Shown piece by piece: positions 1-64,000 of a stretch of 64,000 bases of DNA. Every line of letters begins with the position of its first letter. Within the stretch, counting starts at the first letter, position 1. Source of the stretch: Cyanobacteria bacterium RM1_2_2 (GTDB taxonomy: Bacteria; Cyanobacteriota; Cyanobacteriia; Elainellales; Elainellaceae); contig JAAUQT010000002.1 in the NCBI GenBank assembly GCA_012033495.1, positions 16,658 through 80,657 of the forward strand. Direction: 5' to 3'. Under the pieces are notes generated by a model. That model did not search any database, was not told the origin of the DNA, and was given only the letters and a program-made list of their open reading frames with translations. The position numbers were made by a program, and so were the translations under genes.

Positions 1-1013
1 GTCAACACATCGGCAATTTCGCGCCCAATGCTGACCGTGAGATAGTCGCGTTCTTGCGACAGCACTTCCTCAAACAGCGGAATCGCCTCATCGGTGTAGT
101 AGTCATCGTCGCTATAGCGCCCAATCGCAATCAAGGAACGCGACAAAATCATCCGGGAATCGCGCCGCCCGCGCAGCGGTTCCAGCACATCTAAGGCTTG
201 GTTAATCTGATCAATCGCCGCATAATTCACCGCCAGTTCTGCCCGCTGCCGGATGGTGATGCCGTCGAGTTCGTTGGATTGACGCAACTCTCGCTCTAGA
301 ATCTGGATGGCGACATCAGAATTGCCCGTTTCCCGCAGCGCCACCGCATAAGCTGTTGCCGAACCGCCCCGAATCACGCCGCCTCGCTCTTGATAACGGC
401 TGAACAGATCCAAACTGCGGTCATAGTCACCGCTGTAGGCAAACACTTCTGCTGCGCCCACTAAGGCTTCGGGGGTTGGTGTGCCTCGCAGCACGATTTC
501 GTAGTCAGCAATGGCAGCGCCAAACCGTCCCTGATAGCCATATAGCAAGGCGCGCTGGCTGCGGGCTTCAGTGTCGCCGGGTTCCAGTTCCAGTAAATAG
601 GTTAAGGCTTCGATGCCGCGTTCCTGCCATTCGGGACGGAAACCGCCCAAGACGCCTAAACTAGAGAGCGCCAGTCGGTTATTGGGGTCGAGGATCAGCA
701 CCCGCCCGTAAGCGCTGAAGGCATCGTCGATTCGCCCGGCCCGACGGTAGGCAATCGCCAAGCCTAACTGGGCATCGACTGAATTGGGACTGGATTGCAA
801 AATTTGCTCAAACTGGACAATCGCCTGATTCACCAAGCCTTGATCCAGCAGAGCATAGGCCGCTTGCACACTGGCTGATCTGACCTGTGCAAGGGCAGGG
901 GGGGAAATCAACGTTAGGGAGAATGTCAGGGAGATAGTTTCCAGGAACACTAAGCCGAGCAAGCCGCTCCACCCTAGACGACTCCAGCTTTGGCTGCGAT
1001 GATGCACGCTCAT
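1..1013 (-). CDS. TPR-repeat protein with signal peptide (3' end outside window)
   Basis: The minus-strand frame is open from an ATG at 1013 to the window edge, so the ORF track misses it. The translation starts MSVHHRSQSWSRLGW, followed by a hydrophobic stretch ending in PPALAQ, a likely Sec signal peptide. After that come repeated TPR-like helices (AAYALLDQGLVNQAIVQFEQ, then LGLAIAYRRAGRIDDAFSAY and others). Its ATG overlaps the stop of the upstream beta-barrel gene as ATGA, which implies translational coupling. Periplasmic TPR proteins paired with outer-membrane barrels occur in exopolysaccharide export (AlgK/AlgE, PelB, BcsC types); applying that role here is inference. The C-terminus is not visible, so further domains cannot be excluded. 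Confidence 0.85.
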   Translation of the reverse strand, partial: MSVHHRSQSWSRLGWSGLLGLVFLETISLTFSLTLISPPALAQVRSASVQAAYALLDQGLVNQAIVQFEQILQSSPNSVDAQLGLAIAYRRAGRIDDAFSAYGRVLILDPNNRLALSSLGVLGGFRPEWQERGIEALTYLLELEPGDTEARSQRALLYGYQGRFGAAIADYEIVLRGTPTPEALVGAAEVFAYSGDYDRSLDLFSRYQERGGVIRGGSATAYAVALRETGNSDVAIQILERELRQSNELDGITIRQRAELAVNYAAIDQINQALDVLEPLRGRRDSRMILSRSLIAIGRYSDDDYYTDEAIPLFEEVLSQERDYLTVSIGREIADVL

Positions 1014-2829
1014 TGCGTCCTCCGAGGTACGAGATCAAAATCAGTCCGAACCCGAACGCCGCCGATGGTTTCCGAGAATTCATCCAATCCTTGGAAGGTG
1101 AATCCTAGGCGCAGTCCGGGTAGAAGGCGGAAGTCATAAAATGCTTCAAACACATCGGGATTATCGCCATCCCGTAGGTCGTCACTCGACAACGCTCGAC
1201 CGTAGGCAACGCCCAACCGATCGGCACTCATAAACACGTCGAGAAAGTTTACGCCAACGCTATAAGTTGTGCCGCCTTCGTCTAATTCGCGGTTGTTATA
1301 CCAGCCATAGCGCCCAAAAATGCCCATGTTGATTTCGGGGATGAAGAACTCAGCGTTGATGCCGTAAGCATCTTCGCGGTCGCCATCTCGCGGGCCAAAG
1401 TCGCCGTTGCTGCGGGCAATTTGAAAGCTTTCCTCAAAGCTGGTGTTGGCTCCGGCATCTTCAGCCGTCACATAAGTGCCGCGAATAATAAAGTTGCCTA
1501 AGCGAGCGCCCACCTCTCCGGCAAAGGCATTCACTTCAAAATCGCTGATGCTGCGATCAGACGAGAACACCGCCGCTTTGACTTCCACTTCGTCGATGAT
1601 TGTCCAGTTCACCAGCGCCCCTTGCCGCGAACCAATTGCCGCAGCCGAAAGCGCCGGATTGGTGGCAAACACCGGGTTGAAGAAATGAGTTGCCGAATCT
1701 TTAGCAAAGCTATTGCGATCAAAATAGGAAGTTAGATCCATTTGCCCGACCACCAGCCGCAGGTTCGGATAATCGGGAAGATAGCCCGTTACATAGAGTT
1801 CGTTGATTTCTAAGCCGTCTCCTGAATCCCCAACAGCCCCGCCTGAGTCGCCAAATACATCGCCTGTCGTGAAATCAACGCTGGCTCCCACCTGCAATTC
1901 CGGCAGAATTGGGTAAACGCCAGTCACCCGTGCCCGCGCTGAATCTTCGCCGCCTTGATAGAGGTAAACGCCTTGAAACTGAAGCGTTGGCTGAGTCACC
2001 GGACGCCGAGAATCGGCCGTTTCAACGGAGGCAGGTGCAACTTCTGGAGAAACTGCCGGGCGCTGAGCCTGAGTCTGAACCGAATCCCGCTGATTGGCAA
2101 CTCGGTTGGGCGGTGGTGGCAAGCTTCCTTCTGCGGTTGATGGCACACTTGGCACAGGCACTCGTTCGGCAATCGCAGGACGCTCGTAGGAGGGCAGCGA
2201 TCGCGGCGGAATGGCAATATTTGGCGGATCGAAGTCAAACCGAGCCGTGGGATTACAGTCTGCCAGACATTCGTTAGCGCTAACGGTGATGTTGGCATTC
2301 GGCAGCGGGTCAGCTTGGCTGATTTGCTCAACTTGCTCAACCTGCTCAACCTGCTCAACCTGCTCAACCTGCGATTGAAAATCGGACTCAGTATTCGCCT
2401 CAACCTCTGCTAAAGGAGCGGCTGGTTCAATGCCAGATGGTTTAACAGCCACGATCGGTTCAGAAACGTCGTACCGATTGATTCGATCTGCTGAACTTGC
2501 AGACTGCCCTTCAGAAGTTGCGTCTGGCTGAGCATGAATCCCACTTGCAACTTGAACTGGCGATCTCTGCTGATTCGGCTTTATGATCGGAGCTGATGAT
2601 TGAAATTGGGTGCAACATCTACCAGAGTGGCAGACTGATCATCACATGTGACCAAGTGGGGTGCAATTAAGCTGTCCACGGCATGGTTTGTCGCTGGAGT
2701 TCGGCCGGGATGAGCCGCTGCTGGAGACGCTACTGCAATTAGATTGAATCCTAAGGAATAAATAATCCAGGAACTGAAAGTCATCCAACCGCCAGGGGGA
2801 ACGGTCTTAGATAGACTAGGCATGATCAC
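1010..2829 (-). pseudogene. Outer-membrane beta-barrel (OprB-like porin) gene, split by a frameshift
   Basis: Two ORFs form one gene. The first (2581-2829, GTG at 2829 or ATG at 2823) encodes a signal peptide ending near ASPAAA plus about 40 residues. The second (1010-2452 in the track) is open upstream to about 2640 without an ATG and continues the same Ser/Pro/Gln-rich linker. Adding one base at the GGG run 2608-2610 joins them in frame (VAPQFQSSAPIIKP). The mature protein has a low-complexity linker with five VEQ repeats and a C-terminal 280-residue barrel-like region with alternating strands and the segment VVGQMDLTSYFDRN, resembling carbohydrate-selective OprB porins. Its stop overlaps the start of the TPR gene. 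Either a sequencing error or a real pseudogene. Confidence 0.7.
2324..2368 (-). repeat. Coding 9-bp tandem repeat, five copies
   Basis: Five adjacent copies of a 9-bp unit (TTGCTCAAC/CTGCTCAAC on the plus strand) encode VEQ repeats in the linker of the barrel protein. Length changes in such an array keep the frame and would only alter linker length. Confidence 0.85.
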
Positions 2830-3136
2830 TCTCTGAAGTAGTAGGAAAGGTTAGCGCTTGAGGGAAATTGTTCTGAACAACCCACACAATTACCCAAAAG
2901 CATTGATGGAATAAATGCGTTGATGTCCACGGTCACGGCGTTACTGTCCCCAGGGTTGATAATTAGCGATAGTTGAACGATTCATCAACACGCTTAAGTC
3001 TAAACTTGAATGCGATCGTTTGAAGCAGAATACAGCCAAATTTCACCCGATCCAGATGTTTTTCAATGCTCGTTGCTAATTTCTCTGAATTCCTATGCTA
3101 TTAATAGACTCCGTTCGATGTATCCTTACTCACGCC
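2830..3136. other. Divergent intergenic region
   Basis: This holds the divergent promoters of the porin and lipoprotein genes. I see no hairpin, RNA gene or clear operator. The track ORF at 3010-3225 is a shadow. Confidence 0.4.
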
Positions 3137-3883
3137 ATGGCTCGTCTCAATCCACTGCAACAGTTGCGACGATCTCTTGTCATGGTAGGGCTGTCCGCGC
3201 TCTTACTAATGAGCAGTGGCTGTAATACTCTTGCTCGGCTGAACCCCACCTTTGCGCCTCGCCCAGTTGATTTAACAATTTTGCGAGTTGAACCTGAAAA
3301 CAGTGGCAGATATAGCGTTTCCGGAAACACAACCCTTCCCGACAAAACTCAGATTACTGTTTCTGCGGTTCGCTACTTTCAGAACGGCACCCAAGCTACG
3401 GGTTCATCTACCCCTGAACGCAACTACGCGATTTTGGATCGGCAAGTTGCAGAGGTGACTCAAGGCAACTGGGAGACGCGATTGAATCTTTGGCAAAGTT
3501 CAGCAAGTGGACAGTTTCAGGAAGCATGGCAAGTCAAATTAGACTCCGAGCAGCGCGTTGAACCTGAAGCAGACGTTACCTTTCTGGCAACCCTTGAACC
3601 CGCTAATCAGCCAGCTTCTCTAAGGAGGCAAGTCGAGGCTTTAGAATCCTCCCAGCAGGTAGCCATTACTCGCTTTACAACCGACGGTGAGCTTTATCTG
3701 CAAGCCGTCAAAACGCTTCCTGTTCCACCACCTCAAGGGGTATCCTCAGCCGTATTCAAGATTGTTAACTCAACACAAGCTGATCAGCCCAAAAAAGCAG
3801 AGACAAACGCTAATGCTTCTGAGGCGCAACAAGTGCAACAACAAATTGATATGCCGCTGTCACCAGATGCCTTTGTTCGCTAA
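3137..3883 (+). CDS. Putative lipoprotein of unknown function
   Basis: I choose the ATG at 3137 (MARLNPLQQL) over the track start at 3095, because it gives a canonical lipoprotein signal: positively charged start, hydrophobic core VGLSALLLM and lipobox LMSSGC. The mature protein would be lipid-anchored at the cysteine. The following roughly 220 residues contain a beta-rich region (SGRYSVSGNTTLPDKTQITV) and a Gln/Ala-rich tail. I do not recognise a family. It is divergent from the porin/TPR pair and convergent with the next gene, with only 2 bp between the stops. A cell-envelope role is an inference from the signal and the neighbours. Confidence 0.75.
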   Translation: MARLNPLQQLRRSLVMVGLSALLLMSSGCNTLARLNPTFAPRPVDLTILRVEPENSGRYSVSGNTTLPDKTQITVSAVRYFQNGTQATGSSTPERNYAILDRQVAEVTQGNWETRLNLWQSSASGQFQEAWQVKLDSEQRVEPEADVTFLATLEPANQPASLRRQVEALESSQQVAITRFTTDGELYLQAVKTLPVPPPQGVSSAVFKIVNSTQADQPKKAETNANASEAQQVQQQIDMPLSPDAFVR

Positions 3884-3885
3884 GC

Positions 3886-4419
3886 TCAAGTCCAATAGCT
3901 TTTAGAAGTGAAGGCTGCTTGAGGTTGCGCTTTGCCATTGGTTTTCTCGCTGCCATTCGACTGTTGTATTACGGTTTCGCTGGACATAACGGTAGTGGCT
4001 GGCTGAACGCTAACCCAAGCGGCTTGCTTTTCATCCTGGTTTTTTCTCTCAGGCAAGAACTGTTCTAACCCAGACGCTTGCAACCGAGTGGGTGAAAATC
4101 TCAAATTTTCAATCAGAGTTTCTTGCTCAGTGAGTTGCTGTTTCAGTGCAGTCATCTGATGATTGACCGTTCCTAGTTTCCGAGCAGATTGGTGCCATCG
4201 CATCACTGCAAGATGAGTGACCCCTGCTCCAATGCTCATCGCCAGCACTAATCCAAGATAAGGTGCAGCGAGTTCCTTAAACTGTCCTGTGAAGACTGGC
4301 TTACTTTCTAGTTGAATTGCAACTGGCTTGGAGCCAAACGTTGCTAGAGGGAGAGTTGCTGCCACAAAAACGGTTCCCGCTAAGAAAACAGAGGACAGCA
4401 AATGCTTGGAAAAACTCAT
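3886..4419 (-). CDS. Membrane protein with coiled coil, unknown function
   Basis: The 177-aa product has an N-terminal hydrophobic segment (SVFLAGTVFVAATLPLA), a second one near residues 53-70 (PYLGLVLAMSIGAGVTHLAV), then a probable coiled coil (NHQMTALKQQLTEQETLIENL) and a polar tail. This layout suggests a membrane-anchored protein with an extended helical domain. No catalytic motif or known family is visible. The gene ends 2 bp from the stop of the convergent lipoprotein gene. Confidence 0.6.
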   Translation of the reverse strand: MSFSKHLLSSVFLAGTVFVAATLPLATFGSKPVAIQLESKPVFTGQFKELAAPYLGLVLAMSIGAGVTHLAVMRWHQSARKLGTVNHQMTALKQQLTEQETLIENLRFSPTRLQASGLEQFLPERKNQDEKQAAWVSVQPATTVMSSETVIQQSNGSEKTNGKAQPQAAFTSKSYWT

Positions 4420-5078
4420 AGTTCAAGCCTTGGTGTTGGATAAGTTAATCGAACTCAACCTAGCAGAGCCAAAAGAGCAACTTATTTGTTCCCCCTTGCT
4501 ATCTTCAAAACCAGAGACACACCCACACTTTGAATGCTAGAAAGCAACGCTCTCTAAAAGTTAAAGTTAATCTGAGAATCCGCGATTTGGCGTAAGGATT
4601 CTACCAAAAACGCAGGTTTTCTTTAAATTTTCTGTGAATTTCGCTGATGAGTAATGTAGGAGAATCTACTGAAAACTTCTCTTAGTCTAGGTTCCAACAC
4701 CTACTTGCAAATCTCGCATCTGGATCTTTGCTCCCCTTTGCCCGTAGCTTCACCAGTTGCTCTACAGCCGCCCTAAGTCAACCGTAGTTTCACCAGTTGC
4801 TCTACAGCCGCCCTAAGTCAACCTGAAATAGCCAACCTAAAAATAGCCAACCTGAATGCTGACTGAAAGACACAGAACAGCGCCCACTCAGCCCACTTGC
4901 CATGATGTAGATCTCACTTTGACCCAATTCTGTATTTACATCAGTCCGTAAATCTATTAGAGTCCAGGATCGAAGAAATTTGCGTAGCCTCCTGGTTTCA
5001 GATCGCGGATCTGTTTCAGAGACTTGCTTGATGACGTACTTCTTCTCATCCTTCCGCCTCACTCCTCCAGCGAACCCC
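4420..5078. other. Intergenic region with tandem direct repeat
   Basis: About 660 bp without a convincing gene. It holds the 40-bp tandem duplication described separately, followed by two copies of AAATAGCCAACCT. The track ORF 4802-5080 is not protein-like. The promoter of the NnrU-like gene must lie at its right end. Confidence 0.5.
4742..4821. repeat. 40-bp direct tandem duplication
   Basis: Two adjacent 40-bp copies beginning CCGTAGCTTCACCAGTTGCT and CCGTAGTTTCACCAGTTGCT differ at one base. The near identity suggests a recent duplication. No coding frame or hairpin gives it an obvious function. Confidence 0.9.
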
Positions 5079-5792
5079 ATGCCTCAAAATTGGCTCTCTT
5101 CAAGTCATCTCATCATGTTCGGACTGCTACTAGGGTTTGCGGTTGCCCATAGCGGTTTAGCAGCTCTGCGCCCTCGTGGTGAGAAGCTCATTGGCCCTAG
5201 GCTCTACCGCATTTTGTTTGCCCTCATCAGCATTCCGTTTGCAACCGTGCTGATCATCTATTTCATCAACCATCGCTATGACGGTTTGCGCCTTTGGAAT
5301 CTTCAAGGCGTTGCCGGAATCGAGCCTCTGGTTTGGATACTGTCGGCAATTTCGTTTTTGTTTCTCTATCCGGCGACCTTTAACCTCCTAGAAGTTGCGG
5401 CCGTTCAAAAACCGCAGGTTCATCTCTACGAAACAGGGATCATTCGGATTACCCGCCACCCGCAAATGGTAGGACAAGTGATTTGGTGTCTTGCTCACAC
5501 GCTATGGGTAGGAACAAGCTTCATGATTGTCACCTCCTTAGGGCTGATTTTGCATCACTTATTCGCGGTCTGGCACGGGGATCGCCGCCTACAGGCTCGA
5601 TATGGCGAATCTTTTGAAACCTTGAAATCTCGCACTTCAGTCATACCTTTTTTAGCGGTTGTTCAAGGGCGGCAAACCCTCACCCTCAAAGAGTTTCTGC
5701 GTCCTGCCTATGGGGGCGTCACCCTATTTGTCCTGATATTTTGGTGGGCACATCCCATAATCATTCGTGCGACAGGCAACGTAGGCTGGTAG
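5079..5792 (+). CDS. NnrU family membrane protein (15-cis-zeta-carotene isomerase-like)
   Basis: From ATG 5079 (MPQNWLSSSH) the 237-aa product has about six hydrophobic segments. It carries the NnrU-family features: HSGLAALR in the first helix region and ITRHPQMVGQ in the middle, whose His is a heme-ligand candidate in plant Z-ISO. The family covers the denitrification protein NnrU and the plant and algal 15-cis-zeta-carotene isomerase, and cyanobacterial members may act in carotenoid isomerisation. The substrate cannot be told from sequence. The track start at 4980 adds 33 residues that do not look conserved. Confidence 0.8.
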   Translation: MPQNWLSSSHLIMFGLLLGFAVAHSGLAALRPRGEKLIGPRLYRILFALISIPFATVLIIYFINHRYDGLRLWNLQGVAGIEPLVWILSAISFLFLYPATFNLLEVAAVQKPQVHLYETGIIRITRHPQMVGQVIWCLAHTLWVGTSFMIVTSLGLILHHLFAVWHGDRRLQARYGESFETLKSRTSVIPFLAVVQGRQTLTLKEFLRPAYGGVTLFVLIFWWAHPIIIRATGNVGW

Positions 5793-5843
5793 CATGATCC
5801 CAAAGCAGATATTAAAATTTGACAGACTGACTTAAGAGGTGTC

Positions 5844-6203
5844 ATGGCGCTAGCAGTGAACGAACTAACCTTTAAACAAGAAGTTTTAGGATCGGCAACC
5901 CCTGTTTTAGTAAATTTTTGGGCCCCCTGGTGTGGCGTTTGCCGAATGGTAAACCCCATGCTGACCGAGATTCAGTCTGAGTGGAACGGTCAAATTAAAT
6001 TAGTCAGTGTTAATGCTGATGAAAACTTACGTCTTGCCAGCCTTCACAAACTCACCACCTTGCCAACGGTGATCCTGTTTGAGCGCGGGCAAGTGCTGTG
6101 TCGGTTAGAACAATTTAAAGGGCGAGATGATTTTCGCCATGCTTCAGCCGATTTACAAAAAAGCCTGGAACAAATTATGCTGCGCTACAGCTATTCTGCT
6201 TGA
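5844..6203 (+). CDS. Thioredoxin family protein with WCGVC active site
   Basis: The 119-aa product has the thioredoxin fold order and a redox motif WAPWCGVC near residues 28-35, then VSVNADEN and the cis-Pro loop TLPTVILF. The usual Pro between the cysteines (WCGPC) is replaced by Val, as in the atypical cyanobacterial TrxC-type class, so redox potential and partners may differ from TrxA or TrxM. An AGAGG ribosome-binding site precedes the ATG. It lies 51 bp downstream of the NnrU-like gene and may be cotranscribed. Confidence 0.85.
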   Translation: MALAVNELTFKQEVLGSATPVLVNFWAPWCGVCRMVNPMLTEIQSEWNGQIKLVSVNADENLRLASLHKLTTLPTVILFERGQVLCRLEQFKGRDDFRHASADLQKSLEQIMLRYSYSA

Positions 6204-6808
6204 GGTCTGCTTGAGGAGATTTCTGAGCCAAGATATGCCTGTAGGGTTGGGGCAGGTTTTGCTTAAGGATTCGTGGCAAAGCGATGATTTCATTACTGAA
6301 CCTGCCCGTACAGGGCTTTTGGCTGCTAAAAATTTCGTGAGGTAGTGCTGCTAAGAGTATCGCGCTGCTGAAGCTCGGCTTGAAAGATGCCAGCCTGTCC
6401 AGGTTGACAGATTGAAAGGTATTGGCTGACAAAATATCAGCTAGAACACTTGCATCTGCCAGTTTTTTATGATTTTCTGATGAGAGGTTTTGTGTTGCTC
6501 AAACCACGATCTGAACAACAGGCAAGTTAACCTCACGCATTAGGGTGTAACACGTAAGTGAGCTAGTCGCAAATTAGCCGCAATTAGCTTCTAGGTGCAA
6601 AGTTGGTCTAGGCTGTATCCATTCAGAATTTTTGATAACAAAACTCAGTCATGTTCTTGATTTGCGACATATGATCGGTCGTCGCTCTTCAGAAATTGAA
6701 ATTCAATTGCAGCTACCAAGTTAAGTTTGAGACGAACGAATCAGGGCAACTATCGGCTGGTGAGACTGCACCAGTCTTATATTCGTTCACCTTATCTTTT
6801 TAGCAACC
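6204..6808. other. Intergenic region with dispersed repeat copy
   Basis: About 600 bp with no convincing ORF. Its left part (6212-6316) carries a degenerate repeat shared with 41142-41255. The right part is AT-rich and must contain the kinase promoter. Confidence 0.5.
6212..6316. repeat. Degenerate dispersed repeat, copy 1
   Basis: Shares TGAGGAGATTTCTGAGC exactly with 41142-41158. The blocks GGCAGGTTTTGC, AAGGAT and an AACC-GCCCG-ACAGGG end follow in the same order in both copies. Both copies are intergenic. Confidence 0.6.
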
Positions 6809-8566
6809 ATGAACGGTTTTCCAGATTTTTCGAGTTATGGCTATCAGGTCGAAAAGGAGTTGGGCTGTAATCGAGCAGGGGGCAGAGTGACCTATCTAGC
6901 TCAAGCAAATGATTCCAACCTGTGGGTAGTCATTAAACAATTTCAGTTTGCTCGCTCGTCCGGCGGTTGGGAAAGCTATGACCTCTATCGTCGAGAGATT
7001 GAAGTTTTGCGCGGGCTGAACCATCCTGGAATTCCCCGATATCTTAACTCGTTTCAAACTGAGGCAGGCTTCTGTATTGTGCAAGAGTACAAGCCTGCTA
7101 TCTCTTTGGGAATTAGCCGCAGCTTTAGCTCAGATGAGATTTGTCAAATTGCTAAGTCTGTTCTAGAAATTTTGGTTTATCTGCAAAACCGAATTCCTCT
7201 TGTCATTCACCGAGATATTAAACCTGAAAATATTTTGGTAGATGAACAGATGAATGTTTACCTAATCGATTTTGGGTTTGCCAGAATTGGCGAAGGCGAG
7301 GTGGGCATCAGCAGTGCGGTGAAAGGAACGCTAGGCTTTATGCCGCCAGAACAGCTATTCAACCGTCAGCTTACCGAAGCCTCTGACCTGTATAGCCTTG
7401 GAATGACGCTGATTTGCTTGCTGACTCGCACAAAATCGGACCAAATTGGCAATTTGATTGACGTTAACTACCAAATTCGTTTCAAACCGCTACTGCCCAA
7501 ACTCAACTTTCAGTGGGCAACCTGGCTAGAAACCCTAGTTGAGCCGAATCTTAAGGCTCGCTATCCAAATGCAAGCGCTGCTCTAGAAGAGATGCCAGCC
7601 ATTCCGTTACGGTCGCCGGAAGTCAAATGCAGTCAAGCCCAGCTTGTGTTTACAGCCGCCAAACTGGGCGAACAGCTAAGCCAAACCATCACAATTGCCA
7701 ACTTCGTGCCCGAAACGCTGCTTCAAGGCGCTTGGGAGGTAGTGGCTCATCCCAGTGACCCGCCCCATACACCCGATGCCCATGCTTGGATCAACTTGCA
7801 TCCAGCAACGTTTAGTGGCAACCAAATTGAGTGTCAGATCTCAGTCAACACCTATAAGCTCATGGCAGGCACGACTTATCAGCGCACGATTCGGCTAAAA
7901 ACCAACGCATTTCCCAAAACTTATACTTTGGACGTTCAAGTCAAAACTGCGCCTGTGCCGATTCAGCATCTCCGCCTACCCTACGGATTTCTGATGCTGA
8001 TTTTCCTGGGCTTTGGGGCGGCTGCTTGGCTGGCGACTTTGGCTCTATTTGGCGTGGAGCTTGCGTTACAAAATTCCATGACGGTCGGGTTTGGCATCAC
8101 TGTGGGAGCAGCAATCGGCTTTCAAGTGGTCACTTGGATGTTGATTACATTGAGAGCAACCGCAGGGGTTATTGCGCCTGTATTGGCTGGATTGCTGTCT
8201 GGATTGTTGGCCTTGCTGAGTGTACTGGTGACAGACATCACCTTAACGACTACACCACTGATGTTGGGCATCGGCATCGGCATTGTTGGCAGTGTGAGTG
8301 CAGGTTTGGCAATTGGGGATGGGATGGAACGGTTAGTGAAGCAAGGTTTCGGTCGTTTTTTTGCTGCAAGTCTTGCTTTTGCAACTGCTGCTGCTGGCTT
8401 TTCCATCGGGTTATGTCTTGCACCGAGATTCATTAACCCTGTCCTAGTTTTAACATCTGGCGGGATTGGCGCGCTATGGACAATCATTGCCGCCTATGTG
8501 CCCCTTCGACGTAAAGAAATGATTGCTGCCTATCGCCAATTTGAGCAGCACTTAATTCGACCGTAG
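6809..8566 (+). CDS. Membrane-anchored Ser/Thr protein kinase
   Basis: The 585-aa protein starts with a Hanks-type kinase domain (about residues 10-270): ATP lysine in VVIKQF (K43), catalytic loop HRDIKPEN (D136), IDFG (DFG at 154-156) and a GFMPPEQ activation segment end. The glycine-rich loop is poor (ELGCNRAGGRV). A beta-rich region follows (about 280-385), then several hydrophobic segments to the C-terminus (FGFLMLIFLGFGAAAW onward), so it is probably an integral membrane protein with a cytoplasmic kinase. It is convergent with the next kinase; the stops are 43 bp apart. Confidence 0.9.
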   Translation: MNGFPDFSSYGYQVEKELGCNRAGGRVTYLAQANDSNLWVVIKQFQFARSSGGWESYDLYRREIEVLRGLNHPGIPRYLNSFQTEAGFCIVQEYKPAISLGISRSFSSDEICQIAKSVLEILVYLQNRIPLVIHRDIKPENILVDEQMNVYLIDFGFARIGEGEVGISSAVKGTLGFMPPEQLFNRQLTEASDLYSLGMTLICLLTRTKSDQIGNLIDVNYQIRFKPLLPKLNFQWATWLETLVEPNLKARYPNASAALEEMPAIPLRSPEVKCSQAQLVFTAAKLGEQLSQTITIANFVPETLLQGAWEVVAHPSDPPHTPDAHAWINLHPATFSGNQIECQISVNTYKLMAGTTYQRTIRLKTNAFPKTYTLDVQVKTAPVPIQHLRLPYGFLMLIFLGFGAAAWLATLALFGVELALQNSMTVGFGITVGAAIGFQVVTWMLITLRATAGVIAPVLAGLLSGLLALLSVLVTDITLTTTPLMLGIGIGIVGSVSAGLAIGDGMERLVKQGFGRFFAASLAFATAAAGFSIGLCLAPRFINPVLVLTSGGIGALWTIIAAYVPLRRKEMIAAYRQFEQHLIRP

Positions 8567-8609
8567 CTCTATCCCTGTAGCCCCATCCCTACTACTGAAG
8601 GTTACAGCC

Positions 8610-10556
8610 TCAAAACACGAGATCAAGCCCCAGCAAGCGTAGATCCAAACTATACAGGCTGCCCGTTGCTCCATCCCAAGTCGCCAAAAGTAAGCCATGA
8701 GGTTGAACTGGAGTCATCGCCACAATCGGGGCTGGGCTAGTCGTTGCGCCAATTAAACGTCCAGCTTGATCAAGAAAAACAATTTGTCCTTGAGACTCGG
8801 CTACAATGTAGCCCCAAACGGTGGTTGCCAAAAATTGAGGCGTGCTATCAACCCAGAGCCTTCTGACTCGGTAGGGTTTGAGGTCGATCAACAGCACCGT
8901 TCCAGATTGCTCTTCGTCGGTTGCCAAAAGTTGATAGGGGGTAGAGGTTAAGACCATCTGCCGCAGCCGCAGCGCGACCCACAGAGACCCTAACGGATTG
9001 CCGCGCCGATTCATGATTTGAATTTGAGTTCCAGTTGTTTCTTCTCCACTTGAATGGAGGGATGCCGTTGAAGCAACTCCTGCCGTCACGATAGCAAAAT
9101 GCCGGTCATCTAGCGCCAATAAATGAGTTGTCTGTCCATCTTGCTGATTACCATTGTTGTGCTGATCGAGCGGAATAGATGCCGCCAATTGAAACCCTTG
9201 TCTACCCAAAAGCCTCAGAAACTTTAGACATCTGCCTTCGCTAGAGGTTGGAAGGGGCAACCTCACCAGCCAGCGTCCGGTTGGATCGATGGTGGTCAAG
9301 CAGTCTTCTGCCCACGCGGCAAGGGGCGCTAATCGAGTAGGCTGTCTAATCTGACCCACCTCCTCTGTCCCGGAGGTCAACACTCCAACAGAGCGACGGG
9401 TAACGACATAGCAGCCGTGAGGACGGATTAGCAAATGTTCGACTGGCTCTGAGGTGGCTGCAATTTGCACCGAGGGTTGTTTGCCTTGGGTCGGAATCAA
9501 CCAATCCGCGTGATAAGTCTGCTGCCATAGGTGGTGCTGGGTAGCTTGCAGTAGACGAACCGTCTCAAACGGTGCGGTGACTGACTCAGAATCATTTTCT
9601 AAACAGAATGCAGTGGCAACCAATTTAGGCGTTACGGCCAAAGCGGTGATTTGCTGATGGACAATCTCTTGGTGTTGAGGTTGAAAAGGACATTCGGTGA
9701 GATCGGTTGTTGCTAAAAAGTAGGGCTGCGCGAGCGGAATTTGGGAGCCTGTTGCTGCCGTTCCAGCGACCGCACGAATCTCAGCTAGCATTTCTCCGGC
9801 TGAGTGAAACCGCCGGGCCGGTAACTTTTGCAGCGCTCGCATAATGATGGGTCGCCACGCCACCGGAATGGCCGCAGGAAGCTGAACGGGCACATTCAAA
9901 TGAGCCGACATCAGTTCAGCAGGCGTACCGGAAAAAGGGCGATATCCGGCGATTAACTCAAACAGGAGAATTCCAACCGAATACAAATCAGAGCCAACGG
10001 AATACTGCCCATAAAACCGTTCCGGAGCCATGTATGCAGGCGATCCCACAGGTCCATCCTGCTGAGACATTTCTTGGCTGAGCCGAGCAATGCCGAAATC
10101 AGAGATGCAAGCTGTCCAGCCTTTAGCGTGAACATGCAGCAAAATATTTTCTGGCTTGATGTCGCAGTGCACAATTCCACGCTGATGAGCTTGTTCTAAC
10201 CCAGCCAACACATCTGCTACTAACCGAATGCTATGGGGCAAACTTGGACGGATTTCCTCCGTGAGCAGATTCCGCAAAGTCCCACCTTCGCAGTAGTCCA
10301 TCACGAGGTAACGACCTGTTGGAGTATGTTCCAAGGATTGAAACGTCACGATATTAGGATGTTGGAGGCTCAGCAAAAATCGCAGTTCGCGTAGAAACTT
10401 ATGGGTAGGGAAGCGATCCTGTTCTAGATTTTTGAGGGCTACCAAACGCCCAGTTTGCCGATGGATGGCACAAAAGACTTGCCCAAACTGACCCTGTCCA
10501 ATTAGCCCCAGGAGTCGATATTTGGAACGTTTTGGCTCACCTAGATGTTGCGGCAC
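8610..10556 (-). CDS. Ser/Thr protein kinase with C-terminal repeat domain, SpkG-like by context
   Basis: The 648-aa protein has a complete kinase domain: GQGQFGQV loop, ATP lysine K42, HCDIKPEN (D132), DFG at 153-155 and GSPAYMAPE. The Arg of the usual HRD is Cys, so it is a non-RD kinase, which often do not need activation-loop phosphorylation. Residues about 290-648 are beta-rich with repeated tryptophans and hydrophobic strands, suggesting a propeller-like sensor. It is the last gene of the V4R/phycobilisome-domain cluster, 27 bp after the V4R gene. In Synechocystis the comparable operon also ends with a kinase gene (slr0152, SpkG); the equivalence is inferred from context. Confidence 0.85.
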   Translation of the reverse strand: MPQHLGEPKRSKYRLLGLIGQGQFGQVFCAIHRQTGRLVALKNLEQDRFPTHKFLRELRFLLSLQHPNIVTFQSLEHTPTGRYLVMDYCEGGTLRNLLTEEIRPSLPHSIRLVADVLAGLEQAHQRGIVHCDIKPENILLHVHAKGWTACISDFGIARLSQEMSQQDGPVGSPAYMAPERFYGQYSVGSDLYSVGILLFELIAGYRPFSGTPAELMSAHLNVPVQLPAAIPVAWRPIIMRALQKLPARRFHSAGEMLAEIRAVAGTAATGSQIPLAQPYFLATTDLTECPFQPQHQEIVHQQITALAVTPKLVATAFCLENDSESVTAPFETVRLLQATQHHLWQQTYHADWLIPTQGKQPSVQIAATSEPVEHLLIRPHGCYVVTRRSVGVLTSGTEEVGQIRQPTRLAPLAAWAEDCLTTIDPTGRWLVRLPLPTSSEGRCLKFLRLLGRQGFQLAASIPLDQHNNGNQQDGQTTHLLALDDRHFAIVTAGVASTASLHSSGEETTGTQIQIMNRRGNPLGSLWVALRLRQMVLTSTPYQLLATDEEQSGTVLLIDLKPYRVRRLWVDSTPQFLATTVWGYIVAESQGQIVFLDQAGRLIGATTSPAPIVAMTPVQPHGLLLATWDGATGSLYSLDLRLLGLDLVF

Positions 10557-10583
10557 GCTTACTCACAAAGGCATCTAGCAAAT

Positions 10584-11237
10584 TTAAGCACAAAGCTGCT
10601 GCATAATTGCATCGTGATCGAGGTTGAGCACCATCGTTTCTATTGGTTCAAGCCGTTTAGGAAGACCCAGCAAAAAGCGGTTACAGTCTGCTCCCATCGA
10701 TTCGCAAGAGGTTTGAATGCAACCAAGTTCTTTGCCTGTTAATTGGCTGAAGAAAGAGGCTAGAATGCCTGCCTCTAGATGGCAAGCAGGCTGATTGTGT
10801 TGGGGTGCCAGACGCGCAAAGGCAGAGTTTTGAATTTTTACGATTAAAAAACCACGCTGTTGATAGGTCTGATCCATTTCAATTTTGCCCCATCCATGCG
10901 CCATCCAGCATTCTTGCAGGGCTTGAATGAATTCAACCATCGGCATATCAGCCAACGGCAGGCTGTAGTAGCCAGTAACTTGCTCGCAGAAGCGGGTGTA
11001 GAAACTTTTGCCCCACCACTTGCCGCAGTTGAACAACACCAGCCGATTTGCCTGTCCGGTCTCTTTATATAAGCCGGAATAGATTGCTTGAATTAAGGTT
11101 TCTGGAACGGCGAGTAGCCGATCGCCTTGGCGATTTTCGAGTAGCCCGACTTCTAAGTCCCCCCGCACATATACATCAGGGGTGAAGAAATTGCCCGGAA
11201 TTCGGTTGTTGACGAGAAGATCAGCGACGGAAATCAT
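10584..11237 (-). CDS. V4R-domain protein
   Basis: The 217-aa product carries a V4R (4-vinyl reductase) domain in its C-terminal half with the typical cysteine pattern (CIQTSCESMGADCNRFLLG), thought to bind a ligand or metal. The N-terminal part includes GKWWGKSFYTRFCEQV, close to the spacing seen in the second V4R protein of this cluster. V4R proteins Slr0144 and Slr0147 of Synechocystis belong to an operon needed for efficient photosystem II assembly, and the neighbours here are the same families. A light-harvesting or PSII-assembly role is therefore likely, but the bound ligand is unknown. Confidence 0.85.
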   Translation of the reverse strand: MISVADLLVNNRIPGNFFTPDVYVRGDLEVGLLENRQGDRLLAVPETLIQAIYSGLYKETGQANRLVLFNCGKWWGKSFYTRFCEQVTGYYSLPLADMPMVEFIQALQECWMAHGWGKIEMDQTYQQRGFLIVKIQNSAFARLAPQHNQPACHLEAGILASFFSQLTGKELGCIQTSCESMGADCNRFLLGLPKRLEPIETMVLNLDHDAIMQQLCA

Positions 11238-11277
11238 AAGAGTGGCAGTGGGTGAATAGAACTAGGCGGTGGTTATG

Positions 11278-11359
11278 GCGCTACGCAAAAAGTTTAGGAC
11301 TCAGGGGGATGGGAGATGTGCCCCGTCAGGGATGGAATCCCTACACCCCGTCTAAACCC
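11278..11359. repeat. Dispersed hairpin repeat, copy A
   Basis: Matches 22665-22749 along its length. The core hairpin is AGGGA-TGGAA-TCCCT here and AGGGG-TGGAA-CCCCT in the other copy, so both sides of the last stem pair changed together. Outer arms GTTTAGGAC and GTCTAAAC can also pair. It is intergenic within the V4R operon, so it would be part of the transcript. Confidence 0.8.
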
Positions 11360-11388
11360 AGACATTGATGGCTATCGCGGATGGTAGG

Positions 11389-11421
11389 TTTGCAGGCAGG
11401 ATTTGCAGGCAGGATTTGCAG
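11389..11421. repeat. 13-bp tandem repeat, 2.5 copies
   Basis: Unit TTTGCAGGCAGGA repeated twice, followed by TTTGCAG. One of three arrays in the window with a 13-bp period. Confidence 0.85.
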
Positions 11422-11488
11422 AAATTACTTTCGCAAGAATTAGGCTGAACTTCAGCACATTAGCTGTCATTTTTGCTGTCAAGCTGTT

Positions 11489-11980
11489 TTAGTGGCTGAC
11501 GACCATCTGTGGAGTAGATGATTGCGACAGTAAGGCTTCTTGAGCCAATGACAAACTAGGGCTTAGATAGCTTAACTGTTTTGCGGTAAGCATTTTAGAC
11601 AACTGCTGATTCAGCAATCGATAGAGCTTCGCATCAATTGCTTTGGTGTCATACACTTTTGCTAAGGGGCTAACCCAAGCCAAAAACCGCCGTTCAACCA
11701 GGCTTTCGTCGTTCACCAGTAAGCTGAGGGCACAGTAGCGCAACATCAACAGTGCGTTTTTAAGACAACGTTCCAGGGTTTCCTCTGATTCTTGCGGTGA
11801 GGCTGCTTCTAGTTGATCAGCCACCGCTTGCACGATTTCCAATTCTCGATCGCGCAGGCTGCGGTATGCATCCAACCGTTCTGGCATGGAAGCGACATAC
11901 TGGCTGATGAGCTTCAACTCTTCGGGTTTGAGGTAGCGATTTTCCGCCTCATCAAAGACGGCTGCAATTTGAGGGTGCAT
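11489..11980 (-). CDS. Phycobilisome-domain (phycobiliprotein-like) protein without bilin cysteine
   Basis: The 163-aa length and all-helical sequence match the phycobiliprotein globin fold. The segment LRYCALSLLVNDESLVERRFLAWV aligns with the allophycocyanin region that reads LRY...GD.S.L..RCLNGL. The chromophore-binding Cys is Phe here (RRF), so it should not carry a covalent bilin at this site. Similar proteins Slr0146 and Slr0149 are encoded in the Synechocystis PSII-assembly operon. A structural or scaffold role is inferred. Confidence 0.8.
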   Translation of the reverse strand: MHPQIAAVFDEAENRYLKPEELKLISQYVASMPERLDAYRSLRDRELEIVQAVADQLEAASPQESEETLERCLKNALLMLRYCALSLLVNDESLVERRFLAWVSPLAKVYDTKAIDAKLYRLLNQQLSKMLTAKQLSYLSPSLSLAQEALLSQSSTPQMVVSH

Positions 11981-12158
11981 AAGCGGATGAAATGGGTAAA
12001 TGAGTAAAGAGGAAATGCCCAGAAATCAGTTTCTTTTAGCCCAATGAATCCCCCATGGAATTCGGAATGACGGAGTTGAATAGTCGTATCCGTCGGTAGG
12101 GGTTGGTGGGTTGCCTCATTTTGAGAATTGGCAGCGGGCTGGACTAGCAAGCCTTGGC

Positions 12159-12238
12159 TAAAACAAGTCAGTTAAAACAAATTGGTTAAACCAAATCAGT
12201 CCAAATCAGTCCAAATAAACCAGTCAAAACAAGTCGGT
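12159..12238. repeat. Degenerate 14-bp tandem array
   Basis: Five degenerate 14-bp units (TAAAACAAGTCAGT, TAAAACAAATTGGT, TAAACCAAATCAGT, CCAAATAAACCAGT, CAAAACAAGTCGGT) plus one 10-bp partial. The array runs into the last codons of the 99-aa gene. Confidence 0.7.
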
Positions 12239-12523
12239 AAATTCTTCTAACGTGAGGGCATCGTCGGCTTCAGCAGATGCGACTGAGGGCGGTTTGAGCG
12301 GAACCGCTGCATCGCCTTCCCAGTTGATGGTGCTAAAAAACTGGCTGACCGTGAGCAGCAGGGGCGAGTGAGACTCGTTGCGAGCAGCTAGCCGCAAGGT
12401 TTGGATCTCTGGCGGATGGTCGTCCCAGTTGATGGCATTAAAAAACTGCTGTACTGTTTGCCTCAGCCAAGCTTGCGGGGGATGGGCACTTGAGCCATTT
12501 TTAGGCAATGTTGCTTGAGTCAT
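12224..12523 (-). CDS. Small protein with two FFxxINW motifs, unknown function
   Basis: The 99-aa product contains two copies of a short motif, VQQFFNAINWDD (about 25-36) and VSQFFSTINWEG (about 60-71), separated by a linker, and ends in an acidic tail (ALTLEEFTDLF). No enzyme motif is visible. Its ATG overlaps the stop of the upstream V4R gene as ATGA (12520-12523), indicating translational coupling and probably a fixed stoichiometry with that protein. The repeated aromatic motif looks like a docking peptide for one partner; that is inference. It may correspond to the domainless member of the Synechocystis operon. Confidence 0.8.
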   Translation of the reverse strand: MTQATLPKNGSSAHPPQAWLRQTVQQFFNAINWDDHPPEIQTLRLAARNESHSPLLLTVSQFFSTINWEGDAAVPLKPPSVASAEADDALTLEEFTDLF

Positions 12524-13200
12524 CGCAAGATTTCTCCAGACCGTAAGCGCTTCTCAATGTCGCGGGCAGTGGCTCCTTCATTCATCCAAAAGGCAGCAGC
12601 ATCAATCCGATCTTGCCCGCCGATCAAGAATTTGCAGTAGGTTTCGCCCATTGAGTAACATTGGATTTCAATGCAGCTTAGCTGTTTTTTGACCAACTCT
12701 GTAAAAAAGCCAGCAAACAGTCCGGCGTAGAGGTAGCAAACGGGCTTACCAACATCGCCTAGAGTACGCGCCACAGCAGAGTCAAAAATATTGATAAACA
12801 TGAAGCCCTGCTTGCGGTCGCCCATGTCAATTTCCCAGCGCCCCCAGCCCTGAGCCGTGAAGGGCCACCACCAAGTTTCGAGCAAGAATAATAGGTTGGT
12901 TTGCCGCATACTGCGCTCAAACTCTTTCTCAAACCAGTTTTCAAAGAAGAAGGCATCTTTTAAGCCCCACTCGCAGCCGATCGTGTACATTGTGGCAGCA
13001 GAGGCATCCCCTACTTCTTCTTGCAGCCCTTCAACCAAGCCAATAATAAAATCTTCGGTGGTGAGGATGTTCTGACCTTGGTTCCAGTCCAGAATGGTTC
13101 CTTTGTCGGGGTCAAACTGGAAAAAATCACGGAAGCCGTAGTGGTTGTGCTTTTTAGGATGTTTGCGTTTGACTGAATTTTGTGCAGTTGCAATTACCAT
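12520..13200 (-). CDS. V4R-domain protein
   Basis: The 226-aa product has a C-terminal V4R domain with the conserved cysteine pattern (CIEIQCYSMGETYCKFLIGG) preceded by the LYAGLFAGFF helix, and an N-terminal region with IGCEWGLKDAFFFENWFEKE. It is paralogous to the V4R protein at 10584-11237 but longer at the N-terminus, and it overlaps the FFxxINW gene by 4 bp. In Synechocystis two V4R genes likewise sit in the PSII-assembly operon. The Cys/Tyr arrangement suggests a metal or tetrapyrrole-related ligand, which cannot be decided from sequence. Confidence 0.85.
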   Translation of the reverse strand: MVIATAQNSVKRKHPKKHNHYGFRDFFQFDPDKGTILDWNQGQNILTTEDFIIGLVEGLQEEVGDASAATMYTIGCEWGLKDAFFFENWFEKEFERSMRQTNLLFLLETWWWPFTAQGWGRWEIDMGDRKQGFMFINIFDSAVARTLGDVGKPVCYLYAGLFAGFFTELVKKQLSCIEIQCYSMGETYCKFLIGGQDRIDAAAFWMNEGATARDIEKRLRSGEILR

Positions 13201-13314
13201 AATTGATCCTTCGTTGATTCTGGTGACAGATGCTAGTTACAGAGGGGTTGAAAAAAGGGGTTGAAAAAAAACAAAGCCTTGCTGCAATTGCAGGTCATGA
13301 CAGCCCGTAGGCTG

Positions 13315-13791
13315 CTAGGTGAGGGTTCCCAAGGTGCGACGGCTCAATTCCAAAAGAGGACACACTAAATTAGCTTGTGGAGCCGTCAGCGACTGTTTCA
13401 CGACTTCTTGGAGCACTTGATAGGTTAAGTTGCAACTGCGCTGGGCGCCAAATGCTCGCATGATGGTTTGAAACCAGAGCAACAGCCGTTCCCGAAATGT
13501 CTCGGTATCATCCATGAGGACAGCAACAGCAACGTAACGCATGACTCGCAGAGTATCACGCTTCCACTTCGCGCTGAGGTCGTCTCCCCCATGGCTGAAC
13601 ACACTCGGATCGATGGAGCGCATTTTGGTATAGGTTTGCTGAACGAGGGTTGTTTCTAACTCTTGAAGTCTCTGATAAGTCTGAACACGCAAGTTGAAGG
13701 AGCGCACATAGTCGATAGCAAAGGTCAATTCAGCATCGCTGGCGTAGCGACCGTCGATTTCACGGGTGAGGCGTTCAAGCTGGCTCAACAT
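13315..13791 (-). CDS. Phycobilisome-domain protein without bilin cysteine
   Basis: The 158-aa all-helical product resembles phycobiliprotein alpha/beta subunits: MRYVAVAVLMDDTETFRERLLLWF aligns with the bilin-attachment helix, but the chromophore Cys is Leu (RERLLLW). It is the second phycobilisome-like gene in the cluster. Non-chromophorylated homologues of this kind are known from the Synechocystis slr0144-slr0152 operon. It could form heterodimers with the 11489-11980 product in the manner of phycobiliproteins; that is inference. Confidence 0.8.
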   Translation of the reverse strand: MLSQLERLTREIDGRYASDAELTFAIDYVRSFNLRVQTYQRLQELETTLVQQTYTKMRSIDPSVFSHGGDDLSAKWKRDTLRVMRYVAVAVLMDDTETFRERLLLWFQTIMRAFGAQRSCNLTYQVLQEVVKQSLTAPQANLVCPLLELSRRTLGTLT

Positions 13792-14263
13792 GGACAGAAT
13801 CTCTCTGAATGGAATGCTAGCAGAAGGTCAGATTGAGATGAAGCTAATTAGACAGGTCCTTGGACAAATTGGACAATTTGTAGCAACAGTTGCTTTCGTG
13901 GAAAGGAAATAGGGGCTTACCATTAGCAGATCATGGAACCCCTTACCTCCCATTGTTTTCAAGTCTGCAACTGAGTACCATCAAGTCTAAAATTCCTCCT
14001 TCATCATAAAAGTAGGAACTTTTTTCAGTATTCCCTGGTTTGCTATTCTCAATGCAACAATGAGAAAGTTTAAGCATGGCTGCTGTTTGTCAGATCTGAA
14101 ATATAGCAATAGATATAGCAGTCCTAAAGGATCGGTAGAAGAGGGTAGAGGGAGTAAAACCCTCTCCTTGGAAAGGACTCAAACCTCTCTTGTTTTTTTC
14201 ATATTCATAGATGATTTGGGATGGCTATAGATCTGTTGAAAAGATCTGTTGAAATCACTCTGC
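13792..14263. other. Intergenic gap inside the V4R cluster
   Basis: About 470 bp with no ORF. It contains a GAGGGTAGAGGGAGTAAAACCCTCTCC hairpin-like segment near 14138-14165 and a T-rich stretch after it on the plus strand. The gap may separate two transcription units, ferredoxin plus the 338-aa gene upstream and the phycobilisome/V4R genes downstream. Confidence 0.45.
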
Positions 14264-14749
14264 CTAAACATCACTGCTGCGGGAAAAGAATTCACCAAAG
14301 TTAAGATTAGTGCTTTTCTCAATCTGTTTCAGCATCGAGCGGGTAATCAGCTTGCCTTCTTCGACCAGCACTTGCCCTGTGATCGGATGCAGGAGATTTT
14401 GCTCAGCCCGGCGTCCAATTAAGGCTTCGATGTCTTGAATGGAGTTAATGTACATACCGGGCGGCAGTTCCACCACCACACCGTTAGAGACGACCCTGGC
14501 CTGACAGGCCAGCCGCGAATTATTCTGGCAGGAAGTAATGACTTCTAGGGTTCTTTGCTCTCGACGGTTGATGGGGGTCAGAGCTGCCATGCCATCTTTA
14601 ACATAGACATGGCAGGTAGCACACATTCCCCGACCACCGCATTCTCGCAGTACATCTAGATCTTTCGAGATCAAGACAGATAATAAATTGCCATTCGTTT
14701 CGACGGCTGTTTCTTGGGCAATCGGTTCTAGCCGCACGATCTTCACCAT
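14264..14749 (-). CDS. 2Fe-2S ferredoxin with C-terminal extension
   Basis: The 161-aa protein has an N-terminal 2Fe-2S fold with cluster cysteines C37, C43 and C46 (CGGRGMCATC) and C82 (RLACQARV). The C-x5-C-x2-C spacing resembles adrenodoxin-type and bacterial-type ferredoxins rather than plant-type PetF (C-x4-C). Residues about 100-161 form an extra helical tail (IEALIGRRAEQNLL). Ferredoxin-like proteins Slr0148 and Slr0150 occur in the comparable Synechocystis operon. It probably transfers electrons in the same process as the V4R proteins, but the partner is unknown. Confidence 0.85.
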   Translation of the reverse strand: MVKIVRLEPIAQETAVETNGNLLSVLISKDLDVLRECGGRGMCATCHVYVKDGMAALTPINRREQRTLEVITSCQNNSRLACQARVVSNGVVVELPPGMYINSIQDIEALIGRRAEQNLLHPITGQVLVEEGKLITRSMLKQIEKSTNLNFGEFFSRSSDV

Positions 14750-15054
14750 TCCACCTTTGCTCCTTAACTCTGTACTTGAAAAAAGTTTTAGCCAGAACTG
14801 ACATTATTCAACTTCAGCAAAGCTCAACATAGGTCAAACTCAACTTAGGATCGTGGATTGAATCAATCCGTCAACTGGACAGGCGGGGTTTGCAGATCAA
14901 TGGGCATCCTGCAATGGATTTGATAGCAAAACCTGCCCCTACCAATTATTGAACTTATTTCATTCCCATTCCTTAGCCAAATCCCACTGGGATTGTAACG
15001 CTTACAGTCTTCACCTTCAGTCCTACAAGCTTCAGTTCTACTTGCCTTAAAGCA
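14750..15054. other. Intergenic gap with dispersed repeat
   Basis: About 305 bp between the ferredoxin and the 338-aa gene. Most of it is occupied by the 87-bp repeat described separately. Confidence 0.5.
14844..14930 (+). repeat. 87-bp dispersed repeat, copy A (inverted copy at 53579-53665)
   Basis: Aligned by eye with the reverse complement of 53579-53665, I count about 10 mismatches over 87 positions and no gaps. Both start CTTAGGATCGTGGATTGAAT and share CAGATCAATGGGCATCC. Copy A is intergenic; copy B abuts the reconstructed PBP stop codon. Confidence 0.85.
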
Positions 15055-16071
15055 TTAATCAACTGAGCGAGGTGGCTGAAATAAGATCGCTTTTTGCTGT
15101 TCGGTCAAGACTTGCTGCGCGATTTTAGTGAAATCTCGGATGACCTTAGAACATCGTTCCATGAAAGCTGCAACCCACACTTGAAGCCATCTATGCTGTT
15201 CGGGCGTTAGACTGGGAAGAGGCTGAGAAGGATTTTCCACTGAGAAGGTCATCTGAGTTGAGCGCTCGATCTGAAAGTGATTGAGCCAATCAATTGCAGG
15301 ACGAGTAGACTTCCAATAGTTCGCAACTACCAGAGTTCCCAAATATTGGGTGGTTAGCTGATTGAGCGCATTAACTGCTGCCAGCACATCTTTCATGTCT
15401 ATAGACAGATCTGGCGGCAGGTCTACAAGATGCGAGGCTGAAGCAGCAATCTGGGATGGATTGAGTTGCTCCTCCGGCAAGGCAATCGGTGGATGAGCTG
15501 AGGGTGAGGTCGCTTGGAATGGAGTGGGCTGTTTGTGGATAGGCACGACCTGCACAGTTTCAGTCTTAGCTTTGGTTTCAGTCTTAGCTTTGTGCAGATT
15601 AGCGGGTTGATGATTTGGCGACTCATCTGCTGGTGCAGAGGGTTGTGCAGGTTCGAGGACGGGTTTTGAATTTTGCTGTACGGGTTGCCAAACCAGAGGA
15701 ATTTGGGCGGCAATGGCTTGAAAAGCGGTAATTGGATCTCCTTGATCAAGCTGCAACTCTAAGAGCACCCGCCTCACAGCTTGCGTATAGGTCGCTTGGG
15801 GTAGGGTGTTGCCAGTGAGCACCAGCAGGGTAATACCTCGATTCAATTTGTGTAGGTAAATGCGGTAGAAGTCGAACTGAAACTCGAAGGAATTGAAGCC
15901 GTCTGGTGTGGTTTCGAGGACTTGCTGAATGCCCTGCGCAATTGCCTTTTGTTGAGAAGCGTCAAAATTAGCACCGAACCCGTGAAAATAGGGACGAGAT
16001 AGCCCATCAATGAGAGCAATGCCCGCAATTCCTGGTACAGTCAAAAAATCCTGAATAACCTCCTGTTTCAT
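15055..16071 (-). CDS. Unknown protein with roadblock-like N-terminus, first gene of the V4R cluster
   Basis: The 338-aa product has an N-terminal alpha/beta domain of about 110 residues (VPGIAGIALIDGLSRPYF, later FYRIYLHKLNRGITLLVLTG) whose pattern resembles roadblock/LC7 domains. Next comes a low-complexity Gln/Pro/Lys linker with a duplicated AKTETK segment, then a helical C-terminal domain of about 120 residues (DVLAAVNALNQLTTQYLGTL). I do not recognise the full-length family. It is the promoter-proximal gene, divergent from rbcR. Roadblock domains often regulate GTPases or assemble complexes, so an adaptor role is possible but unproven. Confidence 0.65.
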   Translation of the reverse strand: MKQEVIQDFLTVPGIAGIALIDGLSRPYFHGFGANFDASQQKAIAQGIQQVLETTPDGFNSFEFQFDFYRIYLHKLNRGITLLVLTGNTLPQATYTQAVRRVLLELQLDQGDPITAFQAIAAQIPLVWQPVQQNSKPVLEPAQPSAPADESPNHQPANLHKAKTETKAKTETVQVVPIHKQPTPFQATSPSAHPPIALPEEQLNPSQIAASASHLVDLPPDLSIDMKDVLAAVNALNQLTTQYLGTLVVANYWKSTRPAIDWLNHFQIERSTQMTFSVENPSQPLPSLTPEQHRWLQVWVAAFMERCSKVIRDFTKIAQQVLTEQQKAILFQPPRSVD

Positions 16072-16199
16072 AAATGTTTGATCAAGCTTCCCCCATCGAC
16101 CTGAGATCCCCTATTCATTATGATTCTTTATAGCTAGATCCTTCTAGCGAGATTTTGCTTAGCGAGATCTTTTACTGATTCCGACGATTCTAGTCCGAC

Positions 16200-16241
16200 T
16201 GCAAAAGAATTTGCCTCTTTTAGAACACAAATTCTTTTGCA
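16200..16241. promoter_or_regulatory. Perfect 14-bp inverted repeat, candidate operator
   Basis: TGCAAAAGAATTTG (16200-16213) and its exact reverse complement CAAATTCTTTTGCA (16228-16241) are separated by 14 bp. It lies in the divergent promoter of the V4R cluster and the LysR gene. LysR-type regulators bind interrupted dyads near their own promoter, so autoregulation or joint control is plausible. No T-run follows, so a terminator is unlikely. Confidence 0.6.
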
Positions 16242-16365
16242 CGCTTGGTGTTGTACTTCTTTAACTTAAGCGTTCAATTATCCGAATCCCTTGTATGATG
16301 TCCATCTCAGGGAGTACGGTTTACCGAGTGTTACGGCTTTCCTTCCAAATTTGGATTTAACAGCC

Positions 16366-17376
16366 ATGTCTGATCTTCCTTTTACTCTGGATCAGTTACG
16401 CATTCTTAAGGCAATTGCTGCTGAAGGAAGCTTTAAGCGTGCGGCTGATAGCCTTTATGTTTCTCAGCCTGCTGTGAGTCTTCAGGTACAAAACCTGGAA
16501 CGCCAGCTTGATGTGCCTTTGTTCGACCGGGGTGGCCGCCGCGCCCAGTTGACCGAGGCAGGTCATTTGCTGCTGAGCTATGGCGATCGCATTTTGAGCC
16601 TGTGTGAGGAAACCTGCCGCGCCATTGAAGACCTACAGAACCTGCAAGGTGGAACTTTAATTGTAGGAGCTAGCCAAACCACCGGCACTTATCTGCTGCC
16701 GCGCATGTTGGGCTTGTTTCGCCAAAAATATCCGGATGTAGCAGTTCAACTGCATGTTCATTCCACCCGGCGCACGGCTTGGAGTGTGGCAAATGGGCAG
16801 ATTGATCTGGCGATTATTGGGGGTGAGATTCCGCCCGAACTCCAAGATTCTCTGGAGGTTGCCCCTTATGCTGAAGACGAAATGGCGCTGATTCTGCCGA
16901 TGTTTCATCCGTTTACTCGTCTGCATCAGATCGAAAAAGACGACTTGTATAAGCTGCAATTTATTGCGCTTGATTCCCAATCTACGATTCGCAAAGTGAT
17001 TGATCAGGTGTTGACGCGCTGTGGCATTGAAACGCGACGGCTCAAGATCGAGATGGAGCTAAACACGATTGAAGCCATCAAAAACGCAGTCCAGGCTGGT
17101 TTAGGTGCAGCTTTTGTCTCGATTTCAGCAATTGAGAAGGAGTTGCAGATGGGCGTTTTGCATCGGGCGCGGATTGAAGGCGTAGTTGTAAATCGCACGC
17201 TGTCGGTCATTTTTAACCCGAATCGCTATCGATCAAAAGCCGCAGAAGCCTTTACCAAGGAGATTTTGCCACAGTTTGCTACGTATGAAGCCTCTGTGAC
17301 GGAAGAGGTCGCTGCCCTGACTGTAGCGGAACATTCCTTGCCCCTTGAAGCCACCACGTCTCATCCGGGTAGCTAA
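16366..17376 (+). CDS. rbcR: LysR-type regulator, RbcR/Ycf30-like
   Basis: ATG 16366 ([11 protein letters not shown]) gives 336 aa with the N-terminal winged helix ([20 protein letters not shown]) and a LysR effector domain ([35 protein letters not shown]). The sequence closely fits the RbcR/Ycf30 group that controls Rubisco (rbcLXS) and carbon metabolism genes in cyanobacteria and red-lineage plastids. The related NdhR and CmpR are alternatives, but the N-terminal wording is the RbcR type. The track start at 16291 adds 25 unlikely residues. It is divergent from the V4R cluster and followed by a terminator hairpin. Confidence 0.85.
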
Positions 17377-17413
17377 TGACTAGCCATCGGTGAGGAGGTT
17401 GAAACTTGAGTTT

Positions 17414-17447
17414 AGCCTGGCATTTAGACAAGCCATCCGGCTTTTTG
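17414..17447 (+). terminator. Rho-independent terminator after rbcR
   Basis: AGCCTGGC pairs with GCCA-TCC-GGCT (three-base bulge), followed directly by TTTTTGT, 38 bp after the rbcR stop. Confidence 0.6.
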
Positions 17448-17628
17448 TCTGTTCTTTTCAATTGTCTTGAAAATTAAACCCTAGGATTCCAAACTGTTTT
17501 GCTCCTGAAATTGCGGAACTGGCTGCATCCGTCACTGATTGGCATGGTTTAGGCTAGTTATCAAGGAGCAGAACCTGACTCCTGTACGCCAGCCGTTGTT
17601 GTGTCCTCCCTTTTAGTAGCCAACATTC

Positions 17629-19200
17629 ATGGAGATCTACTGCACTCGTCCGGGCTGTTTGCGACCGCTGAATCAATTTCCTGACCTGGATGACAGTACC
17701 AAATTGAAGGCAGTGCCCCAAAAATATTGCACTGCTTGCGGAATGCCACTGATTCTAGACAATCGCTACTTTGCAACCAAGCTGTTGGGTAGGGGTGGAT
17801 TTGGGGCCGCTTTTTTGGCAAGAGATCGGCGAACTCCAGGGATGCGCTACTGCGTGGTCAAGCAGTTTCTGCCTGCCGGCAACCTGACACCGGATCAGCT
17901 ACAAACGGCGCTAAAACTCTTTGAACGAGAAGCAGAAGTTTTAGAGGATTTAGGCAATCGGCATTTGCAAATTCCCGATTTGTTGGCATTTTTTCCGCTG
18001 GATGTGCCGAGCCAGTCGGGGCAGGCACATCAGGGAAGTCAGGCAAATCAGGCAAATCAGTTTTTCTACATCGTGCAGGAATTTGTCGATGGGGAAGACA
18101 TGGAAACAGAGCTAGCCCAAAAAGGTCGGTTTTCTGAGGCGGAAGTCTTAGAAATCTTGACAGAAATGCTGAAAATCTTGCAATTTGTCCACGAAAATCA
18201 CTCGATTCACCGCGACATCAAGCCTTCCAACATCATGCGACGACGGGATGGGCTGCTGTTTTTGCTAGATTTTGGAGCCGTTAAGCAAGTCACTGCTGGA
18301 GCCGGAGCCGCCCAAGCTGGACGCTCGACAGGCATTTATTCTATGGGTTTTGCCCCACCCGAACAAATGCGCGGCGACAAGGTGTATCCGGCAACTGATT
18401 TATATGCGCTGGCGGTTACTTGCATCACCCTCCTCACCGGCAAACAGCCCAACGAACTCCACGACACCTACAGCGATACCTGGAACTGGCGCAGCTATGC
18501 TCAAGTCAGCGACCGACTCGAAGCCATCCTAAACCGACTGCTTTTACCAACTCCCAATCAACGCTTTCAATCGGCAGCCGAAGTGCTTGCAGCCCTCCAA
18601 CCACTGCCATCGCCTCATTTTGCCCCCAGCCCAACTCCCAGCACAACTCCTAGCGTCACGCCTCCCGTCCCGCTTCCCGCCAGTCCAGCCAAACCCAGCG
18701 CCACCAAGCTGCAATCCGCTCCCCCGTCTTCTCCCCCCGCCCCGTCTCCGCCACCGCCACCGCCCATCGTCCGCTCCAGGACAACCTCATTCGCCCTTTG
18801 GGAAGTCCTGGCGAGCGCGGCTTTTACCGGATTTGAAGGTGGTTTGCTAGCGATTGCGGTTGCCAGTTTGCTGGGTACGGTGGGGCTTTCGCCTGTGTTT
18901 TGGATGGTTTTGATGGCTTTAGTTGCGGTGATGGTGTATGCCCAAACTCGACGCTGGCTAGAGAAGGTGGATTTGCTGATCATTGCAGGCGTAACCTTAT
19001 TTTTGGTGCGTTTTCTGCCCTTTGCGCTGTTACACAAAATTGTCTTGTTACCGCCGCTCAGCACGGTTGCTCAAGTGTTAGGAATTGGCAACAGTCCACT
19101 GGCACTCATTTTGCTGATTGCTGGCTTCACTGGCTTAATTGCCATTGCCGCAACGGCAGCTTTTCGGCTGATTTATAACCTGCTCTCTCGGCTATTGTGA
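17629..19200 (+). CDS. Ser/Thr kinase with N-terminal zinc ribbon and membrane C-terminus (SpkB-like)
   Basis: The 523-aa protein begins with a four-cysteine ribbon (C5, C10, C34, C37), then a kinase domain with GRGGFGAAF, ATP lysine in VVKQFL (K78), HRDIKPSN, LDFGAVK and GFAPPEQ. A Pro-rich linker (about residues 325-385) follows, then about four hydrophobic segments. The N-terminal cysteine motif is known from SpkB of Synechocystis, where it is needed for activity. The gene is followed after 7 bp by a binding-protein gene, suggesting one operon. The linker contains short QANQ repeats within the kinase insert. Confidence 0.9.
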   Translation: MEIYCTRPGCLRPLNQFPDLDDSTKLKAVPQKYCTACGMPLILDNRYFATKLLGRGGFGAAFLARDRRTPGMRYCVVKQFLPAGNLTPDQLQTALKLFEREAEVLEDLGNRHLQIPDLLAFFPLDVPSQSGQAHQGSQANQANQFFYIVQEFVDGEDMETELAQKGRFSEAEVLEILTEMLKILQFVHENHSIHRDIKPSNIMRRRDGLLFLLDFGAVKQVTAGAGAAQAGRSTGIYSMGFAPPEQMRGDKVYPATDLYALAVTCITLLTGKQPNELHDTYSDTWNWRSYAQVSDRLEAILNRLLLPTPNQRFQSAAEVLAALQPLPSPHFAPSPTPSTTPSVTPPVPLPASPAKPSATKLQSAPPSSPPAPSPPPPPPIVRSRTTSFALWEVLASAAFTGFEGGLLAIAVASLLGTVGLSPVFWMVLMALVAVMVYAQTRRWLEKVDLLIIAGVTLFLVRFLPFALLHKIVLLPPLSTVAQVLGIGNSPLALILLIAGFTGLIAIAATAAFRLIYNLLSRLL

Positions 19201-19207
19201 CTTTGGC

Positions 19208-20629
19208 ATGTCTCAGAAGAACGAAACCCCCGCTTTATTGCTTGCCCTACTGTTGACGATCGGCTTGATCGGCGGAGTCGCCTGGTGGTTGACCAGGGGC
19301 ATGACGACTCAATTGCTGCCTGGTGAGCAAAATACTCAAACTGGTGTAGAACCGACATTAACCGGAAATCGCACGCCTTTTTCAGAGCGCTGGAGTTTGG
19401 GCGCAAGGTCGCTGGCTCAAAGCCCGTCGGAAGACAAACTATCGGGTATCACTGCAATTGCTAGTCAGGACTATGCTGCGGCTGTGGCTGCCCTAGAAGC
19501 AGCTTTGGAAAACAATCGGAACGATCCAGAAGCCTTAATTTATCTCAACAATGCTCGGATTGGAGAGCAGGAAGCCTACACCATCGCGGTTTCTGTGCCC
19601 GTCGCCACTGCGCCTGATCCAGCCCTGGAAATTTTGCGCGGTGTTGCCCAAGCTCAAGATGAGGTGAATCGACGGGGCGGCATTGCAGGAGTGCCGCTGA
19701 AAGTGATGATTGTCAGCGACGACAATGATCCAACAGTTTCCCAGAATGTGGCCAATGGTTTAGTGAAAGACGAGTCGGTGTTGGGAGTAATTGGGCATTT
19801 TGGCAGTGATGCTACCCTCGCCGCGGGGCAAATTTATGAACAGGGCAACCTGCCGATGATTTCGCCCACCAGCACTTCGGTACAGATTGCTAATTTAGGA
19901 GACTACGTATTTCGCACTGTACCCAGCGATCGGTTTACGGCAACTTCGCTGTCTCGCCATCTGCTGAGCGGGTTGGGTCAACAAAATGCTGCGATTTATT
20001 ACAACTCCACCAGCAGCTATAGCCAATCGCTGAAAAACGAATTTGTCACCGCGCTGACCAGTGACGGCGGGCAGGTTGTCGCTGAATTTGATCTGAGTGG
20101 CTCTGGCTTTAATGCTCTGGATACATTACGCCAAGCAAAAGCGCAAGGAGCCGAAGCAATTGTGTTAGCGGCAAACACCGACACACTCGATGCCGCTTTG
20201 TTGGTGGTTGCGGTGAATCGTCAGGAGTTGCCCATTTTAGGGGGAGACAGCATTTACAATCCAAAGACCCTGCAAGCCGTCGGAGACTCTGCTGGCAATC
20301 TGGTCGTTGCTGTCCCCTGGATCTTGCTCTCCGATCCTCAATCTACCTTTGTCAGAACATCTGCCTCCCTCTGGGGTGGAGACGTGAACTGGCGGACGGC
20401 AATGGCTTACGATGCGGCTCAGGTTTTCATTGCGGCAATGCAGCAAAATCCTACCCGTACCGGGATTCAGCAAGTCATCGACGATCCTGGCTTTTCGACA
20501 CTAGGGGCGACGGGTACAATCCGGTTTTTGCCATCAGGAGATCGCAATCAGCCGATGCAGCTTGTGACCGTAGAAGCCGGATCACGGTCGGGCTACGGCT
20601 ACGACTTTGTGCCCCTGCCTGTCCCGTAG
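19208..20629 (+). CDS. Branched-chain amino-acid-type periplasmic binding protein, membrane-anchored
   Basis: The 473-aa product has an N-terminal hydrophobic anchor (LLALLLTIGLIGGVAWWL), a short TPR-like stretch (YAAAVAALEAALENN), then a type-I periplasmic binding fold of the LivJ kind: AQDEVNRRGGIAG, GVIGHFGSDATLAAG, ISPTSTSVQIA, YDAAQVFIAAM. Such proteins bind amino acids or related ligands. No permease or ATPase gene is adjacent. Its tight linkage to the upstream kinase suggests it is an extracytoplasmic sensor rather than a transporter part; that is inference. Confidence 0.85.
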   Translation: MSQKNETPALLLALLLTIGLIGGVAWWLTRGMTTQLLPGEQNTQTGVEPTLTGNRTPFSERWSLGARSLAQSPSEDKLSGITAIASQDYAAAVAALEAALENNRNDPEALIYLNNARIGEQEAYTIAVSVPVATAPDPALEILRGVAQAQDEVNRRGGIAGVPLKVMIVSDDNDPTVSQNVANGLVKDESVLGVIGHFGSDATLAAGQIYEQGNLPMISPTSTSVQIANLGDYVFRTVPSDRFTATSLSRHLLSGLGQQNAAIYYNSTSSYSQSLKNEFVTALTSDGGQVVAEFDLSGSGFNALDTLRQAKAQGAEAIVLAANTDTLDAALLVVAVNRQELPILGGDSIYNPKTLQAVGDSAGNLVVAVPWILLSDPQSTFVRTSASLWGGDVNWRTAMAYDAAQVFIAAMQQNPTRTGIQQVIDDPGFSTLGATGTIRFLPSGDRNQPMQLVTVEAGSRSGYGYDFVPLPVP

Positions 20630-20689
20630 CTGGCAATTCTAACCAGGGTTGGTGATCAAGAACCGCTAGATGAGTCAGCAGAAAAGGCA

Positions 20690-21403
20690 CTAGCCGTTGC
20701 GAGCCACCGATTCGGCAGGGAGACATAGCAAATTGTCGCCATAGGTACGGATCAGCCCGCGCTGGCGCAGTTTACCCATCAGACGTGTAACTGTCACCCG
20801 CGTTGAGCCAATGGCGCTACCGATCTGAGCGTGGGTTAATGCCCAAGGCAGACAGTAGCCTTCTTCGCAGGGTTCACCAAATTCTTCAATCAACAGGGTC
20901 AGGAAGCCCAGCAGCCGATCGATAGTGCGACGCTGCCCCAAAGTGCTGAGCCAGAGTAGCTTACGTTGATGTTGATAGCGGAAGGCATCCAGCACCTCTC
21001 GGCGGAAGTGGGGCCAATTGTCGAGATCATGCCAATAGAGCCAGATCACTGAAGTTTGATCGACGTGAGCGAAACTCTGGATCGTAAAAGGAGACTGAGC
21101 CACAATTTCAAACGGTTGTCCAGCTCCAACGAACCCCAGGAAAGCCTCTTCAGAATTGATTCTCGGAACGCGAGACGAACCGGAAGTAGCGCTAACTTGG
21201 GCTTCTCCGACCAACCGGACAGCGCCGCGCTGCACTAAATAGAGGAGTCCTGCTCGTGTGGGAATCTTTTCGTCTTTGGTGAAGGTGCGGCAACGATAGT
21301 GTTCCTGTGCCCAGTCTAGGATTCTCTGCCAGGTCAGGAAAGGTCGAGACGAGTCAGAGGGCGATGGCGATGACACTGAAAACATAGGCAAGAGCGCTAA
21401 CAA
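20690..21403 (-). CDS. Crp/Fnr family transcription regulator
   Basis: The 237-aa protein has an N-terminal cupin-like cyclic-nucleotide-type domain and a C-terminal winged helix with the typical recognition helix (AIGSTRVTVTRLMGKLRQRG) preceded by TIDRLLGFLTLLIEEFG. It resembles cyanobacterial NtcA/SYCRP relatives in the helix-turn-helix but diverges in the sensory domain, where a canonical cAMP phosphate-binding cassette is not visible. The effector is unknown. The start could be MFSVSSPS seven codons inside. It is convergent with the upstream binding-protein gene. Confidence 0.8.
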   Translation of the reverse strand: MLALLPMFSVSSPSPSDSSRPFLTWQRILDWAQEHYRCRTFTKDEKIPTRAGLLYLVQRGAVRLVGEAQVSATSGSSRVPRINSEEAFLGFVGAGQPFEIVAQSPFTIQSFAHVDQTSVIWLYWHDLDNWPHFRREVLDAFRYQHQRKLLWLSTLGQRRTIDRLLGFLTLLIEEFGEPCEEGYCLPWALTHAQIGSAIGSTRVTVTRLMGKLRQRGLIRTYGDNLLCLPAESVARNG

Positions 21404-21674
21404 TAAGTCGGGATAGGAGAAACCTGCATCGAGGCTAACTGTGGAAGTTTACCTCATTCGTGTCTTGACCATTCAAACTACTCAACCAGCTTAACCTCAC
21501 ACTTCTTTCATGAAGTAGAGAGAACTACTGAGCTAACCTACGCATTAGGTGCACATTAGCTGCGTTAGGCTAGCGTTCTCAGATATAGCATTATTTTACA
21601 GTTGCAAAAAATCAACAATTCACACACTTAAGTTGATGTTACATCAGAATTTCTGAGTTTTTTAACACATTACT

Positions 21675-22655
21675 GTGAATCCACTGACTTCCCCCATCCT
21701 ATATCCCGCCTTACAGCCGCTACTAGTCAATAGATTACAAAAGAGTATTAATTTTACGGAACTTGTCCCCTCTGAGACAACTCAAATTTGCCCTCAAAAA
21801 ACAACGGCGAACGCAAAGGGCGAGAACCCCTCAGTCGTCAAATTAAACGATTTTTTAGAGATTCCATTAAGACAAATTAACGCCAGAACTCAGATTGAAT
21901 ATGTTTCAGCGTTGGCATTCAAACTTTCCCAAGGGCAGTCTTTTTCGTCTCAAGGGCTGGCAGAACAAATCCAAGCCAACCTTCATGCTCAAACACAGGC
22001 TGTAACAATTGACACGCCGCCAGAACGAATTTGGCAGAACTTTATCGTAACAGTTGTTGAGCCTGGGTGGATTCACTTACGTTTAACCGACACTGGTTTA
22101 GCGGAATGGTTACAGTGGGCGATTGACTTTCCCTGGCAGATCGATAGACCAGACCATAACCGCCCTGCCTCCTTCGCTGGGGCTGATCGACATTCGGTCA
22201 TTGCCTTTGAAATTCTTCATGCCTTTGCACGCTGCAACAGTCTGTTACATCTCGGACGGGAGAGCAGGCTGATTCAGTTCTCGTCTGCACAGGATCAGTC
22301 CGGGCAGGAGATTATCCACCTGAGTCACCCCATCCCTTGGCTAAACGGTGAACAAACTTTTGTGGGGCAACATCCGCAGGACTGGGCTTTGATCCGGCAA
22401 CTTAGTGAGGCGATCGACGCGCTTGCTGCTACGCCAAAAACTGCCTCTCCTCAAGCAGATCGGCAGGCGTTAAAACTTGCCCATCGCTTAAGTCAGGCTT
22501 TTCAGCGTTTTCATGCTGCCTGTCGCATTTGGGGTATGGATTCTCAGAACCCATCTCTGACTCAGGTGAGGCTAGGTCTAGTGTGGCTGACTCAAAGGGT
22601 TTTGCAGATTTTGATCGAAACTCGGCTTCAGTGGAGCGCAACTCCCATCTTTTAG
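21675..22655 (+). CDS. DALR anticodon-binding-domain protein, ArgRS-like without catalytic core
   Basis: The 326-aa product (GTG start at 21675) ends with a DALR-type helical domain (KLAHRLSQAFQRFHAACRI, QVRLGLVWLTQRVLQILIE), as at the C-terminus of arginyl-tRNA synthetase. The first 200 residues have ArgRS-N-like features (VSALAFKLSQGQSFSSQGLAEQI), but HIGH and KMSKS signatures are absent and the length is about half of ArgRS. It therefore cannot be a complete synthetase. Such stand-alone proteins exist in cyanobacteria; RNA binding is a guess from the domain. Confidence 0.7.
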   Translation: MNPLTSPILYPALQPLLVNRLQKSINFTELVPSETTQICPQKTTANAKGENPSVVKLNDFLEIPLRQINARTQIEYVSALAFKLSQGQSFSSQGLAEQIQANLHAQTQAVTIDTPPERIWQNFIVTVVEPGWIHLRLTDTGLAEWLQWAIDFPWQIDRPDHNRPASFAGADRHSVIAFEILHAFARCNSLLHLGRESRLIQFSSAQDQSGQEIIHLSHPIPWLNGEQTFVGQHPQDWALIRQLSEAIDALAATPKTASPQADRQALKLAHRLSQAFQRFHAACRIWGMDSQNPSLTQVRLGLVWLTQRVLQILIETRLQWSATPIF

Positions 22656-22664
22656 AGTGATATA

Positions 22665-22749
22665 GCGTTACGCATTGAGCTTAAAACATAGGGGGTGTGA
22701 GGGCTACGCCCCCGGCTAGGGGTGGAACCCCTACACCCCGTCCTAACCT
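22665..22749. repeat. Dispersed hairpin repeat, copy B
   Basis: Second copy of the element at 11278-11359: GCGTTACGC start, AGGGGG block, AGGGG-TGGAA-CCCCT hairpin, then CTACACCCCGTCCTAACC. Inner GGGGTGT/ACACCCC arms can also pair. The compensatory change relative to copy A suggests selection on the structure. Confidence 0.8.
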
Positions 22750-22865
22750 GAGGCAGTACTGCTATAAAACTTCGTTATATTTCACTAGCAAAATATTTGT
22801 CACGTCTATGCAACATTAATGTCAAAGAGATGACAAATTAGATTGAGGTCTGCTATGCTATTTAG

Positions 22866-22934
22866 CGTGTGAGGAGCGAACCAGCAAGGGCACCGAGACG
22901 AAACACGGTCAGTCGTCGGTGCTCTTTCTGATTT
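22866..22934 (+). ncRNA. Candidate small RNA (about 70 nt)
   Basis: A sigma70-like promoter ATGACA (22830) - 18 bp - TATGCT (22854) precedes a segment that ends in a strong hairpin, AGGGCACCGA pairing with TCGGTGCTCT, followed by TTCTGATTTT. There is no ORF in this short segment. I do not recognise the RNA family. On the opposite strand the same hairpin could serve as part of the 3' end of the NlpC gene. Confidence 0.4.
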
Positions 22935-22970
22935 TAAAGCTGGCCGCCAATTGATTTTCAGAAGCTTTTC

Positions 22971-23693
22971 TCAGTCCGTTCTCGTCAGGGCCGCAGGCAT
23001 GTAGCTCTTCATCACTCGACCTGCCCCCCGAAGCTGACGGTAATAGGTTTGGCTCACTGTACCACCCTGCTCTGATAAAGCATCAATACCAATGCCGTTC
23101 CGTCCCTGTTCTTTACCTGAACTGTGGATGTAGTGCTGTTCTCCTAGGTAAAGCCCGACATGGGTGGCGCGATCGGGTCTGCCAAAGAAAATCAGATCGC
23201 CTGGCTGCAAGAGTTCCATCTCGATCGGTTGCACAAACGCCTCTTGCTGATAGGCATCCCGTGGCAGCCAAATCCCAAAAGCGGCAAAAGCAGTTTGCAT
23301 TAGCCCAGAGCAGTCATAGTTGGGGCCAACTGTGCCCCCCCAGAGGTAGTGATTAGGCTGCGCCATGGCTCGATGGGTGTAGGCAATGATTTGGGGGAGC
23401 CGTTGATAAATTTCGGGTTGAGAAACCAGGATCGGTTGATAGGGGGTTTCAGCTACTTCTAAGTTGTCCAAATCTTCTATCGCCAGCCAACCCGGATAAT
23501 CATCTTCACTAAGCTGCACTTGGATCGCAGTAGGATTGGGTTCAGTGATGCGGACTACAACTTTTAGCTGTCGCCCTGCCACCGCCTGAGTCGCCAAACT
23601 CGATAAGTTTGCAGAATCGTACAAATTTAAATTCGTAAGACAGAGATATTCCAGCCCTTGTTTGGCTGTTTGCATTTGGGTGAACGAAACCAT
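22971..23693 (-). CDS. NlpC/P60 peptidoglycan endopeptidase (gamma-D-Glu-Dap type)
   Basis: The product has an N-terminal SH3-like domain (EYLCLTNLNLYDS, DDYPGWLAIEDL) and a C-terminal NlpC/P60 papain-like domain with catalytic Cys in YDCSGLMQ, His in THVGLYLG and third residue in YIHSSGKE. It closely follows the crystallised cyanobacterial endopeptidase from Anabaena/Nostoc, which cuts between D-Glu and diaminopimelate. I choose ATG 23693 (MVSFTQ; 23675 is an alternative) because the extra N-terminal residues of the 263-aa track ORF are encoded by the end of the adjacent IS element. No signal peptide is visible. Confidence 0.85.
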   Translation of the reverse strand: MVSFTQMQTAKQGLEYLCLTNLNLYDSANLSSLATQAVAGRQLKVVVRITEPNPTAIQVQLSEDDYPGWLAIEDLDNLEVAETPYQPILVSQPEIYQRLPQIIAYTHRAMAQPNHYLWGGTVGPNYDCSGLMQTAFAAFGIWLPRDAYQQEAFVQPIEMELLQPGDLIFFGRPDRATHVGLYLGEQHYIHSSGKEQGRNGIGIDALSEQGGTVSQTYYRQLRGAGRVMKSYMPAALTRTD

Positions 23694-23696
23694 GAC

Positions 23697-25150
23697 TTGA
23701 TCAAAAGTGACAACTCCCGACGCTGATTGCAAGCAATACAGCGCGGGCTTCTTGAACCTCACAATTCAAGTTTCTGCTTCAAAGACACTTGGCTAGGGCT
23801 TTGCCCCCCGCCAGCCCGTCTCCACAGACATTTTCCTTCGCCGCGTATCCCACGGCTGCACTGAGTCCACGATTCCGAATCACCTGACCACTGGCAACAT
23901 CTCTGGGCTTGATGGACTTACACTCACCGCAATGATGAACCCGAACGCTCAAATCCTTTTTAACTACAGCGCCACAATCAGGGCATTCCTGACTCGTGCC
24001 GTTGGGGTCAACCTTGCCATAGAAGACATCGCGCTTCCAGCATACCCAAGGCAATACTTCATTAACGAACTGCCCCAAGCCAGCATCCAGAGTATGTTTA
24101 CCCAACATTCCTTTCGCCATGATGCGGAAATCAATGTCTTCGACAAAGATCATCCCGGCATGATCGCAGAGATGATGAGCCAGCTTGAAATGAAAATCGC
24201 CTCTACAGTTGGCAATTTCCTCATACACTCTGCCAATCTTCTGCATCAATTTGCGACGGTTAGACGAGCCTTTTTGCTTGGTCTTCAATCTGCGTTGCAG
24301 CAATTTCAGCTTGCGGTGCAGTTGGTTGAAAAAGCGAGGTCGCTTCACCTGTTCGCCATCAGAAGTAGACAGAAAATACTCCAGCCCGACATCAATTCCC
24401 AAAGCGTGACCCTGTGGCATTGGCTCAGGAACAAAGACATCTGCCTGAATTACCAGAGCCACATACCAACCCGAAGCCTTGCGGATCATCCGTGCCGTCT
24501 TCACCCTGAATCCATCAGGAATGGGACGATGCAGATTAATCGCAATCTTGCCAAGCTTGGGCAACTTGATTTGATTGCCAGTCATGGCATCATTGTCAAT
24601 CTGGGGAAACAAAAACGATTTGAACTGTCCAAACTTCTTGAATCTGGGAAATCCGTATCCTCTCTGCTTCATCGCAGCAAAGGCAGCATCAACCCTGCCA
24701 ATCACGTCTTGAAGCACCTGAGAGTGTACAGCTTTCAGTCCTGGATTGGTTTTCTTGGCTTCAGTCAACGCCTTTTTCTGTCTGTAGTAGTCAGGATAGG
24801 GCGTATCTGCCGGAATGATGTATTCCGACTGGAGAGAGCAGGCATTGACGGAGCATTTTCGACTGTTAATCCAGTCTTTACGCTCTCGCAGCGCATAGTT
24901 ATAGACCTTGCGGCACGTCTCCAGCCAATGAAGCATCTGGAGTTCTTGCTGCAAATCTGGATATATGCGGTAGCGATAAGTCAGGGTCAGCATAGCTCAA
25001 TTATATCAATTTTAGGGAACTTGCATCTACTCCCTAAGCAAAGACCGTGTGTTGAGTTGCCCAGCGCGGATTGTTCGCCTACGGCTCACGCGGCTCTCAT
25101 CCCGACGCTGACCTTTCAGGTACAGCGCGGGGCTTCCCGTCTAAGAGCTA
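23697..25150 (-). mobile_element. TnpB-only IS200/IS605-family element
   Basis: The element contains a tnpB gene and no tnpA. Beyond each end lies a related sequence: AAGCCCGCGCTGTA...TCAGCGTCGGGA (minus strand, about 23707-23755) downstream of tnpB and AAGCCCCGCGCTGTA...TCAGCGTCGGGA (about 25100-25142) upstream, in the same orientation. The downstream end is followed by TCAA, a cleavage tetranucleotide seen in some IS608-type elements. The exact boundaries are inferred; the right end sits just before the NlpC start codon. Confidence 0.7.
23779..24993 (-). CDS. tnpB: TnpB, RNA-guided nuclease of IS200/IS605 elements
   Basis: The 404-aa protein has the TnpB layout: N-terminal RYRIYPDLQQE, RuvC motif I GIDVGLEYF (Asp), motif II IFVEDIDF (Glu), a zinc finger ECPDCG...HHCGEC and motif III RDVASGQVI (Asp). 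All three acidic residues are present, so it may be active. TnpB proteins use an RNA made from the element's 3' end to cut DNA next to a short motif. Here the guide would be the first bases after the right end, inside the NlpC gene start. The plus-strand ORF 23932-25167 is its shadow. Confidence 0.92.
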   Translation of the reverse strand: MLTLTYRYRIYPDLQQELQMLHWLETCRKVYNYALRERKDWINSRKCSVNACSLQSEYIIPADTPYPDYYRQKKALTEAKKTNPGLKAVHSQVLQDVIGRVDAAFAAMKQRGYGFPRFKKFGQFKSFLFPQIDNDAMTGNQIKLPKLGKIAINLHRPIPDGFRVKTARMIRKASGWYVALVIQADVFVPEPMPQGHALGIDVGLEYFLSTSDGEQVKRPRFFNQLHRKLKLLQRRLKTKQKGSSNRRKLMQKIGRVYEEIANCRGDFHFKLAHHLCDHAGMIFVEDIDFRIMAKGMLGKHTLDAGLGQFVNEVLPWVCWKRDVFYGKVDPNGTSQECPDCGAVVKKDLSVRVHHCGECKSIKPRDVASGQVIRNRGLSAAVGYAAKENVCGDGLAGGKALAKCL

Positions 25151-25201
25151 AAATGCTTTATCCTTAATCGATGCTTTGTTACTTGTCCAGCATCCTCGAT
25201 T

Positions 25202-26140
25202 ATGCTTTTCTTCCACCAAGATGACCAACTCGACCACTGGGGCGACCGCATTCTAGCAGCAACTTGGGCTGCTTTTCCTCAGTTAGCGCCAGATCAGATT
25301 GCCCTCACCTGGATCGTCTACGATGAGCCAGTGCCCGTCAACACCGGAGCCGCCCTCACGCCCGAAGAATTTTGGCGCTACTCCATGCGCGGATTTGCCT
25401 ACCGGGGTGCAGAGCCAATCTATCCAGCCAGCGTCGTGAAGTTGTTTTATCTAGTGGCAATGCAGGAATGGTTGGAAAAGGGCATGACGCAGACTTCTGC
25501 CGAACTCGAACGAGCCATGCACGACATGATTGTCGATTCCAGCAATGATGCCACTAGCCTCGTGATGGACGTGCTCAGCGGCACCACCAGCGGCCCCGAT
25601 CTGCCGCCCGGCCCGTTTGAGACGTGGCAATATCAGCGAAATATCGTCAATCGCTATTTTGAAACCCTAGGCTGGATCGAGCTACAAAACATCAACGTCA
25701 ACCAAAAAACTTGGTGTGATGGAGCCTATGGCCGTGAGCGAGCTTTTCTCGGCGACCAGCGACAAAATCGGAATCGCCTGACGACCAATGCGGCGGCTCG
25801 GTTGCTCCACAGTATTGTCGGCGGAGTTGCGGTGTCGTCTCCGCGTTCGCAGGGGATGATGTCATTGATGCAGCGCAGCCTAGACTCAGATGCTTTAGCT
25901 GCCAATCCAGAAAACCAAGTCAGCGGTTTTTTGGGTAGCGGACTGCCTGCAACCGCGCAGTTATGGTCGAAAGCAGGTTGGATGAGCCAGGTTCGGCACG
26001 ATGCGGCTTACATCGAAGTGCCGGGTTTGTGTCCCTATCTATTGGTGGTCTTCACGGAAGGCAGGGCCCAAAGTCAGGACGAAACCCTGTTGCCGTTTGT
26101 CTCTCAACAAGTCGTGCAGGCGATGGCAGCATTAGGCTAG
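25202..26140 (+). CDS. Class A beta-lactamase-like serine hydrolase
   Basis: The 312-aa protein carries the penicillin-recognising motif set: nucleophile SVVK (S-x-x-K) in YPASVVKLFYL, SSN in VDSSNDATSLVMD (the SDN equivalent) and KAG in WSKAGWMS (the KTG equivalent). Such proteins include beta-lactamases and D,D-peptidase/esterase relatives. There is no signal peptide, so a cytoplasmic hydrolase is suggested unless the start is misread. It lies next to the IS left end, and its promoter region may have been altered by the insertion. Confidence 0.75.
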   Translation: MLFFHQDDQLDHWGDRILAATWAAFPQLAPDQIALTWIVYDEPVPVNTGAALTPEEFWRYSMRGFAYRGAEPIYPASVVKLFYLVAMQEWLEKGMTQTSAELERAMHDMIVDSSNDATSLVMDVLSGTTSGPDLPPGPFETWQYQRNIVNRYFETLGWIELQNINVNQKTWCDGAYGRERAFLGDQRQNRNRLTTNAAARLLHSIVGGVAVSSPRSQGMMSLMQRSLDSDALAANPENQVSGFLGSGLPATAQLWSKAGWMSQVRHDAAYIEVPGLCPYLLVVFTEGRAQSQDETLLPFVSQQVVQAMAALG

Positions 26141-26149
26141 CAGGCTCTC

Positions 26150-26689
26150 TTAATTTCGCTTAATCAACTCCACCGCATCGCGTCCGTCTGGGTCTTGCAG
26201 GTAAACCTTCACCTTCTCTTCTTTAGCAGTCGGCAGAACTTTGCCAATAAAGTCTGGGTGGATCGGCACTTCACGATGACCACGATCCACCAGCACCGCC
26301 AGCCGGATCACTTCCGGTCGCCCATATTCGGTGACGGCATTTAGGGCAGCGCGAATCGTGCGTCCTTTGAAGATCACATCATCCACCAGCACGACAGTTT
26401 GACCGGAAAGATCAAACGGAATTTCAGTTTTTTCGGGGGTGCGGAGATCAATTTGATCCAGATCATCTCGATAAAACGTAATATCGAGGGAGCCAACCGG
26501 AACCTGCACTTGCTCTAATATTTCGATCTGCCGAGCCAACATCGCCGCCAACGGCACACCGCGCGTATAAATTCCCAGCAGCACCAGCTTCGACAGATCT
26601 CCAGAGCGTTCTACAATCTGGGAAGCGAGACGGTTTAAGGTTCGACGAATCTCATCCGATGAGAGAATCTCCACAACTTCAGGGGGCAT
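26150..26689 (-). CDS. pyrR: PyrR, pyrimidine regulator / uracil phosphoribosyltransferase
   Basis: The 179-aa product is full length for PyrR, with the PRPP loop [29 protein letters not shown] near the N-terminus and DITFYRDDL. PyrR converts uracil and PRPP to UMP; in Bacillus it also binds pyr mRNA. No pyr biosynthetic genes or recognisable PyrR-binding loop are adjacent, so only the enzymatic role is supported. It is convergent with the serine hydrolase gene, with 9 bp between the stops. Confidence 0.93.
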
Positions 26690-26802
26690 AGTTCTATAGA
26701 GGCGATGATGATAGAGAAGTGATCAGCTTTCATTGTCTCCGTATTATCTCTTTGATGCCTCACAGCTTGCATCAAACCCTAAACCGATTTAAACAGTGAT
26801 GC

Positions 26803-29313
26803 ATGACTAATCAATCTGATACCAGCGCTGCTTCCTCCTTCGGGCTGCCGGCTGGGGTAACTGCTGGAGTACCTGCCGGGTTAACTGAACCAGAAGCAAT
26901 CGCTCGACGCAATGCGGGAGCAGGCAACACAGCGAAACTGCAAACCAGCCGCTCCTATCGCCAAATTCTCCAAGAGAACCTGTTTACCGTTATCAACACG
27001 ATCTTTTTTGCGATCAGTTTGGTGATGTTTCGGCTCGGCCGGTTCAGCGATGGCATTCTTGTTGTGATTGTGATTTTTGGCGGCGTTTTGGTCAACATCT
27101 ATCAGGAGATTTGGGCGAAGCAACAGTTGGATCGAATTGCGCTGCTGAGCCGCCCGAAGGCAACCGTGATTCGAGAAGGCAAAGAGCGCCTGATCGATCC
27201 GAGTGAGATTGTGTTGGGCGACATTTTGCTGGTGCATCCGGGCGATCAGATTGTAGTAGACGGGCAGTTGGTAGGCAACGGGCGCATGGAGGTAGACGAA
27301 TCGCTGCTGACAGGCGAATCAGACTTGATTCCGAAACATACCGATGATCCCGTTTATTCCGGCAGTTTTTGCGTCAGCGGCACGGCTTGCTATGAAGCGC
27401 AAAAAGTCGGAGTCGATACGGTTGCTTATAAGTTGATGTCGGGGGCGCGTGTGTTTCGCCGTTCGCTGACCCCGCTGCAAGTCGAAATTAATGTGGTGAT
27501 CCGGATTTTTATGCTGATTGCCATTTTTCTGTGGACGCTGGTAGGCATCAGCTTTCTCAGCAGCAGCTATTCGGCGAACGAAATTATTCAGCGCTTTGCC
27601 GTGATTGCCGGACTTGTGCCTGCGGGTTTGCTATTGGCAATTACGTTAGCTTACGGGCTAGGAGCCGTCCGCATGGTGGGGCAGGATGTGTTGATCCAAC
27701 AGTCGAACGCGGTGGAGTCGCTCAGCAACGTCGATACGCTTTGCCTCGACAAAACCGGAACCCTGACCACGAACCAGATTCACCTTCAGGAACTCTACCC
27801 GATTGGCATGGGTGAGCCAGAACTACGGGAACTTTTGGGCGATTTTGCCGCCAACCTCAGCACCAGCAACCGCACCAGCGAAGCGATCGCTGCCGCCTGT
27901 CCTGGAAAAGCCCGTTACTTAAAAGCCGAAGTGCCGTTCTCCTCGGCTCGAAAATGGAGCGCGGTTGCCTTCGATGATGTGGATCGACGCGGCGTTTATA
28001 TTCTCGGTGCGCCGGAAGTTGTCCTGACGACGACCGGACTGATCAGCCCTGAAATGACCGAATATATTCAAGCTGGCGTCGAGCAAGGCTTGCGGGTGGT
28101 GTTGTTTGCCCACAGCCCTGAGCCGACCGCAATCCAACCCGATGCACCCCATTTACCCGCCGACATTACGCCGCTGGGAATTCTGCGATTTAGCGATCAG
28201 CTTCGCCCCGAAGCCTACGAAACCCTGGAAGGCTTTGCCCAAGCCGGAATTCGGGTGAAAATCATTTCGGGTGACAATCCGCAAACGGTGGCAGCGCTGG
28301 CCAGACAGGCGGGTTTAGGCGCAGAAATCAGTGTGGTGTCAGGGGCGCAGTTGGCGCAGATGGACGAGGCTCAAGTGGCTCAGGCGGCGCAGACTTGCAC
28401 GGTGTTTGGGCGAATCAGTCCAGAGCAGAAGGCAATGCTGGTGCGACAGTTACGCAAGGCGGGCTGCTATGTGGCGATGATCGGCGATGGTGTCAACGAT
28501 GTGCTGTCGCTGAAGCAGGCAAATTTGGCGATTGCGATGGAAAGCGGCAGTAAGGCGACGCGAGGCGTGGCGGATATTGTGCTGCTGAAGGATTCGTTTG
28601 GGGCACTGCCGCGAGCTTTCTTGGAAGGACAACGGATTCGCAACGGCATCCAGGATGTGCTGAAGCTGTTTCTAGTCAGAACATTTTGCGTGACGCTGCT
28701 GATTTTTGCCGTGGCGCTGGTGACGGACAGTTTCCCGTTGCAAAACAAACAGAGCGCCATCGTTGCCCTGATTGGGGTCGGCTTCCCGACGATGTGTATC
28801 CCCATTTGGGCCCAACCCGGACTGTTGCCGCGCCGCAGTATGGTGCGATCGATGCTGCATTTTGTGATTCCGGCCACCCTTTCCCTAACGTTGGTGTCGC
28901 TGCTGGTCTATTTGTTCTACCTCGTCGTGGCAGTGTTGGATCTGCCTCCCGGTGCTACCCTCACCCAAGTCAATCATGCCATTCCCCGCAGTGCGCTGGT
29001 CGCAATTTTGGTGATGGGCGAATTATTGCTGATTCCGTTCCTCAAACCACCAACGCGGGCTTGGGTCGGCGGCGAACGACTGAGCGGTGATTGGCGCTAT
29101 TCGATTGTCGCCTTACTGCTGTTGATCATGTATCTCGTGATTGTGGCTGTCCCTCCCCTGCGGCGCTTTTTTGAACTCTACCCCCTCGATCCGCTGCACT
29201 ATTTGTTTATCGGACTGGTGGCAATTGAGTGGTGCTACATTTTGCGGCTTATTTGGCGCACCCGGTTTTGGATCGATTCCTGGGCGTTGATTTGCGGTAA
29301 TGGTAGATTGTGA
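26803..29313 (+). CDS. P-type cation-transporting ATPase
   Basis: The 836-aa protein has the full set of P-type signatures: LLTGESD (actuator, about 170), phosphorylation site DKTGTLT (Asp about 316), KIISGDNPQT and the hinge MIGDGVNDVLS (about 562). M4 reads VPAGLLLAI where most P2 pumps have PEGL, which places it near the CtpE/exporter-like branch (calcium or other divalent cation) rather than the heavy-metal P1B class; CPC and HMA domains are absent. The N-terminus has a short Gly/Ala/Pro-rich tail. The ion is not determinable from sequence. Confidence 0.9.
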   Translation: MTNQSDTSAASSFGLPAGVTAGVPAGLTEPEAIARRNAGAGNTAKLQTSRSYRQILQENLFTVINTIFFAISLVMFRLGRFSDGILVVIVIFGGVLVNIYQEIWAKQQLDRIALLSRPKATVIREGKERLIDPSEIVLGDILLVHPGDQIVVDGQLVGNGRMEVDESLLTGESDLIPKHTDDPVYSGSFCVSGTACYEAQKVGVDTVAYKLMSGARVFRRSLTPLQVEINVVIRIFMLIAIFLWTLVGISFLSSSYSANEIIQRFAVIAGLVPAGLLLAITLAYGLGAVRMVGQDVLIQQSNAVESLSNVDTLCLDKTGTLTTNQIHLQELYPIGMGEPELRELLGDFAANLSTSNRTSEAIAAACPGKARYLKAEVPFSSARKWSAVAFDDVDRRGVYILGAPEVVLTTTGLISPEMTEYIQAGVEQGLRVVLFAHSPEPTAIQPDAPHLPADITPLGILRFSDQLRPEAYETLEGFAQAGIRVKIISGDNPQTVAALARQAGLGAEISVVSGAQLAQMDEAQVAQAAQTCTVFGRISPEQKAMLVRQLRKAGCYVAMIGDGVNDVLSLKQANLAIAMESGSKATRGVADIVLLKDSFGALPRAFLEGQRIRNGIQDVLKLFLVRTFCVTLLIFAVALVTDSFPLQNKQSAIVALIGVGFPTMCIPIWAQPGLLPRRSMVRSMLHFVIPATLSLTLVSLLVYLFYLVVAVLDLPPGATLTQVNHAIPRSALVAILVMGELLLIPFLKPPTRAWVGGERLSGDWRYSIVALLLLIMYLVIVAVPPLRRFFELYPLDPLHYLFIGLVAIEWCYILRLIWRTRFWIDSWALICGNGRL

Positions 29314-29849
29314 AGCTGTTCAATAGTAAATAATCTCCAACGCTCATCAATGCGTTCTATTCCTTTACATAAACGTGATTAGACAGCTTGTTAGACAATG
29401 TTCACTCAAAAATTAGCATCCTAGTTAAATATATTATTTGCCACCCTTACAGTTGAGTCTAAAAACTCTATTTTTCCTACTCTACAACTTGAGCAGTTAA
29501 AAGAATCTAAAACTTTAGTTCTGCTGAGTAGCAGGTCGTCTGCGCTGGAAGCATTATTTGGCTAAAAATGCAGGGTAGTGCTATGGCTCTGTTGTTATTG
29601 TTTAGATCGTGAGTCCAACCTCAAAGCGATTGATGAACAACCCGATTGCCACATTATGCATGACTACTAACTTGGAAAAACAAACCGTTTTGCGAGCTAG
29701 CCGCTTAATTCGCGTACGCAACGTTAAATGCTTGCGCTCATCTTCTGCCTATTGCGTTTGCCAATTGTATCGAACACAGGCTCGATATGACATATGCCTA
29801 CGGCAGGCTACGCCAATATAAGCACCCCAGCCTAAGCCTGCGGCACGCT
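29314..29849. other. Repeat-rich intergenic region
   Basis: No convincing gene. Near 29790-29850 there are related short palindromic units (CCTACGGCAGGCTACGCC, CCTGCGGCACGCTACGTG) of a type common between cyanobacterial genes. The track ORF 29609-29821 overlaps them and is not protein-like. Confidence 0.5.
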
Positions 29850-30081
29850 ACGTGAACACTATAGAATTGCGTAATGTCCAATGGTTCCCACAGCGCTTTT
29901 AACGCTAACAATGCATCATCGCTGTGCCCTGCCAGTCCATACGCCAACACTTCACCCGTTGCATGATCATAGAGCTTCGCTCCGCCCAAGGGTACGCCCA
30001 CCATCACCAGCGTTGATTTTGCTTCGATTGCCTAAAGCTCCACATTTCGTCTACCTCCGCCTCGACATCCGCATCCTCAAC
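29850..30081 (-). pseudogene. IS1-family transposase relic
   Basis: Minus-strand translation gives EVDEMWSF-QSKQNQRW followed by a TGA, then, in another frame after a CTTGGGCGGAGCGAAGC insertion, LYDHATGEVLAYGL and LKALWEPLDITQFYS. This order matches the catalytic core of IS1-type transposases (VDEMWSFVG.KKN..W, D..TG..LAY). The stop, the frame change and the absence of both ends show that it is dead. Confidence 0.65.
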
Positions 30082-30419
30082 ACAGCCGCACAATCGTTTG
30101 GGTCGGTTCTAGGGGAGCTAATCCCCCTTCATTAGGTAAATACTTTGTTTTCGAGGGCTACGGAGTCCGTAAATTTGCTTATCTTGCTTTGCTGCCTAAC
30201 TTGCCTGCCTTGATGCGCGGGTAGAGGGATGAGGGGCAACAAGCTGGATTGACACAAAAACCTGGACAAACTCTAGCTCTGTCATGCCCTACAGCCTGCC
30301 GTGTTTGCGAGATAGCCGACTTCCATCAACTGAAAGAGGCAAGAATATTAATTTCTTGTTAGATTGTTTAATAAATCTAAACAATTCGCACTCTTAGTTA
30401 TTCTGCTTTGAGGACAATC
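30082..30419. other. Intergenic region upstream of the cytochrome b-like gene
   Basis: About 340 bp. Apart from a GGGGAGCTAATCCCCC hairpin-like segment near 30110-30127 I see no structure. A GAGGA ribosome-binding site at 30410-30414 serves the ATG at 30420; the track start at 30408 is a TTG overlapping it. Confidence 0.5.
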
Positions 30420-31109
30420 ATGAAAACTCTGAGCTACTCTTTCATCCTTCGACGGCTCGCTACCCTTTTGGCGGTGATTGCGCTCACCCTAGTTTTATTA
30501 GCTGGAATCACGGGCGTGCTGTTAGCGTTTTACTATGAGCCAAGCGCCGGCGGAGCTTATGACTCGCTGAAATTCATTACTGAATCGGTTCCGGGTGGCG
30601 TTTTAATTCGGAGCCTTCACGACATTGCTGGCAATCTGATTATTGGGGTAGCGCTGCTGCAAATCGCTGTCATGTTTTTGGGCCGTCAAGCGAACCGAGA
30701 CTGGTTTCTTGCCTGGCTAAGCGGCGGGTTCTTGGCGCTTTTTGCGATTGGGCTGGGTTGGACGGCCATCATCCTAGATTGGGATCAGATTGGCTATTGG
30801 CGGCTCAAAATTGAGATCGGAACGATTAGCAGTCTGCCCATTGTTGGTGAATACATTCGTACCATTTTGTTAGGCGGCGACAGCATCGGTTCGACGACGG
30901 TTGCCCACATGTATGCAATTCATAGCTACCTACTGTCGGCGATTGCAGTGGTATTGGCAATTGTGCATTTTGTTGCCTTAGTGAATCAAGAGCGCCGTCA
31001 AATTGGGCTGTCAGCGGCTTCAGAAGCACTGCCTGAATCCGGTTCTACCGTCACCTCTACCACTCCAGAAAAGCCGGAACCCGTTTCGGTAGGAGGCGGA
31101 GTTGGTTAG
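30420..31109 (+). CDS. Cytochrome b N-terminal-domain protein with one altered heme ligand
   Basis: From ATG 30420 the 229-aa product has four hydrophobic helices laid out like cytochrome b6. Candidate heme ligands are H67 in RSLHDIAGN (helix B) and H168 and H183 (helix D, 15 apart as in b6). The second helix B ligand, 14 residues after H67, is Gln81 instead of His. One b heme (H67/H168) can therefore be held as in b6, while the second lacks a His. The C-terminal tail is Ser/Thr/Pro-rich. It is paired with a small membrane protein. It may be part of an alternative redox complex; that is inference. Confidence 0.8.
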   Translation: MKTLSYSFILRRLATLLAVIALTLVLLAGITGVLLAFYYEPSAGGAYDSLKFITESVPGGVLIRSLHDIAGNLIIGVALLQIAVMFLGRQANRDWFLAWLSGGFLALFAIGLGWTAIILDWDQIGYWRLKIEIGTISSLPIVGEYIRTILLGGDSIGSTTVAHMYAIHSYLLSAIAVVLAIVHFVALVNQERRQIGLSAASEALPESGSTVTSTTPEKPEPVSVGGGVG

Positions 31110-31126
31110 CCATCGCTTGCTAGGGT

Positions 31127-31573
31127 ATGGATCAAGCAACTGAGCGGATTGAATCTCTTAAGGCAGGGTGGGTAGGAGCCGTGGCAACTGCAATTGAGTT
31201 TGTTGCGGCTTCAGCACTGCAAGTCTTAGCTCACCTTCCTGCTACAAATGGCACTGCTGCAAATGGCATAGAGCATTGGATGCAACCTGAAACGCTGGGG
31301 TCGGCAGCCATTGCTGTCCTGAGCGGCGGACTGTTTGGCATCACCTATCGCTATGTCGTTAGAACCGATAGCAACCTTCAGCTTCAGGCAGGCGCGGTTG
31401 GAGCCTTCGGTTTAGTGCGCGGCTTAGGGCAAATCGAGGCAACTTGGGCAACTTCTCCCTACTGGCTGACCGGCATCAGGCTGTTGGCGAGCTTGTTGAT
31501 GTTTGCAACGGCAGCCCTGCTGTTGAACTGGTCAATGCGGCAAGGTTGGATTAAGCGATTTGAGGAATCATGA
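31127..31573 (+). CDS. Small membrane protein, partner of the cytochrome b-like protein
   Basis: The 148-aa protein has about four hydrophobic segments (VGAVATAIEFVAASALQVL, GSAAIAVLSGGLFGITYRY, GAFGLVRGLGQI, LLASLLMFATAALLLNW) and a cytoplasmic-looking basic end. It starts 17 bp after the cytochrome b-like stop, so the two are surely cotranscribed. I do not recognise a named family or cofactor residues; a subunit or assembly role with its neighbour is inferred. Confidence 0.75.
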   Translation: MDQATERIESLKAGWVGAVATAIEFVAASALQVLAHLPATNGTAANGIEHWMQPETLGSAAIAVLSGGLFGITYRYVVRTDSNLQLQAGAVGAFGLVRGLGQIEATWATSPYWLTGIRLLASLLMFATAALLLNWSMRQGWIKRFEES

Positions 31574-31576
31574 ACT

Positions 31577-31619
31577 CGCCTAAAAATCCCCGACTCAGAT
31601 GACCGAATCGGGGAAGGCG
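31577..31619 (-). terminator. Bidirectional-looking terminator between the convergent genes
   Basis: TCCCCGA (31587-31593) pairs with TCGGGGA (31608-31614), with outer CGCC/GGCG. Read on the minus strand the hairpin is followed by TTTTTA, fitting termination of glgP. Confidence 0.7.
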
Positions 31620-31642
31620 TGACATTAATTCTCGAAAAATCG

Positions 31643-34187
31643 TTAACTCATTTCGGGTGTTTTCGTGACTTTGAGACCTGCTGCTTCTTGCGAGTAGGCT
31701 CCCAAATCAACCGGCATTGGCTCAACTTTCCAGATATCACGACAGTATTCTGCGATGGTTCGGTCAGAGGAGAACTTGCCCATCCGCGCCACATTCAGAA
31801 TCGACATGCGTGTCCAGTTGTCCTGATCGCGGAAAGCTTGGCTCACCCGATCCTGACAGTCTAAGTAAGATTGGAAGTCAGCCAGCAGCATATATTCATC
31901 GCTGTGCAGCAACGAATCAACAATCGACATAAACAAACCTGGCTCTTTGGGCGAGAAGAAGCCCGACGCAAGCTGATCGATCACCTGCTTCAGTTCAGGA
32001 TTGGACTGGTAGTAGCTTGCCGGACTGTAGCCCGACGCTTTCTTGTCCATCACTTCTTGGGCCGTTAACCCAAACAAGAAGAAGTTTTCTGCGCCCACTT
32101 CCTCCCGAATTTCGACGTTTGCGCCATCGAGTGTGCCAATGGTGAGGGCGCCATTCATCGAGAACTTCATGTTGCCTGTGCCAGAAGCCTCTTTGCCAGC
32201 GGTCGAAATTTGCTCCGATAGGTCGGCGGCAGGGTAAGCAAATTGTCCAGAAGAAACTGAATAATTTGCCATGAACACGACCTTCAATCGGTCGGCTACA
32301 TCCGGGTCGTTGTTGACCACATCGCCCACTGAGTTGATTAACTTCACAACCATTTTGGCCATGAAATAGCCCGGAGCCGCTTTGCCGCCAAAAATAAAGG
32401 TGCGAGGCAAGATGTCCTGACTGGGATCAGCTTTCAGGCGGTTATAAAGCGCGATGATATGCAGCACATTGAGCAACTGCCGCTTATATTCGTGAATCCG
32501 CTTGATTTGCACATCAAACAGCGAATCAATATTCAACTCAATCCCGTTGTTACGCAGGATGTAGTCAGCAAGATGGGATTTATTCGCTTGCTTGATTTGC
32601 CGCCACTGCGCTCGAAACTGAGGATCATCAGCATAGGGTTCAATCCGGCGCAGTTCATCGAGATTCTTGATCCAACCGTCGCCGATTTTCTCGCTGATCA
32701 GATTCGACAGCTTCGGATTACTCATCATCAACCAGCGACGCGGCGTGACACCATTGGTTTTGTTTTGGAACTTTTCGGGCCAAAGCTCATAAAAAGTCCC
32801 GCATGAGTTCCTGCTTGATTAGCTCCGTATGTAAGGCTGCTACACCATTCACCGTATGGCTACCGACGCAAGCCAAATGAGCCATCCGCACCTGCTTTTC
32901 TTGCCCTTCTTCAATCAACGACATCCGCGCCAATTTAGAACTATCGCTGGGATACCTGAGGCGCACTTCATCCAAAAACACTTGGTTAATTTCGTAGATT
33001 AGCTCTAGATGGCGCGGCAACAACCGACCAAACAAGCTGACCGGCCATTTCTCCAGGGCTTCCGACAGCAGCGTATGATTGGTGTAGGCAAACGTGCGAC
33101 GAGTCAGATCCCAAGCCTGATTCCATTCCAACTCATAGTCGTCTAGGAACAGCCGCATCAGTTCGGCGACCCCAATGGCTGGATGGGTGTCGTTTAGCTG
33201 AATTGCCACCTTGTCAGGGAAGGCATCGAACGTGTCATGATTGCGCAGGTAAAGGCGAATGATGTCTTGTAACGAACAAGAAACGAAGAAGTACTGCTGC
33301 TGCAAACGCAACTCTTTTCCTTGCGGCGTGTGATCGTTGGGATACAGCACCTTGGAAATATTTTCGGAGAAGGTTTTGGCGGCAACGGCTTGAGTGTAGT
33401 CGCCTGCATTGAACACATGAAAATCAAAGTCTTCGCCTGCTCTGGCTGCCCAGAGACGCAGAGTGTTGACCGTATTGTTGCCATATCCTGGAACAGGCGT
33501 GTCGTAAGGTGTGCCAAACACCGTGACCCGAGGCGACCAACGAACTCTAGATTTGCCCGATTCGTCGATCAACACTTCGGTGTGACCACCAAATTTGATT
33601 TCCACCATGTAGTCGGGGCGCGGAATTTCCCACGGATTGCCGAACCGCAGCCAGTTATCGGGATGTTCCACCTGCCATCCATCGCAGATCAACTGGTCAA
33701 AGATGCCAAATTCATAGCGAATCCCGTAGCCCATTGCTGGAATTTCGAGCGTAGCCATCGAGTCTAGGAAGCAGGCAGCGAGTCGCCCCAAACCGCCATT
33801 CCCTAGCCCCGGCTCTTCTTCGCGCTCGATCAGGTCATCTAGATTTAAGCCTGATTCTTTCAGCGCCTGCTGCATTTGGTCATAAAGACCCAGGTTAATT
33901 AAGTTATTCAGTAACAGCCGCCCGATCAAAAATTCTGCCGAGAGATAATAAACCCCTTTGGCGTCTTTGTCAAAGTAAGCTTGGGCTGTTTTGATGCGAC
34001 GGTGCACTAGACGATCGCGCACCGTATATGCCAGTGCCATGTAATAGTCATAAAGGGTTGCAAAGTTTTCGTCTTTGCCCTGAATGTAATACAGGTTATC
34101 GGCGAGTGCTCGTTTAAGGGTTGACACGGTTGTTCCTGTGCGATCGTCTTCGATATGCACACGAACATCAATTGGCTGACTGGTCAT
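31643..34187 (-). pseudogene. glgP: Glycogen phosphorylase, interrupted by a 1-bp insertion
   Basis: The ORFs 32787-34187 (466 aa) and 31643-32731 (362 aa) are the N- and C-terminal parts of one phosphorylase of about 848 aa. The first ends ELMRDFL-stop; removing one base from the A5 run at 32791-32795 (T5 on the coding strand) gives [19 protein letters not shown] and joins the frames. The PLP region [16 protein letters not shown] and the substrate motif GLGRLAACFLDSMATL are intact. The enzyme releases glucose-1-phosphate from glycogen. With everything else conserved, a consensus error is likelier than a decayed gene. A terminator follows. Confidence 0.9.
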
Positions 34188-34568
34188 AAGCTAAAGTTGA
34201 GTGATAATTCAACTAAACTAACGCACACTACAACTCTAATTGACAAGGAATCGTGTTGAAAACTACATCCAGCTTGAACTTAAGCAATTCTTAGGATTGC
34301 GATGCCAAATCTATCCAAATTCGGTTTTGTTCCGTTTTGCTGCCATTGGCGGCTGAGCGGACTGGTGCTGAGCGGGCTGGTTTTTAACGATGAAGTGTAG
34401 CGGCAGAAATTGACCCAATTCCCCCTTCTGCCCTTTCTTCCCGCTTTACCTTCCTGCCAAGGTTCAAGTTGTGAGTCTCAGATTAAAAGTTCCCTTATCT
34501 CCCCATCCTGACCCGTGGCACAATGATTCAATTGATTTGTTGATGATTTTGCCAACCACAGGAACACC
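34188..34568. other. Divergent intergenic region (glgP / ycf23)
   Basis: About 380 bp containing both promoters. Apart from a short GCGGCTGAGCGGACTGGTGCTGAGCGGGCTGG near-repeat at about 34350-34381 I see nothing notable. Confidence 0.45.
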
Positions 34569-35315
34569 ATGACGATTCATCCTTCTCTCCATCAGGCGTT
34601 TGCTCAACAGCGAGCGCTCAAAGTAATCAGTGGCTTAACCAACTTTAATGCCGAACAGGTTGCCATGATTGTCAGAGCAGCCGAGCGCGGCGGTGCAACG
34701 TTTGTCGATATTGCTGCCGAGCCTAGCTTGGTTAAGCTAACGAAGCAATTGATCCAAATTCCCGTTTGTGTCTCTGCGGTGGAACCCGAACAATTTGTTG
34801 CTGCTGTTGCTGCCGGGGCAGACTTGATTGAAATTGGCAACTTTGATGCTTTCTATGCTCAGGGGCGGCGGTTTGAGGCAGCCGAAGTTTTGGAACTGAC
34901 GCGGCAAACCCGAACACGCCTGCCAGAAACCACCCTTTCTGTAACCGTCCCTCACACGCTCGAACTGGATCAGCAAGTTCATCTAGCCGAAGAACTGGTC
35001 AAAGCTGGAGCCGACTTGATTCAAACCGAAGGCGGCACGAGCAGCCAACCGACTCATGCAGGCACTTTAGGACTGATTGAAAAAGCGGCTCCGACTCTGG
35101 CATCTGCCCACGCAATCTCACGGGCTGTTTCTGTCCCTGTGCTCTGTGCGTCTGGGCTTTCGGATGTGACTGCACCGATGGCGATTGCGGCGGGCGCATC
35201 TGGAATCGGTGTTGGCTCTGCCATTAACCGGCTCAATGATGAGTTGGCAATGGTTGCTGCTGTGCGGCGGTTCGTAGAAGCCCTGACAGCCGCTAATCTG
35301 CGCGTCAACGCATAA
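34569..35315 (+). CDS. ycf23: Ycf23/DUF561 TIM-barrel protein
   Basis: The 248-aa product has the beta/alpha-barrel pattern of the DUF561 family, including KVISGLTNFNAEQV at the start, FVDIAAEPSLV, GADLIQTEGGTSSQP and VLCASGLSDVTAPMAIAAGA near the phosphate-binding end. It corresponds to the plastid-encoded Ycf23 of red algae. The GxGxxSAIN-type end resembles HisA/HisF-like phosphate loops. The reaction is unknown, and expression linked to carbon/nitrogen status has only been suggested for homologues. Confidence 0.85.
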   Translation: MTIHPSLHQAFAQQRALKVISGLTNFNAEQVAMIVRAAERGGATFVDIAAEPSLVKLTKQLIQIPVCVSAVEPEQFVAAVAAGADLIEIGNFDAFYAQGRRFEAAEVLELTRQTRTRLPETTLSVTVPHTLELDQQVHLAEELVKAGADLIQTEGGTSSQPTHAGTLGLIEKAAPTLASAHAISRAVSVPVLCASGLSDVTAPMAIAAGASGIGVGSAINRLNDELAMVAAVRRFVEALTAANLRVNA

Positions 35316-35689
35316 GTCTTGCCCTCCAAATTTCCCTGGGATGTGAGGTTCACAAAAGCCCAGCGCTGCGGAAGTGAGGAGGGCTGAATCAACCTGATTG
35401 ACACTGATTAGAGCAATCTTAAGGCTAGAAGAAGCGTGTGGCTGAATCGGAGGATGAATCTAGAAGCGCCTCAGCTTCTCAGTCGGCGTCACATCCTCAC
35501 ATACGTCCCATCCTCACATACGTCACATCGTCACATAATTGTCGTCAACTCATGATGGCAGCCGGGACTCTGTGCTGAAGAATCAGGATGATCAGGCAGC
35601 AACGCCAAAACAAGTTAGGAGAAACAACGCTGCTCAAAACCCCGTAATCGGAATGACACCTGCTGTAAGCCTCGCTAAGATGAAGAAGT
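35316..35689. other. Intergenic region with 17-bp tandem repeat
   Basis: About 370 bp without a gene. It holds the array at 35491-35540; the rest is featureless. Confidence 0.5.
35491..35540. repeat. 17-bp tandem repeat
   Basis: ACATCCTCACATACGTC is followed by CCATCCTCACATACGTC and by a third degenerate unit beginning ACATCGTCACATA. Confidence 0.8.
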
Positions 35690-36538
35690 GTGAAGCATTG
35701 GTTTACAGTTGAGCAGATTGGTCGAGCAGACTGGTTGAGCAGATCGTTTTCTCTAGTTGCAATGGTAGAGCCTGAATCGAATCAAGCGTTAAATCGAGAA
35801 TTGGCAGCGCCAGCCGCAGAAATGTCGTCGCTAGAGCAGCCTACCCGTCCGATTACAACTCCGACCGAAGCCATCAAGCAGGCTGAAAAGTCCTTGAAGG
35901 ACATTTACTTTATTAGCGGTTTAGGTGCTGATGAACGAGTGTTTCGGTTGCTGAAATTTGAGGGCTATCGACCTGTGCATATTCATTGGCTAGAACCAAA
36001 GCACAGAGAGCCAATTGCCGACTATGCCAAGCGTTTAGCAGTTCAAATTCAGTCAAATAGTCCTATTGTGATCGGGCTGTCGTTTGGTGGCATGATTGCC
36101 GTAGAGATCGCCAAACAAATCGAAGTCGAAAAGGTTATTTTAATCTCCAGCGTCAAAGATAAGTTTGAAGTGCCGTTCTATTTCAGACTGTTTCGCTGGT
36201 TTCAAATTCACCGCATCCTTCCTTACAAAAACTTGCGCTGGTTGGGTTACATCATCGCCTGCTGGCTCTTTGGTCTAGAAAGCTTGGCTGAACGTACCCT
36301 CATGAAAGCAATTCTGCTCGATACTGACATTCGATTTATGAAGTGGGCGCTTCACCAACTCATAACCTGGGATAACGAAACTGTGCCCGACCATCTTTAT
36401 CAAATTCATGGCACAAGCGACCGAGTTTTTCCTATCTGCTTTGTCCAGCCAAATTTTGTCCTAGAACGCGGCGGACATTTCATGATTATGAATCGCGCTA
36501 ACCAAATCTCAGCCTTACTGGAAAAAATCATGGCTTAG
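35690..36538 (+). CDS. Alpha/beta hydrolase
   Basis: The core (from about residue 72) has the hydrolase fold: FISGLGADERVF oxyanion region, nucleophile elbow GLSFGGM (Ser), acid residue in HGTSDRVFP and His in ERGGHFMIM. No lipase or thioesterase subclass can be named. The start is uncertain: the track uses GTG 35690, but ATG 35762 or 35821 would remove a poorly ordered N-terminus. Confidence 0.75.
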   Translation: MKHWFTVEQIGRADWLSRSFSLVAMVEPESNQALNRELAAPAAEMSSLEQPTRPITTPTEAIKQAEKSLKDIYFISGLGADERVFRLLKFEGYRPVHIHWLEPKHREPIADYAKRLAVQIQSNSPIVIGLSFGGMIAVEIAKQIEVEKVILISSVKDKFEVPFYFRLFRWFQIHRILPYKNLRWLGYIIACWLFGLESLAERTLMKAILLDTDIRFMKWALHQLITWDNETVPDHLYQIHGTSDRVFPICFVQPNFVLERGGHFMIMNRANQISALLEKIMA

Positions 36539-36919
36539 CCTAGTTCTAATGCCCCGCCGCATTGCATAAGGTGGTGCAGTATCGCCTCAACGCCTCCTCG
36601 AAAGAAGAAATGATGCAAACGGCGATGGCTTTGATGGTGGGTTGGGCTTTTATCTCGGAAGTGCTATCCATAGCCCAACTTTAAGGAATCGCTATTAGTT
36701 TATGCTTTGGCTTTAGCTTCATAGCTCGATGCTTAGAACCTGTTTGAAAAGCCCCCTAAATTCCCCATTCTGGGGGACTTCTCCGAGCCGATGATGCCTT
36801 CAAAGTCCCCTACCCGTGGGGGATTTAGGGGCTGAGAGGAGTTGTGTGTACACCAAGTCTCTTCTACATGGTGTTTCATACGAATTCACCTAGGGAGCAA
36901 CCTTTCAAATGAAAATCCT
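36539..36919. other. Intergenic region with possible gene relic and hairpin element
   Basis: Between 36561 and 36684 the plus strand reads LHKVVQYRLNASSKEEMM then TAMALMVGWAFISE to a stop, without a start codon or upstream frame. It is protein-like and may be the tail of a lost gene that I cannot identify. An inverted-repeat element follows at 36751-36836. Confidence 0.4.
36751..36836. repeat. Inverted-repeat intergenic element
   Basis: GCCCCCTAAATTCCCCA is mirrored by TGGGGGATTTAGGGGCT, with internal GGGGGACTT/AAAGTCCCC arms. This type of palindromic element is common between cyanobacterial genes. Confidence 0.75.
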
Positions 36920-38028
36920 CTACTTAAAGCGCTGACGCGGATTCGAGCGGCGTTCTCTTAAGAAAATTGTGGCTAGCGTGAGTACCGTAATTGGGAGTAC
37001 AAACCAGAGCATGACGCTACTGTAAAGGGTAAACTATCGTGCTGGGTTGAAGCCAAGATTAGATAAACCGTATAGGCAATGTAGTAGCCCATGAAGATGG
37101 AGCCTTCCCAGCGGGCAATCAGGTTGCCAGTGAAGAACACTGGGAGACAGGCAATTGCCACGGCAATCATGACTGGAATATCGAAACCCAAAGCCGCATC
37201 TGAAACCGCAATTCCCGCAGGAGCAACAGTTCCTGACAGCCCCAGCACTGCCAGAATGTTGAAAATATTGCTACCAACTACGTTGCCTACCGCAATATCG
37301 CGCTCACCTTTCAAGCTCGCCACTACGGATGTTGCTAACTCTGGTAGCGAAGTTCCGGCAGCAACGATCGTAAGCCCAATCACCAGTTCGCTGATGCCAA
37401 AGGCACGAGCAATTGTAACGGCGCTGTCTACCAACCAGCGAGAACCCAAAACCAGCAAAACTAAACCCAACAGAATGTAACCTACATTAATCAATAGCTG
37501 CTTCGTTGACCGATCGGATGCATTAGGCTGTTGCCCATATTCCTGGCTATATTCTGCCTGCACCTCTGGGTTGGATTCGCTACGACTTTGGTAGATTTGA
37601 AAAATGGTGTAGGTTACGGCAAGCGTGAATAGAATAATTCCGTCAACGCGGCCGATGGTGCCATCTAGCCCAAACACCAGCATCAAAATCGACACGCCAA
37701 TCATGATTGGCACATCCAGTCGAATCAACTGCTGAGCCACAATCAGCGGAGATAACAACGCCGACAAGCCCAGGATAAACAGCACGTTGAAAATATTGCT
37801 GCCCACCACATTCCCGACTGAGATATCTGCTTGACCTGCGAAGCTGGCGATCACACTGACTGCCATCTCAGGCGCACTTGTGCCGTAGGCCACAATCGTC
37901 AACCCAATCACCAGCGGCGAAATTCCGGCAATGATTGCGATTTTAGATGCCCCTCGCACCAGAGCTTCTGCACCAAGCACCAACAGTGCTAATCCGGCAA
38001 TTAACAATAACAGCACTGTGATGCTCAT
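36920..38028 (-). CDS. Calcium/sodium antiporter family protein (YrbG-like), C-terminal frameshift
   Basis: Ten or so membrane helices with the two CaCA alpha repeats, GTSAPEMAVSV and GTSLPELATSV, each followed by GNVVGSNIFN. The family exchanges Ca2+ (or another cation) for Na+ or H+. The track ORF ends at 36973 with TVASCSGLYSQLRYSR, which is not membrane-like. Adding one base at AAA 37024-37026 restores SVMLWFVLPITVLTLATIFL and a basic tail to a stop at 36920, a typical final helix for the family. I therefore give the reconstructed extent. It is probably a homopolymer error. Confidence 0.85.
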
Positions 38029-38463
38029 ATTTCTTTACTCTCAGTTCAATCATGTGGGGTTTCAACGGTTAGGAGATTTCTAGGAAAAAGTTGTTGCCAC
38101 GTTGGGGCAGTGGACTCAGTCTTGCGTCGCCCAGATGATTGATCTGCAAAACCTGCCCGTACCAGGGGAGAGGGTTTCCTAGAAATTAGTGCTCACTAGC
38201 TTCTCGTGAGCGGCTTCCCGATCAGCAGATTTGGTCTCTAAATCCCTGGGTAGGGTTAAGAAAACAGGCGTTGCTGAATGAAAGCTTAAACGATGATGGC
38301 TCCGATATCCCCCTCCAGCCCTCAAAATGGGAGCCTAGGAAGATCCGGAAGCCCCCAAGTTTGGCGGGTTGGGGGGCAAATGCATCCCGTGAATCAGCAA
38401 CGCCGAAAAGCACTGCTTAAAGCCAAGTTTTAAGCCAATGCTGTCTTAGCAAGGTGGAGCAGC
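38029..38463. other. Intergenic region with MITE-like element
   Basis: About 435 bp without a gene. It contains CTGCAAAACCTGCCCGTACC near 38145 (also seen as CAAAACCTGCCCCTACC near 14927) and the element at 38267-38404. Confidence 0.5.
38267..38404. repeat. MITE-like element with perfect 11-bp terminal inverted repeats
   Basis: GGCGTTGCTGA (38267-38277) and TCAGCAACGCC (38394-38404) bound 138 bp with an internal GCCCCCAA/TTGGGGGC hairpin and no ORF. The ends resemble those of small cyanobacterial transposable elements. No clear target duplication is visible. Confidence 0.6.
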
Positions 38464-39636
38464 TTAATACTGCGGCACCGAGGAGTCAACTTCTTGGCTC
38501 CAAGCGTTGATGCCACCTTTGACATTGATGCCGTCAATACCTGATTCTTTCAGAATGCCAATGGCTTTTGCAGAACGACCACCCAGTTTGCAATGAACAA
38601 TCAGTTTGTGACCGTTCAGCAATTCTTTGACCTTGGCGGCTCCGTCTCCGTTTTCAATATCGGGAAGCGGCACGAGCACAGAACCAGGAATTTTGGCAAT
38701 TTCGTATTCATTAGGGTTGCGGACATCCAGCAGAACATAATCGTTTGCGCCGCTGTCTAGAATTTGCTTGAGTTCTTGAACTGTAATTTCTTCCATAGAT
38801 GCCTGCTGTTGAGCTTCTGCTGCTTTGGCTTGCGGAATGCCGCAAAACTCTTCGTAGTCGATCAGTTTTTCGATCACAGGGCGCACCGGATTCGGGCGCA
38901 GTTTCAACTCACGGAAAGACATATTCAGGGCGTTATACAGCAGCAGCCGTCCGCTTAAGGTATTGCCTTGCCCCAAGATAATTTTAATCGTCTCAGTGGC
39001 TTGGATCGTACCAATGATGCCGCATAGAACACCCAGCACACCGCCCTCAGCGCAAGAAGGAACCAATCCGGGTGGCGGTGGTTCGGGATACAGATCGCGG
39101 TAGTTGGGGCCCTCTTCATAGTTGAATACGGTTGCTTGCCCCTCAAACCGGAAAATTGAGCCGTAGACGTTGGGTTTGTTCAAAAGCACGCAAGCATCGT
39201 TGACCAGATACCGCGTCGGGAAGTTATCCGTTCCATCAACGACAATATCGTAGGGTTCGACGATACCCAACGCATTTTCAGCGCTGAGGCGAGTTTCGTA
39301 CAGATCAATCTGACAGTGAGGGTTGATTTCCAGGATACGGTTTTTGGCAGATTGGATCTTCGGCTTGCCGACCCAGGACGTGCCGTGGATCACCTGCCGC
39401 TGAAGGTTTGAGCTATCTACAATATCAAAATCAACAATGCCAATTCGCCCAATGCCAGCCGCCGCCAAATAGAGCAGCAGGGGGGAACCCAGCCCGCCCG
39501 TCCCAATACACAAAACGCTGGCGGCTTTTAAGCGCTTTTGCCCCTCTAACCCCACCTCTGGCAGGATTAAATGGCGCGAGTAGCGCTCATACTCGTCTTT
39601 GCTCAATTGGATCTCATCCAAATTTGGATTTAGCAT
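38464..39636 (-). CDS. moeB: MoeB/ThiF-type E1-like adenylyltransferase fused to rhodanese
   Basis: From ATG 39636 (MLNPNLDEIQ) 390 aa. The N-terminal E1-like domain has the nucleotide loop CIGTGGLGSP and IVDFDIVDSSNLQRQ, and the adenylation region ends in VPSCAEGGVLG. The C-terminal rhodanese domain has the persulfide Cys in IVHCKLGGRSAK. Such fusions activate the C-terminal Gly-Gly of small sulfur carriers (MoaD, ThiS, CysO types) and load sulfur. Downstream of a JAMM protease gene, it may process one carrier protein. The track start at 39687 adds 17 residues without support. Confidence 0.88.
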   Translation of the reverse strand: MLNPNLDEIQLSKDEYERYSRHLILPEVGLEGQKRLKAASVLCIGTGGLGSPLLLYLAAAGIGRIGIVDFDIVDSSNLQRQVIHGTSWVGKPKIQSAKNRILEINPHCQIDLYETRLSAENALGIVEPYDIVVDGTDNFPTRYLVNDACVLLNKPNVYGSIFRFEGQATVFNYEEGPNYRDLYPEPPPPGLVPSCAEGGVLGVLCGIIGTIQATETIKIILGQGNTLSGRLLLYNALNMSFRELKLRPNPVRPVIEKLIDYEEFCGIPQAKAAEAQQQASMEEITVQELKQILDSGANDYVLLDVRNPNEYEIAKIPGSVLVPLPDIENGDGAAKVKELLNGHKLIVHCKLGGRSAKAIGILKESGIDGINVKGGINAWSQEVDSSVPQY

Positions 39637-39840
39637 GGTAACTCTGTGAGATGAAGAGAGATTAAGGGTTTCAGAACTGATGCACAAGCTAACCCCTCCT
39701 CAGTTTTCCGGTCAAGGAAGTCTAAGGTTTGCTTCCCGCAAGGGGAGATTCAGGGGCAAGGGCGTCAATCCTGACAAAGTTTGAGGGGATGAGACGGATG
39801 ACTTTTGCCTCTCTCTATTAAAGCAGGTCTAGTCCAGGAA

Positions 39841-40362
39841 CTACGATTGGGCTGTTAGACTCAACATTTCTTCAGCCTCGAATTGGTTTTGTTCGTTCAA
39901 GCACCAGCATCGTGTCTCTTGGGCTTTGCCCTGCACCACTGACACAATGATGTAAGAGTAGCTTGACCACGCAACCGCCCGATCGCTCTCCGAGGGCACA
40001 GCCGCCTGATCAGGATGGGAATGATAGACGCCAATAATTTCTAGATTCTGTTCTCGCGCTTGGCGTTGCGCCTGAAAAATTTCGCCAGGATCGATCCAGT
40101 AACGCCGGATTTTGGTCATCTTGTCCTGATTCGTCTCCGTCAGTTCTGCCATGGCCGCAGCCGCTTCTAGATTCCAAGCATTTTGAGTTTGCCACACTTT
40201 GACCAAACAGCGCACCTGAGGCTGTTGGCAGCGGTTAACCTGGCCAAGCAACAAGCCGCAGCATTCTTCTGGGTAAGTTTGTTGAGCATGAGCCGTAATG
40301 GTTTCGATCTGCTCGGCAGTATACTTGAGCACTACGGGTTGCCTCCGCAAAAAATAGAACAT
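39841..40362 (-). CDS. JAMM/MPN-domain metalloprotease
   Basis: The 173-aa protein has the JAMM zinc motif: Glu in YPEECCGLLLG, then VYHSHPDQAAVPSESD (H-x-H, Ser, Asp in the canonical spacing). Bacterial members cleave C-terminal extensions from sulfur carriers such as CysO or QbsE, or act on ubiquitin-like proteins. Its position 204 bp upstream of the E1/rhodanese gene on the same strand supports a shared sulfur-carrier pathway; no carrier gene is visible nearby. Confidence 0.88.
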   Translation of the reverse strand: MFYFLRRQPVVLKYTAEQIETITAHAQQTYPEECCGLLLGQVNRCQQPQVRCLVKVWQTQNAWNLEAAAAMAELTETNQDKMTKIRRYWIDPGEIFQAQRQAREQNLEIIGVYHSHPDQAAVPSESDRAVAWSSYSYIIVSVVQGKAQETRCWCLNEQNQFEAEEMLSLTAQS

Positions 40363-40378
40363 TGCCGTAAAAAATGCG

Positions 40379-41065
40379 TTATTCCACGGTAATTAACCGC
40401 TGTTGCAAGAAGGCTACCGTCCGGTTCCAAGCGTCCTCGGCCGCCGCAGGATTGTAGGCTTCGGGGCGGGTGTCGTTGAAAAAAGCGTGTCCAGCATTCG
40501 GGTAAACATGAGCTTCAATGGTTCCGCCAGCCTGCTGAATTTGGGCTGCTAACTGCTGCACGGCTGCCGGCGGCACAAAATCGTCTTGCTCGCCAAACAG
40601 CCCCAACACCGGAGCCGTCAGCTTAGAAAAATCGGGATGAACATTGGGATGGATGCCATAGAAATCGACGACGGCTCCAATTTGATCGCTGACGGTCGCT
40701 GCCAGCAGCGCCAACTGTCCGCCTAAACAAAACCCCACAACCCCAAGCTTTTTATGCGTCACGCTAGGATGCTTCAGCAAGCAATCAACAGCAGATTCTA
40801 GCTCTTTTGCAGTTTGCTCAATGTTCAACGCCATAAACATGCGCTGAGCTTCATCGGGCGACGTTGCGGTTTCGCCTTGGTATAAATCGGGCGCAAGGGC
40901 AGCAAAACCCGCCTCAGCAAATCGATCGCTAATGGACTGAATGTGCGGCACAAGCCCCCACCATTCCTGAATCACAATCACTCCCATGCCCAGCGGATTT
41001 TCAGGAATCGCCAGATAATAATTCGTTCCAGGAATCTGCTGCCCCACGTTGCCTCCTTTTACCAT
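40379..41065 (-). CDS. Dienelactone hydrolase family protein
   Basis: 228 aa with the Cys-His-Asp triad typical of the family: GFCLGGQLAL (Cys nucleophile), EQDDFVPP (Asp) and PNAGHAFFND (His), plus VIQEWWGLVPHI near the N-terminus. The physiological substrate in cyanobacteria is unknown; dienelactone cleavage belongs to chloroaromatic degradation in other bacteria. Its stop is 16 bp upstream of the JAMM start, so the genes may form one unit. Confidence 0.88.
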   Translation of the reverse strand: MVKGGNVGQQIPGTNYYLAIPENPLGMGVIVIQEWWGLVPHIQSISDRFAEAGFAALAPDLYQGETATSPDEAQRMFMALNIEQTAKELESAVDCLLKHPSVTHKKLGVVGFCLGGQLALLAATVSDQIGAVVDFYGIHPNVHPDFSKLTAPVLGLFGEQDDFVPPAAVQQLAAQIQQAGGTIEAHVYPNAGHAFFNDTRPEAYNPAAAEDAWNRTVAFLQQRLITVE

Positions 41066-41141
41066 TGATTTTTGATCATCCTTATCCTAGCGGGGATGGG
41101 AAAAATTCGGGTTAAGAGATAATTTTGCCCTGAAATTGCGC

Positions 41142-41255
41142 TGAGGAGATTTCTGAGCTATCTCGCTGGAGTGGGGCAGGTTGTTGAGGCAGGTTTTGCC
41201 CAAAGGATAGGTTGCAGGCGAGGATTGCAGGACTAAACCGGCCCGCACAGGGATT
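41142..41255. repeat. Degenerate dispersed repeat, copy 2
   Basis: Second copy of the 6212-6316 element, with the same block order (TGAGGAGATTTCTGAGC, GGCAGGTTTTGC, AAGGAT, GCCCG-ACAGGG) but a duplicated GGCAGGTT portion. Confidence 0.6.
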
Positions 41256-41335
41256 TATAGCTTCCATAGCAATCCTAAAATGATTCGTGAAGGCAAGATT
41301 CCGGGGATCTGAATGGCTACATGATAGAAATCTGC

Positions 41336-41917
41336 TTATAGGAAAGTGCGCATTGCATAGGGAAGATGACCCGTATCGTTGTGGGAAATCAGCATAGTTC
41401 TGCCGTCTGTTTCAATTAATACTTCGCTGATACCGCAGTTGTGGATATCGGCGTTAATCCAAGCTTCTGGAGATACTTGCAGCGCTCGGCAAATTAAATA
41501 GCGTAAGATATTACCATGACAGACCAAAACATCGTACTCTTCCCTGTCCTCAGTTGCTGCAAAGTAATGTGCAAAGACGTATTCTAACCGCTGTTGATTT
41601 TCCTGAACTTTTTCCGGTGAAAGGTTGGCAGCCCAAGCAAGAGGGCGAGACGGAACGCAGGGAATACATTCCCTTAATAGGGCGGTTGAATGTAGCGGCA
41701 CATGGGGCAACTGTTTGGCAATCAGTTCAGCAGTTTCGGTAGCGCGTTTGAGATCGCTGTGGTGAATGGAGGTAATTGGCAGTTGGGCTAACCGCTTTGC
41801 GGCTAAGTGGGCTTGTTGGCGACCTAGCTCCGTCAAATAGCCATGCGCATCCTTAGGTTGGGTTTCTGCATAAGCGGTTTGTCCATGACGTACCAAATAA
41901 ATGATTTTTCGCCCCAT
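41336..41917 (-). CDS. Histidine phosphatase family protein
   Basis: From ATG 41917 (MGRKIIYLVRHGQT) 193 aa. The RHG motif carries the phospho-accepting His, SDLKRATETAE the second Arg, and VLVCHGNILRYLI the second catalytic His. The family covers phosphoglycerate mutase-like and small-molecule or protein phosphatases, and the substrate cannot be named. The 46 residues before this Met in the track ORF are not family-like. Confidence 0.85.
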   Translation of the reverse strand: MGRKIIYLVRHGQTAYAETQPKDAHGYLTELGRQQAHLAAKRLAQLPITSIHHSDLKRATETAELIAKQLPHVPLHSTALLRECIPCVPSRPLAWAANLSPEKVQENQQRLEYVFAHYFAATEDREEYDVLVCHGNILRYLICRALQVSPEAWINADIHNCGISEVLIETDGRTMLISHNDTGHLPYAMRTFL

Positions 41918-42302
41918 AGCTTCATTACTTTGGTTGAATTTTGACAGTTGAATTTTGACAGTAGGTGTCTTCACTATCGCATTTGCAAAGTGCAAAACTC
42001 GAAGGGGTAAGACCAATTCGCATTGACAGAATTCGATCTGGTCAGATCTTTGCATTCCTGGTCTAAGAGACTATTTTTGAACAAACATAAATGCTAGACC
42101 TCGCTCTGTGGCTCAATCATCCCTAACCCCTCTGACAAAAGCTACCGTGTACACCCATCCTGCAATGTGGATTCAAACCCCTGTCTGATCCGCCTCCATC
42201 TCCCTTTTTCGAGATGCGAAACCGCTTCCCGCAGGGTAAGAGAATTTAGGGTGATTGCAACCTGGATTTACAAACAGTCTCTAAACCTTATTCTGATTAA
42301 GT

Positions 42303-43886
42303 CTAGACTGTGTAGATGGGTACGCCCAACAGCTTTTCAAACAGCGCGAGTCGCTGGGTTTCGGCTGCATCGTAAACGCCGTAAACCTTGGGAAGCCGAC
42401 CCGTAGCGACCAAAATGCTGCGAATTTCGGGGTTGTTAAAGCTGTTGAGATTGCGGTTCGTCAAAAGCGCCAAGCAAGCCGCGATCCCCACTGCCTGCCC
42501 GACGGCTACATTGTATTCGATGATGCGTCCTGCTGTGCTAGCATTGCCATCAAACCCCGATCCGGGGCCCAAAACCGCTAAATTAGGGACATTTTTCAGC
42601 AGCGCGTGTTTTATGCCCACATTGAAGAGCGGTTTTTTGAACGTCGGAGCAGGAGCACCCACTTCAACCGCCCGCTGATCGAGTCCCTCAATGCCGCCAC
42701 GAGCATCAAACGCATAGCCAAATGTGCCAAGAGCTTCGTAGTCATAAACACCACCTGCCATCATTTGAGCGCCCGTCAGCGGCACAACGGCATCTGCAAT
42801 GTTTCCAGCATGACGGATATATAGCTCTGAAGCCCGTTTCACCGCAGTTGCCCCCATGCTTTTTAGCCAGCGCTCCACATAGCCAAACTCGTTCAGCATC
42901 GCTTGTGTGGGTTTAGCGTTGTTGCGAGCCAGCGTTTCTGCCTCAGCCGCCGTGACAAAAAACAGCAGACAGTTCCAAGACAGCCGGTTTGTTCCTGGCA
43001 AGATGGCAATATTGGCGTTGTCAAACACTGCGCCAGTTTCAGCCAGGGCCATTTTAGTGCCACGAAAGGAATGATAAGCAATCGATAAAGCCTTGCTGTA
43101 GATATCTACATAATCTTTCCCGATGTCCATCCGCTTGAGGCGACCGTCTGCAAAATAGAGATCCCGCACGATCCGCCGTTTATAGTCCGGATCAGATCCG
43201 GCGACAATATCAAGCCAGCCCTGCGCTTCAGCATCATTTGGGTTGGTAAAGCGACGTAAATAGGCATCTTCAGTCGATCTGAGGGTTGGGGTGCTCAGCC
43301 CTTCGGTCTCAAACACTAGCGTCACCGAGAGTTCGGCCGTAGGCAAGCCCAGACTGGCAAAACCAGGCAGTTTTTTGACCCCCGCTAGCTGCGCCAACTC
43401 AGCGTTCACCGTACAGTCAAAAAACTGTCGCCCTAAATAGGTTTCGCCGCGCTTCAGCTTGATGCCAGCAATTTGAGCGCCACTCATGACCAGCGAATCC
43501 ACATCCACTAGACTAAGAATGTCTACCCCTGATTCAGCTAGCATTTGTCGCAACACGGTATTGGCGCGACCCGGATCGAGCGACACTTTGACCACTCCGG
43601 CGCGAGTGATAAATTCCTTGTAGATGGCAGGCGGATCGCCAAAATCATCCAACTGCAATGCTTGCCGCACCCCAAACGGCACACTGCTGCGATCCAAATA
43701 GGCGAGCCTGCCCCGCACCAGATGGCCGCCCACCCCTTCCTGTGAGTTGCCCTTAAACATCAGTAAACTGGACGGAAATTTGTTCATGCGACGGCGATAT
43801 TCCCGTGCGGCAGTCACAATTGCCAGAATGCCAGGAACCTCATCACCAAAACAAATAAAATCGTAGGAGCGAGTAGATTGGGTCAT
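42303..43886 (-). CDS. FAD-dependent oxidoreductase
   Basis: 527 aa with an N-terminal Rossmann-like region (YDFICFGDEVPGILA), GVGGHLVRGR and a C-terminal FAD-binding stretch NLAVLGPGSGFDGNASTAGR. The layout fits the FAD-dependent oxidoreductase family with a modified GxGxxG (CFGDEVPG). No substrate can be deduced. It is transcribed alone. Confidence 0.75.
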   Translation of the reverse strand: MTQSTRSYDFICFGDEVPGILAIVTAAREYRRRMNKFPSSLLMFKGNSQEGVGGHLVRGRLAYLDRSSVPFGVRQALQLDDFGDPPAIYKEFITRAGVVKVSLDPGRANTVLRQMLAESGVDILSLVDVDSLVMSGAQIAGIKLKRGETYLGRQFFDCTVNAELAQLAGVKKLPGFASLGLPTAELSVTLVFETEGLSTPTLRSTEDAYLRRFTNPNDAEAQGWLDIVAGSDPDYKRRIVRDLYFADGRLKRMDIGKDYVDIYSKALSIAYHSFRGTKMALAETGAVFDNANIAILPGTNRLSWNCLLFFVTAAEAETLARNNAKPTQAMLNEFGYVERWLKSMGATAVKRASELYIRHAGNIADAVVPLTGAQMMAGGVYDYEALGTFGYAFDARGGIEGLDQRAVEVGAPAPTFKKPLFNVGIKHALLKNVPNLAVLGPGSGFDGNASTAGRIIEYNVAVGQAVGIAACLALLTNRNLNSFNNPEIRSILVATGRLPKVYGVYDAAETQRLALFEKLLGVPIYTV

Positions 43887-44072
43887 AAATTAAAGAGGTG
43901 CGTAGAGACGTGATGGGCGTGCCTGATAGGGTTCGCCAACGGGGTTTCGCAGATTGAGCGGATCAAAGGGTGGGTTGTAACACCCTAAGCAAGGACAATT
44001 GCAGCTTTAGACAAGATTTGTATACCGGATGACTGCATGGGCTGACAAGACGCTAGCAAACGGCGCAGGCAA

Positions 44073-44150
44073 TGGCAAGGGACAGTGGCAAGGGACAGTG
44101 ACAAGGGACAGTGGCAAGGGACAGTGGCAAGGGACAGTGACTAGGGACAA
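44073..44150. repeat. 13-bp tandem repeat, six copies
   Basis: Unit TGGCAAGGGACAG repeated six times, the third (TGACAAGGGACAG) and the last (TGACTAGGGACAA) degenerate. It ends 21 bp before the kinase-like start codon, so it lies in the promoter or leader and could alter expression by copy-number change. Confidence 0.92.
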
Positions 44151-44171
44151 TCACGAGGAGTAAAGGGACGG

Positions 44172-45035
44172 ATGATGGACGACTTGAAAGAAGCTTTGTC
44201 GGCTCAATCGGATCAAGAGTCTGAAATTCAGCGTTTGCGAGCCGAATTACAGCGTACCCAGCTTGCCTATCACATGGCGAAAGAGGCAGAACAGTTTAAG
44301 GCAGGTTTTTTGGCTCGCACTTCCCATGAGCTTCGCTCGCCGCTCAATAGCGTGATGAGCTTACAGCAGTTAATTTTGTCAGATTTGTGTGAGGATGCGG
44401 ACGAAGAACGGGAATTTGTCGCTCAGGCTTACGCAGCGGCTCAGAAGCTACTCAACCTCTTAGATAAACTAATCAGCGTTTCTAAGGCAACCTACGGCAC
44501 TGAAAAGCTCCACCTACAGCCAGTTCTCCTCGAAGATGTGTTTATGGAAGTGCAGAGCCTAACCATGATGCCAGCCCAAAACCGCAGCCAACGGCTGGAG
44601 ATTGAATATCCCGATCCTGATGTGCAGGTGATCGCCGATCCGCGCTGGCTGCGGCAGGTGCTTGTTAGCCTCGTTGATACGCCCATTGCGTTGATGCAGG
44701 AGGGCACAATCCGCGTGACTTCTCAAGTTGAGCCTGCCGAAAACATGGCTCACATTCAAATTGAAGACGAGCGCCCTGCCAGCTTTTGGAGCGAGCCAAT
44801 TGATTTGCTGCAATCTTTGCAGACACGCGGGCAAATTTCCGATGCGGCTGGAAAACAAGCTGCCCAAACCCTTCCCGATTTGCTAGAACAATCTCCTTCT
44901 CCTGGCATTTCGCTGCTCGTAAACCAGACCCTCATTGACCTGATGGGCGGACGGTTGGAAGTGCTGCAAGTGTCCACATCGGCTGAAGCAAAGACCTGCA
45001 TTCAATGCTCGATGCGGCTTGCAGGGGAAATGTAG
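44172..45035 (+). CDS. Histidine-kinase-like protein with degenerate ATP site
   Basis: The 287-aa product has an N-terminal coiled coil (ESEIQRLRAELQRTQ), a HisKA dimerisation helix with phospho-acceptor His in TSHELRSPLNSV, and a C-terminal HATPase-like region. The N box, normally N...N in LxNLxxNA, reads WLRQVLVSLVDTPIALM without either Asn, and the G1 motif is not evident (EDERPASFWSEP). A GISLLVNQTLIDLMGG G2-like end remains. It may bind no ATP and act as a phosphotransfer or scaffold protein. No sensory domain or response regulator is adjacent. Confidence 0.75.
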   Translation: MMDDLKEALSAQSDQESEIQRLRAELQRTQLAYHMAKEAEQFKAGFLARTSHELRSPLNSVMSLQQLILSDLCEDADEEREFVAQAYAAAQKLLNLLDKLISVSKATYGTEKLHLQPVLLEDVFMEVQSLTMMPAQNRSQRLEIEYPDPDVQVIADPRWLRQVLVSLVDTPIALMQEGTIRVTSQVEPAENMAHIQIEDERPASFWSEPIDLLQSLQTRGQISDAAGKQAAQTLPDLLEQSPSPGISLLVNQTLIDLMGGRLEVLQVSTSAEAKTCIQCSMRLAGEM

Positions 45036-45051
45036 AACAATTGTCTAGAGT

Positions 45052-45603
45052 CTAGAACGGTAAAGAACGTTGAGTGAACTGAGTTACCTTTGCAGTTGTA
45101 GTCTTCTTGCTGTTTGTTTCAGGCACCCACTCAAGCCGATCGCCTTTAAAGTCAGGATGAAGAGCGGCCAGTTTTGGAATCATTTCTAGAGCCGACTCAT
45201 AATAGTGCTGATCAATTTCAATTCCCAAAGCGGTGTAACCAACCGCCGCCGCTGCCGCAATCGTTGAGCCAGAACCCATGAAGGGATCAAGCAAAATGCC
45301 TTCTCCTAGCGGCAATAAAGATCGCACAATGATTCGCATAAATTGCTGAGGTTTCAGACATGGATGATCGGAAATTTCCGTTTCGACAACAGGAGTTCGA
45401 GTGCTAGGTATCGCTTCAGGCAGGGGTTTGCCTATGGCAAGACGGCGCAACCCCCCTGTTTTCCACTGACGCAGATTATCGGCTACAGTCCGCTCACTGA
45501 TCGGTTTACGAAATAACATCCAAGGTTCGTAGGCGCTTCGAGGCGTAACACAAACTTCTGGAAAGTCTTGTTCTGCCCCTTTAGAGGTAAAAGCAACTGT
45601 CAA
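45052..45603 (-). pseudogene. Truncated DNA methyltransferase (N4/N6 type, C-terminal part)
   Basis: 183 aa from a TTG start. It has the AdoMet motif I, LLDPFMGSGSTIAAAAAVG, and IEIDQHYYESA, as in beta-class N4-cytosine/N6-adenine methyltransferases. The catalytic DPPY/SPPY motif, which should lie upstream in this permuted class, is missing, and the frame stops at about 45628. It is therefore probably inactive, unless it is a half of a split enzyme. It abuts another incomplete ORF head to head. Confidence 0.7.
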
Positions 45604-45655
45604 TGTTACAAAGGGAGGGGAAAGTCACAACGGACACAGCGGTTGGCATACGATT

Positions 45656-45940
45656 GTGTGCTATGAAATTAACGAAAAATGGGACATTGATTTCACACTC
45701 ATCATGTTTGCTAATCTGAATGGGCATCAAGCGGCTGAACCTGACTGGGAATATGTGAAGAGTACCATCAACGTGGAAACTGGCAGCCAACGTACCGAAA
45801 CTTACATCACCAATCTTTTTGGTAAAACAAAACTTCGTGATGGTTCAGTTTATCTAGACCCTACGAAAGTAAACCATCGTCGTTGGCGTCAAGCACGAAG
45901 AGGCGACAAAACTGCTCCTCCTTGGTCAATCTTCTTCTAA
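45656..45940 (+). pseudogene. Incomplete ORF beside the methyltransferase fragment, possibly a restriction-enzyme relic
   Basis: The 94-aa reading (GTG 45656) has protein-like sequence (CYEINEKWDIDFTLIMF, TETYITNLFGKTKLRDGS), and the same frame stays open upstream across the junction into antisense of the methyltransferase. I do not recognise it. Proximity to a DNA methyltransferase makes a restriction-endonuclease remnant a reasonable guess only. Confidence 0.4.
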
Positions 45941-45995
45941 AAGATTGTTCAACCCCGTTTAAACTCACCATCAGTACGACTGCAACCCTTGTACT

Positions 45996-46553
45996 ATGCC
46001 GCGAATTCCCATCAGAGCAATAGTGATTATGGCATCTGCGCTGTTTGGATTCAGCACTGCCTGCTCTGCCAATCGCTACAGAACTTACTACATTCCCTCT
46101 GAGTCGATGGCTCCGACCCTTGCGGTGAATGATCGAATTGTCACCGATCGCGCAATTTATCACACCACCTCTCCTCAGCGCGGGGATATTGTACTCTTCC
46201 GCCCAACCGATCGGTTACTTGAAATGATGCAGGGAGCCAACATTCACTCAGACACGCCTTTTGTGAAACGAGTGATTGGTCTTCCCGGCGACACGATCGA
46301 AATCAAGCAAGGCACAGTTTACATCAACAACCAACCGCTTCAGGAAACCTACATTGCTGCACCACCAGACTACGCTTGGGGCCCTGAAACCCTTCCATCT
46401 GATGCTTTTTTCGTGCTGGGTGACAACCGCAACAACGCCTTTGATAGCCATTTTTGGGGATATGTGCCCCGCGATCGGCTGATCGGAAAAGCGTTTATGC
46501 GCTATTGGCCACCCAATCGGTTTGGATCGCTGGAGCCAGAAATAGCAAACTGA
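45996..46553 (+). CDS. lepB: Signal peptidase I
   Basis: 185 aa with the catalytic Ser in IPSESMAPTL (S37) and the general-base Lys in PFVKRVIGLPGD (K91), and the box GDNRNNAFDSHFWG. A hydrophobic N-terminal segment (AIVIMASALFGFSTACS) serves as membrane anchor, so it cleaves secretory signal peptides on the outer face of the membrane. Length is normal for the cyanobacterial enzymes. No operon partner is evident. Confidence 0.92.
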   Translation: MPRIPIRAIVIMASALFGFSTACSANRYRTYYIPSESMAPTLAVNDRIVTDRAIYHTTSPQRGDIVLFRPTDRLLEMMQGANIHSDTPFVKRVIGLPGDTIEIKQGTVYINNQPLQETYIAAPPDYAWGPETLPSDAFFVLGDNRNNAFDSHFWGYVPRDRLIGKAFMRYWPPNRFGSLEPEIAN

Positions 46554-46674
46554 TTCACTGTAACCAAACCTGATTCAAGGTTAATCATAGAAAATTCCTC
46601 AGTCGGCTCTCAGCGAATCTAATCACGCTTTCGTTACAATCATCCTAACCTTTGAAGTATGGTTAATTGCGCCT

Positions 46675-47664
46675 GTGAATCCTGTCATTGATTACCTTCG
46701 CATCAGCCTGATTGATCGCTGTAATTTTCAGTGCCAGTATTGTATGCCGGAAGGCGAAGAATTAGCGTCTCTTCAACAGCAGGAAATGTTGACCAATGCA
46801 GAACTCTTAACGCTCCTGCAAGCGGTGTTTATTCCCTGTGGCTTTACTCGCTTTCGGCTGACGGGGGGCGAACCGTTGTTGCGTTCGGGTGTCGTGGAAA
46901 TTGTTCGCTCGATTGCTGCCTTTCCTGAAACCCAAGATCTATCTATGACAACTAACGCTTTTTTGCTAGCGAATCTAGCGCAGAGCTTACATGAAGCCGG
47001 ACTTCGCCGCATTAACATTAGTTTAGATTCTCTAGAACCTGAAACCTTTGATCGGATCATTGGGCGGCGAGGACGCTCTCGCTGGCAACAGGTTTGGAAC
47101 GGCATTCAGGCAGCCTATCAAGTCGGGTTTAATCCGCTAAAACTCAATGTTGTTGTGATTCCTGGAATCAACGATCATGAAGTCTTAAATTTGGCAGCCC
47201 TTAGCCTTGATCAAGAATGGCATGTCCGGTTCATCGAATTCATGCCAATCGGCAACGCAGCCTTATTTGACCAGAAAGGTTGGGTTGATTCTGAATTTTT
47301 GCGACAACAAATCCGAGAACGCTGGGGACTGACAGAAGGACAAGTGAAAGGAAACGGCCCCGCTGATGTATTTAGAATTCCAGGAGCAAAAGGAACACTC
47401 GGCTTCATTAGCCAAATGTCGGAATGCTTTTGTGATCGCTGTAACCGCATGAGGCTCTCAGCAGACGGTTGGCTCCGCCCTTGTCTACTGAACGAAACTG
47501 CCCAGCTTAACCTCAAGGCAATGCTTCGCGCCAATGTCCCATTAGAAGAGATCCGTATCCAAGTGAGGGAATTAATGTCGGCAAAACCTGACATTAACTT
47601 CAAGATGCGAGAGTCAGGCGCAACCGGAGCCTATGCTCGCACCATGTCGCAAATTGGAGGATAA
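46675..47664 (+). CDS. moaA: GTP 3',8-cyclase MoaA
   Basis: 329 aa starting with GTG 46675 ([11 protein letters not shown]). It carries the radical-SAM cluster C16-x3-C20-x2-C23 (CNFQCQYC), the second [4Fe-4S] set CFCDRCNRM...CLL, and the C-terminal GG. It catalyses the first step of molybdenum cofactor synthesis. No other moa gene is adjacent; the moeB-type gene in the window is 7 kb away. Confidence 0.95.
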
Positions 47665-47806
47665 GGCAGAGGGTGGGAAAGCCGGAGTTAAAAGAATTTG
47701 CGTGTCCTCAAGCTCCTCCTCTTCTTTCCTTCTGCCTCAATCTCCTATTTCTTGACTGACCTACGTTTTCCCTACGCTGCCTGTCCCTTGCCTTCCCCAC
47801 AACAAA

Positions 47807-47835
47807 AGCCTTCTGATCGACGGAATCAGAAGGCT
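47807..47835 (-). terminator. Terminator of rpsD
   Basis: Perfect 11-bp stem AGCCTTCTGAT / ATCAGAAGGCT with a 7-base loop. On the minus strand it is followed by TTTTGTTG. Confidence 0.8.
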
Positions 47836-47911
47836 CTGAGGAATAGCTAAATACTAGATGGCGCATCGCAGCCGCGCAGATGCAGCCAAATTTGACATAA
47901 GCAGCAAATTG

Positions 47912-48520
47912 TTAGGCTTGACGGGAGTAATACTCAACCACAAGCAGTTCATTAATTGGCAAAGCCACCCATTCGCGCTCTACCACACCGTTCACTTTTC
48001 CTTCCATTTTGTTCTTATCGAACTCTAGGTGGCTAGGCAAGTGAGCCAAACCGGGAAACTGTAAATTCGCCTCCGCCAGTTTACGTGATCGATCGCTATC
48101 TCGCACACCAATCACATCACCGGCTCGACACTGATAGCTTGGAATGTCTACCACTCTGCCATTGACCGTCACGTGACCATGATTCACCAACTGACGTGCT
48201 CCCGGAATTGTCGGGCCTAAGCCCATCCGAAACACCGTATTATCCAAACGCATTTCCAGCAGTTGTAGCAACACCTGTCCAGTTGAACCAGCAGCTCGGC
48301 GTGCCTTCCGCACATAGCGGAGGAGTTGCCGTTCTGAAACACCATAGTTGAAGCGCAGTTTTTGCTTTTCTTCCAAACGAATCGCATATTCTGAGCGTTT
48401 CTTGCGAGCCTGTCCATGTTGACCAGGCGGATATGCCCGTTTTGCACTTTTGCGCGTTAACCCTGGCAATTCACCCAGGCGGCGTGCAATCCTGAGGCGT
48501 GGGCCCCTATATCGCGACAT
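47912..48520 (-). CDS. rpsD: 30S ribosomal protein S4
   Basis: The 202-aa sequence is typical of S4: N-terminal [16 protein letters not shown], the S4 RNA-binding domain [10 protein letters not shown]...INHGHV-type (here [19 protein letters not shown]) and end VVEYYSRQA. It is a primary 16S rRNA binder. It is transcribed alone, as in many cyanobacteria, with a terminator downstream. Confidence 0.98.
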
Positions 48521-48891
48521 CTAGCTTCCTCTCTAAAATTCAAAAACTTACCCAAAGCTATCATTCTACCGTCGGCACACTAGAAATGAAAACCCCTGAA
48601 TCAGTTTCATCTAGTTGCCGCTTAAAATCCTAATGATTTCTGATAGGCAGGATCAGAAAAATAACCATATATAAGTGAAAGTGATTTTCTGCTTAGCAAA
48701 GATTAGGACAAATCATAGCTTAACGAGGAAATCAGCATTTTGGTAGGTCAAAAATTCCTTGTGCTAGGATTAATATATTGAGAACGTGCTCTCGCACCAA
48801 TACAGTCGAAAAGCTACATCTTGACTCACGCTGTATTCGACTGAGAGCGCCCTAGTTAACTGAAGAATTTGCAAAATTCAATTTTTGACCT
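48521..48891. other. Divergent intergenic region with structured segment
   Basis: About 370 bp holding promoters for rpsD and the small protein gene. A TAATATATTG stretch near 48770 could be a -10 region for the structured leader at 48788-48848. Confidence 0.5.
48788..48848 (+). ncRNA. Candidate structured leader RNA
   Basis: GCTCTC (48788) pairs with GAGAGC (48843) and, inside it, AATACAG (48799) with CTGTATT (48831), forming a two-part stem of 13 pairs around a 25-base loop. It lies about 45 bp upstream of the small gene at 48892. No T-run follows, so a regulatory leader is likelier than a terminator. No known family is recognised. Confidence 0.35.
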
Positions 48892-49128
48892 ATGACTGAA
48901 GGTGTTATGAACCAGCAGGTTGCTCACCCGATGGAAAAGTTTCAGCGTCAAGTTCGATCGCTTGTGCAATCCAAAGCCGTGAAACCAACCGACCATCTGT
49001 GGAAGATTGCTCTGCTCTATGGAGATGAATGGTCTTATTGGAAGAAAGAACTCCAAGAGTTTGACTTCTCAATGCAAGACCCAATCAGCGATTTGCTAGC
49101 GGTTGAAACTTGGGAAGAAGATACATAA
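48892..49128 (+). CDS. Small DUF4327-like protein
   Basis: The 78-aa protein reads KFQRQVRSLVQSKAVKPTD, DEWSYWKKELQEFDFSMQDPIS, DLLAVETWEED. The pattern (basic helix, W-x-x-x-E-L-x-E-x-DF, terminal EEW-like) resembles the small cyanobacterial DUF4327 family of unknown function. The start could be MNQQVAH at residue 6. A structured leader may precede it. Confidence 0.65.
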   Translation: MTEGVMNQQVAHPMEKFQRQVRSLVQSKAVKPTDHLWKIALLYGDEWSYWKKELQEFDFSMQDPISDLLAVETWEEDT

Positions 49129-49263
49129 GAGGTCTGATTGCAGTCTAATTACAGGCTGCCAAGCTGCAAACGGTGATGCAGCGATGGCTCAAGCTCGAAT
49201 CAAGTTCAAACCTAGATCATGTTCCAGCTTGCATCAGCGCTGCTTCTCGTTCTGAGTTTGGCT

Positions 49264-50361
49264 TCACAGATAGCTGCGAGCAGACAAATCTCCTATCTCA
49301 AAACTGTTTGTCTCAAAGCTATTTGAATCCTCATCTGAATTGAGGCTAGATTCTGCGCTGGAGCTTTCTGCTTCCAAGTGTTGCCAAACCTGTTGCAGCA
49401 TTGGCTCCAACCCAATTTTTGCTACCGCCGAAATCCGGAAAATTGGCGTATGAGTCAACTGCTGCAACTGAGCCGTCATCTCTTCGACGATAGAACTATC
49501 AGAAGGCAAAGCATCAATTTTGCTGAGGGCTACAACTTGCGGGCGCTCGGATAATCCACGTCCGTAGGCTTGCAGTTCAGCTTGAATCGTTTGGTAAGCG
49601 CCAATCGGATCAGGCTGGGTTACATCGATTAAATGTAGCAAAACGCGGGTGCGTTCAATATGGCGTAGAAAATCATGTCCTAAACCTGTCCCCAAATGCG
49701 CTCCTTCAATGAGTCCTGGAATATCTGCGAAAACCGTACCATCGCCAGTGGGCTTCCGCACTACGCCTAAGTTGGGTATGAGTGTGGTGAAGGGATAATC
49801 GGCAATTTTGGGACGCGCCGCCGACAGCGCCGAAATTAAGGTTGACTTGCCGGCATTTGGCAACCCAATAATGCCTACCTCAGCCAGCAGCTTTAGCTCC
49901 AGTCGAATCGAGCGTTCTTCTCCGGGCAATCCGGGGAGCGCGCGTTCAGGAGCACGATTGTGGTTGCTGAGGAAATGTCGATTGCCTAAGCCGCCCTTGC
50001 CGCCCTTTGCGACACACAATTCCTGTCCGGGGTTGATCAAATCGCCTAAAAACTCGTCTGTCTCTGCGTCGTAGACCACCGTTCCACAAGGAACTTCAAT
50101 TCTCAGATCGTCTGCTGATGCCCCAGTCATGTTTTTGGGTCCACCTTTTTTGCCGTCTTCGGCTTTAAACTGGCGAGCATACTGAAAATCCAACAAAGTT
50201 TGTAACCGCTCTACGGCCACAAAAATTACTGAGCCGCCGTGCCCTCCGTTGCCGCCGGCCGGCCCGCCAGCCGGAACATACTTTTCGCGGCGGAAGGCCA
50301 CCATGCCGTCGCCTCCCTTACCTGCGATTACATCAACTTTTGCCTGATCAATAAATTGCAT
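49264..50361 (-). CDS. obgE: ObgE GTPase
   Basis: 365 aa. The Obg fold fills the first 155 residues, with Gly-rich loops ([23 protein letters not shown]). The G domain follows with [10 protein letters not shown] (G1), [12 protein letters not shown] (G3) and ALSKIDAL (G4), and there is an acidic Ser-rich tail. The protein is an essential ribosome-associated GTPase in 50S maturation and stress response. Confidence 0.96.
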
Positions 50362-50976
50362 AGCGCTTAACCTCCAACTTTGATGGTAGGCGATCGAACT
50401 CCTGGTTAACCTAATCTTCCTGAAGGAGGCATCTATGGCATGAATAAAGTGAAAACGACTGCATAGAGGCTAAGATTCGTCTAAGTCTGATTGCAAACGA
50501 TGAAAAATCCCTGATAGTTAGCAAATTGATCAGCTTTGACTGGAGTTGCATTGCCCTGCTCGCGCACCTTTTAGCTTAATCTAGCTCAGTTAATCAGTGC
50601 GATTTGCCCATTTCTTTACAAAACCTACATTGTTTGTTTGATCGAGAATTGGCGACATTTGACCATCCATCTGATAGGTTAGTAAAGAAAAATTAAGGAT
50701 TGGTCATCTACCTGAATTCAACGCCCTGTTCATTGAGGCTGATTCAACACCGAAGCTGATTCGACACCAAGAACAGCAAATTCTGTATTTAGCTTCTTTG
50801 TTCAAAATAGGCAGAGTTGTGCTTCCTCAGTTTTTGGGAATTCTACGGAGTGAAGTTTTGGAAATTTGCCCCGGTTAGAGATCCACTAGAGCGAAGAGTA
50901 CTCTTCTTTTAGAGTCCGATCTTCCAGGCTAGGAGACGGTCTTTCTTACCCATGTGATTCATAGGGAATATTTAGC
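50362..50976. other. Divergent intergenic region (obgE / gmd)
   Basis: About 615 bp without a gene. It contains a 17-bp direct duplication at 50738-50771 (GCTGATTCAACACCGAA, GCTGATTCGACACCAAG). I see no terminator or riboswitch signature. Confidence 0.5.
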
Positions 50977-52056
50977 ATGACGACACAACGGAAACGCGCT
51001 CTGATTACAGGTATTACAGGACAAGATGGCTCCTACCTCAGCGAACTGCTGTTGGAAAAAGGATATGAAGTGCATGGCATTATTCGCCGGACTTCCACCT
51101 TCAACACTGATCGGATTGATCACATTTACGAAGACCCCCATGAAGAACAGCCTCATCTGTTCTTGCATTATGGCGATCTGACAGATGGCACAACGCTGCG
51201 TCGAATTTTGGAAGAAGTGCAGCCTTGCGAAATCTATAACTTGGGTGCGCAATCCCATGTGCGGGTCAGTTTTGATTCTCCTGAATACACCGTAGATGCG
51301 GTCGGAATGGGCGTGCTGCGCCTGCTCGAAGCCATCCGCGACTATCAGCAGCGCACCGGCAACGAAGTGCGTTTTTACCAGGCTGGCTCTTCGGAAATGT
51401 TTGGTAAGGTTCAGGAAGTGCCTCAAACCGAAACCACGCCGTTCTATCCTCGTAGTCCTTATGCTTGCGCCAAAGTGTACGGGCACTGGCAAACCGTGAA
51501 CTACCGAGAATCCTATGGGTTGTTTGCCTGCAACGGCATTCTGTTTAACCATGAATCTCCTCGCCGTGGCGAAACCTTTGTGACGCGCAAAATTACCCGT
51601 GCTCTGGCTCGGATTGTGGCTGGTCAACAGAAGAAGCTCTACATGGGCAACCTCGACTCGAAGCGCGACTGGGGTTATGCCAAAGACTATGTGCGGGCAA
51701 TGTGGCTGATGCTTCAGCAAGACCAGCCGGATGATTACGTGGTAGCAACGGGCGAAACCCATGAAATCCGCAAATTTTTGGATCTGGCATTCGGCTATGT
51801 CAACCTAGACTGGCACGACTACGTTGAGTTTGACGAACGGTATCTGCGCCCGGCAGAAGTAGACTTGCTGATTGGTGATCCGACCAAAGCGAAGCAAAAG
51901 TTAGGCTGGGAGCCTTCTGTCACATTCGAGCAGTTGGTTTACCTGATGGTAGAAGCCGACCTGAAGGCAATGGGACTGATTCCCCTCAATGGTCATACTG
52001 TGCAGCCCGTTTCTGACTATGCAACCGTGCGCCAAGCTGTTGGTGGCATGATGTAA
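50977..52056 (+). CDS. gmd: GDP-mannose 4,6-dehydratase
   Basis: 359 aa with the NADP loop [15 protein letters not shown], the family motif [14 protein letters not shown], and the catalytic Ser/Tyr/Lys set ([20 protein letters not shown]). It converts GDP-mannose to the 4-keto-6-deoxy intermediate. It is followed after 86 bp by fcl, forming the two-step GDP-L-fucose pathway for cell-surface polysaccharide. Confidence 0.97.
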
Positions 52057-52142
52057 ATGAGTTGGAATGGTCGGGGTGGCACGGCGCGCTCTGCCCCTCG
52101 GCACTTTTCTTTTGCAAGCATTCTAAATAAGCAATCTCAACC

Positions 52143-53093
52143 ATGACTTCAACCCCCCTAGATCTGACCAACCAGCGCATTTTGGTGACAGGTGGAGCCG
52201 GATTTCTCGGTCGGCAGGTGGTCGATCAACTGTGCCAAGCTGGAGCCAATCCTAACAAAATTACGATTCCTCGCTCACGAGATTTTAACCTGTGTGAAAT
52301 GGAAGCCTGCCAGCAAGCCGTTGATCAGCACGACATTGTGGTTCACCTGGCGGCGCATGTGGGCGGCATTGGCTTGAACCGAGAAAAGCCTGCTGAACTG
52401 TTCTATGACAACTTAATGATGGGCACCCAGTTGATTCATGCGGCTTATCAAGCGGGTGTCAAAAAGTTTGTCTGCGTGGGCACCATTTGCGCTTATCCCA
52501 AGTTCACGCCTGTACCGTTCAAGGAAGATGACCTTTGGAATGGGTATCCTGAAGAAACCAATGCACCTTATGGCGTAGCGAAAAAAGCCCTGTTGGTGCA
52601 GCTTCAAGCTTACCGTCAGCAGTATGGCTTTGATGGAATTTATTTGCTGCCGGTGAACCTGTATGGGCCGGAAGATAATTTTGATCCGCGTAGTTCTCAC
52701 GTAATTCCGGCTTTGATCCGCAAGGTGCATGAAGCGCAGCAACGCGGCGATGCTCAAATTCCGGTTTGGGGTGACGGCAGCCCAACTCGTGAGTTTCTCT
52801 ATTCCACCGATGCGGCTCGTGGGATTGTGATGGGAACTCAGTTGTACAGCGAATCAGAACCCGTTAATTTGGGAACCGGCTATGAGATCTCAATCAAAGA
52901 CCTGATTACGCTAATCTGCGAACTGATGGGCTATGAGGGCGAGTTGGTTTGGGAAACTGATAAACCAAACGGGCAACCGCGTCGCTGCCTCGACACTCAA
53001 CGCGCTCAAGAGAAGTTTGGCTTCGTTGCTGAGATGGAATTTAGGCAGGGGTTGAAGAACACCATTGATTGGTATCGCCAGCACGCGGCCTAA
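52143..53093 (+). CDS. fcl: GDP-L-fucose synthase
   Basis: 316 aa with the NADP loop [26 protein letters not shown], and the Y-x-x-x-K site in [11 protein letters not shown]. It catalyses the epimerisation and reduction that complete GDP-L-fucose synthesis after gmd. The two genes are the only polysaccharide genes on this side of the window. Confidence 0.96.
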
Positions 53094-53118
53094 GTGACAG
53101 TTGAGCTTAACCAAAATC

Positions 53119-53160
53119 ATGAGCGAGATTAGAAAATGTTCTCTGATCCCGCTCTTTCAA
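53119..53160 (+). terminator. Possible terminator after fcl
   Basis: GAGCGAGAT pairs with GATCCCGCTC with one mismatch, followed by TTTC. Weak. Confidence 0.35.
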
Positions 53161-53211
53161 GTATTGAGCCTAGTTACAAGTACTGAGCCTGATGACTCAA
53201 CGACGAACCCG

Positions 53212-53406
53212 CTAAACCTTCGGGTCTTCGCTGACTTCAGGAACCACATCAGGACGCTCTTTGTCTTCCCAACCGGGGGGACGCTTAGAGTTATACCAAG
53301 CGATTGATCCGATCGTAACGGCAGCAATGAAGCCGATGACGTAAACAGCAGTGAACGCAAGTGGGAAAGAAGATCCTTCACCTGTCGCAACTTGAAGTAA
53401 AATCAT
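53212..53406 (-). CDS. Small single-helix membrane protein, Psb35-like
   Basis: The 64-aa protein has one transmembrane helix (LAFTAVYVIGFIAAVTIGSIAW) and a polar tail YNSKRPPGWEDKE. The pattern fits the small cyanobacterial protein annotated Psb35 (Ssl2148-type), associated with the CP47/high-light-inducible protein module of photosystem II. I assign this from memory of the motif, so it needs a search. It is a monocistronic gene. Confidence 0.6.
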   Translation of the reverse strand: MILLQVATGEGSSFPLAFTAVYVIGFIAAVTIGSIAWYNSKRPPGWEDKERPDVVPEVSEDPKV

Positions 53407-53578
53407 GCCTGTTTTGTCCCCCCTAGGTTTGAAATCATTAATTTTTTTACCGTATCACTCAATTTACCGTATCTCTTTGCTACCAGCCTCTCTCTAGATC
53501 AGTATTCTCAAAAGATCAGTTGGTCAAACGCCAGTTCCTAGGGAATGGGAATTCAATCCGTTCGATCGTGGGGAGGGG

Positions 53579-53665
53579 CTTTGCGGTCAAATCGATTGCC
53601 GGATGCCCATTGATCTGTTGAACCCACCTGTCCAGTTTACGGATTGATTCAATCCACGATCCTAA
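53579..53665 (-). repeat. 87-bp dispersed repeat, copy B
   Basis: Inverted copy of 14844-14930. It overlaps the stop codon of the reconstructed PBP gene at 53662-53664. Confidence 0.85.
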
Positions 53666-56150
53666 GGGTTCGCAGGGGCAACGAGCGGCGGCGGGGCAGG
53701 TTCGACAATCGAAGGTGGAGCGTCCAGCGGCGGCGGTTCAGAAATGGGAGCTTGCACAGGTTCCTCAATGATGGCAGCAGGTGGGGCAACCTCCTCCATC
53801 GGTGGGGCTGGTTCTACAGGAGGGGCTGGTTCGTCCGGGGATAACGGCTGCCTCTGGCACAGCGGGTTCGGGCGGAGGAGCCTCACTGGGTTCAGGAGCA
53901 GCCTCACTGCTGCTAGAAGAACCTGAAGAATAGGAACCGCTATCGGCATTAGAGCCAGACGAATAGCTGTCGGAATCGCTCCAGCTACTTTCGCTATCGT
54001 CGCTCCATTCATCCTGACTTTCGCTTTCACCTTTTGAAGGATAGGGATTATTGCTTGCGTAAACCCGTCCTGGCTTCACGGGCTGAGCTTTGATGCTGCC
54101 TTCATGCGCCTCAATATCGGGTAATTCGGGAAAATCTTCAACGGGCATTCCGTCGGTTGCTTCCACCATAAAGTCGTACCAAGTGAGGGCGGCAGTGCTG
54201 CTCTGACCATAGGTGGGGCTACTGTCATCATTGCCTAACCACACACCAGTCACTAATTGCGGAATGTAGCCCACAAACCACAGGTCACGCCGCTTTTCTG
54301 AAGTGCCTGTTTTGCCTGCCACCTGCCGATCTGACAAGTAAGCGCTGCGTCCTGTCCCATTGGCGACTACTCCTTCCAGCATCCAAGTCATGATTGAGGT
54401 GCTGTCGGCGTCTAGGGCCCGCTGGGGCTGGAATTTTGCTTCGTAAATGAGCTGACCAAAGCGATCGTAAACCTTCGTGATGCCATGCACTTCAACATGG
54501 TTGCCTTCGTTAGCTAGAGTACCGTAAGCACTCGTTAATTCCAGCAAATTCACCTCGGACGTACCCAAAGCTAAAGAATAGGCAGGTAATAATGTTGACT
54601 TAATTCCCATCTTCTCTGCTAGCTTCACCACCGGATCAAACCCAACATCTACCAAGGCTTTAACGGCCACAATGTTGATAGACGAGGTCAGGGCATCGCG
54701 CATGGAAACAGAGCCACGATAGTTTTTGCCGTAGTTTTGCGGTTCGTAGCCGTCTACAACATACTTGCCGTCAATGTAGCCCCGGTAGGGCGAAAATCCG
54801 GCGGCGATGGCGGCTGAGTAAACAAAAGCTTTGAAGGTTGAACCCGGCTGCCGCTGGGCTTGGGTAGCTCGATTAAACTGGCTTTTACCAAAATCATCAC
54901 CGCCAATCAGGGCACGAATTTGACCGTTGCGAGGATCAATCGACACCAGAGCCGCCTGCTCGAAAGCTTCGCCTGGCCCGTAGTTAGCAATGGCGTAATC
55001 TACCGTATCTTGAGCCAGTTTTTGCCACTTCAAATTCAGCGTCGTTTCAACGGTTAAACCGCCCAGTTCCAACTCCTCTTTAGAGACAAGATTGGGCAAC
55101 TGCTGCTGCACATAGGAAGTAAAGTAAGGCGCTTCGCTCTTTACATATTTCTGTGCACCTGGCTTCACGGCGATGGGCGCAGACTTAGCCGCTTCAAATT
55201 CGGCAGGCGTAATGAAGCCAACATAAGCCATCCGCTCCAGCACAATATCCCGGCGCTGACGGGCTAGATCGGGGTTGATCAACGGCGAGTAGTCGCTGGG
55301 TGCAGGAGCCATGCCTGCGATCATTGCCATTTCGCTTAACGTCAGTTGCTCGACCGTTTTGCTGAAATAGATCCAGGCAGCATCAGCGACACCGTAAGCC
55401 CCCGAACCGAGATACACCAAGTTGAGGTAGCGCTCCAAGATCTGCTCTTTGGTTAGCTCTCCCTCCATTTTTTGAGCCAGCAGCGCTTCTCGCACCTTTC
55501 GCCCCAGACTGCGTTCTTGTCCTAGGAACACAATTCGCGCTAGCTGCTGGGTAATGGTGCTGCCGCCTTCAACCACTTCGCGGGCGAGCAGATTTTTTAA
55601 GCTGGCTCGCATGATGGCATCATAGTCAACGCCATCATGTTCATAAAAGTCCTGATCTTCTGAAGCAATAAAGGCTTCCGTCAGGCTTTCTGGCATTTTC
55701 TGGAGATTGACTTTTTCCCGTGTCGCGGGGCCAATCTGCTGTAAAACCGTGCCGTCTGCTGATTTGATGGTCAAAGAGCCAGTACGAACATAAGTAAGTA
55801 CCGCCGAAGTATCGGGCAAGTCGCGCTTAATCGATTCAAGAGTTGACCAGGTAGCTAATCCTAGCCCAGCCGCCCCAAATCCAAGCCCTGTCAGCCCCCA
55901 TGCCCACCAGCGTTGATGAAGGGGCGCGCCCCTTTGGAATGGGAGCAGATTGGTGGTTTGAGTCCTCTGATGCTTGCCAAAACTTGCTGGCTTGCGGCAA
56001 CCATCCATGTCGCCGTTTCCGTGCCAAGCGAGGCTTAGCGCCAGGAACTGGAAGAGGTCGATCGAGAGATTCGGAGGAGGGAGTTGCCGAATTTGAAGCG
56101 TTCCGATTCGACTTTGAGATTGCTCTCAGCTTGGTCAGAAAATCTGTCAC
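53662..56150 (-). CDS. Class A penicillin-binding protein (PBP1A-type), with likely frameshifts at both ends
   Basis: The main ORF 53765-56008 (747 aa) has a transmembrane helix (GLTGLGFGAAGLGLATW), GT51 glycosyltransferase motifs (EDQDFYEHDGVD, GGSTITQQLAR) and a transpeptidase with STFK, SSIN and KTGT. Its last residues (GRTSPSCRTSPTDGGGC) are abnormal; removing one base from GGGG 53837-53840 restores a Pro/Glu-rich tail (DEPAPPVEPAPPMEEV) to a stop at 53662. Upstream, the frame from GTG 56150 (TDFLTKLRAISKSN) gives a plausible cytoplasmic N-terminus that joins after one base is removed near 55921-55932. The enzyme builds and cross-links peptidoglycan. Confidence 0.88.
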
Positions 56151-56485
56151 TACAATTCCTCACAAACCATCACAAAGCATATCAAGCAGTCCCCAATCTG
56201 GTGTCGAGCTCATGACCAAAACCATGGCGATTGGGGCTTTTGCCAAACAACTGTTGCCAGATCGACTGCTCACAAGAGAAGCGTTAGCAGGCGAGTTTTG
56301 AAGAAACAAAATCATAACCCAAGATTTGCTCTAACTGCTGCAACATTAGCCAAACCTCATGCCGAGCAGTGCTACAGGCGAATTTTAACGATCCAGGGAG
56401 ACTTCCGTTAACTTCATCCAAACTTAGTCTTTTTTGAAATAAAACGCAACCGCAAGCGCTCAGTTCTGTGTTATGCAATTGGCTA
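56151..56485. other. Region between PBP and chlG
   Basis: About 335 bp, mostly covered by the doubtful small ORF below. I see no hairpin or repeat. Confidence 0.4.
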
Positions 56486-56499
56486 CTAGATGCCAGCAT
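56284..56499 (-). CDS. Hypothetical short ORF overlapping the chlG stop
   Basis: 71 codons from ATG 56499. The middle is protein-like (SLKFACSTARHEVWLMLQQLEQIL), but there is no known family. The overlap with the chlG end would allow translational coupling. It may be spurious. Confidence 0.3.
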   Translation of the reverse strand: MLASSSQLHNTELSACGCVLFQKRLSLDEVNGSLPGSLKFACSTARHEVWLMLQQLEQILGYDFVSSKLAC

Positions 56500-57534
56500 G
56501 TCCAAACGCCAAGGCCGTCACCAACATACCCAGCACCAGGAAGGGCTGAGCACTAGCCTGATATTTGACATCATTTTTGAGCGGGTCGCGCAGGAAGTAC
56601 ATATCTTGGAAGGTAATTTGCGGAATGATCAGCAAGATTAAGAGCACCGCATACAGATTTTGATGGATGCCAATCAAGTAGGCTGCGATGCCCGATTGAA
56701 ACACATCGATCATTAGCACACAGATCCAGGCGGCAGTTGTAATGCCAAACATTACAGGCAAAGACTTCAACCCCAGTTGTCGATCGCCCTCAACGCTCTT
56801 AAAGTCGTTGACAATCGCAATGCCCAAGCCTGCCAAGCTGTAGAACAACGTCAAAATTGCTACCGTCCAGGTGAGGTCGCCAAACAGAGCGTGACCCGTC
56901 CACCAAGGCAGCGCAATGTAGCTGGCTCCGAGCGCATAGTTTCCTAACCAGCCGTTCTGCTTCAGCTTCAGCGGTGGGGCAGAGTAGATATAAGCCAAAA
57001 ACGCGCCGCCAACGGCAATCAGGGTAATGGTGGGAAACTCGTGCCCTGCCCAAACATCCAGCCCGTAGGACAAAGCCATGCCACCAACCAGCAAAACCAG
57101 AATTTGGGCCGTCACTTGTGGAATCGAAATCGCGCCGGAAGGAATCGGTCGATATGGCTCATTGATGGCATCAATTTCCCGGTCGTAAAAGTCGTTGAGC
57201 GTTTGGGTGTAGCCCGTCATCAGCGGCCCGGACAGCAACATACAGGCGGCTGAAATCAGCACATTTTCTAGCGTCCAGGTAAAGTTGCCCGAAGAAGCCG
57301 CGCCGCAAACCACGCCCCAGATGAGTGGAATCCAGGTGATGGGCTTCATCAACTGCAAGCGAATCTTCCAAATCGAAGTTTCTCCAGGCTGAGCGCCCTT
57401 CATACCGAGCAGTTGGCGAGTTTTGCAGTCCGATCGACCGCAGCACCTGTCCCAGGGTTTGCCACAGCATTAGTCTCAGCCTGGGTGACAGGATCGGTGG
57501 GAGAACCAGAAGATGGGATAGGAGACTCAGACAT
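56486..57534 (-). CDS. chlG: Chlorophyll synthase ChlG, with a frameshift in the N-terminal extension
   Basis: The 305-aa ORF has the UbiA-type prenyltransferase motif NDFYDREIDAINEPYRPIPSG, a second DFKSVEGDRQLG and eight or nine membrane helices. It attaches geranylgeranyl or phytyl to chlorophyllide in the thylakoid membrane. Known cyanobacterial ChlG proteins have a longer N-terminus. Here an ATG at 57534 (MSESPIPSSGSP) reads to AVDRTAK and then breaks; adding one base to TTTT 57421-57424 gives AVDRTAKTRQLLGMKGAQ in frame. The gene should be essential, so the break is probably a sequence error. Confidence 0.92.
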
Positions 57535-57656
57535 GGTAAATCACGGTTAGCGTTGAATGAACAAGCCTGCTCGTCAAATTAACAGGTGTCCAGCTTCCTA
57601 GCCTACCGCATTGCTAGAAAAAAACATGAAGGAAAATTAACTTTCCGCAACCCCTC

Positions 57657-58903
57657 TCAACGTCGCTTTTTGGTTTTAGTCGATTTAGGTTGAAAGCCAG
57701 GCTTAGATGAAGGGGGCTGAGCGGCTTGACTTGAATTGGCATCGGGGGAATTCGCCAAATATTGACGGTTGCGTTCTCGCACCAGCGCGTCTCCGTCACC
57801 GTAGAAAAAGGAAAGCAGCGCAAACCGATGCCCTTGCGTGACCGGCGTGGCCTCATGCAGCAACGAACAAGAGAAAATCACTGCCTCTCCGGTGTCTGGA
57901 CGGTACAACTGCGAGCCGTATTCTGGAAACCGCAGGCAGCCACCTTCATAGTCTCCGGTGTTCAGGTTGAGCGACATCGCAAAGCGGCGGTGGGCTGTGC
58001 CTTTGGTCGTGTTGTCACGATGACGGTTGAAAAAGCCCTGATTTGCAGCATCGTAACGCGCCACAATATGACGTTCAAACCGGGTAATGCTGAACTGAAA
58101 CACTTTTTCAATTTCCGGCTTGACGCGCCGAATCACAGCCTGATTGATTGCCTCTAACCAAGGCGTCTCTGAGAGGTTGATATCCTGTCGCTTTTTGAAC
58201 CCCGGATCGAGAATTTCGACCGTTTTGCCGTCCACCTCTCGCATGAAGCCAGAATCTCGCGCCTTGCCTGTCTCAAATAGCTGCACCAGCGTTTGGCAAA
58301 GCTCTGGATCGAGCACTCGCGGAATCAACAAAACTGGCGCTTGCCGAGCGGCTAGGATAGGGGGCGGAAATGGCGGAAACTGACGAACATAGTTAAGAAT
58401 TTCAGCCACATAATTTTCGGACTGCTCCAGCGGAAAGACTTTCAGCACACGCAGGGTTGGATCGAGCACAAAAGTCGTGGGACTGTAAGTAAATTCTTTG
58501 GTTTTAGCTGTGCTTAAAGCAGATGTGCCGGAAGTAGTAGATGTGCCGGAAGCAGATTTACTGGAAGTAGGGGTACAAACGCCGTACTGTTGGCTAACAG
58601 TTTGTTCAAAATCCCACAGAAATTTACAGTAGGTTGGGTGAGTGATTTCGTCGGCTAAAAACTGGTCATTGGGATCGATACCTACCCCAAAAAAGGCACT
58701 TCTTGCGCTGCTAGTTCAGATTGCATGGCGCAAAAATCTCGAACCGCCTGAGCCGACTGCGGAATTTGAGTGCTGCCAAAAAAGAACAAGATAATCTGAT
58801 AGCCGCCAACCGTATCAAAGTTGTAGTTCGGGTTAGAAGTGGAAGGCAGCCTAAACCAGGGAACCGGATCGCCAACTGTCAGAGAAACCATACGAGTCAT
58901 CAA
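57657..58903 (-). pseudogene. Redoxin-2OG-Fe(II) oxygenase fusion, interrupted by a 1-bp deletion
   Basis: The 73-aa ORF at 58682-58903 (SLTVGDPVPWFRLPS, QIILFFFGST) is a peroxiredoxin-like domain start, and the 270-aa ORF at 57657-58469 is a 2OG-Fe(II) oxygenase with H-x-D (NRHRDNTTKG), distal His (LLHEATPV) and Arg. Adding one base to AAAAAA 58689-58694 changes VPFLG-stop to VPFFGVGIDPNDQFL, and the frame runs through to the oxygenase. The fused protein would have about 415 aa. The redoxin part shows no peroxidatic Cys in the usual place, so it may be a binding module. Probably a consensus error. Confidence 0.82.
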
Positions 58904-59235
58904 AAGACACCATATTTCTAATTCATACTGACTGCTCTCAAATCCGCAATTTGCAGCAAGACAGGTTCAAACAGCACAAATCAGAAATGAGATCAATATA
59001 GCTTCATCTCGGTGTAAATCAGCACTCACGTTCAGATCCTTTAATTCTTCGAGAATTGAGGAATCTAAACCCTTGGACTCGGTTTCGACAGGTTTGCACA
59101 AACGGTTGCTAGGGGCTGTGATCAATTTCAGCTAAAACCCTGACAATGACTAGGCGACAGCCCCCAGCCTGTCTTGGGGAGCGAGTGCGATCCGGTGGAT
59201 GCGGCAAGCGTTTGACCCTGAATGGACGACGCGCC
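58904..59235. other. Intergenic region
   Basis: About 330 bp without a credible ORF (59146-59577 is antisense shadow). No repeat or hairpin noticed. Confidence 0.4.
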
Positions 59236-60333
59236 TTACAGCGAAATAATCAGGTAGCTATCCTGAAATTTGGCTCCGGTCACTTGCCGCCCGCGCAGTT
59301 CAGGAGGCAGCAAAATATTGCGCCGCTGATCGCCTGCTTCGATGGTGACTTCTGGGCCGTATTGAGTCAGTTTGACCTGCTTCTTATCAAATCCGGGCAA
59401 AAACAAGTAAACTTTGCGCTCGGCGACGTCAACGCGGATAGGTCTGGGCGCTTGTGTTGCTGCACTGAAGTCGGGCATAGCTTGCATCAAGGGCTGCCAG
59501 TCTTGGCTGGTGCGGTTAGGAAGCTGATGCACTGGCAAAGGCGCAAATTCTGGCTGCACTGCTTCCCGACGTTCTGATCGGTTGAGCAAAACGCCGCCAA
59601 TCGTTAAGCCAATTTGCTGCGCACTACCCCAGAGATACTTGGCTACAGCAATCGCATCTGGGGCGTCGGTGGTGACGAGGTAAGCAGCGACTCGATTTGG
59701 GTCGGCAACGGCAGCTTTGCCCTGCTCTAGGGTCGAGTTCATTTGGTTTGCCCCAGGCTGATTCAACAAATCGCCTGTCCAGTTAACATTCAGCACTGAG
59801 GCGGCCACAGGCTGCACAAAAGGCGCGATGGCTTTACCGAGATCAGAGTCGGCAAAAACCTGACGAAACCGCCGAATGTACCAACTCATAATTTCAGGTG
59901 TGCCCAATATGCGCAAAGTGGACTGGTCGCCGTCGCTGTCAAACACAATCGCGTCATAGTTGCCGCTGCCGTCATAGCGACGGATGGCATCAAGAGCCAG
60001 CGCCCCATCCATTCCCGGCAGCACTCCCAACTCTTGACCATACACCACTTTGAAGAAAGGCGACCGTAGGTATTGCGCTTCTAACTTTTTTAATTCTTCC
60101 CAGCTTTGCTCTAGCAGCGCTGTGGTTTGAAGCTGTACGGCTTTCAGGTTAGGCCCAATCTCCTGGGGTTCTGCACTGAGGGGCATCCCCAACAGCACCG
60201 ACAAAGCAGGGCTGGTGTCCTGACTAGCGAACAAAACCCGTTTGCCTTGAGTTGCCAACTGTTTTGCCGCTGCAATTGCTACCGTCGTGCGACCTGTTCC
60301 ACCCTTGCCCAGGAATGTCAGAACCAATGCCAT
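59236..60333 (-). CDS. ArsA/Get3-like ATPase
   Basis: 365 aa with a deviant Walker A GKGGTGRTTVA, switch-like AIVFDSDGDQSTLR and a C-terminal HSP20-like beta domain (RKVYLFLPGFDKKQVKLTQ). This combination is the cyanobacterial ArsA-family protein related to arsenite pumps and the Get3 tail-anchor targeting factor. No ars genes are adjacent, so a protein-targeting or unknown role is as likely as arsenic export. Confidence 0.88.
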   Translation of the reverse strand: MALVLTFLGKGGTGRTTVAIAAAKQLATQGKRVLFASQDTSPALSVLLGMPLSAEPQEIGPNLKAVQLQTTALLEQSWEELKKLEAQYLRSPFFKVVYGQELGVLPGMDGALALDAIRRYDGSGNYDAIVFDSDGDQSTLRILGTPEIMSWYIRRFRQVFADSDLGKAIAPFVQPVAASVLNVNWTGDLLNQPGANQMNSTLEQGKAAVADPNRVAAYLVTTDAPDAIAVAKYLWGSAQQIGLTIGGVLLNRSERREAVQPEFAPLPVHQLPNRTSQDWQPLMQAMPDFSAATQAPRPIRVDVAERKVYLFLPGFDKKQVKLTQYGPEVTIEAGDQRRNILLPPELRGRQVTGAKFQDSYLIISL

Positions 60334-60586
60334 AGTGAATATCCTTGCTTGTGAGAAGCAACTCCAGTTAAAGACAACTAAAGCTGCACGTCATTCCAAT
60401 CTTGCTAATGCTCAGCCTTGCTGCAATGAGACAGGCTTCCTCATGCTACCGAACATCAAAAAGGGGATGCCTCGCCTGATGGAAATAAACCTGCCCTCCA
60501 ACCTGCAATCAATCCCCGTATTCTGAATTTTAGAATGGGTGTTGTGAACCAGCCCTAAAAGCCAGAGCCAGAGCCAGTTCTTTCCC

Positions 60587-60784
60587 CTAACCAGGTTCTA
60601 ACTCATCTTCAAAAAACCAGGTGATGAAGTTGTCTTCAAATTTCACCACGACACCCACGCCGCTACCGTCAACCATTTTGAACTCTTTAATCACACCCGT
60701 TTTACCTAACCGCTCAATCACCTCTTTAGGGGAGCGATCGCGTAACCGACGCACGCGCACCTTTTGACCGATTTCCATCTCCAC
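60587..60784 (-). CDS. petP: Cytochrome b6f subunit PetP (DUF2862)
   Basis: The 65-aa protein has the SH3-like DUF2862 pattern IGQKVRVRRLRDRSPKEV, GVIKEFKMVDGSGVGVVV and TWFFEDELEP, matching PetP (Ssr2998 in Synechocystis). PetP binds the cytoplasmic face of cytochrome b6f and affects its stability and linear electron flow. The start could be the second Met. It is monocistronic. Confidence 0.88.
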   Translation of the reverse strand: MEMEIGQKVRVRRLRDRSPKEVIERLGKTGVIKEFKMVDGSGVGVVVKFEDNFITWFFEDELEPG

Positions 60785-60985
60785 TCCACAAAGGATAAAC
60801 CATGAACCAATATATCAGTGCTTGTCCGTATTTACGCGATTTTGAACCGCCGATCCGCGATCCTCGGTACTCTGGTACGGGTCTGTGAGATGGTGAATGG
60901 GTGGATAGGTGTAAGCTGCTTGCTTAAGTTCAATTAAAATCAGTTCAATTAAAATTCAATCTGCCAACTGCCCTCCCTTCAAATC

Positions 60986-61756
60986 ATGCTTGCTAAAAGA
61001 ATTTTGCCTTGCCTTGATGTCAAAGCTGGACGAGTCGTTAAAGGGGTTAACTTTGTTAACTTGCGCGATGCGGGCGATCCGGTTGAACTGGCCCAAATTT
61101 ATAACGAAGCGGGGGCTGATGAGTTGGTTTTTTTGGACATCACGGCAACCCACGAAGATCGAGACATTATTTTTGATGTGGTTTACCGCACGGCTGAACA
61201 GGTATTCATTCCGCTGACGGTGGGTGGCGGCATCCAATCCTTAGAAACAATCAAAAAATTGTTAAGAGCCGGGGCTGATAAAGTCAGCATTAACTCGACT
61301 GCGGTACGCGATCCAGACTTCGTGAATCGAGCCAGCCAGCGGTTTGGCAATCAGTGCATTGTGGTGGCCATTGATGCACGGCGCAGGCACGATCCAGTCA
61401 ATCCAGGCTGGGATGTGTATGTGCGCGGTGGGCGAGAGAATACGGGCATTGATGCGGTTGCGTGGGCGAAAGAAGTAGAGCAACGCGGGGCGGGAGAATT
61501 GCTGCTCACCAGTATGGATGCCGATGGCACGCAAGCGGGCTATGACCTAGATTTGACCCGCACCATCGCCGAGCAAGTGCAGATTCCGGTGATTGCTTCC
61601 GGTGGAGCAGGCAACTGTGCCCACATTCATGCTGCTCTAACAGACGGCAAAGCTGAAGCCGCCCTCCTTGCCTCACTACTGCATTACGGACAGCTAACGG
61701 TAGCAGAAATTAAGTCCTATCTGAATCAACAGCAAGTGCCCGTTAGATTGTTGTAG
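60986..61756 (+). CDS. hisF: Imidazole glycerol phosphate synthase cyclase subunit HisF
   Basis: 256 aa of TIM-barrel sequence with the catalytic Asp in [18 protein letters not shown] and the second in [14 protein letters not shown], and phosphate loops VGGGIQS and ASGGAGN. It makes IGP and AICAR in histidine synthesis together with HisH, which is not in the window. A 13-bp tandem array starts 10 bp after the stop. Confidence 0.97.
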
Positions 61757-62161
61757 TCCGACTGTCTGGGCTAATTATCTGGGCTAATTATCTGGGCTAA
61801 TTATCTGGGCTAATTATCTGGGCTAAGCTGCCCTAGTTTTTGTGAGCGTTGTTTGACTCAAGGCGCATCTGCTGGGTCTTGCAGATGCCGAAATTGCTCT
61901 GCTTCATTGAGGTTGCGCTTTGCTCTGAAGATAAGCCAATATTTATTGCAAATTGTTGAATTTGCAGTACACTGAACGCGGCTTAAAACCCGGCAAACCA
62001 AATTTGGAGCAGCTCTCGCCTGTCCAAACAGTCGCTCTGGCTTAAGTTTCACCTACTACAGACTTAAAAGACTCTCATCTTTGGAGAATGAATACCTAGA
62101 GACAGCTTTCTGAGAGTTTGTTAATATGTGTAAATATTACATTTCGTAAAATTGTTTAAGA
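61757..62161. other. Intergenic region downstream of hisF
   Basis: About 400 bp holding the 13-bp array (61766-61826) and no convincing ORF. The track ORF 61858-62052 is not protein-like. Confidence 0.5.
61766..61826. repeat. 13-bp tandem repeat, 4.7 copies
   Basis: Unit CTGGGCTAATTAT repeated four times without change, then CTGGGCTAA. Third array in the window with this period. Confidence 0.95.
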
Positions 62162-62473
62162 ATGTTTTTCATTCTATTTGTTGTAATTGGACTCGTAGCA
62201 TGGGCACTGCATCTGATGCAGGAAGCCATTCAGCGTCGAGAATTTTCTTTGATGTTGGCTGGGTTCCTGGTTTCAACTGCGGCCGCTGGCATGATGGCTG
62301 TTTATTTTTTAATGAACCATTATGTAGGCTACATGTCTGAGATGGCGCATCGCTCCTATGTGATGCAAGAGTCATCCGATTCGATTGTTTGGTCGGGTTA
62401 CGTTGATCCCTATACAGGTCGCCTGCTTGAACCCGCAGAACTATCTGCCCTGATGGATTACAGAGCCAACTGA
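62162..62473 (+). CDS. Small membrane protein, unknown function
   Basis: 103 aa with two hydrophobic helices (FFILFVVIGLVAWALHLM and FSLMLAGFLVSTAAAGMMAVYFLM) and a polar C-terminus (YVDPYTGRLLEPAELSALM). No family is recognised. ATG at 62162; transcribed alone. Confidence 0.65.
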   Translation: MFFILFVVIGLVAWALHLMQEAIQRREFSLMLAGFLVSTAAAGMMAVYFLMNHYVGYMSEMAHRSYVMQESSDSIVWSGYVDPYTGRLLEPAELSALMDYRAN

Positions 62474-62789
62474 AAGAACCAATTGAAAGAATAAATTTAA
62501 GAACACACAGATTTTTTTATTGGAGTAGGGAGAAGTAAAAAACAGAAGGCGGAAGCAGGTTTATTTGGGTGTGGGTTGCGGTGCACCCAATTCATTGGCT
62601 CTACTGAGCGTTGAGCGCAACCTCGTAATAGGCTGACTCGCTGTTTTCGATAGGTTTTGCCTCAGAAATTGCCCTACATTCACTTAGATACAATCTTTCA
62701 TTTCTATCTCTTCATCCTCCCTAACTCTTCATTTTTCTCCTACCGCTGCCCTTTGCCTTCTTCCTCTCGCCTCAACAAAGGAACTCCCC
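62474..62789. other. Intergenic region
   Basis: About 315 bp with pyrimidine-rich tracts near 62700-62775 and no gene. No repeat noticed. Confidence 0.4.
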
Positions 62790-63833
62790 ATGCACGATTC
62801 TCTCCTCAGTCGATTTCGTGGCGCTTTTCTGGGTGTACTTTTGGGTGAAATGGTGGGAGTTCATTCCTTGCCGCCTCAACATTCCAGATGGACAGGGCAG
62901 AAATTTTTTCAAGGGCAGTTTGGCAAAGGATGGGGTCGGGCGGCTCGCTCAAATCATGCAGTGAGGCTGATGCTAGCGCAAACTGCTGCGCTAATCGGCT
63001 CTGAAGAACACTCTGCAAGAAGCTCTGAGCCAGAGTCCTCAAATGATTTAAGAGAACTGGCTTCAGTCGAGTATCCAGAAAACTGGACTAGCGCTCCCAT
63101 TGATAGGGCTGGAGAAATGATGCTGGCGACGCTGCCGCTGGCTTTGTTCTATCACGATCAGCCCTTGCGCTACAGAATGGCTTTGCAGGCAATTAACCGA
63201 CCTGCCGCGAATAGATTAACAAATGAAGCCATGTCCGCCTCGACGCTGGCAGCAACAACTGTGATCGGGCAAGCAGTTTCTCTGATTCTGCGGGAGCGGT
63301 TTACCCAGTTTGAACTCATTCCTCAAGTGGTGAAGGATCTCGATCTTTGGGACTCCTCGCCGGAGCTAGCGCAGGATTTGATGCAGATGCAAGGCTGGCT
63401 CGAACAGCGGAGTGCTCTTGCTAACGTTGTTCGTCACGCTAAGCAAATGGCTACTCGCTCTACAGCAAATCCAGCTTCTCTAGTCGCTGTGTCAGCCCTA
63501 TACAGCTTTCTTTCTACCCCAGATGATTTTCGGCTTTCCTTATTGCGTTCTACTCAGTTGCATTCATCTATCTTGCTTCCAACCCTGACAGGTGCAATTT
63601 CTGGGCTATATAACGGCATATCAGGCTTACCCGTGTTTTGGCGACAGCAGGTGTGGACGGGTGAGGTTGCTGAATTGAACCAGCGTTGGGGGATCGCTTC
63701 AGAGGCAGAGGTTGAGCATTTTGCCGATCGGTTGCTGGCTTGCTGGTCGGGAGCTAACGACCCGATGGCTTGGCTACAGCAGCCCCAATTTAACCGCATT
63801 ACCGCCGCCCCACGCGCGATTCGACCTGACTAG
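62790..63833 (+). CDS. ADP-ribosylglycohydrolase-like protein lacking metal residues
   Basis: 347 aa. The start RFRGAFLGVLLGEMVG matches the family's RFRGAxxGxxxGDAxG, and LLPTLTGAISGLYNG...LPVFW resembles the late helix with IP..W. The Asp of GDA is Glu, and the DD motifs that bind Mg2+ are not seen, so hydrolytic activity is doubtful. The middle is helical with a Ser-rich insert (ARSSEPESSND). It may be a binding-only paralogue. Confidence 0.6.
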   Translation: MHDSLLSRFRGAFLGVLLGEMVGVHSLPPQHSRWTGQKFFQGQFGKGWGRAARSNHAVRLMLAQTAALIGSEEHSARSSEPESSNDLRELASVEYPENWTSAPIDRAGEMMLATLPLALFYHDQPLRYRMALQAINRPAANRLTNEAMSASTLAATTVIGQAVSLILRERFTQFELIPQVVKDLDLWDSSPELAQDLMQMQGWLEQRSALANVVRHAKQMATRSTANPASLVAVSALYSFLSTPDDFRLSLLRSTQLHSSILLPTLTGAISGLYNGISGLPVFWRQQVWTGEVAELNQRWGIASEAEVEHFADRLLACWSGANDPMAWLQQPQFNRITAAPRAIRPD

Positions 63834-63954
63834 GCATCAGGCTGGATATCAGATTTGATATCGGTTTAAGTATTGGGTAGTGCTATTTAGGAAAGGACGT
63901 AGAAAAAAGAGCGAGGGAGAATAGAAAAGTAGACCAATATTTCCCCTCCTATCG

Positions 63955-64000
63955 ATGATTAAACCTCTGTTGCAATGTCCGAGTTGCGGCTCCAACGACA
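63955..64000 (+). CDS. Start of a zinc-ribbon protein, possibly IS1-type InsA (cut by window edge)
   Basis: ATG 63955 gives MIKPLLQCPSCGSND before the window ends. The CPxCGS start is typical of IS1-family InsA proteins, but many zinc-ribbon proteins begin similarly. Confidence 0.4.
   Translation, partial: MIKPLLQCPSCGSND

Follow-up and report, generated by a model that had tools for sequence, protein, structure and literature searches.

The Synechocystis slr0144-slr0152 operon has been tied to photosystem II (PSII) assembly since 2008, and BBAGs have been tied to the origin of the phycobiliproteins since 2023. Slr0144-0149 interact, as seen by co-fractionation and affinity purification (PMC9880817), and BBAGs of other bacteria bind bilins.

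The window analysed here, a stretch of 64,000 nucleotides from Cyanobacteria bacterium RM1_2_2, carries eight open reading frames at positions 8610-16071, all intact and all on the minus strand, as are the features located below. Six match families above curated Pfam cut-offs (in order Pkinase, V4R, Phycobilisome, V4R, Phycobilisome, Fer2), while a 99-residue gene and a 338-residue head gene matched no Pfam or NCBIfam family. Seven of the eight are orthologous counterparts of slr0144-slr0149 and slr0152 (SpkG), as a sequence-only reading of this DNA had proposed, and the grouping it noticed is borne out by the intact frames, the Pfam matches and recurrence across genomes. V4R-A, a small protein, globin 2 and V4R-B are contiguous in the slr0144-slr0152 order, and the counterparts of ferredoxin 5 (Fd5), globin 1 and SpkG also lie inside the cluster. 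Unlike in Synechocystis, the head gene, Fd5 and globin 1 stand upstream of V4R-A, the roadblock-fold head gene is added, and globin 1 has Trp at its bilin site. No ORF for the slr0150 ferredoxin or the slr0151 TPR protein was found within 8610-16071. What these genes make up is one copy of the cyanobacterial V4R/BBAG/Fd5 cluster. That cluster is already published, both as the PSII-assembly operon and as the "cyanobacterial BBAG cluster", hence it is no new kind. As far as the literature was searched, what is new is the repeat protein, the Trp/Cys alternation in globin 1, the contrast between the two V4R zinc sites, and the recurrence of SpkG and the head protein.

About 100 loci whose V4R-A sequences differ from one another show this neighbourhood too, which excludes chance. 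Globin 2 is kept in 98/103 loci and V4R-B in 96/98. Operon order was also compared across cyanobacteria. A relative assembled as one 3.67 Mb contig has the published Synechocystis gene content at its locus (L133), in the order V4R-A, small repeat protein, globin 2, V4R-B, ferredoxin, globin 1, plant-type ferredoxin, TPR protein, kinase; relative to this Synechocystis-type order, the window is permuted. The cluster is carried by 50 of 292 sampled cyanobacteria. Its absence from most of them means that its function is dispensable, which counts against the explanation we favour, as does the frequent siting of the ferredoxin, globin 1 and head genes elsewhere in the genome.

The two V4R proteins differ at their zinc sites. 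V4R-A (Slr0144-type, 12520-13200) has invariant Cys155, Glu178, Cys181 and Cys189 together with W110-W112. Aligned to the PoxR sensor, it carries the Cys-Glu-Cys-Cys quartet of phenol-sensor V4R domains in 113/113 homologues, the quartet being defined by the zinc ligands of DmpR (PMC7264223). V4R-B (Slr0147-type, 10584-11237) lacks that quartet and has mostly Cys-Gln-Cys-Asn instead (77/108). The aromatic sensors DmpR, MopR and PoxR thus share their zinc quartet with V4R-A and, according to a model of V4R-B, their fold. They differ in that the window proteins have no AAA+ or DNA-binding domain, low overall identity to them and, in V4R-B, an altered quartet. The Pfam name V4R and a weak match of V4R-A to BchJ would suit true 4-vinyl reductases of chlorophyll synthesis, with the cluster as a biosynthetic module. 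We regard this as highly improbable: V4R-A scores 21 bits against the NCBIfam BchJ model, whose cut-off is 74.3, on which a BchJ-type reductase was rejected, and among solved structures the nearest are those of phenol sensors and of MJ1460, none of them reductases.

Globin 1 (Slr0149-type, 13315-13791; Pfam Phycobilisome) is a cyanobacterial BBAG, a Phycobilisome-domain protein clustered with an Fe-S protein and two V4R proteins. Aligned with eight C-x-R-D phycobiliproteins from the same genome, its bilin site reads WKRD, so that the CXRD motif is absent: Trp76 (TGG codon at 13564-13566, placed by aligned homologues) replaces the bilin-attachment Cys, and Asp79 is kept. Among 160 homologues, this column holds Trp in 131, Cys in 29 and nothing else, and the Asp at +3 is kept in 159. 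The Cys forms are nested within Trp clades, with about 10 switches in both directions, at least six of them forced by supported branches. The residues at +4 and +6 follow the Trp/Cys state in one direction in every informative pair, a co-variation that we call suggestive because it rests on six supported independent pairs (p 0.06-0.25). Globin 2 (Slr0146-type, 11489-11980; Pfam Phycobilisome) has CLKN at its bilin site. Most of its 109 homologues have Ser in the column matching the bilin Cys, and the bilin motif is lost in most genomes. The window protein has Cys72 there; it was set aside as a bilin site, given the Ser of most homologues and the missing Asp. The description of both globins as phycobilin-free therefore fits the Trp of window globin 1, but not the CRRD of the Synechocystis-type globin 1 or the Cys that window globin 2 keeps without the Asp.

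These bilin sites bear on a reading of the cluster as a PSII assembly or repair module only, its bilin ancestry now irrelevant and its globins dead chromophore folds serving as protein-protein spacers. Operon mutants do grow more slowly with lower PSII activity (reviewed in PMC9145668), and both the loss of the bilin motif in most globin 2 proteins and the predominance of Trp in globin 1 are in line with it. A dead pocket, however, would not be expected to keep its Asp almost without exception, to alternate between Cys and Trp alone, or to have Cys forms nested in Trp clades. Some of the PSII effects may also stem from slr0150-slr0152 (PMC10151467), two of which are missing here, and two relatives that lack D1/D2 have related clusters that include a repeat protein or a kinase. 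We consider this reading unlikely.

In one of those relatives (G010), a single contig of 18 kb carries a ferredoxin, V4R-A, a repeat protein, a globin and V4R-B, along with heme oxygenase, a bilin reductase and kinases. The pre-PcyA/BBAG clusters of non-photosynthetic bacteria (PMC10151467) have the ferredoxin, two V4R proteins and globin in common with the window, G010 adding a repeat protein and kinases. The window cluster differs from them in having neither heme oxygenase nor bilin reductase, and pcyA is sited elsewhere in its genome. Closer homologues in an unrelated conserved cluster would count against the operon assignment, and this applies by half, as the nearest related clusters are of the pre-PcyA/BBAG type (PMC10151467; L148). 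These are bilin-biosynthesis clusters, and a purely PSII-assembly reading is therefore too narrow. The sequence-only reading thus keeps its slr0144-slr0152 assignment and is corrected on this point, on its phycobilin-free globins, and on the head protein and kinase, which it had treated as extras.

The kinase (8610-10556; Pfam Pkinase, non-RD, HCDIKPEN) is the SpkG counterpart and a recurrent member of the cluster. Its kinase domain is 56% identical to that of the tail kinase in L133 and is followed by the same SpkG-type C-terminal domain, matched in 82 ORFs. A kinase lies within 8 kb downstream in 55/77 loci, and in 46 of these 55 it is at most 700 bases from V4R-B. The kinases of G010 and of a second genome, G035, showed no match to this C-terminal domain, a point against the explanation we favour. 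The Fd5 (Slr0148) counterpart (14264-14749; Pfam Fer2) has Cys37, Cys43, Cys46 and Cys82 invariant among 89 homologues, with Thr18, Thr67 and Thr72 kept in 83-84. Fd5 phosphorylation needs SpkG and is lost without it, an indirect result obtained in vivo; no catalytic activity of SpkG has been demonstrated (review PMC11863333), which counts against the explanation we favour. The adjoining kinase, the kinases beside V4R/globin genes in two non-photosynthetic relatives and the salt phenotypes of SpkG mutants (PMC11863333) would all fit light or redox signalling, in which SpkG learns of the pigment or redox state from Fd5 and a globin 1 carrying bilin, its targets lie outside the cluster (salt, high light, fatty-acid desaturation) and the PSII effects are secondary. 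Since Trp replaces the bilin Cys in most globins and the BBAGs tested in vitro showed no photochemistry (PMC10151467), we think this quite unlikely.

The previously unnamed 99-residue gene (Slr0145-type, 12224-12523) encodes two VxxFFxxxNW[DE]x repeats, with G at the last position in the general motif: VQQFFNAINW at 12425-12454 and VSQFFSTINW at 12320-12349. A conserved acidic tail, ALTLEEFTDLF, follows. The gene lies 3′ of V4R-A in 100/106 loci, 86 of them with an ATGA overlap, as in the window. It is present too in G010, which lacks D1/D2 genes. The DNA pattern of the repeat motif has no site outside this gene in the 5.54 Mb genome. A fused chain of the small protein, globin 2 and V4R-B was modelled from another locus (L105) by joining the genes through stop read-through, with V4R-A left out. 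Repeat 1, the one confident repeat of the two, reaches pLDDT 88 and most of the remaining small protein stays under 50, in a model with no coordinates or interface scores. Repeat Ser24 and V4R-B Ser389 are its sole two isolated bridge residues, which suggests that they pair with each other. The repeats may act as a scaffold, with V4R as putative partner of the motif. The idea that the repeats resemble a V4R helix or segment was dropped after scanning with a score matrix showed no excess for V4R, and an early fused alignment of V4R-A, the repeat protein and globin 2, in which MAFFT placed the globins on V4R, was excluded.

The head gene (15055-16071, 338 residues) lies upstream of the cluster in 36/90 loci and is a recurrent member as well. 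Its AlphaFold2 model (pLDDT 79) predicts an alpha-beta-beta-alpha-beta-beta-beta-alpha roadblock/LC7 fold over residues ~1-123, a disordered linker and a conserved all-helical C-terminal domain (~206-330). The best Foldseek matches are roadblock proteins, Ragulator and MglB. The N-terminus would share its fold with these platforms; the head protein differs from them in its extra conserved helical domain and is too divergent for Pfam.

We put at about one in two the probability that the cluster encodes a scaffolded V4R/globin/Fd5 complex, controlled by SpkG, whose task is to sense or carry a hydrophobic ligand, a tetrapyrrole or another, and which acts on photosystem assembly or repair. The products most likely assemble into a single complex, either soluble or associated with the membrane. 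V4R-A, with its intact zinc site, and V4R-B, with its altered one, would make up the ligand-sensing core, and the two phycobiliprotein-like globins and Fd5 would be its pigment and redox clients. The FFxxxNW motifs of the small repeat protein may link copies together, Fd5 would be phosphorylated or controlled by SpkG, and the head protein could provide one more platform for docking. A bilin, some other tetrapyrrole or a hydrophobic molecule akin to them is the probable ligand; the output would be control over photosystem assembly or repair. The parts of the complex are well supported; the ligand and its identity, the direction of signalling and the output are what we infer. The earlier idea of a complex handling pigment or a cofactor is upheld.

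More tentatively, globin 1 may have two selected forms that evolution swaps through one base change (TGY to TGG). The Cys form would attach bilin, and the Trp form would have a different, coordinated pocket with Thr at +4 and Arg at +6 among its residues. The repeat protein of the Slr0145 type would be a multivalent V4R-binding scaffold that fixes the complex's stoichiometry. The two would make up a modular platform for ligand sensing that predates photosynthesis and has a pigment state that evolution can switch on and off.

Given the Trp/Cys alternation, the importance of bilin attachment can be tested directly by swapping one residue. The repeat motif is a cheap handle on the assembly of the complex, and the split between Cys-Glu-Cys-Cys and Cys-Gln-Cys-Asn would predict which V4R protein carries zinc. 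Finally, a repeat protein and a kinase in the related clusters of non-photosynthetic relatives set an original function apart from a photosystem role that came later.

Eight consecutive open reading frames occupy 8610-16071 of the window, all on the minus strand. They encode a 338 aa head protein, a 2Fe-2S protein (161 aa), globin 1 (158 aa), V4R-A (226 aa), a small protein (99 aa), globin 2 (163 aa), V4R-B (217 aa), and a kinase (648 aa, 8610-10556). Pfam assigned Fer2 to the 2Fe-2S protein, Phycobilisome to both globins, V4R to both V4R proteins and Pkinase to the kinase, all above cut-off, while the head and small proteins had zero family matches in profile searches. We place the probability that this membership and anatomy are correct at about 95%. 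The window comes from a draft cyanobacterial genome of 5.54 Mb that encodes D1/D2, has PcyA outside the cluster and has V4R in this cluster only. Judged by V4R-A (92%), the nearest named relative is Pegethrix bostrychoides.

The gene content ties the cluster to Synechocystis slr0144-slr0152. The comparison locus L133, from a one-contig 3.67 Mb genome, has the order V4R-A, small protein, globin 2, V4R-B, ferredoxin, globin 1, plant-type ferredoxin, TPR protein, kinase. This content equals that published for slr0144-slr0152, and on it we labelled L133 Synechocystis-type. Slr0148 and Slr0150 are Fdx5 and Fdx4 (PMC7363133), the TPR protein is Slr0151 (PMC4853703) and SpkG is Slr0152 (PMC11863333). 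In its catalytic part, the window kinase shares 56% identity with the L133 kinase, and the two have a C-terminal domain in common; the window's two other kinases reached bit scores of only 54-56 in the same comparison.

Neighbourhoods were counted across 109 loci with distinct V4R-A, each count being limited to loci with enough flank. The small gene is present in 100/106 loci, overlapping V4R-A through ATGA in 86 cases, globin 2 in 98/103 and V4R-B in 96/98. A kinase lies within 8 kb in 55/77 loci, and 46 of those 55 kinases are within 700 bases of V4R-B. Ferredoxin (45/76) and head (36/90) are less frequent. The window-type order is head-ferredoxin-globin 1-V4R-A-small-globin 2-V4R-B-kinase, with a LysR gene in divergent orientation; the Synechocystis type places ferredoxin-globin 1 after V4R-B, and in other loci this pair lies elsewhere. 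Head-type proteins, or paralogues of the head C-terminal domain, occurred in 15 of the 20 cyanobacterial carriers in a test set, and in 0/8 genomes without the cluster and 0/2 non-photosynthetic carriers. Within the phylum, 292 genomes were sampled, and 50 of them carry the V4R genes.

Several neighbours and variants were also seen. The LysR-type gene (16291-17376, plus strand), divergent from head, keeps its position in many head-type loci and gave no equivalog match above cut-off; it is a candidate regulator of the cluster. Downstream of the cluster is a thioredoxin-like gene (5844-6203, plus strand), and about one in three related loci also has such a gene close to the kinase. L151:8679-9729 is an additional copy of the cluster, in which V4R-A is accompanied by two tandem Cys-type globins and the repeat protein is absent between V4R-A and the first globin. 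In the deep-branching loci L138, L145 and L147, two 2Fe-2S genes flank a head-type gene and there is one globin only.

Related clusters extend beyond photosynthetic genomes. Two relatives without D1/D2, G010 and G035, belong to the same phylum and another class, and both hold one. An 18 kb contig of G010 carries bilin reductase, globin and kinase genes in one direction and, in the other, ferredoxin, V4R-A, a three-repeat protein, globin, V4R-B, heme oxygenase and kinase. In G035 a kinase directly follows V4R-B. The best-matching kinase domains of these genomes scored 140-160 bits to SpkG, against 54-56 for the window's other kinases; the SpkG C-terminal domain is absent from them. In a published analysis, the neighbouring genes were judged not to be conserved and were left out of account (PMC10151467). 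Adjoining the kinase and bilin reductase in G010 is a 268-aa globin (L148:5115-5921), apparently two globin units in one chain.

The nearest solved structures to the V4R proteins are the phenol sensors PoxR, MopR and DmpR, and MJ1460. DmpR binds zinc through Cys151, a Glu, Cys177 and Cys185 (PMC7264223); the Glu is printed as Glu172 in that paper and falls three residues ahead of Cys177 in our alignment. V4R-A retains Cys155, Glu178, Cys181 and Cys189 in 113/113 sequences. Because this Cys-Glu-Cys-Cys quartet matches the DmpR ligands, V4R-A is predicted to hold zinc beside a hydrophobic ligand pocket. The V4R-B quartet is mostly Cys-Gln-Cys-Asn (77/108), with Gln and Asn nearly constant. A BchJ reductase reading was rejected, the BchJ model scoring far under cut-off.

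Globin 1 has Trp76 where eight C-x-R-D type phycobiliproteins of the same genome have the bilin-attachment Cys. In a first set of 67 homologues this column held Trp in 41 and Cys in 26; adding 130 loci gave 160 distinct sequences, with 131 Trp, 29 Cys and no third residue. Asp follows at +3 in 159/160. On a tree built without the column the state switches 7 times, at least 5 of them forced by supported branches; the larger set, without three columns, gave 10 switches, at least 6 forced. Trp clades enclose the Cys rows L091, L045 and L056+L075. Trp forms carry Thr/Ala at +4 (130/131), Arg at +6 (124/131) and an invariant Thr123, while 28 of 29 Cys forms have neither the +4 nor the +6 residue. 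An independent-pairs test pointed the same way every time, with too few pairs to reach significance. The codons for Cys and Trp differ by one base, and each is also one base from several other amino-acid codons. A naive estimate puts the probability that six chance changes would all be Trp-Cys exchanges at most at about (2/7)^6, roughly 5e-4. The restriction is a feature of the cyanobacterial line, since two G010 globins have other residues in the column (VSRD, TIRD). The literature goes no further than stating that CXRD is present in some cyanobacterial BBAGs (PMC10151467). Two Oscillatoria genomes hold a second, Cys-type globin (L126:18203-18660, L127:18071-18583) some 6 kb from a Trp-type globin 1, so both forms can coexist.

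The small protein, the Slr0145 counterpart, is a chain of short repeats, [ST]VxxFFxxxNW[DE]G, usually two and in some genomes three to five (e.g. L048, L052, L142, L051), with an acidic and hydrophobic C-terminal tail such as FTLDDFSDLF. F and W set the motif, and V is retained in 198/214 repeats. As a DNA pattern the repeat matched twice in the window's genome, both times inside the small gene, and a reversed control matched 0 times. In the deep-branching L138, L145 and L147 this place is taken by another gene of similar kind, whose product combines W[DN] motifs with an acidic tail. We found no discussion of Slr0145 in the literature searched. A multivalent linker is a somewhat favored role. 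We modeled the L105 small-globin 2-V4R-B fused chain (natural reading frames joined, stops read as Ser). Repeat 1 had pLDDT 88, the rest of the small protein was mostly disordered, and the only isolated bridge residues were Ser24 of repeat 1 and Ser389 of V4R-B. These features of the model hint, short of proof, that V4R may be the repeat's partner, a tentative assignment. Mimicry of a V4R segment by the repeat was tested and was unsupported.

Thr18, Thr67 and Thr72 are retained in 83-84 of 89 Fd5 counterparts, and we take Thr18 and Thr72 to be the known phosphorylation sites. Fd5 phosphorylation requires SpkG, whose own activity is only indirectly supported (PMC11863333). Three Ser/Thr kinase genes lie in a 12.4 kb part of the window. 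Besides the SpkG-type gene (8610-10556, minus strand), there is a convergent one at 6809-8566 (plus strand), the two ending 44 bases apart, and one at 17629-19200 (plus strand) with a 4-Cys prefix domain.

Most likely, the cluster products form one complex. The V4R pair would be its ligand sensor, the globins and Fd5 its pigment and redox parts, the repeat protein its linker, SpkG its regulator and the head its platform. The odds are roughly even that the ligand is a tetrapyrrole. In the window's organism the output may be PSII repair, a proposal we consider evenly balanced.
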